Part shown: piece by piece, positions 1 through 31,305 of the stretch
Numbering within the stretch: the stretch's first letter is position 1
How the letters are laid out: every line of letters starts with the position of its first letter
Virus record (IMG/VR): IMGVR_UViG_3300021962_000412
Span: 1 to 31,305 of that record
Direction: 5' to 3' (one strand)
Origin: a virus
Length of the DNA stretch: 31,305 nucleotides
The notes under the pieces: model-generated
The model's input: the letters and a program-made list of their open reading frames with translations, nothing else
Database searches by the model: none
What the model was told of the DNA's origin: nothing
Program-made: the position numbers and the translations under genes

Positions 1-127
1 ACTGATCTTGTGATAAGATCTTCTCTTTGCTCGTCAACATACGCTGCCAATCCTGATACATCGTAGTCGAACTTTGTCTGAATGTACTTTTTTAGTGACA
101 TTTTACTTTGTTTTTTTTAGTTGTTTT
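1..127. repeat. Terminal direct repeat, left copy (assembly circle overlap)
   Basis: Bases 1-127 are identical to bases 31179-31305. The repeat covers the first part of the capsid gene and the last bases of the scaffold gene. An exact 127-base overlap equals a common maximum k-mer size in de Bruijn assemblers, so it most likely marks a circular assembly rather than a biological terminal repeat. Joining the ends gives a 31178-bp circle in which the scaffold stop (117) is followed by the capsid start (101, equal to 31279). Confidence 0.95.
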
Positions 128-722
128 TTAATTGATTTCTAAGGAACAATTGACGACTTGTCAAATTGCTGTTATGGCGAGAGAATTTTTCTCCCTCTGT
201 AACTTCATTTGAAGGAGCTGACTTGAATGATTCAAAATCTGCCTTCATGCTGTTCATCTCTTGACGAAGAGAATCATTATCATTAACAATAGTCTGGATC
301 ATTTCACCAAGATCAGAGATGATACTTGTGAATGATTCCATCTTTGCCATAACGATTGACTCAACTTCCTCAGCACTCATAGACTGCTCAACAACTTCTG
401 AAGTTGCTTCCTGAACAACCTCTTCAGCAGGAGCCTCTTCAGCAGGAGCTCTCTCATCAATGACTTCAACAATAATACCTTCTGCATCCGTTACGATAGA
501 TACACCTTCTAATTCTCCACCAAGAGCATGAGTACCCTCTGGAGCTGGGATCTGCTCCCCATCAGCTACTACAAAGACAGCAGTACCCACAGCAAGATCA
601 CCCTCATAGCTGATCACTGTACCATCCATCAATGTAGCCTCTGCAAATTCCATAGAGGTCTTTGCGAACATTGACTTCATTTCAGCGATAGCTTCAATCA
701 CTTTTTTGAAATTTTCGTTCAT
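117..722 (-). CDS. Capsid scaffolding protein
   Basis: Acidic 201-residue protein lying between the prohead protease and the major capsid protein, the usual place of a scaffold. After a short N-terminal helix (MNENFKKVIEAIAEM), residues about 30-90 form a Gly/Val-rich segment. An Ala/Glu-rich linker with repeated PAEEA follows (about 105-125), then a predicted coiled coil (about 130-185) and a basic tail ending in LRNQLKNN. Basic C-termini of scaffolds typically bind the capsid shell, so this role is inferred. I chose the ATG at 722: the frame stays open to a GTG at 761, but that GTG is part of the conserved upstream element and overlaps the protease stop. The sequence ACAAAGTAAtattATG precedes the start, nearly the same leader as before the capsid gene. 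It should be abundant during assembly and absent from mature virions. Confidence 0.85.
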   Translation of the reverse strand: MNENFKKVIEAIAEMKSMFAKTSMEFAEATLMDGTVISYEGDLAVGTAVFVVADGEQIPAPEGTHALGGELEGVSIVTDAEGIIVEVIDERAPAEEAPAEEVVQEATSEVVEQSMSAEEVESIVMAKMESFTSIISDLGEMIQTIVNDNDSLRQEMNSMKADFESFKSAPSNEVTEGEKFSRHNSNLTSRQLFLRNQLKNN

Positions 723-740
723 AATATTACTTTGTTTTTT

Positions 741-761
741 TATATATGTTTTCTTGTTCAC
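741..761 (-). promoter_or_regulatory. Candidate late promoter/operator element, copy 1 (before scaffold)
   Basis: On the minus strand this reads GTGAACA-AGAAA-ACATATATA. It is one of five copies of GTGAACA-N5-ACATA in the window, all upstream of late genes. Here it overlaps the stop codon of the protease gene and ends 18 bases before the scaffold ATG. Function is inferred from recurrence and position. Confidence 0.55.
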
Positions 762-1654
762 AAAATATTCAATTCCTTCAATTTTGCCTCAGCCCATCTC
801 TTCCCTGCAAGCCCTCCCCATAGTAGATAGGAGATAGTTCCACAGGCAGATGTATCATCAGGATTATAGTATTCTTCAGCTCTTGAAAGATAGGAATACA
901 TTCTCTTGATAACATCTACAGATACTGTCTCTCTGTTGGCTAAAGTAGTAGCTCTGAGCTTTCCTACTCTTGTTGCACATTGATTGCCATTCTTTTGATT
1001 CAGCTCAAGTCCTTTCCTTGCATTGTTGCTCACAGCCTCTGGATAATCATTATAGAAGTTGATATACTCCTTCACTGACTTCAGCTCCTCAAATATCTTG
1101 CTCATCATCTGATCCTCAAGAGTCTCATCAGTCATGGTCATAGTGAATACACCCTCAACTGAGAATCCTGTGAACTCCCCTGCTTTTGCTTTGGACCATA
1201 CTTCTGGATCAGTCACTTTGTAAGATACTATCCAGGAGCCATCATTGACATCCTTGAATCTTTCCGGAGCAGTGAATCCTTTCTCAGCATCTACTTGATA
1301 GCTGTGGATCATATATATTCCGTTAACTACTCTTGATGAATCGTGCTCAAGATTGACATTATTGAAGTTCCCTCTCCTGGCATAGTCATGAATGATATCT
1401 TTGATTGCTTGCTTTGTGAATACTACATAATACTCCTCACCAGAAGGATCTATTCTGTAGATAGGAGTATCTGCTGAGATTGCTACTCCAGTGATCACTT
1501 GCTCCTCCTCATTGAAAATGAATCTCTTTAAATTTGAGAATGTTTGAAAAGAGATTTCATGAGCAGGATCATGTACCAGAGAATTGAATTCAACAGTAGT
1601 CTCCTCATCATTGAGATCAATCATGATCTCATATATTGGAAGGTCTTTCAACAT
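758..1654 (-). CDS. XkdF-type prohead serine protease with C-terminal extension
   Basis: About 298 residues from the ATG at 1654; a GTG at 1681 would add nine residues but lies inside the conserved upstream element. Numbering from that GTG, the central part carries XkdF-family signatures: LEHDSSRVVNG (about 111-121, candidate catalytic His), then DGSWIVSYKVTDPEVW and the block GEFTGFSVEGVF (about 168-179, candidate nucleophile Ser). XkdF-like proteins process scaffold and capsid proteins in the prohead. The C-terminal third, from NARKGLELNQKNG through ATRVGKLRATTLANRE to YLLWGGLAGKRWAE, matches a domain often appended to phage proteases or head proteins, with unknown role. Its position directly before scaffold and capsid supports the call. 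The start region is shared head-to-head with the plus-strand glycosyltransferase, only 30 bases away. Confidence 0.85.
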   Translation of the reverse strand: MLKDLPIYEIMIDLNDEETTVEFNSLVHDPAHEISFQTFSNLKRFIFNEEEQVITGVAISADTPIYRIDPSGEEYYVVFTKQAIKDIIHDYARRGNFNNVNLEHDSSRVVNGIYMIHSYQVDAEKGFTAPERFKDVNDGSWIVSYKVTDPEVWSKAKAGEFTGFSVEGVFTMTMTDETLEDQMMSKIFEELKSVKEYINFYNDYPEAVSNNARKGLELNQKNGNQCATRVGKLRATTLANRETVSVDVIKRMYSYLSRAEEYYNPDDTSACGTISYLLWGGLAGKRWAEAKLKELNIL

Positions 1655-1660
1655 AGTATT

Positions 1661-1681
1661 ATAATATGTATTTTTGTTCAC
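1661..1681 (-). promoter_or_regulatory. Candidate late promoter/operator element, copy 2 (before protease)
   Basis: The minus strand reads GTGAACA-AAAAT-ACATATTAT, ending six bases before the protease ATG at 1654. It sits in the 30-bp divergent gap shared with the plus-strand glycosyltransferase, so it could also affect that gene. The plus strand of the same bases contains TATTTTTG (1669-1676), a match to the Bacteroidetes -7 consensus TAnnTTTG, 8 bases before the glycosyltransferase ATG. Confidence 0.55.
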
Positions 1682-1684
1682 AAA

Positions 1685-2323
1685 ATGTACTTCGTCTATC
1701 CATATAAAAAGAAAGGAGATGACTTCCTGATATATCAGTCCATTAAATGGGTGAAGAAATTATATCCAGATGCTGATATATTTGTCATTGGAGATCCTGT
1801 CAATGGAGTGAACTATATACCACACAAAAAGAATTTTAAGAATAGAGGATCAGATGTCACTGATAAGATAGTAACGTATTGCAGAAGTATCAAAGGAAAG
1901 TTCATCTATATGAATGATGATTTCTTCATCGGGAATCAATTCAATCCTGAGAGAGTCCTGTCAAATGGTTTAATCAATGTTAATCCTGATCATGCTCCTA
2001 CATATCAGGAAGCCTGCAAAAATACAATTGAATTTCTGCGAGAATATAATCATCCAATAATCAACTATGAATGTCATCAGCCTGTGATGATGGATGCTGA
2101 TCTGGTCCTTGACTTATTTGAAGGAATCAACTATCAGGACCACAATCACTTCATAAAGTCAATGTACTTCAATGTATATCCTCATGTCACCACACATGCA
2201 GAGAATCTAAAAATAAAAAGCTCCCAAGCAGTTGCAAAGGAGCTATTGATAAGATATGGATGTTTCTCAGCTTCAGATACTTTCCTGACTCATTATAATA
2301 AGCAATGGATTAGTATGTACTAA
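1685..2323 (+). CDS. Stealth-like sugar-phosphate/glycosyltransferase (lone plus-strand gene)
   Basis: The 212-residue protein starts at ATG 1685; the open frame extends back to 1544 but only as antisense of the protease. Motifs resemble Stealth capsule-phosphotransferase proteins: VYPYKKKGDDF near the N-terminus, DADIFVIGDP (29-38), KFIYMNDDFFIG (72-83) with the Asp pair 78-79, and YECHQPVMMD (128-137). The last two correspond to the conserved NDD and H-x-P regions of that family. Members transfer sugar phosphates in surface polysaccharides; substrate here is unknown. It is the only plus-strand gene, placed between the tape measure and protease genes. Its stop overlaps the tape measure stop by 14 bases tail to tail. 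This placement fits a moron acquired independently. Possible roles are host surface modification to block superinfection or glycosylation of virion proteins. Confidence 0.7.
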   Translation: MYFVYPYKKKGDDFLIYQSIKWVKKLYPDADIFVIGDPVNGVNYIPHKKNFKNRGSDVTDKIVTYCRSIKGKFIYMNDDFFIGNQFNPERVLSNGLINVNPDHAPTYQEACKNTIEFLREYNHPIINYECHQPVMMDADLVLDLFEGINYQDHNHFIKSMYFNVYPHVTTHAENLKIKSSQAVAKELLIRYGCFSASDTFLTHYNKQWISMY

Positions 2324-4670
2324 GTGCCTGCTGTGCTGATACTTTATTCTGCACATTGGTGATATCACTTTCCACAACTACAACCTGAGTCACTCCTCCC
2401 TGTTGACCTTGACCTCCGATCAGTCCTGCTGTCTCAGTCTGCTGAGCATTGGTATTTGCAGTGAATGTACTTGCTGCTGCTCCAGTGGATGCTCCTGCTG
2501 TTGATGGTGCCGCACCTCCAGCAGAGACAGATCCTCCTCCTCCATATTTTGAAGCTGCTATCTTTGCAATATTTGCTGCTGATACTGCTCCTGCAAGTGC
2601 TGCCTGGATATATGGATAAGCTGGATTCACTGCTGTGATAGGTGACTTCAATCCTGTAGTGAATGCATTCTGTACTGCTTGAATTCCTTGTACTGTTGCT
2701 ACTCCAAGCTGAAGAGCTTTATCCCTGTTGAATGCTTGCTTCCTAAGTTTCTCCTGTTTCTCAGCATCACCTTCAGCCTGCTGAATAGCAATCTCACTGA
2801 CTAAATTATTGAGGTCACTGATAGAATTCAATGAATCAAGTGAAGCATTGAGATAGTTATTCATTGCTTCAGTTCTTTTTTCAAATTCTGCAATCTTGGC
2901 CTCAGTGATATCTTTCTCCTTTTGTTTATTGATCTCTTTCTCCTTCTCAGCATATTGCTTCTCAAGCTCCAGCTGTGCATCCATGAACTGCTGTTCAGTG
3001 ATCACATTATTTGCAAGGGCCTCAGAGAGTTTCTTACTCTGCTCTGCCTGAGTATATTCAAAGTCAACCAACTGCTTAGCATATTCATCAAGTACCAGTT
3101 GCTGATATGCTTTCAAAAGTTCAAGATTCTTTTGCTCTCTTTCTGCAATCTTAGCGAGTCTCTCTTTCTCTGTTTCTTCCTCATTCTTTAATCTCTGATC
3201 CTCATATTTTGTATTGATTTCATTGATGTCATTGAGTCTGGAATTTTCAAGCTCAGTAGTATTGAGCTTGTATTTTTTTGCTTCCTTAACAAGTTGATCA
3301 TACTTCCTTTGAACTGCAATGATCTCTCTATCTTGATCGGATAGGAATGAGTCATGATATTCTTGTTCTTGCTGTCTTATTTTATCAAGTATGGACTTTC
3401 TATCAGCAGCATATTTCTCCTGCCTGGCTTTTTGCTTATCTGCTTCTTCTTTCTCGTCTTTTTCAGTGAGATCATTATATCTCTTATTCTCTTCTTTTAC
3501 AGCGATATCATATTCTTTCCTATTTGCTACAAGTTGATTGTACTTCTTTCGGTCTTCTTTAATTTGTTTTTTAATGCTTTTTATTAAGTCTTCGTCTTCC
3601 TCTTCATAAGCATCCTTTAACTTCTTTCTTCTTCTTTCAAGTTGCTTTTCTGTTAACCTTAACTGTTTCTGTCGGTTAGTTTCTTCCTCCTTTAATCTCT
3701 TCAAAGTATCTTTGTGCAGTTCTTCCTCATCTGCTCCATTTGCCACTAATAGCCTTCTCCTATTGGTAGCATTCCTTTTTAAGTTTTCCGTATTTCTGTC
3801 AAATGCTTCATTTTGTTTATCAATACTTTTATTCAATCTCTCATTGGCAGCAGTAGCGTCATCAGTTCCACTCAAGAAGTATGCTAAAGCTCCAACCAAT
3901 AAACCGATACCAGTGACAATCAATAAGACAGGATTCAAACTCATCACAAAATTCAAGACCTTCATGGCACCAGCAGCAAGAAGTGAACTTCCTGCAACTA
4001 ACTTCTGACCTATCACAGTCCTTCCGAGTGCTCCATTGAAAGCATTAGTCATTGCTGTTGTTTGAGCTACAGCGAACGTATATACTTTCTCCAATGCTGT
4101 GCGGACCTGAATCCCCAGAATAGCATCTTTATTCAATGCAAGAGCAATTTGATTCACTGAATTCACTAATCCCTGAGCAGCTTGCAGCTTGACCATTGTC
4201 TGAACAAGAGCTTCACTCTCTACTCCTGTCAAAGCAACTACGGATTGGAATCCTTGAAAGGCTGCTGTACCTGTTTGTATTCCAGCAACTGCTGTATCAA
4301 GTGCAATGTAGTCAGATGATAGGAGCTTTGTTCTTGTTTGAAGGTCAGTCAATGTATCCTTTAAAGATGCAGCTGCCTTGATAGCTCTATCACCAACTGG
4401 AGTCTGTGTTCCTGCCTGAGCAGCAACAGTCTGATACTCCTTCATGAGCTTTGACATCTCTCTGAATGTCAAAGTACCTGATGCGAGCTTCTTATCCATC
4501 TCATCCAATTTCTTGGAGAATGTATCTGTGCCTGTAGATTGAGATGCAGTCTTTTGAGTATCCTGCATATCTTTGTTCAGCTTATTGATACTCTGATCAA
4601 AGTCTTGAACATCCTTGACACTGTTCCCAGTATCAACCCTGAGAGAAAAAACTGCTTCTTTATTTGCCAT
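2310..4670 (-). CDS. Tail tape measure protein
   Basis: At 786 residues it is the second-longest gene product here and has typical tape measure composition. The N-terminal part is helical (INKLNKDMQDTQKT), a hydrophobic stretch at about 237-267 reads MSLNPVLLIVTGIGLLVG, and a very long charged coiled coil with many EKEIN/KQKEKDI-type segments spans about 280-620. The C-terminus is Ala/Gly/Ser/Thr-rich. Tape measure length sets tail length; by the usual rule of about 0.15 nm per residue this predicts a tail near 118 nm, consistent with a siphovirus. It follows the fibre genes rather than immediately following the tail chaperone genes, which lie about 6 kb upstream in transcription order. Its last codons overlap the end of the opposing glycosyltransferase gene. 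Confidence 0.93.
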   Translation of the reverse strand: MANKEAVFSLRVDTGNSVKDVQDFDQSINKLNKDMQDTQKTASQSTGTDTFSKKLDEMDKKLASGTLTFREMSKLMKEYQTVAAQAGTQTPVGDRAIKAAASLKDTLTDLQTRTKLLSSDYIALDTAVAGIQTGTAAFQGFQSVVALTGVESEALVQTMVKLQAAQGLVNSVNQIALALNKDAILGIQVRTALEKVYTFAVAQTTAMTNAFNGALGRTVIGQKLVAGSSLLAAGAMKVLNFVMSLNPVLLIVTGIGLLVGALAYFLSGTDDATAANERLNKSIDKQNEAFDRNTENLKRNATNRRRLLVANGADEEELHKDTLKRLKEEETNRQKQLRLTEKQLERRRKKLKDAYEEEDEDLIKSIKKQIKEDRKKYNQLVANRKEYDIAVKEENKRYNDLTEKDEKEEADKQKARQEKYAADRKSILDKIRQQEQEYHDSFLSDQDREIIAVQRKYDQLVKEAKKYKLNTTELENSRLNDINEINTKYEDQRLKNEEETEKERLAKIAEREQKNLELLKAYQQLVLDEYAKQLVDFEYTQAEQSKKLSEALANNVITEQQFMDAQLELEKQYAEKEKEINKQKEKDITEAKIAEFEKRTEAMNNYLNASLDSLNSISDLNNLVSEIAIQQAEGDAEKQEKLRKQAFNRDKALQLGVATVQGIQAVQNAFTTGLKSPITAVNPAYPYIQAALAGAVSAANIAKIAASKYGGGGSVSAGGAAPSTAGASTGAAASTFTANTNAQQTETAGLIGGQGQQGGVTQVVVVESDITNVQNKVSAQQALSTY

Positions 4671-4672
4671 CT

Positions 4673-4882
4673 TTATTCTGTTGGTTCTGGCTTAGGAACA
4701 TACTCAATCAATGGTAAATCCTTTACCCACATATATAATTCATTCACGCATTGATCCATCTCCTGAGTAGATATCACCCAATTGTCATCAATGTCTTGAA
4801 TGGGATTGAAATAACTATCAGGAGCATACTGCTGTCCTGCAATCTCATCCCTCTGTTCTATTGTCAAAAGTCCTACCATCAT
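4673..4882 (-). CDS. Small conserved tail-region protein
   Basis: A 69-residue acidic protein with a motif-like core YFNPIQDIDDNWVISTQE and a C-terminal WVKDLPLIEYVPKPEP. I recognise this style of small protein as one that follows fibre genes in Bacteroidetes phages, but I know no function for it. Its start (ATGATG at 4882) overlaps the stop of the upstream fibre gene by four bases and its stop is three bases before the tape measure start, so it is translationally embedded in the tail operon. It may be a fibre chaperone or minor tail component; that is speculation. Confidence 0.75.
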   Translation of the reverse strand: MMVGLLTIEQRDEIAGQQYAPDSYFNPIQDIDDNWVISTQEMDQCVNELYMWVKDLPLIEYVPKPEPTE

Positions 4883-5709
4883 ACTGCTCTTCCTAATGTT
4901 GTTTGAAAATTAATCACTGCTGATCTGAGGTCTGTCATTTCAGATTGTGTTAGATCATCAGAGAGATACATATAAGCCAATTCTGAGTTATGGAACCCAG
5001 TAATAGTTCCAGATTGATTGACTGCTGATAATGGTAAGGTAGCATTTGAGAAAGCTGTTGTTACATTTGTTGTCAATGTAATATATGTGCCGTCTCTTTT
5101 AATAGCAAACATATCATTTGACGCTCTTCTTGACATTGCACTAAATCCACTATAATCTGTTACTGATGATTCTCTTAAAAGAGTTGCACCTCCTGCATGA
5201 TGATCTTTAGTACCACCAGCAGATCGAATCCAGAATCTTGAGTTAACTGCCAAAACAGGAACATTTACCCCAAAGAAATAATTAATATTAGGTAATACTG
5301 TTCTCCAATAACCCCCAGCAGAGCCTCTATTTGCATTTGTAAAATCAGTGCCTATATTAAAATATGTTTGAGCATATCCGTTCGTACCATTAGGCAATGC
5401 TCCTGTACTTGAGTGAGTCCACCCTCCTGAGAATGTCAATCTGAATGCAGCATCTAAATCTCTTGGATTAACAAGATTCCATTTGTGAGTAGTGGCTGTA
5501 CCACCAACAAAAGGATAGACAGCTTTCATCTTGGTCCATATCCCTGCTGTCTTCATATCAATCACCAACTGATTCACAGCACTGATCTCAGTAGGATCTG
5601 TGATAGTCGCTGCTGTCAGGAATGCTTCAGCATCTGGATCAAGTGCTCCTCCTCCACCAGAAGGAACATATATCCCCTTGGGAGAATATCTATATCCGAA
5701 TCCGTACAT
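4879..5709 (-). CDS. Putative tail fibre / receptor-binding protein
   Basis: A 276-residue protein rich in Gly, Ser, Thr and Asn, as expected for an extracellular beta-rich fibre. The N-terminus (MYGFGYRYSPKGIYVP) is followed by a Gly4 linker. Residues about 25-60 form a helical segment with PTEISAVNQLVIDMK and GIWTKMKAVYPFVGG, common at the head of Bacteroidetes phage adhesin domains. The rest resembles a concanavalin/LamG-like sandwich ending in SELAYMYLSDDLTQSEMTDL. The final helix is typical of these modules. It sits among fibre-like genes between the large tail protein and the tape measure. Receptor binding is inferred from composition and context, not from a defined active site. Confidence 0.7.
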   Translation of the reverse strand: MYGFGYRYSPKGIYVPSGGGGALDPDAEAFLTAATITDPTEISAVNQLVIDMKTAGIWTKMKAVYPFVGGTATTHKWNLVNPRDLDAAFRLTFSGGWTHSSTGALPNGTNGYAQTYFNIGTDFTNANRGSAGGYWRTVLPNINYFFGVNVPVLAVNSRFWIRSAGGTKDHHAGGATLLRESSVTDYSGFSAMSRRASNDMFAIKRDGTYITLTTNVTTAFSNATLPLSAVNQSGTITGFHNSELAYMYLSDDLTQSEMTDLRSAVINFQTTLGRAV

Positions 5710-5713
5710 ATCA

Positions 5714-5980
5714 TCACAGAATTAAGATCACAGATCCAGAAGTTAATTGAATAGAGTTAAATTGAGCACCATTCTTAGGTCTTAAAAATGCTCCTGCTTT
5801 AATTGCAAGCAATGGATCAACAATATAGTCAGCTACTAAATTCCCTTCTGTATCTGATAGCTTATTGATCACAGTATCTTCAAGCACATAAACTCCATCA
5901 AAAGGAGCATTGTATGGAGCAGTACTATTGTTGACATATGTGCCCTGTGCCGCTGTTAAAATTTCTTGATAAGTTGCCAT
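5714..5980 (-). CDS. Small structural protein (fibre-associated)
   Basis: An 88-residue protein of mixed beta character: N-terminal helix MATYQEILTAAQGTYVNN, then PYNAPFDGVYVLEDTVI and a C-terminal LTSGSVILIL. It resembles small base or decoration proteins seen next to fibre genes, but I do not recognise a named family. Its stop is followed almost at once by the start of the next fibre gene. The leader before the ATG has a run of AAATAAATAAATAAAC, an AT-rich ribosome-binding region typical of Bacteroidetes. Function unknown. Confidence 0.7.
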   Translation of the reverse strand: MATYQEILTAAQGTYVNNSTAPYNAPFDGVYVLEDTVINKLSDTEGNLVADYIVDPLLAIKAGAFLRPKNGAQFNSIQLTSGSVILIL

Positions 5981-6005
5981 TGTTTATTTATTTATTTGTT
6001 ATTAA

Positions 6006-6452
6006 TTACGTTGTTATATCTCCAAAGATGGACCATGTATCTACATCGATCTTCACAAGAACAGCAGTAGAATATTTAACACTCAATTTATCCTTGAGTC
6101 CAGGGGTATAGAAAGTCACTCCTCCAGCTGCTATGACATGGACCTGACCAGCTCCGATCTGAATGATCTTGATCTCTGTACCGATAGGGAATGCAACAGT
6201 CCCATTTCTTGGAATAGTCACATCATTCTGGTTAGGATGATCAATCATCAGCACACTATTTGCATCTGTGATCTGTAGTGTATAGTTCCCTGATGTATCT
6301 GTGCTGACATCCTTACCATAATTTTTAATAGTCGCATCAATCCCTGATACATATCTGCTGGTATAGTCAACACCATTGAATTGACTCACGAGCATTAAGT
6401 CATTAGCTGTGACTTGATTCTTTGAAATTTGACTTAAATCTGATATTTTCAT
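6006..6452 (-). CDS. Putative tail fibre/tip protein with beta-rich knob
   Basis: A 148-residue protein. The N-terminus KISDLSQISKNQVTANDLMLVS resembles the attachment segment of many Bacteroidetes phage fibres. Residues about 50-148 form a series of short beta strands (NYTLQITDANSVLMID, TVAFPIGTEIKIIQIG, VHVIAAGGVTFYTPG, TAVLVKIDVDTWSIFGD), a pattern common in trimeric fibre domains that carry a sugar-binding or knob fold. It begins two bases after the large tail protein stops, so it is in the same transcript. A structural role in the tail tip is likely; receptor binding is possible. Confidence 0.7.
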   Translation of the reverse strand: MKISDLSQISKNQVTANDLMLVSQFNGVDYTSRYVSGIDATIKNYGKDVSTDTSGNYTLQITDANSVLMIDHPNQNDVTIPRNGTVAFPIGTEIKIIQIGAGQVHVIAAGGVTFYTPGLKDKLSVKYSTAVLVKIDVDTWSIFGDITT

Positions 6453-6453
6453 T

Positions 6454-8838
6454 TTATTCTATTGTTAAGGCTTCATTTCCTTCTGTTGCTAATATATACC
6501 CTCCTTCAGTATATATGACTTCTGGTCTGTTCGTTGGCCACAATACTGGAGGAGAAATAAATCTACCACTAATGCTCTCCCCTTCTAATATGCGAATTAG
6601 TTCACACATTGTACTCTCCTCTTTTCCGGAGTCATAGTCATTGACCTTCTGAAGTCGATAGATCACTCCATTGATGTTGATAAGATTCTTGAAATCAAGT
6701 GAGTTGATATCCTGACTATCAAGCATGAAGTATCCTGTCAATTGCTTTCCATATCTACCTACAATCTCCTTGATGAATCTCTCATGATAAAGATAAAGAT
6801 TATTTGCAGTATATGAAGTTGCCTGGTAGAACACATAATCAGGTACACCGAAATTCAAATCAAATGAAGGAGATGTTATTGAATCCAAGTGACCAACGTA
6901 TGGATATTCAGTCAATGGTATTGATACTGAAGTCTCATCTCTGAGATTCCAGTCTGCTGTATGCATATCTCCAAGATAGACAATAAAGGGAGCTCCCTTC
7001 TTTGGAACAATCTGAGAAGATGAGTCCTCATTGAAGTTGATCTGGAATGATCTTGGAACAATGATATCTGTATAATCAACATCATTCATTGGAATATTTA
7101 CAAGTGCCTTCTGTGAGAATGGAAGCTCATATGTAGTGGAGTCAGTTGCAAATTGATTCTGAGAATTGATCTCATGAGATCCGTATTGCTTAAATTCATC
7201 CTCAAAGTATCTCTTGTTGTAGTAGTCATCATCATCCTTGAATTTGAATAGATATGACTTTGATGCAAAGTTGATAGTAGGAGTCACCTTCATCTCCTTG
7301 CTGTCATCCAGAAGATAAGTCCAGTCAATTGCTTCATCTGATCCATTGTAGAAATCAGAGAGAGGCTCAATCTCCATCACAGTCAAATCCTCAACAGATG
7401 GCTTGACATAAAGATTAAACATATTTACAATTCCCTTGAAGAAAGTCGCACAATCAATATTTGGAAGGAATGTTCCTGGATTGATCGTTGATCCTGCTGT
7501 CAATGTTTGACTTTGCTTCTCAGTATCAATACTTGATCCTGTGCTTAGTACCTGAGCATTGATGCTGGCATATACTCCGAGCTGTGCAGATGATATCTGT
7601 GCTTCATATGACAAATCAAGTCTGAAGCTCATCGTATCATTGATCAATACATTCAAGGTCCTTGTATAGTCAAAGCTGAAATTGATTGAAGTATTTGCAG
7701 TTAGTCCATCCAATGATCCATTGTATATAGGATCATTCGAGATCAGAGATCCATTCTTGTAGATCATCAATCTCAATTCATATGCTCCATATACTATATA
7801 TGGCAATCCACCAGGTACACTGAAATTGAAGTTCACAGTATGATCTCCATAGTAGTGGATATTGTACGTGCCATCTGTAGCAAATTCAATATTCAAGGGA
7901 GCTGTTGAAATGGCTTGACCTAATGGATCACTTGATGGAGTAGCATCTACATCATCAAAAGTCTGTATATTGAAATAAGCAGATCCTGAGGGCTCTCCTG
8001 GTTCTGATGGATTCAATACTGCACTCTGAGTATTGTCAATAAGGAATCCTCCTGCATTATTATCTTCAGCTGCATATACTGAATCATTTGCAGCATCTAC
8101 ACCTGATATCGTAGGGAATGGTCCTCCAGGATATGCAAGGAGCAATCTCTTGAATCTTTGAGTATCAAAGAAATCACTTGACCAGCTGATCCCTGCATAA
8201 GTGAACGCTTTATCCAATATCTCTCTGACAAAGAACTGAGGAGGGATGTGCTCCACTCCAAAGATATCTGGATTAGGTCTTTCAAAACCATAGTCAATAA
8301 GTCCATAGTAATATCCAAAACCTAACCAATCAGCTCCTGACTTGTTGGTGCTTGGTGATCCGTTCACAATGATATCTCCATTCCATGAGTTCTGCTGATT
8401 AGCAGCAATCAACTGATGAGTGTATTCGGACCATCCAAGCTCATTGACTTTGATCTTTGCCAGTCTGCTCATGTAGTCAATAGTCTCAGAGATCAGGATG
8501 ATGTCAAAGGTCCATGTACCCTTTAGATATCTGCACTCAGTCAACTGACAAACTCCATTGAATTCCAATAGACCATTGTGATAATATCTTGCTGTTGCCT
8601 TGATGCTTGGATCATAGTTAATCACTGAAGTCTCATATCCATTCACGCTGTCAGTGCTGGTCAATGAGAATACATCAAGCATCAACTGATAGTTGTTCTT
8701 GGTGCCTGGCAATGATATGGTCTTTGAGTTGTTTCCTTTCCTTGCAGTCAGATCCTTGATATCAGATATGTTGAAGGTCAAAGGAAATGGAACTCTCTGA
8801 TTCAGATCCACTAATATATCATTGATATATAATTCCAT
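6454..8838 (-). CDS. Large tail tip/baseplate protein
   Basis: A 794-residue protein, the longest in the window. The N-terminus MELYINDILVDLNQ followed by NISDIKDLTARKGNNSKTI is characteristic of a large tail protein found in Bacteroidetes siphoviruses directly after the distal tail protein. It contains beta-sandwich-like segments at about 280-440 (repeated Ile/Asn/Phe strands), NPGTFLPNIDCATFFKGIVNMFNLYVKPS near the middle, and a folded C-terminal part with DSQDINSLDFKNLINI and INGVIYRLQKV. It likely forms the tail tip hub or baseplate wall; it is an analogue of tail-associated proteins but no lytic motif is visible. Its start shares one base with the preceding gene's stop codon. Confidence 0.75.
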   Translation of the reverse strand: MELYINDILVDLNQRVPFPLTFNISDIKDLTARKGNNSKTISLPGTKNNYQLMLDVFSLTSTDSVNGYETSVINYDPSIKATARYYHNGLLEFNGVCQLTECRYLKGTWTFDIILISETIDYMSRLAKIKVNELGWSEYTHQLIAANQQNSWNGDIIVNGSPSTNKSGADWLGFGYYYGLIDYGFERPNPDIFGVEHIPPQFFVREILDKAFTYAGISWSSDFFDTQRFKRLLLAYPGGPFPTISGVDAANDSVYAAEDNNAGGFLIDNTQSAVLNPSEPGEPSGSAYFNIQTFDDVDATPSSDPLGQAISTAPLNIEFATDGTYNIHYYGDHTVNFNFSVPGGLPYIVYGAYELRLMIYKNGSLISNDPIYNGSLDGLTANTSINFSFDYTRTLNVLINDTMSFRLDLSYEAQISSAQLGVYASINAQVLSTGSSIDTEKQSQTLTAGSTINPGTFLPNIDCATFFKGIVNMFNLYVKPSVEDLTVMEIEPLSDFYNGSDEAIDWTYLLDDSKEMKVTPTINFASKSYLFKFKDDDDYYNKRYFEDEFKQYGSHEINSQNQFATDSTTYELPFSQKALVNIPMNDVDYTDIIVPRSFQINFNEDSSSQIVPKKGAPFIVYLGDMHTADWNLRDETSVSIPLTEYPYVGHLDSITSPSFDLNFGVPDYVFYQATSYTANNLYLYHERFIKEIVGRYGKQLTGYFMLDSQDINSLDFKNLININGVIYRLQKVNDYDSGKEESTMCELIRILEGESISGRFISPPVLWPTNRPEVIYTEGGYILATEGNEALTIE

Positions 8839-10013
8839 CAGTTAAGCTGTGAGTTATGTGTATATGTTTTATCAACAGTCAATTGCTCCTGCAATAGTCC
8901 ATCCTTTCTCTTCTGCTTCAGTGTATAGTTAGCATTGTTCACATTCAATGGCTCAAGTCCAGAAGGCTGATCAAGCAATACTCTTGGAGATTCATAGATC
9001 TCTCTTGCTAACCAGTTCTGAACATACTCATGAATCCAGTCTGAATTGATGATCATTGTATCTGTAGCATATTTATTGTACGTGACCTTCTGACCTTGAT
9101 TCAATGGATACTCATATGCAGTGCCATTCCATACTCCCTTCTCTCTGGAGTAGGTTGATGCTGTGACATTCGTTGATTCTTGAGATACTAATGTGAAAGT
9201 GAATGAATCCCATACTCCATACTTATTCAACCAATGGATTCTCCTTCTCTCATATCTCTCACATTCTCTGTCAATATAGAAGGTGAATGTCTCAGTGCTG
9301 CTCACCCCTGCATAATCAACATATACAGTATAATAGTAGCAGTCATCAAAGTTGGCTCCTGTAATAGAAGTCTCAGCTTGTATCAAATCAGGATTAAGAT
9401 TCAATAGAATCAGATCAGTAGCTGTCAATGCAATGAAGTCTGTGACAATAGATGCTCCTGTGATATCCCATAGCTCAATGAACAAAACAGAAGGAGTTGC
9501 TCCAGTCTGGAATGCTGCCAGGAATACATTGTCTCTGATTCCCACAAGAGCTCTCTTGTTTCTTGGGAAGTTAGTCATGAACAAAGATCCTTGTACCTGA
9601 GATGGATCATACTGAGTATAATCAAACTGAATCCAGTCCTGATGTCTCAATGCTCCATTAAATGCTTTCAATGTACTGCTCGCTGCATTGGCTTGAACAA
9701 TTGGAGGAGTGCCATATTTCTCATATACCAAGATCTGATATTCTGCAACTGCATTGCTGTAGTTCATCTGGACCGTTGTAAGATCAGGGAGGTCACTTGA
9801 TACAAAAGACCTCAATGCTTGACTTGCATCAAACTTCCCTGCTGTGCTTGACTCAGGGAATACCTGATGAGTAGAATGCAGTGAAGCATTAACATACAGC
9901 TCAATGATATAGCTGAAGTTAGCCTGTGCAGTCTGATCACTTGTGAAAGTGAATACCAGCGGATTGCTTGCCGGTGAAAATAGTTGAGGCTCTTGTACAA
10001 TAGTTACTGCCAT
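8838..10013 (-). CDS. Distal tail protein-like structural protein
   Basis: A 391-residue, strongly beta protein. The N-terminal MAVTIVQEPQLFSPASNPLVFTFTS opening and the repeated Ig-like strands resemble proteins that cap the distal tail tube in Bacteroidetes phages. The motif CERYERRRIHWLNKYG at about 253-268, followed by WDSFTFTLVS, and the terminal QLTVDKTYTH recur in this type of protein as I know it. It overlaps the neck gene by 10 bases and shares its stop with the start of the large tail protein, so translation is coupled. Assignment rests on position (between neck and large tail proteins) and fold-like composition; there is no catalytic motif. Confidence 0.65.
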   Translation of the reverse strand: MAVTIVQEPQLFSPASNPLVFTFTSDQTAQANFSYIIELYVNASLHSTHQVFPESSTAGKFDASQALRSFVSSDLPDLTTVQMNYSNAVAEYQILVYEKYGTPPIVQANAASSTLKAFNGALRHQDWIQFDYTQYDPSQVQGSLFMTNFPRNKRALVGIRDNVFLAAFQTGATPSVLFIELWDITGASIVTDFIALTATDLILLNLNPDLIQAETSITGANFDDCYYYTVYVDYAGVSSTETFTFYIDRECERYERRRIHWLNKYGVWDSFTFTLVSQESTNVTASTYSREKGVWNGTAYEYPLNQGQKVTYNKYATDTMIINSDWIHEYVQNWLAREIYESPRVLLDQPSGLEPLNVNNANYTLKQKRKDGLLQEQLTVDKTYTHNSQLN

Positions 10014-10534
10014 TTTTCTGTATTCTTAGTGAATGATACTTCAAACATTAAACCAGTGACCTCTGCAAGATCATTGCTGATTCTATTCAATACATCATCA
10101 GTCATCACATTCTCTATGATGTTTCTTGGCTTGATTCCGTATTTGTGTTTTGTCACATAGGCTGATGCATACGCATGGCTTAGGTCATATCCTTTCCATT
10201 GCTGTATTGCTTTAGCATGATTCTTAGTAACATAAGGTAAAGTAAAAGAATAAGGAGTATCATATTTATTTCCATCAATTGAACTTACTCCCTGATCCTG
10301 ATATTTGAAATAGTCATCTGCTTGTATCTCAAAGCTCAGTGCTCCTGTTGGAAAGTAGACAATACTTTGAGCCAGTGCTCCAGTGTTGCTTACATTCTTC
10401 TCAGTGTATTCTTTAAACTCCTTAGTAACTTGATTCGCTAATGAGAGAATGAACTTCTCATATGCTGTCTCAGGTTGACCTAAGTCAGCAGTGCTCACTC
10501 CTAATGAATCAAGAAAGTCTAAACTATCAGCCAT
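10004..10534 (-). CDS. HK97 gp10-like neck/tail completion protein
   Basis: A 176-residue protein. The segment about 45-75 (TEKNVSNTGALAQSIVYFPTGALSFEI) has the N-T-G-x-L-x-x-S-I signature of the gp10-like family, which joins head and tail. It is followed by DDYFKYQDQGVSS and KPRNIIENVMTDDVLNRI, which fit the C-terminal part of the family. The start lies inside the end of the frameshifted chaperone gene, and one copy of the conserved late element ends six bases before the ATG. Adjacent tail chaperone and distal tail genes support a neck role. Confidence 0.75.
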   Translation of the reverse strand: MADSLDFLDSLGVSTADLGQPETAYEKFILSLANQVTKEFKEYTEKNVSNTGALAQSIVYFPTGALSFEIQADDYFKYQDQGVSSIDGNKYDTPYSFTLPYVTKNHAKAIQQWKGYDLSHAYASAYVTKHKYGIKPRNIIENVMTDDVLNRISNDLAEVTGLMFEVSFTKNTEKWQ

Positions 10535-11311
10535 GCTTTAATAATATGTAATCTTGTTCCGTTTTTAATTTCAAGTAGTTCATCCAGAATAAAGTCTTCA
10601 CATATGGCATGGCAGTGATCTCATCAATATCCTTGTTCAGCTCCTTGCTGAGTGAATGGATTATCTTTGTCCATGTAAACCATTCAGAGTCTCTGACAGC
10701 TCCTGATGAATCTTCTCCTTCTCTATCTTCATCCTGGCCATCTTGATCCCCCATATAGCGAGCTTCCGCTGCTCCAATGAGCGGAAAAAAAAAGCGAAGA
10801 AGTTCAAAAACTCATCTCCAGGAAAGGACTTCTTGAATAGCTCCTCCCTCTTCTTATTGGGATTGATGATCTTCCCTCTTGCATCCTCCTGGCAGTATTC
10901 CATATCCTCCTCAATATAACAGATAGCAAGTGCCTCACATGGATTCTGACTGACATCTTCAATCAGCTTCAAGTCAATGATCTGTCCTGTGGAATATCCA
11001 GCGAAGTCCTTCTCAAAGAGATACTTCTTTCCTTCAATGATCAGCTCAGTCTGTGGCTCCTGGTATTCATATCCATTGAGCATATCAAGGAGCTTCATGC
11101 TTAGATTGACCACATCATCAACATGGGCCTTCTTTACTTGATTGACAGATAGTCCTGAGAATACAGATACGAGCTGCACCTGGAAGTCCAGCATCTTAGT
11201 CAAGTTTTCCTTTGCTGCTTCAATCACAGGGATCATCAGCATCCACTTAGTCAACTGATCAGGAGTGCATTCCTTTACTGATTGAGGGATTAATACTTCT
11301 ATTGTTTTCAT
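10527..11311 (-). CDS. Tail assembly chaperone fusion made by -1 frameshift (gpGT-like)
   Basis: The first 176 codons are those of the 216-residue chaperone. A slip back by one base at the T9 run (10785-10793) then opens a second frame without a stop through to 10527, adding 85 residues for a 261-residue product. In the new frame the residues after the slip are PLIGAAEARYMGDQDG, then an acidic linker and a helical tail with MPYVKTLFWMNYLKLKTE. This copies the lambda G/GT arrangement, where the T extension binds the tape measure and tail tube. An ATG at 10754 could start the extension alone, but the frame is open across the slip site, so fusion is more likely. See the slip-site feature. Confidence 0.75.
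10541..10561 (-). promoter_or_regulatory. Candidate late promoter/operator element, copy 3 (before neck gene)
   Basis: The minus strand reads CGGAACA-AGATT-ACATATTAT, one base away from the GTGAACA form. It lies inside the last codons of the tail chaperone extension, read there as T-E-Q-D-Y-I-L. Elsewhere the element is noncoding or in another frame, so the similarity is not forced by protein sequence. Confidence 0.5.
10661..11311 (-). CDS. Tail assembly chaperone (gpG-like)
   Basis: A 216-residue, mostly helical, acidic protein: MKTIEVLIPQSVKE, an early helix with WMLMIPVIEAAKENL, a beta segment (TELIIEGKKYLFE) and a helical C-terminal half including GDEFLNFFAFFFRSLEQR. It starts inside the last codons of the TerL gene. 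In siphoviruses this protein binds the tape measure during tail assembly and is not in the virion. Assignment is based mainly on the frameshift arrangement with the overlapping downstream frame. The gap of several genes between it and the tape measure is unusual for classical siphoviruses. Confidence 0.75.
   Translation of the reverse strand: MKTIEVLIPQSVKECTPDQLTKWMLMIPVIEAAKENLTKMLDFQVQLVSVFSGLSVNQVKKAHVDDVVNLSMKLLDMLNGYEYQEPQTELIIEGKKYLFEKDFAGYSTGQIIDLKLIEDVSQNPCEALAICYIEEDMEYCQEDARGKIINPNKKREELFKKSFPGDEFLNFFAFFFRSLEQRKLAIWGIKMARMKIEKEKIHQELSETLNGLHGQR
10766..10793 (-). other. Programmed -1 ribosomal frameshift site
   Basis: On the minus strand codons GCT TTT TTT TTC CGC provide the slippery heptamer T-TTT-TTC (10784-10790) or T-TTT-TTT (10787-10793). 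Just downstream a hairpin can form: GCTC-ATTG-GAGC, or alternatively CCGCT paired with AGCGG (10766-10784). The -1 frame is open from here to 10527. Position and geometry match known tail chaperone frameshifts. Confidence 0.75.
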
Positions 11312-12507
11312 CGTATGATATGATATTTACCTTTAACTCTATAATGTTTCAATGAGTGATAAGCCAGAGCTGTACTGATCACCCCATCATCATGCAATCC
11401 CACAGGAGCCGAGTACTGTACTGACCTGGTCGAGGGATTGTAAATATAAGTAAAATTCTCAAGCTCATCAATAAGCCATTGATCACTTCTGATCTTTATA
11501 TCATTCTGCTCAAAGGCCACAGCGAGATCTTCAATAAGAATAGGCTTGCTCTTGCTTGTCGTAGTGAATGGATGGATATAGTTCCTGCATCTGTCTCTCA
11601 GCATCTCGTAGAATACATCCCCTTGATTATTGACTTCTATCAATGTAGTCGCTTTGTATTCTTGGATGAGCTTTGCAACCTTATCAATGATCTTGTGCCA
11701 TTCATCATGTCTCCATCTATTGACGTAGATCATCTCACCTGATTCATTCAGTATGGTCAGTACAGTGTAGTCATCTGCTCTTCCGATATCCAGACCAGCA
11801 TATGCTTTGCCCTTTGGCTGATGGTCACCTATTCCTGCTCTGACATCTTTGAAGAGTCCTGATGCATTGTCAATGAACTCAGCGAGATACTCCTGCTTGA
11901 ATACATGATCAGGAAGGGATCTCTTTCTCTCCTCAAGGTCAGCATGATCAATCATAGGATTATCAAATGAAGTGAAGTGAAAATACTTATACCTCTTGTC
12001 ATAGTTATGCTGAAGGGATATTCTGTGAAAGTGATTCTTCCCTTTGGGAGTAGATATGAAAAGAACTTTCTTTCCTTTGACCAGGACAGTAGCTGATAGG
12101 ACTTCATCCCATAGCTCCGATCTACAGAAAGCGAACTCATCCACTATGAGATAGTCAAAGGTATTCCCTCGTATATTATCAGGTCTCTCTCCTGAGAAGA
12201 ATGTGATCTGAGAATCAAATCCCTTGATCGTTAGGTCCGATCTGTTGAAGTCAAATAGATCTGCTGACCTTGTCACTCTCTCCATCTCATCAAAGACCTT
12301 CTTGCTCTGTTTATATACAGGAGTCACCCATGCAATATTGCAGCCTGGATGATTGATGGCCCAGAATAACATCTGATTGATTCCAAGCATTGTCTTTCCA
12401 AACTGTCTACCGATGTTCAGAGCATAATACTTATATGAATCATTATTGATGCTATTGTGGATCAGTCTCTGATTGTCGTGAGGCTTATATCCTTTTATTG
12501 TTGTCAT
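11308..12507 (-). CDS. terL: Terminase large subunit
   Basis: 399 residues. The ATPase half has Walker A GRQFGKT (33-39), Walker B DYLIVDE (118-124) and the coupling motif ISTPKGK (151-157). The nuclease half has LDIGRADDYTVL (239-250; Asp 240 and nearby Asp 245-246), LIEVNN (289-294; Glu 291) and the terminal LHDDGVISTALAY (371-383; Asp 373-374), the three acidic clusters of the RNase H-like fold. The length fits a compact Bacteroidetes phage TerL. It overlaps the small subunit by four bases. It motors DNA into the prohead and cuts concatemers. Confidence 0.95.
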   Translation of the reverse strand: MTTIKGYKPHDNQRLIHNSINNDSYKYYALNIGRQFGKTMLGINQMLFWAINHPGCNIAWVTPVYKQSKKVFDEMERVTRSADLFDFNRSDLTIKGFDSQITFFSGERPDNIRGNTFDYLIVDEFAFCRSELWDEVLSATVLVKGKKVLFISTPKGKNHFHRISLQHNYDKRYKYFHFTSFDNPMIDHADLEERKRSLPDHVFKQEYLAEFIDNASGLFKDVRAGIGDHQPKGKAYAGLDIGRADDYTVLTILNESGEMIYVNRWRHDEWHKIIDKVAKLIQEYKATTLIEVNNQGDVFYEMLRDRCRNYIHPFTTTSKSKPILIEDLAVAFEQNDIKIRSDQWLIDELENFTYIYNPSTRSVQYSAPVGLHDDGVISTALAYHSLKHYRVKGKYHIIR

Positions 12508-12905
12508 TCATCAAAGTCAAACCGGTCAACTTGTCTCTGTTCGATTTGTTGACGGTCATGCATTCCTAATCTGTTTTTAGCATAGAAGATTCCTTTCCCT
12601 TCATTAGCGACCACATCCTCAGCAACTGCATCAAAGTGTTCACGTATTTTTTTCATGGTGTCAGATAAAGGATGAGCTTCATTCTTGATAATATCATAAA
12701 TGTACTGCCTTGTAAATATATCAAATCCTTTTTTCTTCATCCAATGTAGAGACCAGTATTTCATTGTAGGAACTTTCCTATCAAGTACTTGCACTTCCTT
12801 TCCAGATCCTGATACATGAGTCTTTGTATTGTTCATACATTCATCACAATACTCATCTGCTAAATTAAGCAGCTCCTCAATATCTACCTGTCTATGCTTA
12901 TTCAT
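12504..12905 (-). CDS. terS: Terminase small subunit
   Basis: A 133-residue protein immediately before TerL with four-base overlap. It has an N-terminal Cys-containing helix (ADEYCDECMNN), a central segment with TMKYWSLHWMKKKGFDIF resembling a DNA-binding helical unit, and a C-terminal FYAKNRLGMHDRQQ-type tail seen in TerS proteins of this host group. It recognises packaging sites and feeds TerL. A copy of the conserved late element lies 24 bases before its ATG, so this gene probably heads a late transcript. Confidence 0.8.
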   Translation of the reverse strand: MNKHRQVDIEELLNLADEYCDECMNNTKTHVSGSGKEVQVLDRKVPTMKYWSLHWMKKKGFDIFTRQYIYDIIKNEAHPLSDTMKKIREHFDAVAEDVVANEGKGIFYAKNRLGMHDRQQIEQRQVDRFDFDE

Positions 12906-12928
12906 TGAATATAATATGACTTTACTAT

Positions 12929-12949
12929 TATATATGTTTTATTGTTCAC
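12929..12949 (-). promoter_or_regulatory. Candidate late promoter/operator element, copy 4 (before terS)
   Basis: The minus strand reads GTGAACA-ATAAA-ACATATATA. Its first bases overlap the last codons (R-E-Q-stop) of the upstream gene; the rest is intergenic. It begins 44 bases before the terS ATG, the longest spacing of the five copies. Confidence 0.55.
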
Positions 12950-13274
12950 GAAGCCATTGAATGATCTTATCCTTTGACCAGTTACCATGTTGACCTTTTG
13001 CTCTTGCTATGTCTTTTACTTCCTTGAATGTCATCTCCTCATATGAAGGCTGCTTCACTCCTAAGAACTCAACTTTCTTTTGTGGCTCTAGCTGAATGCT
13101 GCTGATCCTTCTCATTGCATCTCTCACACAAGTGCCACATCTCTTATTTAGTTTCTTCTCAGTCTGAGCTTGATATAGTTCATCCAGTTCAGAGAGCAGC
13201 TCCTGTCCGAGTGAAAATGATCTTGTCTTATTGTATCTCTCAATCTGAGATTTTAGTTCCTTACTTATTTTCAT
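12939..13274 (-). CDS. Small protein with SAP/HeH-like C-terminal domain
   Basis: A 111-residue protein. The N-terminal 80 residues are helical and include a CGTCVRD motif (about 45-51) with paired cysteines. The last 32 residues (MTFKEVKDIARAKGQH ... WSKDKIIQWLREQ) have the helix-extension-helix pattern of SAP/HeH/LEM-like nucleic-acid-binding domains. It sits just before the terminase genes, where similar small proteins occur in Bacteroidetes phages. A DNA-binding role in packaging or late expression is plausible but unproven. Confidence 0.7.
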   Translation of the reverse strand: MKISKELKSQIERYNKTRSFSLGQELLSELDELYQAQTEKKLNKRCGTCVRDAMRRISSIQLEPQKKVEFLGVKQPSYEEMTFKEVKDIARAKGQHGNWSKDKIIQWLREQ

Positions 13275-13503
13275 AGATTAGAATTAAGTCTGACAATAGA
13301 TAACTGATGAAAGCTGCTGCTATCAGATATGGATCAGCGATCATGAAGATGAATGCTGCTATCCAGAATGACAGACAGCTCTGGCAATTGAATGGTTTAA
13401 AATTCGGCAGGGGAAAAGTCTGCATTGCTCTTGCTGCTCCCACAGCTATCAAGCTGATAATTGTAATTAAAAAGATCATATTTGAATTGTTGTATTGCTT
13501 CAA
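13261..13503 (-). CDS. Small two-TM membrane protein with C-x-x-C
   Basis: An 80-residue protein with two hydrophobic segments: about 8-26 (NMIFLITIISLIAVGAARA) and about 45-75 (SFWIAAFIFMIADPYLIAAA and on). Between them is PFNCQSCLSFW, a CxxC loop. It overlaps the end of the sigma-like gene by 107 bases in another frame. A later ATG (M9) could be the true start. Proteins of this layout are frequent near terminase genes of Bacteroidetes phages, with unknown function; it is too far from the lysis cassette to call a holin. Confidence 0.65.
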   Translation of the reverse strand: MKQYNNSNMIFLITIISLIAVGAARAMQTFPLPNFKPFNCQSCLSFWIAAFIFMIADPYLIAAAFISYLLSDLILIYENK

Positions 13504-13951
13504 AAATTATTCGTAGTTCGATTTTAGTTTCTCTCTTGATGTCTCTGTATGTCATCCCCATCATCCTCATCTTCACTATCTCTTTGCAGAATAGTTCCGA
13601 ATCATTTTGAGGAGGCAGTTCCAGGTAGTCAAGAAATACATTCTGCATCTCTGATATATCGTCATTCTCTTCTCTGAAGATATTGTCTGGAAGCTCCAGT
13701 AGTTTTTCAGTTGTTTTAAATTTCTTGTTGAAGTCTGATTCTCTCCAGTTCCATTGATTATGAGCATATCTCCAGAATGCTTTTGGTAGTTCATCTTCCG
13801 GTATGGTGAACTGATAGAGTAATATGTATACATGACTAACAAGGTCCGAAGATAGCTGAGATCCGTTGGTGATGATCTTTGCCATATCATATGCTTGTTT
13901 CTTCCAGAATTCCACATGACAAATATATTGAAAAATAATAACACAAAACAA
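13397..13951 (-). CDS. Sigma-70-like late transcription regulator
   Basis: Up to 184 residues. From residue about 15 the pattern FWKKQAYDMAKIIT ... DLVSHVYILLYQF resembles sigma region 2 (helix with paired Leu and Asp). The segment about 126-155 (FCKEIVKMRMMGMTYRDIKRETKI) resembles a region 4 helix-turn-helix. Such small sigma-like proteins occur next to terminase genes in Bacteroidetes phages and probably direct late transcription. The start is uncertain: ATG 13951 gives a hydrophobic leader unlike the family, GTG 13915 gives MEFWKKQA directly, and ATG 13885 would cut the conserved helix. The conserved late element upstream of five late genes is an attractive target. Confidence 0.65.
   Translation of the reverse strand: MFCVIIFQYICHVEFWKKQAYDMAKIITNGSQLSSDLVSHVYILLYQFTIPEDELPKAFWRYAHNQWNWRESDFNKKFKTTEKLLELPDNIFREENDDISEMQNVFLDYLELPPQNDSELFCKEIVKMRMMGMTYRDIKRETKIELRIIFEAIQQFKYDLFNYNYQLDSCGSSKSNADFSPAEF
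13920..13927 (-). promoter_or_regulatory. Putative -7 box before the sigma-like gene
   Basis: The minus strand reads TATATTTG, an exact match to the Bacteroidetes -7 consensus TAnnTTTG. A TTTG lies 16 bases upstream (a plausible -33 element). It sits between the ATG at 13951 and GTG at 13915, which argues that translation starts downstream of it, unless the promoter is further upstream. Confidence 0.4.
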
Positions 13952-13994
13952 GAGCCATCAATTGACTGCTCCTGTCTTATCGTTAGCTGCAATA

Positions 13995-15029
13995 CTAAGA
14001 ACACCTCCGAACAGCGATATTGTAATAATTTTTATCTTTCTCTATTCCGATAAAGTTTCTGTTTGTATTCTTACAAGCTACACCAGCTGAGCCACTGCCC
14101 ATTGTCAAGTCAACTACTAAATCATTTTCATTACTGAAAGTTTTTATTAAATCTTCTAAAAGTAATATAGGTTTTTGAGTTGGGTGGTAACCATCATAAT
14201 CTTTTTTATATTTTAATATATTGCTTTTATATTTGTTTCCTTCCCATAGGTTGAAAGTGCTTGGATATTGGTCATTCATTTGCTTTAATAAGTTCGTTCT
14301 GTATTCAGTATCTATTTCTTTAAGTTCTTCAAAATTTTTAAATCCTTCCATCTTATCAATATTAAATATATTAATCAATTTATCATAAACTTTATTTTGT
14401 AATAAAGAAAATTGTGTTGATTTTTCAGCACCTAAAAAATGTATTTTTCCAGTTTGTATTTTATTCTGTATTTCACTTTGTTTTAATCCAATAAAATCAA
14501 CTATGTTTTTCGCGTAACTTCTTAAAGGGTGCATACCTTCAAAGTCGTGCTTTGGGTTGTTCTTACTAAATACAAGTATATCTTCATAATAATTTAAAGG
14601 TGATTTTTTAGCAGTTAAAGCATTTGCAAAATGGTCTTTTTCCCAAATCATAGAATAACTAAAAGGAATATTTGGGATAGCCTTATTTATCAATTCATTT
14701 GTAAAAGGTTGTTGAGCAAATAATATCATTTTACCATTTTTACGAAGTATTCTATTTGCAATTTCAAATATCCTCAAACTATCAATAGTATCATCCCAAT
14801 TTAATTTCCCTTTCATTCCGTGTTCTATTCCTTCTGCTTGTGCAATATTTTTAACCGTTCCATAAGGCAAATCAGTCAATATCAAATCAACTGAACCACT
14901 TTCTATTTTATCGCTTTCAATTAAGCAATCCCCGAATAACAAAGTACTTCGGCTAACAGCACCTATACAAAAGGCGGGGTTCAGTGGTTCAATCAACTTA
15001 TCGTTTTCAAATAAAGTTTTCTGCATCAT
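13995..15029 (-). CDS. Beta-class DNA methyltransferase (N6-adenine/N4-cytosine)
   Basis: 344 residues. The catalytic motif IV is TDLPYG (52-57) and the AdoMet-binding motif I, DLTMGSGSAG (307-316), lies near the C-terminus; this IV-then-I order marks the beta class. No restriction partner is nearby, so it likely modifies phage DNA to evade host restriction. It differs from its neighbours: I find no GATC word in it although GATC is dense elsewhere, codon use is more AT-rich, and its flanks carry an inverted repeat and a GTTAGC-type end. The first 30 residues (containing NPAFCIGAVSRS) overlap one arm of that inverted repeat, so the true start may be later. Target sequence unknown. Confidence 0.85.
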   Translation of the reverse strand: MMQKTLFENDKLIEPLNPAFCIGAVSRSTLLFGDCLIESDKIESGSVDLILTDLPYGTVKNIAQAEGIEHGMKGKLNWDDTIDSLRIFEIANRILRKNGKMILFAQQPFTNELINKAIPNIPFSYSMIWEKDHFANALTAKKSPLNYYEDILVFSKNNPKHDFEGMHPLRSYAKNIVDFIGLKQSEIQNKIQTGKIHFLGAEKSTQFSLLQNKVYDKLINIFNIDKMEGFKNFEELKEIDTEYRTNLLKQMNDQYPSTFNLWEGNKYKSNILKYKKDYDGYHPTQKPILLLEDLIKTFSNENDLVVDLTMGSGSAGVACKNTNRNFIGIEKDKNYYNIAVRRCS

Positions 15030-15071
15030 ATTAAATTTTCGTTTTCAAAATCCCGCCCTTCGTATAGCTGC
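14959..15071. repeat. Imperfect inverted repeat at the methyltransferase 5' end (attC-like?)
   Basis: Arms at 14959-14978 and 15052-15071 match at 17 of 20 positions when one is reverse-complemented (core GCAnCTATACnAAnGGCGGG). About 73 bases, including the methyltransferase start, lie between. The outer edges read GGCTAAC (14951) and CGTTATA (15077), each one base off the integron attC R-box forms. The arms are far more GC-rich than the surroundings. Another GTTAGC occurs just past the 3' end of the gene (about 13981). Confidence 0.55.
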
Positions 15072-15077
15072 GGAACG

Positions 15078-15323
15078 TTATATACCAGGTTTACTATGAG
15101 AATGAATATCCAGTCCTTCATATATCAATGAGAATAGTGAATTTATAAAGTCCATATTGACAGACTCTCCATTCATGAATCTATACAGCTGATAAGAGCT
15201 CACATTGTAATCATCTGCAAAGTGAATCACTCTATATCTTCCTGTTATCTTTTTTCTCAGCTCAGCTCTCATCCAGTCAGTGAGCTGCTCATCCTTAGAA
15301 AGGGAGACCATCATCGAACTCAT
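15078..15323 (-). CDS. Small HTH (Cro-like) protein
   Basis: At most 81 residues; alternative ATGs at 15314 and later. A predicted helix-turn-helix occupies about 40-60 (IHFADDYNVSSYQLYRFMNG, then ESVNMDFINSLFS), which fits XRE/Cro-type DNA-binding proteins. It overlaps the ssDNA-binding-like gene by 29 bases, so it is translationally coupled to the recombination operon. It could regulate early-late switching or the recombination operon; the target is unknown. Confidence 0.65.
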   Translation of the reverse strand: MSSMMVSLSKDEQLTDWMRAELRKKITGRYRVIHFADDYNVSSYQLYRFMNGESVNMDFINSLFSLIYEGLDIHSHSKPGI

Positions 15324-15564
15324 CTGCTATAGGTTTTGATTTGAATTCTTTCTTTGGCTCTGGTGCTGATTGGATCTCACTCTTCACATATGGCTCCCCG
15401 AATGCAGCTGAGAAATATTCTCCTGCTTTCTCTCCATGTTTGGACCATAGAGATATCTCCCATTCTTTCCCATCAATAGTCACCTTTCCTCTCCAGTCAG
15501 GATGAGTATCTTTGCTCTTGTAATTGTTGCGGAAGATTGCTCCGCTGTTGTTTTTCTGCTCCAT
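15295..15564 (-). CDS. Probable single-stranded DNA-binding-like protein
   Basis: An 89-residue protein with the pattern NNSGAIFRNNYKSKDTHPDW, then RGKVTIDGKEWEISLWSKHG and an acidic tail ending DEFDDGLPF. The beta-strand core resembles small phage proteins proposed as ssDNA-binding OB-fold proteins, and the acidic tail with a terminal aromatic residue is a hallmark of SSB tails that recruit partners. It sits between the exonuclease/ERF genes and a regulator. Assignment is by pattern and neighbours, not by a diagnostic motif. Confidence 0.6.
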   Translation of the reverse strand: MEQKNNSGAIFRNNYKSKDTHPDWRGKVTIDGKEWEISLWSKHGEKAGEYFSAAFGEPYVKSEIQSAPEPKKEFKSKPIADEFDDGLPF

Positions 15565-16185
15565 TTATTTATTGTTTAATTGATTAACGTAATTCATATA
15601 CAGCTCAGAAGCTGCATCAAGTTTCTCTATCATTTGACTCTCCAGATCCTGATCACGTTCAAAAGGAATGACAGTGATTCTCTTGTCAGGATCAATATGG
15701 TCCACTCTGTGCAGTGATAGGTTATCCCATTGACTGAGCAGATCATCATTAGTAGTGACCATGCAATATATCAGCTCAGCTGTTGGCCTGTCATAGAGAT
15801 ACATATAAGCTCGAAGCTGCCATTCATAGTCCTTGTTCATTCCATCCTCTGCAAGTGCAGGGAAAGTCTCCAGGCTCCATGATGTCTTGATATCAATGAT
15901 ATGATCATCCAGCAAGATATCGCATTCTCCTGTCATGATATCATTAATCAGTCTCTTGTCATTCTTCACATATGAAGTCATCCTCACAGCATTGAGAAGA
16001 TTGATAGAATCCTGCTCCTGTTCCTGACCTTTGATCACATACTTATTGTTGAGGTCCACATTGTATCCAAAGAAGTCCTGTTTTGCAACTGACTTGATAT
16101 AGCTCTTTGCAGTCTCTGATAAGATCTCTGACTTGCTCCTGGCATTGGTCATGATCTTTCCTATTGATGATGGGTGCCACTTCAT
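15565..16185 (-). CDS. PD-(D/E)XK exonuclease (YqaJ/RecE-like)
   Basis: A 206-residue protein. The nuclease core reads MTGECDILLDDHIIDIKTSW (about 85-104), giving the Asp of the first motif and I-D-I-K as the (D/E)xK part, followed by YEWQLRAYMYLYDRPTAEL (about 119-137) with the Q-x-x-x-Y motif of YqaJ/RecB-like exonucleases. It overlaps the ERF gene by four bases, the usual pairing of a 5'-3' exonuclease with a single-strand annealing protein. Together they would process DNA ends and promote recombination-dependent replication or genome circularisation. Confidence 0.75.
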   Translation of the reverse strand: MKWHPSSIGKIMTNARSKSEILSETAKSYIKSVAKQDFFGYNVDLNNKYVIKGQEQEQDSINLLNAVRMTSYVKNDKRLINDIMTGECDILLDDHIIDIKTSWSLETFPALAEDGMNKDYEWQLRAYMYLYDRPTAELIYCMVTTNDDLLSQWDNLSLHRVDHIDPDKRITVIPFERDQDLESQMIEKLDAASELYMNYVNQLNNK

Positions 16186-16724
16186 AGCAGTAGGATTGCT
16201 TTCTGTTGTACTTCAGTTAATTCATAGCTTGATACGGCTTTCTTGAATGCATCCACTGTCATCTCTCCAGCTGCTACCTTGTCAATCCCTTTCTGGAATC
16301 TATCTGCTGGCATCGTTGGCTTGCTCTTTGCGGCCTCATTGCCATCGTCATCCACTGCCTGCATTGACATGATTGATTGAAGAGAATACCTTCTGAAATA
16401 GGTCACAGCAGATCCGAGCTGCTGAGCATTGTTAGATACCGGAAGATCAATGAATGATTCAATCCTATCTCCAGAGTCAATATCAATGATCTGAGTTACT
16501 ACTTTATTCTCTTGAATAGGTTGAAGGAGGAGAAGTCCATTCTCCAATAGTACAGGCTCTATCACTTCCAGGAGTGCATTGAGGTCTGCATATGATTTCT
16601 TGAAATGGGGATTCGTTGAATTCTTCATCACTTTACCCATTTGATTTTTGGCCTTCCACAGTTTCATGTAGATTCCAACCACAGGAAGATCCTCTTCTTC
16701 TGTCTTTTTTGCTCTCGTTGTCAT
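16182..16724 (-). CDS. ERF-family single-strand annealing protein
   Basis: A 180-residue protein with ERF hallmarks: KNSTNPHFKKSYADLNALL (about 35-53), EPVLLENGLLLLQPI, and SAVTYFRRYSLQSIM followed by AVDDDGNEA (about 105-130). ERF proteins anneal complementary single strands and replace RecA in many phages. The C-terminal tail after about 135 is divergent. It precedes the exonuclease gene with overlap, forming a recombination pair. A TATATTTG box lies 23 bases before the ATG, so the recombination operon may have its own promoter. Confidence 0.9.
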   Translation of the reverse strand: MTTRAKKTEEEDLPVVGIYMKLWKAKNQMGKVMKNSTNPHFKKSYADLNALLEVIEPVLLENGLLLLQPIQENKVVTQIIDIDSGDRIESFIDLPVSNNAQQLGSAVTYFRRYSLQSIMSMQAVDDDGNEAAKSKPTMPADRFQKGIDKVAAGEMTVDAFKKAVSSYELTEVQQKAILLL

Positions 16725-16746
16725 ATAAAAAGGTGTTTAATTTTTA

Positions 16747-16754
16747 CAAATATA
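16747..16754 (-). promoter_or_regulatory. Putative -7 box before the ERF gene
   Basis: The minus strand reads TATATTTG, matching TAnnTTTG, in the 37-bp gap between the VRR-NUC and ERF genes. No clear -33 TTTG is visible, so the call is tentative. Confidence 0.35.
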
Positions 16755-16761
16755 AAAATAA

Positions 16762-17226
16762 TTATTGAATAATATCATACCATTCAAGAAAAGAATCGAA
16801 ATCTTTCGCAATAAAATAAAGACCTCCAGCTCTTTCAATCTTCTCTTGATAGATCTTCTGATCTTCTGACTGTCTATCCTTGCCTATCTTGACCTCAATC
16901 TTCACAGACTTTCCATTGATTGTAGCTGAGATATCAGCAGATCCTTTTGTGCCTGTTGATTTCGTATATTTTCCTTTCCCTATGGTCCTTGTAATACCAT
17001 CAACATCTCTGACTTTCTTTGGACCACGATATACTCCCATCGTATTGATTCTCTCTGCCTGATGTCCTGACATATCCAGGAACTTTACTATGCATTGAGT
17101 GAGTCCATTTGCTGTCTTATCATTCCATTTGCTTTTTGCCAGTGCTGTATATGGCACGCTGGGATATTTCTCCATGAGATAATCTCTCTCAATCTCCTCA
17201 AGGATTGCTTTGCTGATCTTGTTCAT
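16762..17226 (-). CDS. VRR-NUC domain nuclease
   Basis: A 154-residue protein. The C-terminal half holds the VRR-NUC core: GTKGSADISATINGK (about 93-107; Asp of the first motif), then VKIEVKIGKDRQSEDQ (E-x-K motif) and IYQEKIERAGGLYFIAKD. VRR-NUC proteins are PD-(D/E)XK nucleases related to Holliday-junction resolvases and structure-specific nucleases. The N-terminal 70 residues are helical, perhaps DNA-binding. It overlaps the preceding gene and lies in the recombination block, suggesting branch or flap resolution before packaging. Confidence 0.85.
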   Translation of the reverse strand: MNKISKAILEEIERDYLMEKYPSVPYTALAKSKWNDKTANGLTQCIVKFLDMSGHQAERINTMGVYRGPKKVRDVDGITRTIGKGKYTKSTGTKGSADISATINGKSVKIEVKIGKDRQSEDQKIYQEKIERAGGLYFIAKDFDSFLEWYDIIQ

Positions 17227-17482
17227 TGTTTAGCATTAATTTAGTTAACTGTTCCACTGTTGCATTGAAGTCTCTTTCACTCAGGAGCATTGCTGTCTGA
17301 GGCTTGAGAAGGTAGTGAGTTGATATATCATGACCTGTATATGACATGGTATTCTCTTCATTGAATTTGATCAGTGGATCATTGCCCAGATCCATCATCA
17401 GATCATAGGATAGAAGGAACTGCTTCCCTTGTGGATCTGGATGCTTCTCCAGAATCATTTGTAAAATTTGTACTGCTCTCAT
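17198..17482 (-). CDS. Hypothetical early protein
   Basis: A 94-residue acidic protein with no motif I recognise. It has an N-terminal helix (MRAVQILQMILEKHPDPQG) and a C-terminal helix (NATVEQLTKLMLNNEQ). Its start overlaps the stop of the upstream small paralog by four bases and its end overlaps the VRR-NUC start by 29 bases. Tight coupling suggests a helper in replication or recombination, but function is unknown. Confidence 0.65.
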   Translation of the reverse strand: MRAVQILQMILEKHPDPQGKQFLLSYDLMMDLGNDPLIKFNEENTMSYTGHDISTHYLLKPQTAMLLSERDFNATVEQLTKLMLNNEQDQQSNP

Positions 17483-17679
17483 ATTTGTTTTTGTTTATAC
17501 GTTTCGTAATAATAATTTTCAAAACCTTTTTCAGTTGCATACATTTCTGAGCAACCTCCGAAATAGAAGTCTTTAAGTTCTTCCTTCTCCATTGCTTTAG
17601 CTTGGTTGATATCTGAGGAATGTAATATTCCATTATTTGCTAATTGCTCAACCAACCATTCTACTGCTGTCTGTTTCAT
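17479..17679 (-). CDS. Small MKQTAVEWL-type protein, paralog 2
   Basis: A 66-residue protein that begins MKQTAVEWLVEQLANNG and contains QAKAMEKEELKDFYFGG with a C-terminal ENYYYETYKQ. It shares the N-terminus, the AK-MEKE core and the YY-x-E-x-(Y/F)-K end with the protein encoded just upstream in the operon (17682-17885), so the pair arose by tandem duplication. Such proteins are common in Bacteroidetes phages, usually of unknown function. A longer frame on the same strand (17403-17633) is a shadow. Confidence 0.7.
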   Translation of the reverse strand: MKQTAVEWLVEQLANNGILHSSDINQAKAMEKEELKDFYFGGCSEMYATEKGFENYYYETYKQKQI

Positions 17680-17681
17680 AT

Positions 17682-17885
17682 TTATTCTGATTTAAATTTT
17701 TCTTTGTAGTATTGTTCGGCATCTTTCTCTAAATCCCATTCAATAGTCCCATCAAACCAAGCCTCAATTATCTGCTCTTTCTCCATTTCTTTGGATTGTT
17801 CAACGATGTCATCTCTCATCCATCTTGGTAAATCTCCCCAAGTTTTCATCTTCTCTTCTAACCACTCTACTGCTGTCTGTTTCAT
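17682..17885 (-). CDS. Small MKQTAVEWL-type protein, paralog 1
   Basis: A 67-residue protein starting MKQTAVEWLEEKMKTWG, with EQSKEMEKEQIIEAWFDG and the end AEQYYKEKFKSE. It is the tandem paralog of the next gene in transcription order. The conserved N-terminal helix and acidic Lys/Glu middle suggest a small helical adaptor. It follows the primase-helicase gene by 12 bases and is on the same transcript. Function unknown. Confidence 0.7.
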   Translation of the reverse strand: MKQTAVEWLEEKMKTWGDLPRWMRDDIVEQSKEMEKEQIIEAWFDGTIEWDLEKDAEQYYKEKFKSE

Positions 17886-17896
17886 ATTTATATAAT

Positions 17897-20272
17897 TTAA
17901 AAAGGTGCTTCATCTATTGGCTTAAAATCAATGTCATCCTTTGAAGGTGACTGATATGAATATTCAATCCATCTGATATTGTTGGTCTTTCCGGTCAGGA
18001 TCTTATATCCTTTATGCATTCCATAGATCTCCAGGAACTGAGAGAATTTTTTCTTTGACATCCATCTCTTCAGATCTGTATATTCTTCTGTGATCCTATC
18101 AAAGAGATCATTCTTGTATAGTGTTGTATTGACAGGAAGATTTTCATCCTCAGCCCATTCAATGAACTCTGCACAAGTCGAAGCAAAGAGCTGTCTCATT
18201 TCATGATTCACTCCGATCTGAGGGATCAATCCATTCTGCAAATATTTCTGAATGCATCCGACCATATAATTGTCAAACCTTTCAAAGTGCTCCATATCCC
18301 AGTCATCAAAAAGCTGATGACCAAATTCATCAAAAGGAGTCATCTCTCTTCCGTAGTATTCATTGATCACCAGCTCATGTCTCCTCCTCTCATGAGAGTT
18401 GCCCTGTCCTTTTATTGGATAGTTAGTACTGATTACCATCTTGGGAGAATCTTCTACAGTGAGCTTGATTGCATCCTTATTCTTTCTTTCCAATGTCATC
18501 CCCTCAGTGACCAGACTGAACTTAGTCTCAAAGTCAAAGTTTTTCTTAACATCATCGAATACCAGGATCTGAGTCTCTGGAGATACAGTCTGATAAGGAA
18601 AGCTCTTCTTGTCATCAAATGACTTCCCATCTAATATGCTGACCTTCCTGATTTGTTTAATCCCTTGAATGAATAATCCTTTTCCTGTTCCTCCTTCTGG
18701 ATTGTCTCCAATCTTTGGATCATTGAGGATCACAGCTTGATTGTTCATCTTATTCTTATAGTTAGTCATCAAGAATCCTACTGTTGACTCAAATGATTCA
18801 ATATGAGATCCTGCAATATTATTCAAAAATCTCTTATACTCATTCTCCTGGCTCCTGACTTTCTTGAATTCTCTTGGAATGATATGACTCTTCCAAATAT
18901 ATCCACTGATATCAATGTAGTCAATGAGCTCAATCTTATCTTTTGTGATCTTCACAATACCATTCTCATAGGCAATATATGAGATATGTTTTGTATCCTT
19001 GAGAATCATCAGATTGACAGTATCAAGCATCAGCAGGAACTGCTCAGAGAATAGATTCTGATAATTTGCAAAGTAAGACCATACATCATCATCCCCTCTA
19101 TCAAGAAGATAATTCAATACAAAGTCCTTGATCTTTTCCACTGATGTCTCCTGGACCTTATTTGAAGTGATCTGCACCCATGTAGGCTTCTGAGTATTGT
19201 AAGGGAAGTATTTTGCAAATCCATTCCTCTCCAGAAAGAACTTATACTCCTTTGTCAGTACCTTGATCTTGCTTCCATTCTTTGTCTGTTCAATGATCCA
19301 GAAGTCATTCGCATCCTTTGATTCCTTAATCTGATCATATGTATCATCATTGATCTGATAGGTCTGCTTGATATGGTCCTTTCCTTTTGGAAGATCTCTC
19401 TTGATCCTGGTGATCTTCTGATAGTCCTCAAAGAATTTGCTGTTTGCAACTCTTTGCTTGTATGCATTCCTGACCGTTGTTCTTGCTTCTCTTTCAGTGA
19501 AGTCCTGATCTGTCAATACATGATTAATGATATACTCCTCAGCTCTATACTGATTCACTCCATACTCACAGAAGGCACCAGCGAGAGCAAAGATATATTG
19601 ATTCCTTTGTCCTTCAGTGAAGTTGATAGACCAATTGAACTCCATGATTTTCTGAATGATAATATCACTATCACTGATTGGAAGGATGGCCGCTTTCTCC
19701 GATTGACTGAATCCTTCATCTATCAATACAGGATTAAAGACCTCAGCATTTTCATTCACGTAGATATTAGGATCATATGATTCAAAGCATACTCTTGATA
19801 CATCACAATTCGATCTATCAAAATAATCATATTGGAATTCATTTGCAAAGGCTTTGAAGTATTTCTCATGCTCTTCCTTCGTACATTCTGGAATTCTGAT
19901 GACTGCCTTGATCCCATCACCTGATGGAGATATGAATGCTGTAATAACATGAGGATTAGAGCAAAGATCTGAGAAAAAGAATTTCAATGTAGTTCTGCTT
20001 TGAAAATTGTCAAAGTCAATAACGCATAGACCTGAGTGATTGTCAAGTCCATCCTTTGATCTTTCCTTGAATTCTCCAGCAAAGAGAATGCAGGGAAGTT
20101 TTTTCTTCAGTCTTGATCTCTCCTCCTTGTCTTTAGAATCTCTGATCTGTTTAATCAGCTCCTTATTTTTTCCTTCTTTGATTCTCTGGATACATTTCTC
20201 CAGAGTAATGATATGAGGGATCTCTTTGCTCTGAAATAAATCCCTAAAAATTGTTACTTTTTTATCAAGCAT
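17897..20272 (-). CDS. VirE-N type primase fused to SF3 helicase
   Basis: A 791-residue replication protein. Residues about 55-180 form a BT4734/VirE-N archaeo-eukaryotic primase-like domain: CVIDFDNF (83-90; metal-binding D-x-D), SPSGDGIKAVI (115-125) and DRSNCDVSRVCFESYDP (152-168). Residues about 205-275 resemble a primase C-terminal linker domain. A second half is a superfamily 3 helicase: Walker A EGGTGKG (526-532), Walker B ILVFDD (569-574), sensor VISTNYP (613-619) and Arg-rich RR at about 629-631. It would prime and unwind DNA at the phage origin. The iteron region just upstream is the likely origin. Confidence 0.9.
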   Translation of the reverse strand: MLDKKVTIFRDLFQSKEIPHIITLEKCIQRIKEGKNKELIKQIRDSKDKEERSRLKKKLPCILFAGEFKERSKDGLDNHSGLCVIDFDNFQSRTTLKFFFSDLCSNPHVITAFISPSGDGIKAVIRIPECTKEEHEKYFKAFANEFQYDYFDRSNCDVSRVCFESYDPNIYVNENAEVFNPVLIDEGFSQSEKAAILPISDSDIIIQKIMEFNWSINFTEGQRNQYIFALAGAFCEYGVNQYRAEEYIINHVLTDQDFTEREARTTVRNAYKQRVANSKFFEDYQKITRIKRDLPKGKDHIKQTYQINDDTYDQIKESKDANDFWIIEQTKNGSKIKVLTKEYKFFLERNGFAKYFPYNTQKPTWVQITSNKVQETSVEKIKDFVLNYLLDRGDDDVWSYFANYQNLFSEQFLLMLDTVNLMILKDTKHISYIAYENGIVKITKDKIELIDYIDISGYIWKSHIIPREFKKVRSQENEYKRFLNNIAGSHIESFESTVGFLMTNYKNKMNNQAVILNDPKIGDNPEGGTGKGLFIQGIKQIRKVSILDGKSFDDKKSFPYQTVSPETQILVFDDVKKNFDFETKFSLVTEGMTLERKNKDAIKLTVEDSPKMVISTNYPIKGQGNSHERRRHELVINEYYGREMTPFDEFGHQLFDDWDMEHFERFDNYMVGCIQKYLQNGLIPQIGVNHEMRQLFASTCAEFIEWAEDENLPVNTTLYKNDLFDRITEEYTDLKRWMSKKKFSQFLEIYGMHKGYKILTGKTNNIRWIEYSYQSPSKDDIDFKPIDEAPF

Positions 20273-20311
20273 AGCCTATAAAGATAATATTTTTTATTTC
20301 AACTTCTTTAA

Positions 20312-20498
20312 AATGTGTATTTTTTGCTCAATGTGTACCTAATGTGTACCTAAATGTGTACCTAAAAAAACTCAATGTTTTCAAGGGCTTCAGAAGTTTT
20401 GGTACACTTGGACAGATTGAAAGCGATTTTTTGACCACCCCCCTAAAAAAAAAAAAAATTTCTCTAAAGGGAGTAAGGGAAAAGAAAGTGTACCTAAA
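20312..20498. other. Iteron cluster, candidate replication origin/operator
   Basis: This 226-bp intergenic gap (20273-20498) between the winged-helix gene and the primase-helicase carries three copies of ATGTGTACCT at 20331, 20342 and 20354, spaced 11 and 12 bases (about one helical turn). A variant AATGTGTAT lies at 20312, an inverted GGTACACTT at 20401 and a further AAGTGTACCT at 20487. Between them is an A14 run (20446-20459) next to a C6 run. Iterons plus an AT-rich stretch upstream of a primase-helicase suggest an origin; an operator for the neighbouring HTH protein is the alternative. Confidence 0.6.
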
Positions 20499-20759
20499 TC
20501 ACTCATAAATCTGCACCCATTCAGTGATTGAATTCATGAAATCATACTCCTCCAGAATGACGATTCCCTTCTTATTGAATGATACTTCAATCGGACAATC
20601 AAACTCTTCTCTGAGCATTGATACATCCTTCTCAATTGTGCTCCTGGAATATTCACTCATCATGATATAGTTCAATCTTGAATGTAGCTGATTGTATGTG
20701 TGAGGCTTTATCTTGAGCAGATATACTATCACTGACATTCTTCTGAGCTTCTCTCTCAT
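20499..20759 (-). CDS. Winged-helix DNA-binding protein
   Basis: An 86-residue basic protein. The pattern HTYNQLHSRLNYIM ... SEYSRSTIEKDVSMLREEFD, followed by a two-strand wing (CPIEVSFNKKGIVILEE), fits a DeoR/WYL-type winged helix where the recognition helix is SRSTIEKDVSML. The stop codon touches the distal iteron and it overlaps the DnaA-like gene by four bases. It is likely to bind the adjacent iterons to control replication or early transcription; that link is inference. Confidence 0.7.
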   Translation of the reverse strand: MREKLRRMSVIVYLLKIKPHTYNQLHSRLNYIMMSEYSRSTIEKDVSMLREEFDCPIEVSFNKKGIVILEEYDFMNSITEWVQIYE

Positions 20760-21178
20760 ATGGCTTCTCTTAATAGTTCCTTTTTGATCATTCCTGATAT
20801 CTTCATGAATCCTTCATGATCAGTGCTGTGCATCTTTATCTGCAAGGTGATTAGATCTCCTTCAGTATCCAGGACCTTGAGCATAGCTTCATCCTCCTTG
20901 ATATGTTTTATTGAGAATCTATTCACTTGCTCAAATAGCTCAGAGATATAATTCAGATAGATCCAGTCTCTATTCTTGATCCATGTATTGTGCTGCTTGA
21001 TTCCGTATATCACAGATGAATGATTCACCTGGAATACTTCTGCAATCCTTTCAAGAGTCATCTTCTTTCTGTATAGTAGTGAATAGATATAGAATCTCTT
21101 GTATACTTTATCTCTCTTTCTTGATCTTGTCAATAGATCATGCTCAACTGCGAGCTCTATTATTTCGTTGATTGTCAT
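20756..21178 (-). CDS. DnaA domain IV-like DNA-binding protein
   Basis: A 140-residue protein. Residues about 28-62 (YIYSLLYRKKMTLERIAEVF, then VNHSSVIYGIKQH) resemble the C-terminal DnaA box-binding domain: the signature (D/N)H(S/T)(T/S)V(I/L)xxIK is present at about 50-60. The AAA+ ATPase domain of DnaA is absent. Stand-alone domain IV proteins in phages may bind DnaA boxes or host origins to redirect replication. It lies in an operon with the winged-helix protein just upstream of the iteron region, so it may act as an initiator accessory factor. The iterons share TACACA with the DnaA box half-site. Confidence 0.75.
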   Translation of the reverse strand: MTINEIIELAVEHDLLTRSRKRDKVYKRFYIYSLLYRKKMTLERIAEVFQVNHSSVIYGIKQHNTWIKNRDWIYLNYISELFEQVNRFSIKHIKEDEAMLKVLDTEGDLITLQIKMHSTDHEGFMKISGMIKKELLREAI

Positions 21179-21387
21179 ATTTTTTCAATTTGTTTTTTTA
21201 CGTTCCACCAGTGATTATACTTCTGGAGATCTTCAATGCACATCCTCATCATCTCTGATGCAATGGCTCCGGCCATTTGTTTGCTGATAGTTGCGACCAC
21301 TTGCTCCTCTTCATCAGATGCATTCTCCTCATAGAGCATATGATAAAAATGGAAGAATAGATCCTGAGCTTTCTCTTCTGGAGTCAT
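21175..21387 (-). CDS. Conserved small early protein
   Basis: 70 residues from the ATG at 21387 (MTPEEKAQDLFFHFYHML). The frame is open to 21420, but this ATG overlaps the stop of the small gene upstream in an ATGA junction, which fixes the start. The protein is helical and acidic with ASDEEEQVVATISKQMAG and an end rich in Trp/Lys (KYNHWWNVKKQIEKI). This kind of protein is frequent in Bacteroidetes phage early regions; function unknown. Confidence 0.7.
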   Translation of the reverse strand: MTPEEKAQDLFFHFYHMLYEENASDEEEQVVATISKQMAGAIASEMMRMCIEDLQKYNHWWNVKKQIEKI

Positions 21388-21554
21388 ATCAGATCTACGT
21401 TTAAAATTAATGGAGGCCACTTGTCAGCCTTCCTGATTGCTTCCTCTTTGGAGTCTGCATGGATGATCATGTATCCTATCTTCCATCCAAACTGATCTTT
21501 GAATCTGTAAGTTATCTTCCAGCAGGGCTCTCTTCTTTCTCTTTCGCTTGACAT
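21384..21554 (-). CDS. Small basic/aromatic early protein
   Basis: A 56-residue protein not easily found by length alone. It starts MSSERERREPCWKITYRF, continues GWKIGYMIIHADSKEEAI and RKADKWPPLI and stops in an ATGA overlap with the next gene. The alternation of strands and one helix resembles small proteins that remodel a display or translate-coupled early function; I do not recognise a family. The overlapping junction with the next gene supports it being real. Confidence 0.6.
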   Translation of the reverse strand: MSSERERREPCWKITYRFKDQFGWKIGYMIIHADSKEEAIRKADKWPPLILNVDLI

Positions 21555-21631
21555 ATCGCTAAATATAAGTTAAGATTAAAACTCCCTCCCTTGTCATCAT
21601 GGAGGCTCTTTCTGGTCCACCATTTAATCAT
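21512..21631 (-). CDS. Possible 39-residue ORF (uncertain)
   Basis: Starting at ATG 21631, overlapping the stop of the zinc-finger gene, this frame reads MIKWWTRKSLHDDKGGSF and ends in a Lys/Glu tail. It overlaps the next small gene by 43 bases. The 69 bases between the two better genes have no other assignment. A longer version of this frame (to 21769) overlaps the zinc-finger gene and is rejected. Confidence 0.25.
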   Translation of the reverse strand: MIKWWTRKSLHDDKGGSFNLNLYLAICQAKEKEESPAGR

Positions 21632-21794
21632 CTTGGCAATCCCAATCGACTTCAAATTTCTTTCCTGTTCCATTGCATTCATCACATTCATTAGTTCTAT
21701 AACATCCTCCGCAGCACATTGATGCTGGCTGATCACAGTCCTGATACTCCAAGAATCCTGATCCTTCACAAAAATAACAATCTACTTCTCGCAT
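21624..21794 (-). CDS. DnaJ-type zinc-finger small protein
   Basis: A 56-residue protein with nine cysteines. Two CxxCxGxG motifs are visible: CYFCEGSG (6-13) and CDECNGTG (37-44), with C20, C27, C28, C31 between. This is the pattern of the DnaJ cysteine-rich zinc-binding domain. The frame starts at ATG 21794, overlapping the upstream gene's stop by 13 bases. A longer open frame on the same strand (21512-21769) would hide it, but that frame has no such motif. Role could be protein-protein or protein-DNA contact; no J domain is present. Confidence 0.75.
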   Translation of the reverse strand: MREVDCYFCEGSGFLEYQDCDQPASMCCGGCYRTNECDECNGTGKKFEVDWDCQDD

Positions 21795-22036
21795 ATTTGC
21801 ACAATTTGATTCATAATAAAAGAATAGGATCTCTTGATCTGAACAATAGCATCCTCAGCTTGCTTAATTTCGTTGTCGCATTCTTGGCTTTTATGGAATG
21901 ATCCAATCCCTACCCATTGCTCCTTGAATCCTTTGACCATCTCAATATCTTGAATCTTGTCACTCCAAAGCTGGAGGAGATCCTCAGCTGCTTCATGCAG
22001 TTTCTTGATAGTATCTACATCATTCATCATACGCAT
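21782..22036 (-). CDS. Hypothetical helical early protein
   Basis: Up to 84 residues, predicted all-helical (DTIKKLHEAAEDLLQLWSDKI, then KSQECDNEIKQAEDAIVQIK). The first three Met codons lie at 22036, 22030 and 22027, overlapping the stop of the membrane microprotein (22027-22113), so translation is probably coupled. No family recognised. It is the second gene in the early transcript. Confidence 0.65.
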   Translation of the reverse strand: MRMMNDVDTIKKLHEAAEDLLQLWSDKIQDIEMVKGFKEQWVGIGSFHKSQECDNEIKQAEDAIVQIKRSYSFIMNQIVQICEK

Positions 22037-22113
22037 AGCCAGAAGATTACAAAGATTAATACTGCACTCAATCCGATGAGTGATTCAATTACCATTTTTT
22101 CGTCTTTTTTCAT
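22027..22113 (-). CDS. 28-residue single-TM microprotein
   Basis: It starts ATG 22113: a charged head MKKDEKMVIES followed by a single membrane segment LIGLSAVLIFVIFWLCV. The stop TGA at 22027 overlaps the next gene's start. Its position as first gene after the early promoter region and the tight overlap argue that it is translated. The role is unknown; small membrane proteins in this position sometimes modulate host membrane processes. Confidence 0.55.
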   Translation of the reverse strand: MKKDEKMVIESLIGLSAVLIFVIFWLCV

Positions 22114-22207
22114 AGTTAAATGTTTTAATACATTGTCAAAATTACTCTTTATTTTGATATGTGCAAATAATTATACTAAAATAATTAACAATAAAAAGTT
22201 AATAAAC
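22114..22207 (-). promoter_or_regulatory. Early promoter region
   Basis: This AT-rich gap precedes the early operon on the minus strand. It includes TTGTTAATTATTTTAGTATA (about 22171-22190), then ATTATTTGCA, giving a TTG about 17-20 bases before a near match to the -7 box (ATTATTTG against TAnnTTTG). A TATAAT-type hexamer is also present at the same place. It lies just beyond the late terminator, so it should start early transcription independently. Confidence 0.5.
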
Positions 22208-22233
22208 AAAAAAACCCCCCATTTCTGGAGGGC
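22208..22233 (-). terminator. Rho-independent terminator of the late operon
   Basis: On the minus strand a stem CCCTCC-AGAAAT-GGGGGG (one G.U pair) is followed by seven T residues. It separates the last late gene (metallophosphoesterase) from the early promoter region. Confidence 0.75.
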
Positions 22234-22296
22234 TTCCACACCTAACTACGGACAAAAAAGTTTATGAATAGACGTAAATATACTAAAAAAGTTGCT

Positions 22297-23301
22297 TTAT
22301 CTTACCTTACCGTTAATTATTCTTAGATTTTTTACTTCAAAGTCACCATTCTGATGAGTTTCAATCCATGCAAATCCATGATTCCACTTATTATATGGCA
22401 TGTATTCCGGAGATATTCCGCACAAACAACCGACAGACCAGGTAGTGACTACTTCATTCATGAGGTCCTTCTCTGAATGTTCTGATGTCTGATGATGGTG
22501 CCCTATGATTGATGATGCTTTTGCTCTCATATAGAGACCTCTGGCAGCATTCACAGGGCTGAATACACTATGACCGAATTCATGACCATGCAGGATATTG
22601 AGCTTGCCTGCTTTGATCATCTGCTTGTCCTTGATCAGAGTGATTCCTATTTCCCCAAATCTGAGGATACTATCAAGCTCAAAGTCTGCAATCCCTAACA
22701 GCTCAGGAGCCACTGTCTTGAGATAGTTCTCCCATCGGGCCTCATGATTCCCGATCTTGAAATATACAGGGCAGTCAAACTGCTCTCTCAATTGTCTGAG
22801 AAAGTCTCTGGTCATATCCAACTCCCCTGCCAGATCTCTCAATCTTCTATCCTTTATGAATCTTGATGCTTGATACATATCAATAGTATCTCCATTCAAT
22901 ATGATTGCATTTGGCTTCCTCTCATATCCCCATTCAAGGGCTATGCTCAGAGCTTCCTCATCATGATATGGGAGATGGATATCAGTGAGCAATAAGATTC
23001 TGTTTTGCCCTGTGGGAATTATGAAGGGATCAATAGTCTTATAGTCTGATTCTGGAATCTTTTTCCATGCTCTTGCTGCTTCTTTTTCTTCCTGTGTTCT
23101 TTCAGCTATCACATTTGTAGGAGGCTGTGACTTGAGCTCTCCTCTATGGAATCTTATCAGATTTCTTGCATTGTCAAAAGAAGTAAAGTCAAGAGGATGA
23201 CTTTCATGGAGAATCTTTGCGAGTGATTGCGTTGATGCTTTTGGGAATTTCTCAAGGAGATCCTTGATCATTTCCGCTTTGTACGTTTTTTTTCTTGGCA
23301 T
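22297..23301 (-). CDS. Calcineurin-like metallophosphoesterase
   Basis: A 334-residue enzyme with all core motifs: LLTDIHLPYHD (D-x-H), LNGDTIDMY (GDxxD), FKIGNHEARW (GNHE), NILHGHEFGH (GHxxG-like) and SIIGHHHQTS (GHxH). Residues about 1-60 (FPKASTQSLAKILHES, then HPLDFTSFDNARNLIRFHRG) form a helical N-terminal extension typical of this phage subfamily. Such proteins hydrolyse phosphodiesters (nucleic acid or cyclic nucleotides); the substrate here is unknown. It is the last gene of the lysis/late transcript, starting two bases after the lysozyme gene. Confidence 0.9.
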   Translation of the reverse strand: MPRKKTYKAEMIKDLLEKFPKASTQSLAKILHESHPLDFTSFDNARNLIRFHRGELKSQPPTNVIAERTQEEKEAARAWKKIPESDYKTIDPFIIPTGQNRILLLTDIHLPYHDEEALSIALEWGYERKPNAIILNGDTIDMYQASRFIKDRRLRDLAGELDMTRDFLRQLREQFDCPVYFKIGNHEARWENYLKTVAPELLGIADFELDSILRFGEIGITLIKDKQMIKAGKLNILHGHEFGHSVFSPVNAARGLYMRAKASSIIGHHHQTSEHSEKDLMNEVVTTWSVGCLCGISPEYMPYNKWNHGFAWIETHQNGDFEVKNLRIINGKVR

Positions 23302-23302
23302 A

Positions 23303-23872
23303 TTAACAAGGCGAGAAAGTATCCTTATAGTCCTGCAATCTTCGAAGCCATCCCTTTAAGAATTTAGCATTCTTAGATCCTGGCTGAGCTATTGCTTTGA
23401 AGAATCTCTCTCTTTCTTTGGTTAATTCTGTGAACAATTTACAACTATTTATTGAATTCGCAGCTGCTATTGTTTTAGATCCGAGTAGTCCATCCTTTAC
23501 CACAGTCACTCCTGAGTTAATTATAGCCTGCTGGAGGGACTTTGTAGCTTGTCTCTTGCCACTACCCCAGCACATTCCTGTAACGAACACAGCGACCTCC
23601 TCAGAGTTAAATTCATCAGCTCTCATTGTATCCCAGTATCCCTTTTTGAATATCCTAAACCAATCCTGTGAATTCATATCAAGGAATCGGTGATCATTAC
23701 CTGAACCGAATTCAGCCTTAAATACTGCATAAGTCACTCCCATGTTGGTGTGATAGTGCTTTCCTTTCAATGGAGTAGGACACATATGAGATGAGGCCGA
23801 GTCATTGAGATCTCCAGAGAGAGCTCCTTCCCATTTTTTGATAAACTTGATATACTTATCAATTATATTCAT
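23303..23872 (-). CDS. GH108-type N-acetylmuramidase (endolysin)
   Basis: A 189-residue enzyme. The catalytic Glu is in KKWEGALSGDLND (E15), followed by THTNMGVT-like GKHYHTNMGVTYAVFK, the conserved region of GH108 muramidases. The C-terminal half (about 115-185) resembles the peptidoglycan-binding type 3 domain paired with GH108. No signal peptide is seen, so release depends on the holin. It overlaps the spanin gene by four bases in the lysis cassette. Confidence 0.88.
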   Translation of the reverse strand: MNIIDKYIKFIKKWEGALSGDLNDSASSHMCPTPLKGKHYHTNMGVTYAVFKAEFGSGNDHRFLDMNSQDWFRIFKKGYWDTMRADEFNSEEVAVFVTGMCWGSGKRQATKSLQQAIINSGVTVVKDGLLGSKTIAAANSINSCKLFTELTKERERFFKAIAQPGSKNAKFLKGWLRRLQDYKDTFSPC

Positions 23873-24255
23873 TTGCTCAATTTAAAGGATATAATAATCA
23901 CAGCAATCATAATCAATAAAATAAGGAATAAATTCAAAGGAGTTGACTTTGATTTCTCTTTTTTTATCTCTGCTTTCTGTTGTTTGTATAGATATTTGAT
24001 CTGAGTCTCTTTCAGATGAATAGTATCTCTCTTGAATTTATATTCATATCTGACTTCCTGCCTGGTCATTGGAATGACTCTATCATTCACCAGGATCAAT
24101 GAATCCTTGTAGTAGTATCTGTGATTGATAGTATCATATGATGTGACTCTGATAGTATCTACCCTGCCACATATACCTCCTTTATTCTGATATTTTCTCA
24201 GATGGTATTGAGCTGTGCAACTGCTCAGGAATATCAAGAGCAGAAGTATTCTCAT
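23869..24255 (-). CDS. Candidate unimolecular spanin (lipoprotein plus C-terminal TM)
   Basis: A 128-residue protein. The N-terminus MRILLLLIFLSSC is a lipoprotein signal with lipobox L-S-S-C (Cys 13). The middle is beta-rich with short charged strands (VDTIRVTSYDTI, KFKRDTIHL). The end has a single transmembrane segment, LNLFLILLIMIAVIIISF (107-124), followed by KLSK. An outer-membrane lipid anchor plus an inner-membrane C-terminal TM is the layout of unimolecular spanins such as T1 gp11. It lies between holin and endolysin. The assignment is by topology. Confidence 0.7.
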   Translation of the reverse strand: MRILLLLIFLSSCTAQYHLRKYQNKGGICGRVDTIRVTSYDTINHRYYYKDSLILVNDRVIPMTRQEVRYEYKFKRDTIHLKETQIKYLYKQQKAEIKKEKSKSTPLNLFLILLIMIAVIIISFKLSK

Positions 24256-24668
24256 ATGCTGTCTTTGATCTTCTTTATAGACTTTACAAAGTTCTTGAAT
24301 CTCTGAATCACTCCTTTGTCATCTCCATATCTTACTCTGATCTTCTCATCCATGCTGATCACTTCAATTCCAATGATGAAAAGTCCTACTATTTTAGTCA
24401 GAACATATGGAACAGAAAACACTGTCAACATAGCATCGTTGATCATAGTATAGTCAATCAGGAAGAAAAGAAGTACAGCAGCTTCATAGCTGATCATCTT
24501 TGAAATCAGTCCTATTCTCAATGATCTGGAGTTGAATTTTTTCTTTGTCAATGCTACTGCTGTGATAGTATCTGCAAATACAGCAAGCATGATAGTCATC
24601 ATGATCAATCCTACAGGAGCAAAGAATGCTACGATTGAGAATAATATAGTTTTGATGAATGTTGTCAT
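24252..24668 (-). CDS. Phage holin
   Basis: A 138-residue protein with three or four hydrophobic segments: about 8-35 (LFSIVAFFAPVGLIMMTIML), 60-75, 85-105 (YVLTKIVGLFIIGIEVIS), and a basic C-terminus (FKNFVKSIKKIKDS). It matches the shape of class I/II holins in the Bacteroidetes phage holin family. It starts the lysis cassette, overlaps the spanin gene by four bases, and has a copy of the conserved late element 16 bases before its ATG (24684-24704). It would permeabilise the inner membrane to release the muramidase. Confidence 0.85.
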   Translation of the reverse strand: MTTFIKTILFSIVAFFAPVGLIMMTIMLAVFADTITAVALTKKKFNSRSLRIGLISKMISYEAAVLLFFLIDYTMINDAMLTVFSVPYVLTKIVGLFIIGIEVISMDEKIRVRYGDDKGVIQRFKNFVKSIKKIKDSI

Positions 24669-24683
24669 TTTAAGTATTTATAC

Positions 24684-24704
24684 TTATTATGTAAAAGTGT
24701 TCAC
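24684..24704 (-). promoter_or_regulatory. Candidate late promoter/operator element, copy 5 (before holin)
   Basis: The minus strand reads GTGAACA-CTTTT-ACATAATAA in an intergenic gap of 38 bases. This noncoding copy shows the element is conserved outside reading frames. It would allow separate timing of the lysis cassette. Confidence 0.55.
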
Positions 24705-24706
24705 AA

Positions 24707-25435
24707 TTATACTATACCGAACACTCTAAATGAGTGAACTTTCCAAGTATATCCTGATCCATTGATACCTACGACATCTATATCTACAACTCCACCTCCT
24801 GTCATAGCTTCACTGAACTTCAATGATCCTCCAAGTATCCAAGTGTCACCTGATCCTGTTGCATCTTGCTTTAATCTAAATTCTCGATTAATGGTAGTTC
24901 CGTTCATTAGTCTATAACTCAACTCATTATCAGCATTCGCAGCTCCATTGAATGATACTTCAGCTTCAGTCATGATCAATGAGTAGGTGTTTGCCGGTAC
25001 AGTGTAACTTTTGACACTGAATTGAGATCCATTCCCTGTAGCATCTACCTCATCAGCATACAAAAGAATCATAGTTCCTGATGCTGGAGCTGAGGATACA
25101 GTCCATGATCTGTCAGCACTGAGATCATATGCAGTGCCATTGATTGTCAGAGTCCTTGTCTCATTCACAGGAGTAAATCCAAGTGCATCCTGTTTACTAT
25201 TCCAGGATGACTTCTCTGTATCCGTTGTGAATCTATGCGTTGAATCTTCAGTGATCTTGCTTGCAGTGATTCCTGATGCAATCTTTCCATCATCTACAGC
25301 TCCTGAGTCAATGGTCCACACTGAGCCACTTGAGCTGACTGTGATATCACCTTTATCTCCATCACTTACTCCTCCTCCAGTATTGATATTGTCAATCTGT
25401 TCTTGGAGCTCTTGAAATTTATTAGGCTTGTTCAT
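24707..25435 (-). CDS. Putative minor tail/fibre protein
   Basis: A 242-residue protein. After a helix (KFQELQEQIDNINTGGG) come short repeats typical of fibres: GDKGDITVSSSGSVWTIDSG (about 26-45), SKITEDSTHRFTTDTEKSS and WNSKQDALGFTPVNE, followed by a beta-rich C-terminal domain with NELSYRLMNGTTIN and GVVDIDVVGIN. The GDKGDI motif and the KQDALGFTPV motif occur in tail fibres and head fibres. It is located between a connector gene and the holin. A virion surface role is likely. Confidence 0.7.
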   Translation of the reverse strand: MNKPNKFQELQEQIDNINTGGGVSDGDKGDITVSSSGSVWTIDSGAVDDGKIASGITASKITEDSTHRFTTDTEKSSWNSKQDALGFTPVNETRTLTINGTAYDLSADRSWTVSSAPASGTMILLYADEVDATGNGSQFSVKSYTVPANTYSLIMTEAEVSFNGAANADNELSYRLMNGTTINREFRLKQDATGSGDTWILGGSLKFSEAMTGGGVVDIDVVGINGSGYTWKVHSFRVFGIV

Positions 25436-25658
25436 ACTGCTTTATCCAAGTATCAACCATTGAAGGGATATCTGAATCCTCCCAGCTGTCAGCATATGGC
25501 ATATCTTCAGCTCTCACTCCGAACTTTGCAGAGTCAGTTGTTAATAGCACATCTACAGCGAGAAGTTTATCCACTGCTTTGTCATGGATTGTATTGAGAT
25601 CTATGCTGATCACTGGATCAACTATCTCAACTTTAAATTGGGGGAATATATATTTCAT
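25422..25658 (-). CDS. Small conserved structural-region protein
   Basis: A 78-residue protein of beta type beginning MKYIFPQFKVEIVDPVISID, then LLAVDVLLTTDSAKFGV and an acidic Trp-rich end with SWEDSDIPSMVDTW. I recognise this as a small conserved protein next to head-tail genes in Bacteroidetes phages; function unknown. It overlaps the fibre gene start by 14 bases and starts two bases after the lectin-fusion gene stops. Confidence 0.7.
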   Translation of the reverse strand: MKYIFPQFKVEIVDPVISIDLNTIHDKAVDKLLAVDVLLTTDSAKFGVRAEDMPYADSWEDSDIPSMVDTWIKQYEQA

Positions 25659-25659
25659 T

Positions 25660-26814
25660 TTATGATAGTGTTGTTCCTGTTACTGTGAATGTTCTGACTC
25701 CAATATAAGAATAAGATGCAGTTGTTTTTGTTGTTTGTGTTGCACTACCTCCCAATGAGCCAACCCTTAGAGCTGAAGTAATAGCATTTGATGTAGTCGT
25801 AGAAGTCCAATAAGCAGTAGATGGATGATTGAATGGAGCATAATCAGTACAAGGAGATGCTTCTCTATTTAGAATATTGCACATTTCATTTATATTTGGA
25901 AGTCTCCATCCTGTTGTAAAAGTTCCTATGCTTAAAGCTAAAGCTCCATCTATTGCGTTATTCCAATTTGTCACACCTACTCCTTGAACAATCCTATGAT
26001 ATCCCAAAACATTTGAACCATTGTAAGTGCTCCAATCAATCACGATGTTATTCGCATAAGTCTGACCTCCAAGCTCATCTGTGAATCTATCAAGAGTGCT
26101 GAAAGGATTGACTGATGCAAGAGTGAAAAAGTCTGTAGCTCTTCCTGCTTCGAAATCTCCGTCATCTCCTGTCCTATAAGAGGTCGTTTGACCTGTCTTC
26201 ATTATCGTAGCTCCAACAGGAGCAGTGCAATTGGGCACCTCTATCAATGCACTCCCTCCACTTGCTATGCTTCCGCTGGAGATAGGATCACCATTCTCAT
26301 ATTGGACCACATATGAAGCAGGATCACAATCTACTCCAGGAGTAGGAGTGAATCCATTCTCAAAGTCATAATCATCATAAGGGATAGCACACCAGTCATC
26401 ATTGTCATAAATGGTGAAAGCTACATTCATGGTCCATCCTGCGACCATATCCTGCCCTCTGTTGATGAATGGATCAGATGCAATCTCAGAAAGTAGATCA
26501 GAGAATTCAGTCCATCTATACTGAAGCATTGTAGTCTTTATATCATTACAGATGCTCAAGCAATCAGAATGCACCTCATTCATCTGCCGATATTCCTGCT
26601 GATTATACTTGTCGCAAATAGTCAGGACCACATTCACTCTGACATATCCCTCAGCCATTCCTCCAGGCTGAAGAGTAGCAACCATCAAAGGATATTGAGC
26701 AGAATCTCTGGAGATAGCATCAAGGAAGTCACCTTGAAAGAATTCATTTATTTGCCTGTGCTCTTGAGCTATTATCTCCAGCTCTTTCATGAGCTGATTG
26801 AGAGTCTTTTCCAT
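25660..26814 (-). CDS. Tail terminator-like protein fused to DUF1566/lectin-like domain
   Basis: 384 residues. Residues 1-150 (MEKTLNQLMKELEIIAQEHR ... MAEGYVRVNVVLTICDKYN ... WTMNVAFTIYDNDDWC) resemble the tail-terminator/neck-associated proteins of Bacteroidetes phages. Residues about 165-225 form an Ig-like stretch, and about 240-384 carry DUF1566 (Lcl C-terminal) hallmarks: WRLPNINEMCNIL, TAYWTSTTTSNA, GVRTFTVTG. This domain has a C-type lectin-like fold and often binds ligands. The gene joins the head-tail connector set to an exposed adhesin, so it may be a neck fibre or a host-binding whisker. It starts inside the end of a small overlapping frame. Confidence 0.75.
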   Translation of the reverse strand: MEKTLNQLMKELEIIAQEHRQINEFFQGDFLDAISRDSAQYPLMVATLQPGGMAEGYVRVNVVLTICDKYNQQEYRQMNEVHSDCLSICNDIKTTMLQYRWTEFSDLLSEIASDPFINRGQDMVAGWTMNVAFTIYDNDDWCAIPYDDYDFENGFTPTPGVDCDPASYVVQYENGDPISSGSIASGGSALIEVPNCTAPVGATIMKTGQTTSYRTGDDGDFEAGRATDFFTLASVNPFSTLDRFTDELGGQTYANNIVIDWSTYNGSNVLGYHRIVQGVGVTNWNNAIDGALALSIGTFTTGWRLPNINEMCNILNREASPCTDYAPFNHPSTAYWTSTTTSNAITSALRVGSLGGSATQTTKTTASYSYIGVRTFTVTGTTLS

Positions 26815-26887
26815 GCTTACTTAGATATTTTTTAAGTTTATCAAGTTGCTTTTTTGTTGGTACAAAAGGCTTCTTTATATTATCCAT
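26744..26887 (-). CDS. Possible 47-residue overlapping ORF
   Basis: Starts at ATG 26887, overlapping the stop of the adaptor gene (13-base overlap), and runs 71 bases into the lectin-fusion gene in another frame. The product MDNIKKPFVPTKKQLDKL and on is basic and helical. Only the first 24 codons are free of other coding. It fills a 60-base gap but has no recognisable family, so it may be chance. Confidence 0.35.
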   Translation of the reverse strand: MDNIKKPFVPTKKQLDKLKKYLSKHGKDSQSAHERAGDNSSRAQANK

Positions 26888-27393
26888 CCTGTTGGCTTGT
26901 ATCCTGTTCTGTCTTTCTCTACATTCTCATTGCAAGTAAGGTCCTCACATCCTTCAATATACTCAGGATACTTTGTTCCTTGATCATCTTGCAAGTGACC
27001 AATCAATCTCTCCTTATAGAAGTATGCATCCTTTCTCAATAGATCTCTCAGAGCTGTAGTCTCATCATCTGTATTCGCATTCTGATATTCGTCTTGAGTC
27101 CTTCCAACTGCTTTATTAGTCAGCTTCTCATTAAGCAGTACAGATGCTCTGTAGTCAACAAATGCCACTAAACAAGGGAGCACATATTCATTCATTAGAG
27201 TGACATAGTTAGTATCAGTCCAGTCATTATTCTGCACCCTCAAAAGAAGGGCCTTGTATAAAGGAGTGCCGAGTGCCGGCTGAACGTGCATATCTTGACT
27301 TCTCTTGATTGCTACTGCAAGAAGTTTAGTATCTGTATTGTTATGGATCAGTCCTAACTTCTTTAAATTCTCTACTGATATAAGATAGTTCAT
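26875..27393 (-). CDS. Head-tail adaptor protein (DUF6712-like)
   Basis: A 172-residue helical protein directly after the portal gene. N-terminal MNYLISVENLKKLGLIHNNT, HVQPALGTPLYKALLLRV and LVAFVDYRASVLLNEKLTNKAVG form the helical core of the adaptor family that connects the portal ring with the neck. The end contains Cys residues in GCEDLTCNEN. It starts two bases after the portal stop. Adjacent portal and tail-terminator-like genes support this. Confidence 0.8.
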   Translation of the reverse strand: MNYLISVENLKKLGLIHNNTDTKLLAVAIKRSQDMHVQPALGTPLYKALLLRVQNNDWTDTNYVTLMNEYVLPCLVAFVDYRASVLLNEKLTNKAVGRTQDEYQNANTDDETTALRDLLRKDAYFYKERLIGHLQDDQGTKYPEYIEGCEDLTCNENVEKDRTGYKPTGWII

Positions 27394-27394
27394 A

Positions 27395-29149
27395 TTATTT
27401 CTTTATTACAAGTTGCTGTACCCATATATGTCTACAGTATGGAGTAGTTGCTCCAGTCTTTGGATTATTATACCATCCTCCTCTGTATCTCCATACATCT
27501 CTATTCACTCTTGATCCAATTGTCTCAATATCCTGTCGAGTATATAATCTGCTTAATCCAAGAAGTCTCAGACAGAAATCTCTTGAAGTAGTTTTCACTG
27601 GAGGAACTCCTGGTCTTTCCTGATAAGTATATACCACTTGAAATCTATCCGCAGGAGTTTCAACTTCCTTGAGCAATGACTTTCCCAGCTCAGTGACCTC
27701 CCCCTTCACAATGATATCAAGATTGCTCAGCTTATTAATAGACTCAGCAACTTGCTGAATAGTTGTATTTGTGGCCTTCGCAATTGATGGACCATCTTCA
27801 CCCTCTTGAAGTAATGATAATACTGACTTATCAAGTCCTGTCAATCCTGCTGATATCTGTCCAATAGTTGCAAACATCATGCTCTCATTTTTGAATACCT
27901 CCTCAGCAGGAGTATCCCATTCAATGATATTAGTTCTCAATACATGATATTTGTGAGCAGGCTCTCCGTATTCTGAGAAGATATCTATTTCATCATCATT
28001 GGAACTGAATGAGCATGAACTCTGAACAACAGGAGCAGGAGCAACTTCAGCAGGAGCTGCTGATCCAATAGCTCTAACATCTGCCAGCTTTAATACTGCA
28101 ATAGATCCAGATAGCTTACTCATATAGTTAAGCATCCACTCAATCTGCTTTTGCCTTGCATTCACATACGTCATCTTGAAGATCTCAAATAAGTCAGCTG
28201 ACTCAGCTGCATTGAATGATCCCTCCTGGATGATACCAAATAAAGTAGGAGCTGTGATTGAATGTGATACAAGGATATTCTGCTGAACTGATTTCTCAGT
28301 CATTGCATATCTTTCAGGGAGATTATTCCCATTGAGGGACAATACTGAAGGAGCTTGATCAGGTCCATCTGAGAATGTGATGATGATTTCTCCTGCATCC
28401 TCTACAGATTGAGTCCTGCCTTTGATCTGTTCCTTGATCTTCCTTTCCTCTTCAGCTGTCTCTGGATATCCATTAGCAAGGTTTATCAATGTTCCTGCCT
28501 TCATTCCATTCTGTATCTCATACATATGGAATTTAGATATATCAACATCTGTCTGAATGGCAGGAATACCTCCTACATATGGAGGCTTTGGATAGATTCC
28601 TTTCTCACCTTTGGCCTGCTTTGCTGGCTCCTTATAGTATAAAATGAAAGATCCTGATTTGTTTTTCTCATCAAGTGCAGGATACTCTCTGAAGTTAGTA
28701 GTTTCCGGAGTCTGTTGGAATGCTGACCAGTCATCAGATACATAGTATCTTCTCTCATCCTCACTGATACGGATTGAATCAATATCAATATGCTCCCATC
28801 TTACCACTCTTGATCCTTCTCTATTCCAGGTGCCGATCACTGCCATTGCTCCAAAAAGCTCAAAGTCAAAAGTCATCCTCTGAGCAACTTCATTCATATC
28901 AAAGTCACTGAAGCTATTATTCAAGAAAGAAGATGCATCTCCTGATACAGTTTCAATACCTCCTCCTGCGATGTAATAGGTTTTATTTTTAATGATCCCC
29001 TGATGCCAGGCAGATCCTTGAAGGAGCTCTATCAAGAAGAAAGGATAATCATTCTTTTTACCCCACTTCATGAAGCCTCTCTGACGATCTTTCTCTTCAG
29101 TAGGCTGTTGGAAGCTCTTTGAGAATGAGATACTGCTGATCTTATTCAT
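27395..29149 (-). CDS. Portal protein with C-terminal extension
   Basis: 584 residues. N-terminal half has portal-type pattern: GFMKWGKKNDYPFFLIELLQ, NKTYYIAGGGIE, AQRMTFDFELFGAMAVIGTW, then VSHSITAPTLFGI and SFNAAESADLFEIF (about 300-330). The C-terminal third contains a helical segment with a turnover-like HTH pattern (about 440-490) and a conserved YTYQERPGVPPVKTTSRDFC block, then VWRYRGGWYNNP and TPYCRHIW; this tail is common to portal proteins of Bacteroidetes phages. The portal is the DNA gate and connector. It overlaps the upstream gene by eight bases. Confidence 0.88.
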   Translation of the reverse strand: MNKISSISFSKSFQQPTEEKDRQRGFMKWGKKNDYPFFLIELLQGSAWHQGIIKNKTYYIAGGGIETVSGDASSFLNNSFSDFDMNEVAQRMTFDFELFGAMAVIGTWNREGSRVVRWEHIDIDSIRISEDERRYYVSDDWSAFQQTPETTNFREYPALDEKNKSGSFILYYKEPAKQAKGEKGIYPKPPYVGGIPAIQTDVDISKFHMYEIQNGMKAGTLINLANGYPETAEEERKIKEQIKGRTQSVEDAGEIIITFSDGPDQAPSVLSLNGNNLPERYAMTEKSVQQNILVSHSITAPTLFGIIQEGSFNAAESADLFEIFKMTYVNARQKQIEWMLNYMSKLSGSIAVLKLADVRAIGSAAPAEVAPAPVVQSSCSFSSNDDEIDIFSEYGEPAHKYHVLRTNIIEWDTPAEEVFKNESMMFATIGQISAGLTGLDKSVLSLLQEGEDGPSIAKATNTTIQQVAESINKLSNLDIIVKGEVTELGKSLLKEVETPADRFQVVYTYQERPGVPPVKTTSRDFCLRLLGLSRLYTRQDIETIGSRVNRDVWRYRGGWYNNPKTGATTPYCRHIWVQQLVIKK

Positions 29150-29510
29150 ATATATAATTTGTTATTGGTTGATCGTATTCATTATCAGCAGGGAATACTT
29201 CAAATATATGAGCTCTGCCCTCCTCACACAAAGATCCTGCAAGAGCTGGATCAAGATTGCTGTCAGATGTTTGCTCATATATGCGATATGTATAGAATCC
29301 TGCATATGGGAAGGTCACATCCACTCCATCAGTGATCTGAAATTCATCATATCTGGAAGTGCTTGGAGATATATTCTCCAGGATGCAAGTCACAGACTGC
29401 TGAGATTGCTCATCAATGAACTCAAATAGCCAATGGGGAGCTGTCAATGTCTGAAGCTCTGTCACTGTCACTATCAGTGAGCTCGTCTGATTTCTTTCTA
29501 TTCTTAGCAT
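29142..29510 (-). CDS. Small beta-sandwich structural protein
   Basis: 122 residues from ATG 29510 (MLRIERNQTSSLIVTVTELQTL); an earlier ATG at 29540 adds ten residues within the neighbouring gene. The strands, including TAPHWLFEFIDEQSQQ and DVTFPYAGFYTYRIYEQ, resemble Ig-like minor structural proteins conserved next to portal genes in this host group. The family's typical start matches the shorter form. It overlaps the portal start by eight bases and the upstream gene by 89 bases. Function unknown. Confidence 0.65.
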   Translation of the reverse strand: MLRIERNQTSSLIVTVTELQTLTAPHWLFEFIDEQSQQSVTCILENISPSTSRYDEFQITDGVDVTFPYAGFYTYRIYEQTSDSNLDPALAGSLCEEGRAHIFEVFPADNEYDQPITNYIYE

Positions 29511-29658
29511 TCTTTTTAATTTTTGGAGATTCATCCTCAAAAATATCCATGAGTCCCATGCTCACATACAGCTCCTCTTTTCCCTCTTCAATAGTTACCC
29601 ATTTGTCAAGGAATGTGCTTTTCACTTTTGCACCTATTAAATTCTGTTTGATTTTCAT
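29422..29658 (-). CDS. Small basic/acidic protein between tail tube and connector genes
   Basis: A 78-residue protein: MKIKQNLIGAKVKSTFLDKW, VTIEEGKEELYVSMGLMDIFE, then a Lys-rich segment (KNAKNRKKS) and an Asp/Ser-rich tail DSDSDRASDIDSS. The first 45 residues look like a folded head-related domain while the tail is disordered. It lies just after a strong terminator and thus needs readthrough or its own promoter. It overlaps the next gene by 89 bases. Function unknown. Confidence 0.65.
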   Translation of the reverse strand: MKIKQNLIGAKVKSTFLDKWVTIEEGKEELYVSMGLMDIFEDESPKIKKNAKNRKKSDELTDSDSDRASDIDSSPLAI

Positions 29659-29668
29659 AGTGCTAATT

Positions 29669-29700
29669 TAAAAAAAAAAAGGAAGGGATATACCCCTCCC
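29669..29700 (-). terminator. Rho-independent terminator after the tail tube gene
   Basis: The minus strand reads GGGAGGGG-TATA-TCCCTTCC followed by 11 T residues. The stem is eight pairs with two G.T wobbles. It probably limits expression of downstream genes and helps give the putative tail tube protein high levels. Confidence 0.8.
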
Positions 29701-29726
29701 TCTCTTTTATTGGTTTCAATTAACTA

Positions 29727-30260
29727 TTAGATAGCCGGAGATTGCTGAGTCAACAATGTAGCGTATACAGTTGCATCTACATCAGGAACTTCATCATTTT
29801 CTAATCCTGCCAAAGTGATTGAATGACCTAATCGGTCAGACTTCAATACTCCAGAAGTATATTCTGATCCATCATTCACTTGTAGACCTTCACCGAATCC
29901 AAGAGCCACATAAGTACCGTCTGCTTTTTCTACGATTGCACACACTTCATTCTGAGCTAACAAGTGGATCTCTGATCTAAGCTCTTTTGAATCTGATGCA
30001 AGGATCATATTCAATGTTTGCTCATACCAAAGTGTTCCATTTTCTTTGTTCACTCGAACTGGTGCAGTGTAGCTTGACAGATTAGACTTTAATTTGTACA
30101 GGAATACTTCTCCTGTTACAGTTAAAGCAGTCACCTCATTTGCTGTGATAGTAGATGAGGAGATATTTCCTACAGGGAAGAACAAAACTGACTTGATACC
30201 ACCTTTTCCATTGGTACAAGTTCTGTCATTGTATCCCGTTGTCATGTTACAAAGAGCCAT
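29727..30260 (-). CDS. Putative major tail tube protein
   Basis: A 177-residue, beta-rich, Cys-containing (residues 4 and 15) protein. Motifs include GGIKSVLFFPVGNIS (about 20-34) and, at the C-terminal end, SDRLGHSITLAGLENDEVPDV, a pattern seen in tail tube proteins of Bacteroidetes phages. It sits right after the capsid gene and is bracketed by two terminators, which suggests a high-copy structural protein. A head decoration protein is the alternative. Confidence 0.6.
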   Translation of the reverse strand: MALCNMTTGYNDRTCTNGKGGIKSVLFFPVGNISSSTITANEVTALTVTGEVFLYKLKSNLSSYTAPVRVNKENGTLWYEQTLNMILASDSKELRSEIHLLAQNEVCAIVEKADGTYVALGFGEGLQVNDGSEYTSGVLKSDRLGHSITLAGLENDEVPDVDATVYATLLTQQSPAI

Positions 30261-30276
30261 TTCTTTTTATTTTTTT

Positions 30277-30300
30277 AAAAGGGAGATCCTAAGACCTCCC
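30277..30300 (-). terminator. Hairpin/terminator after the capsid gene
   Basis: The minus strand reads GGGAGGTC-TTAG-GATCTCCC followed by TTTT then an A-rich stretch. The stem has eight pairs with one G.T. The short T tract suggests a partial terminator or attenuator that lets some transcription pass into the tail tube gene. Confidence 0.6.
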
Positions 30301-30319
30301 TGAGTTTATGATTCAATTA

Positions 30320-31279
30320 TTATGCTCCAGTCCAAACACCGATCTGATTCAAGAATGGTACCTGTACACCTGCTCTGAACTTAGAACGTACATAGATCAC
30401 ATCATCATCCTGAGAATACCATAGATCATAGTTATCAAAGTCAGAAGAAAGATCTGTTCCAAATACGAAGTGAGATGCTTTTCCTGTGTAGATCAAATCA
30501 GTTGTATTCAATCCTGCAACCTTTACTACTCTCATATCAGTTCCTGGTACGATCACTTCATCCATAGTAGCGATCTGTGCAGGAGAATAGTGGAAGAAAT
30601 TCAAGTCAACAAGATTCTTCATCAAGTAGTTGAAGTTCTCACGACCAGTGAAGCATACGAAATCTCCAGCTTCAGCAACATTCTCAGGAGTTGTAGTGAA
30701 AGCCTCATAGAATACATCATATGCATTCGTTGAATCGATAGCTGCAACAGCAGAAGCATTCAAATCAACACATCCCGCAGCAACTGTCAAGATAGTTGAG
30801 AATCCATCCATCCACTGAAGGTTGTTTGTACCTGTTGCTTTATTTCCTCTCCAGATCAACTTATCTAATTCAAGAGCATGAAGGCTCAATAGATAGTTAG
30901 TGATCTGAGCTTCAAAAGGAAGTGACTTATCCTCAGCAGATGCTCCTGGTCTAAGAGCTAACTGAGTCCAGAATCCTGCAAGATCCTTCTGACAGAATGA
31001 CTTCATATATCCAAGAGTCTCAACAGCAATAGCACGATCAGTGAAAACTGTATCTCCTGATGGAGTCATCGCACAATCACCAGCTTGATAAACGATAGAA
31101 TCATCCATCAACTTGATCTCTTGAGATCCTTTGATCCCTTCTTGAATTGTGATATATCCTAAGGTCTTAGCCTCAGTAACTGATCTTGTGATAAGATCTT
31201 CTCTTTGCTCGTCAACATACGCTGCCAATCCTGATACATCGTAGTCGAACTTTGTCTGAATGTACTTTTTTAGTGACAT
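30320..31279 (-). CDS. Major capsid protein (HK97-fold)
   Basis: 319 residues. N-terminal helix MSLKKYIQTKFDYDVSGLAA, then QREDLITRSVTEAKTL. The body contains FTDRAIAVETLGYMKSF, FEAQITNYLLSLHALELDK (spine-like helix) and TGRENFNYLMKNLVDL, and ends in LSSDFDNYDLWYSQDD and KFRAGVQVPFLNQIGVW. Order, length and the preceding protease-scaffold pair fit HK97-fold capsids of Bacteroidetes siphoviruses. The gene spans the contig junction: its 5' part is also at positions 1-101. A leader AAAACAAAGTAAA precedes the ATG. Confidence 0.9.
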   Translation of the reverse strand: MSLKKYIQTKFDYDVSGLAAYVDEQREDLITRSVTEAKTLGYITIQEGIKGSQEIKLMDDSIVYQAGDCAMTPSGDTVFTDRAIAVETLGYMKSFCQKDLAGFWTQLALRPGASAEDKSLPFEAQITNYLLSLHALELDKLIWRGNKATGTNNLQWMDGFSTILTVAAGCVDLNASAVAAIDSTNAYDVFYEAFTTTPENVAEAGDFVCFTGRENFNYLMKNLVDLNFFHYSPAQIATMDEVIVPGTDMRVVKVAGLNTTDLIYTGKASHFVFGTDLSSDFDNYDLWYSQDDDVIYVRSKFRAGVQVPFLNQIGVWTGA

Positions 31280-31305
31280 TTTACTTTGTTTTTTTTAGTT
31301 GTTTT
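31179..31305. repeat. Terminal direct repeat, right copy
   Basis: This is the right-hand copy of the 127-base exact repeat that opens the window. It contains the 5' part of the capsid gene and the spacer to the scaffold gene. It should be collapsed with the left copy when the genome is circularised. Confidence 0.95.

Follow-up and report, generated by a model that had tools for sequence, protein, structure and literature searches.

What purpose do the short repeats crowded into a single intergenic region of a phage genome serve, and which protein reads them? The locus lies in IMG/VR virus record IMGVR_UViG_3300021962_000412, of which the whole stretch of 31,305 nucleotides was analysed and is hereafter called the window. 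Because its ends carry a 127-bp direct terminal repeat (positions 1-127 are identical to 31179-31305), the window probably represents a complete genome of ~31.2 kb, either circular or circularly permuted. All of the replication genes named here lie on the minus strand, and the repeats occupy the 226-bp intergenic region between the gene for a small HTH-like protein and that for a primase-helicase. The host of this phage and of the related phages described below is probably a member of Bacteroidota, because of the BT4734-like domain of the primase-helicase and partial matches to named phages. Downstream of the primase-helicase gene, 13995-17226 (minus strand) encodes an ERF-type annealing protein, an exonuclease-like protein, an N6/N4 DNA methyltransferase and a possible nuclease/resolvase-like protein (weak match). 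A 259-aa frame with a protein-like look was also noticed at 1544-2323 on the plus strand, opposite to that of nearly all other likely genes.

A sequence-only reading of this locus had proposed a replication origin with a nearby initiator, and had described three repeat units spaced 11 and 12 bases, a half-unit, an A14 tract and, upstream of the primase-helicase, genes for an HTH-like protein and a DnaA domain IV-like protein. Each of these features was located as described (Table 1). In the real window, the array at 20331-20364 is the only place where an 11-mer is present three times within 250 bp, and none of 300 dinucleotide shuffles of the window held any such 11-mer; the repeat array is confirmed as real and not a product of chance. 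Two more exact GTGTACCT words on the minus strand, at 6841 and 7813, are inside genes and look like chance occurrences. The A14 tract is the only run of A or T of at least 12 in the window and has a C6 run close beside it (20438-20443). Units are found on both sides of the core that contains this A14/T14 stretch, in the window and in its relatives. GC skew, which had been put forward as a check for an origin, gave no origin signal around the element when computed together with AT skew at fourfold sites.

Table 1. Positions of the predicted origin element, its parts and the neighbouring genes in the window
Feature	Position	Strand	Basis and remarks
Predicted origin element, whole	20299-20498	-	Intergenic; limits approximate; layout as in ~60 related loci, long runs identical in L001
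Three exact direct units, ATGTGTACCTA on + (AGGTACACAT on -)	20331-20341, 20342-20352, 20354-20364	-	Start-to-start 11 and 12 bp; other relatives have their direct units in this place
Outer unit before the core, AAGTGTACCTA on + (AGGTACACTT on -)	20486-20496	-	One mismatch; in the place of the single pre-core unit of relatives
Inverted unit after the core	20399-20409	+ (orientation opposite to other units)	Two mismatches; kept in L001
Degenerate half-unit, ATGTGTATTTT on + (AATACACAT on -)	20313-20323	-	Three mismatches; one base differs in L001
Conserved core: CCCTTACTCCC, AT tract, TAGGGGGGTGGTCAA on -	20431-20484	-	nhmmer core profile, 34.6 bits, E 3.5e-8; the window is itself among the seeds of the profile
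A14 run (T14 on -), in core	20445-20458	+	Proposed melting stretch
TATCTTTA, possible primase-helicase promoter box	20279-20286	-	Read from sequence; identical in L001
Primase-helicase, 791 aa, proposed initiator	17897-20272	-	Pfam BT4734-like_N, PriCT_1, weak DUF5906
C-terminal winged helix, aa 717-773, proposed unit-binding domain	17954-18124	-	AlphaFold; co-change with unit
DnaA domain IV-like protein, 140 aa, probably not the unit reader	20756-21178	-	Pfam Bac_DnaA_C, 25.5 bits, cut-off 31.5; minority of relatives
Small HTH-like protein, 86 aa	20499-20759	-	HTH_11, E 0.028, weak

We compared the window with its nearest relative (L001), whose primase-helicase is 88-89% identical and in which the DnaA-like gene, the HTH gene, the element and the primase-helicase gene follow one another in the same order. 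The DnaA-like and HTH proteins of the two phages are only 58% and 65% identical, respectively. All five units are kept in L001; a 56-bp run that is identical between the two spans the three direct units, and elsewhere in the intergenic region the G tract and inverted unit are likewise covered by identical runs. At the DNA level, the unit-bearing 150-bp stretch is 87% identical, compared with 63-77% for the DnaA-like and HTH genes and 72-92% for the primase gene.

In the DNA preceding 36 related primase-helicase genes, we then found one layout in which the letters change: a unit is followed by a conserved core (CCTATACyCCC / AT tract / TAGGGGGG) and then by inverted and direct units. The letters of the unit differ by lineage (AGTACACATT, CGCAACACATT, AGTGCGAAGTT and others) while the layout is constant. 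In core coordinates, the forward unit is typically at about -16, the inverted units at about +65 and +75 and the direct units from +117 to +160, with values for the span of the first pair clustering at 89-93 and 99-101 bp; the triplet of the window corresponds to the last of these clusters, the direct units. A core profile built from 36 seeds matched ~60 of 82 related loci, beside the primase-helicase gene and generally 190-320 bp before it, whereas it had no match at E < 1 in 80 control loci, which had been fetched from IMG/VR only for two GGTACACA words and nearly all of which are without this primase-helicase (L148 is one locus of the control search that has it). A deposited phage, MW202828, whose primase-helicase is 41% identical, carries upstream of the gene flanking inverted repeats around CCCCCC / AT / GGGG, as read by eye. 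As judged from these matches, the element belongs to many related, mostly uncultivated phages. Absence of the repeats from close relatives, which the sequence-only reading had named as grounds against an origin, is thus not what we found, and the origin reading is considerably strengthened because the closest relative retains the repeats and dozens of others carry, beside the primase-helicase gene, the conserved element to which they belong.

Several loci depart from the common form. In the L074 group the core is present without clear units; L074 (11729-11777), L079, L080, L223, L228, L234, L243 and L244 carry it without recognisable flanking units and beside long TATATA stretches, and in L074/79/80 it is 6-7 kb downstream of the start of the primase-helicase gene. 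In L041 (near 1391-1434) a C run instead comes after the G run of the core, and in L034/L056/L057 a G run is directly followed by a C run (GGGTACCCCC, GGGGGTAGCCCCC). Three matches of the core pattern to GTDB genomes (L245-L247) were set aside; they have no primase-helicase in the fetched stretch and look like chance.

The units could alternatively be operators, by which the primase-helicase or another protein controls the primase-helicase promoter, the true origin being elsewhere. Indeed, the direct units of the window lie just upstream of the possible promoter box TATCTTTA, which resembles TAnnTTTG and is possibly a Bacteroidota-type -7 box, and several relatives have the element between a terminator-like hairpin and the leader of the gene. 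However, L042, L052/55 and L074/79/80 have the core downstream of the gene, with core and units kilobases downstream in L042, L052 and L055, and the core is inverted in L005, L030 and L043/44; an origin therefore fits better than an operator. Moreover, an operator has no need of a conserved core with an AT tract, and autoregulation and origin function can coexist. We accordingly regard control of the promoter, with an origin at another place, as unlikely.

The leaders of the primase-helicase genes in relatives also displayed interleaved stems (H-type pseudoknot, both stems at least 7 bp), which we observed in 15 of 52 distinct leaders and in 0 of 520 shuffles. They are found in the last ~125 nt before the start codon (for example, in L006, L015, L017, L047, L056, L060, L289, L304 and L323), and are absent from the window and L001. 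The letters of the stems vary by lineage; the end of the second stem usually lies 8-25 nt ahead of the start codon, and T runs often follow it. A search of eight sources against Rfam gave no match.

If the element is an origin, its initiator could be the DnaA domain IV-like protein, alone or together with the HTH protein, as the sequence-only reading had supposed. The gene is adjacent to the element in both the window and L001, TnCACA is common to the unit and to half of the DnaA box, and an NHSSV/DHSTV motif of the protein matches the DnaA recognition helix. The DnaA-like protein of the window falls below the Pfam cut-off, its L001 homologue is above it, and the HTH call is weak. What we found was a match to the C-terminal domain of DnaA only, and no full DnaA with an AAA+ domain; an IMG/VR search with the protein gave no match. 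Nor do DnaA boxes appear enriched in the window, which has no exact TTWTNCACA, 57 one-mismatch sites compared with 75 expected, and no DnaA-box cluster of the DnaA/oriC type. The distribution of the protein argues against this role as well. It was found in 20 of 82 loci, and PF08299 (DnaA_C) matched 18 of 50 whole related records but had no match anywhere in the other 32, many of which are ~30 kb or longer, although any of these may be a fragment and highly divergent DnaA-like proteins can escape the HMM. Furthermore, among relatives whose DnaA-like protein bears the conserved DH[AST][ST] motif there are units that lack CACA, such as TTGGGCAAA in L042 and CAATTATTTT in L052. On the grounds of this distribution and of the CACA-less units we rejected the DnaA-like protein as binder, and the HTH protein likewise, because no locus other than the window and L001 was found to encode it. 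The primase-helicase, by which the examined loci were fetched, is the only protein that they all have in common, and, as described below, the unit follows the winged helix of this protein. Initiation by the DnaA-like protein is therefore very improbable; of the earlier proposal, the origin has gained strong support from the conserved element, and the choice of these two proteins as initiator is probably wrong.

We analyzed the co-change of the primase-helicase with its unit on a tree built from residues 1-690 only of 39 representative distinct proteins, counting changes by parsimony in 525 variable columns. This tree-aware scan replaced a segment-wise comparison of identities that rested on only 11 same-unit pairs. 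For the ACATT-side half of the unit, residue 741 was the best of the 525 columns, with 6 of 6 changes coinciding (P = 2e-6; co-change P values are approximate, and unit halves and classes were assigned by hand from the DNA), and columns 739, 702 and 731 were near the top; residue 21, in the N-terminal part, co-changes almost as well. Residue 741 is K in all 23 phages with ACATT units and in none of the 7 with CGAA units, where it is N or R in every case, and residue 739 is T, S or N with ACATT and K or Q with CGAA or CGATAA. CGAA units occur in separated places of the tree (e.g. L060 beside L046, L007/L026 beside L006, L307-312 and L313). The top columns for the other half of the unit included 760, 762 and 767 as well as several in other parts of the protein. 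Of all 30-residue windows in the protein, 736-765 was the best for either half, and an excess of 738-770 over 1-690 at least as large as the observed one arose in 5 and 4 of 1000 random branch sets for the two halves, respectively.

As a control for linkage, the proteins of the linked genes c2 (beside the element), c1 and c4 were scanned in the same way. For the ACATT-side half, the winged helix scored 0.333 compared with 0.112 for c2, and c1 and c4 were also lower. For the other half the contrast with the linked proteins was small, and c4 was slightly above the winged helix. These patterns suggest that the primase-helicase itself, and not the DnaA-like protein, probably reads the repeats.

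The scan was made without using a structural model, and the co-changing residues map to the start of a helix and to the wing of a predicted winged helix. In the AlphaFold model of the full protein (mean pLDDT 82), this domain comprises residues 717-773, with a recognition helix at 740-754 and wing strands at 756-763 and 766-773, and the same elements were obtained when the C-terminal domain was modelled in isolation. Among solved structures, the SaPI5 primase-helicase has the closest fold (7ola, Z 16.8, 393 residues, model 322-767, C-terminal part included); next come vaccinia D5, ASFV PrimPol and NrS-1, the last of which covers 338-772 (Z 12.9). With the isolated C-terminal domain, Foldseek returned only weak matches, mostly to winged-helix regulators (E at least 0.08), and a PDB sequence search with the family profile gave no match. 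Pfam, AlphaFold and the fold match together indicate a primase, an SF3/D5-type helicase and a C-terminal winged helix in the candidate initiator.

This architecture resembles that of known initiators. In SaPI Rep and Cch2, it is the C-terminal domain that recognises the iteron origin (PMC7581432), and every PICI origin has two sets of iterons with an AT-rich stretch between them (PMC6092414). The present system shares with them a D5/SF3-type helicase, fused here to a primase as in SaPI5, and two sets of units that flank an AT-rich stretch next to the gene; its C-terminal domain may likewise recognise the origin, as the co-change of the winged helix with the unit suggests. Because the element fits this plan, we consider that 20299-20498 is likely to be an iteron replication origin whose units are bound by the C-terminal winged helix of the adjacent primase-helicase. 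Unlike the SaPI and PICI elements, however, this one is found in phages and not in satellites, has its own conserved C-tract/AT/G-tract core, and has unit letters that vary widely between lineages. In addition, the SaPI/PICI origin is 3' of the initiator gene, whereas the element is usually upstream of it (in the window and most relatives) and downstream only in the loci listed above; we therefore class it as working like the SaPI/PICI kind, and not as a PICI.

The origin of phage P4 likewise has iterons. Its alpha protein, with a C-terminal winged-helix origin-binding domain (as cited in a passage of PMC10516667), combines primase and helicase in one protein in the same manner, but has another primase domain family and belongs to another host group. 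An iteron origin of the SaPI/PICI and P4-alpha kind is the best reading of the element. The NrS-1 primase-polymerase is also a phage protein with primase and helicase parts, which starts at specific template motifs (TTTGGTTA, GTG; PMC8718748); however, those motifs are single-strand priming sites, whereas the present units are double-stranded and stand in an array. ORF904 of pRN1 unites an AEP primase, an SF3 helicase and a winged helix, with its origin beside the gene, but that origin is a stem-loop without an identified protein-binding motif (PMC4234260), whereas here there are clear units and no support for pairing within the core. A comparable origin, in which the initiator recognises a core hairpin and not the units, is the least probable reading, even though the left C tract is complementary to the right G tract and stem-loops have been proposed for pRN1 and for a phage with an AEP primase, an SF3 helicase and a winged-helix protein (PMC4234260), since the arms of each element pair no better than arms swapped between elements (P = 0.21, 46 elements), which gives no support to a stem conserved via compensating changes, some cores lose the G run (L041), and it is the letters that are conserved, not the pairing.

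Computation gives the element, its conservation, the predicted fold and the co-change of unit and winged helix; from these results we infer binding, melting, priming and origin activity as follows. The start of the recognition helix (residues 739-741) would read the ACATT-side half of the unit, and the wing (residues 760-767) would contribute to the other half. The oppositely oriented units that flank the core would position rings of the helicase, perhaps a pair of hexamers, around the AT tract. This tract would melt between the C and G tracts, and the primase domain would then prime on the strands thus exposed. In addition, the primase-helicase may control its own gene through the direct units nearest the promoter. 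On this reading, a repeat array that had no explanation gives way to a whole class of predicted origins in phages, for each of which a candidate initiator can be named and a unit read.

More tentatively, with somewhat less than even confidence, we propose that a large group of phages, most of them uncultivated and with Bacteroidota as probable hosts, may carry an exchangeable origin cassette, in which the C/AT/G core is kept and the unit halves (AGTAC or CGCAA with ACATT, CGATAA or CGAA) are swapped independently, each tracked by its own surface of the winged helix. If this is true, the cassette would amount to a naturally occurring recognition code that sets replication specificity, and its driving force may be the avoidance of cross-replication between co-infecting phages or satellites.
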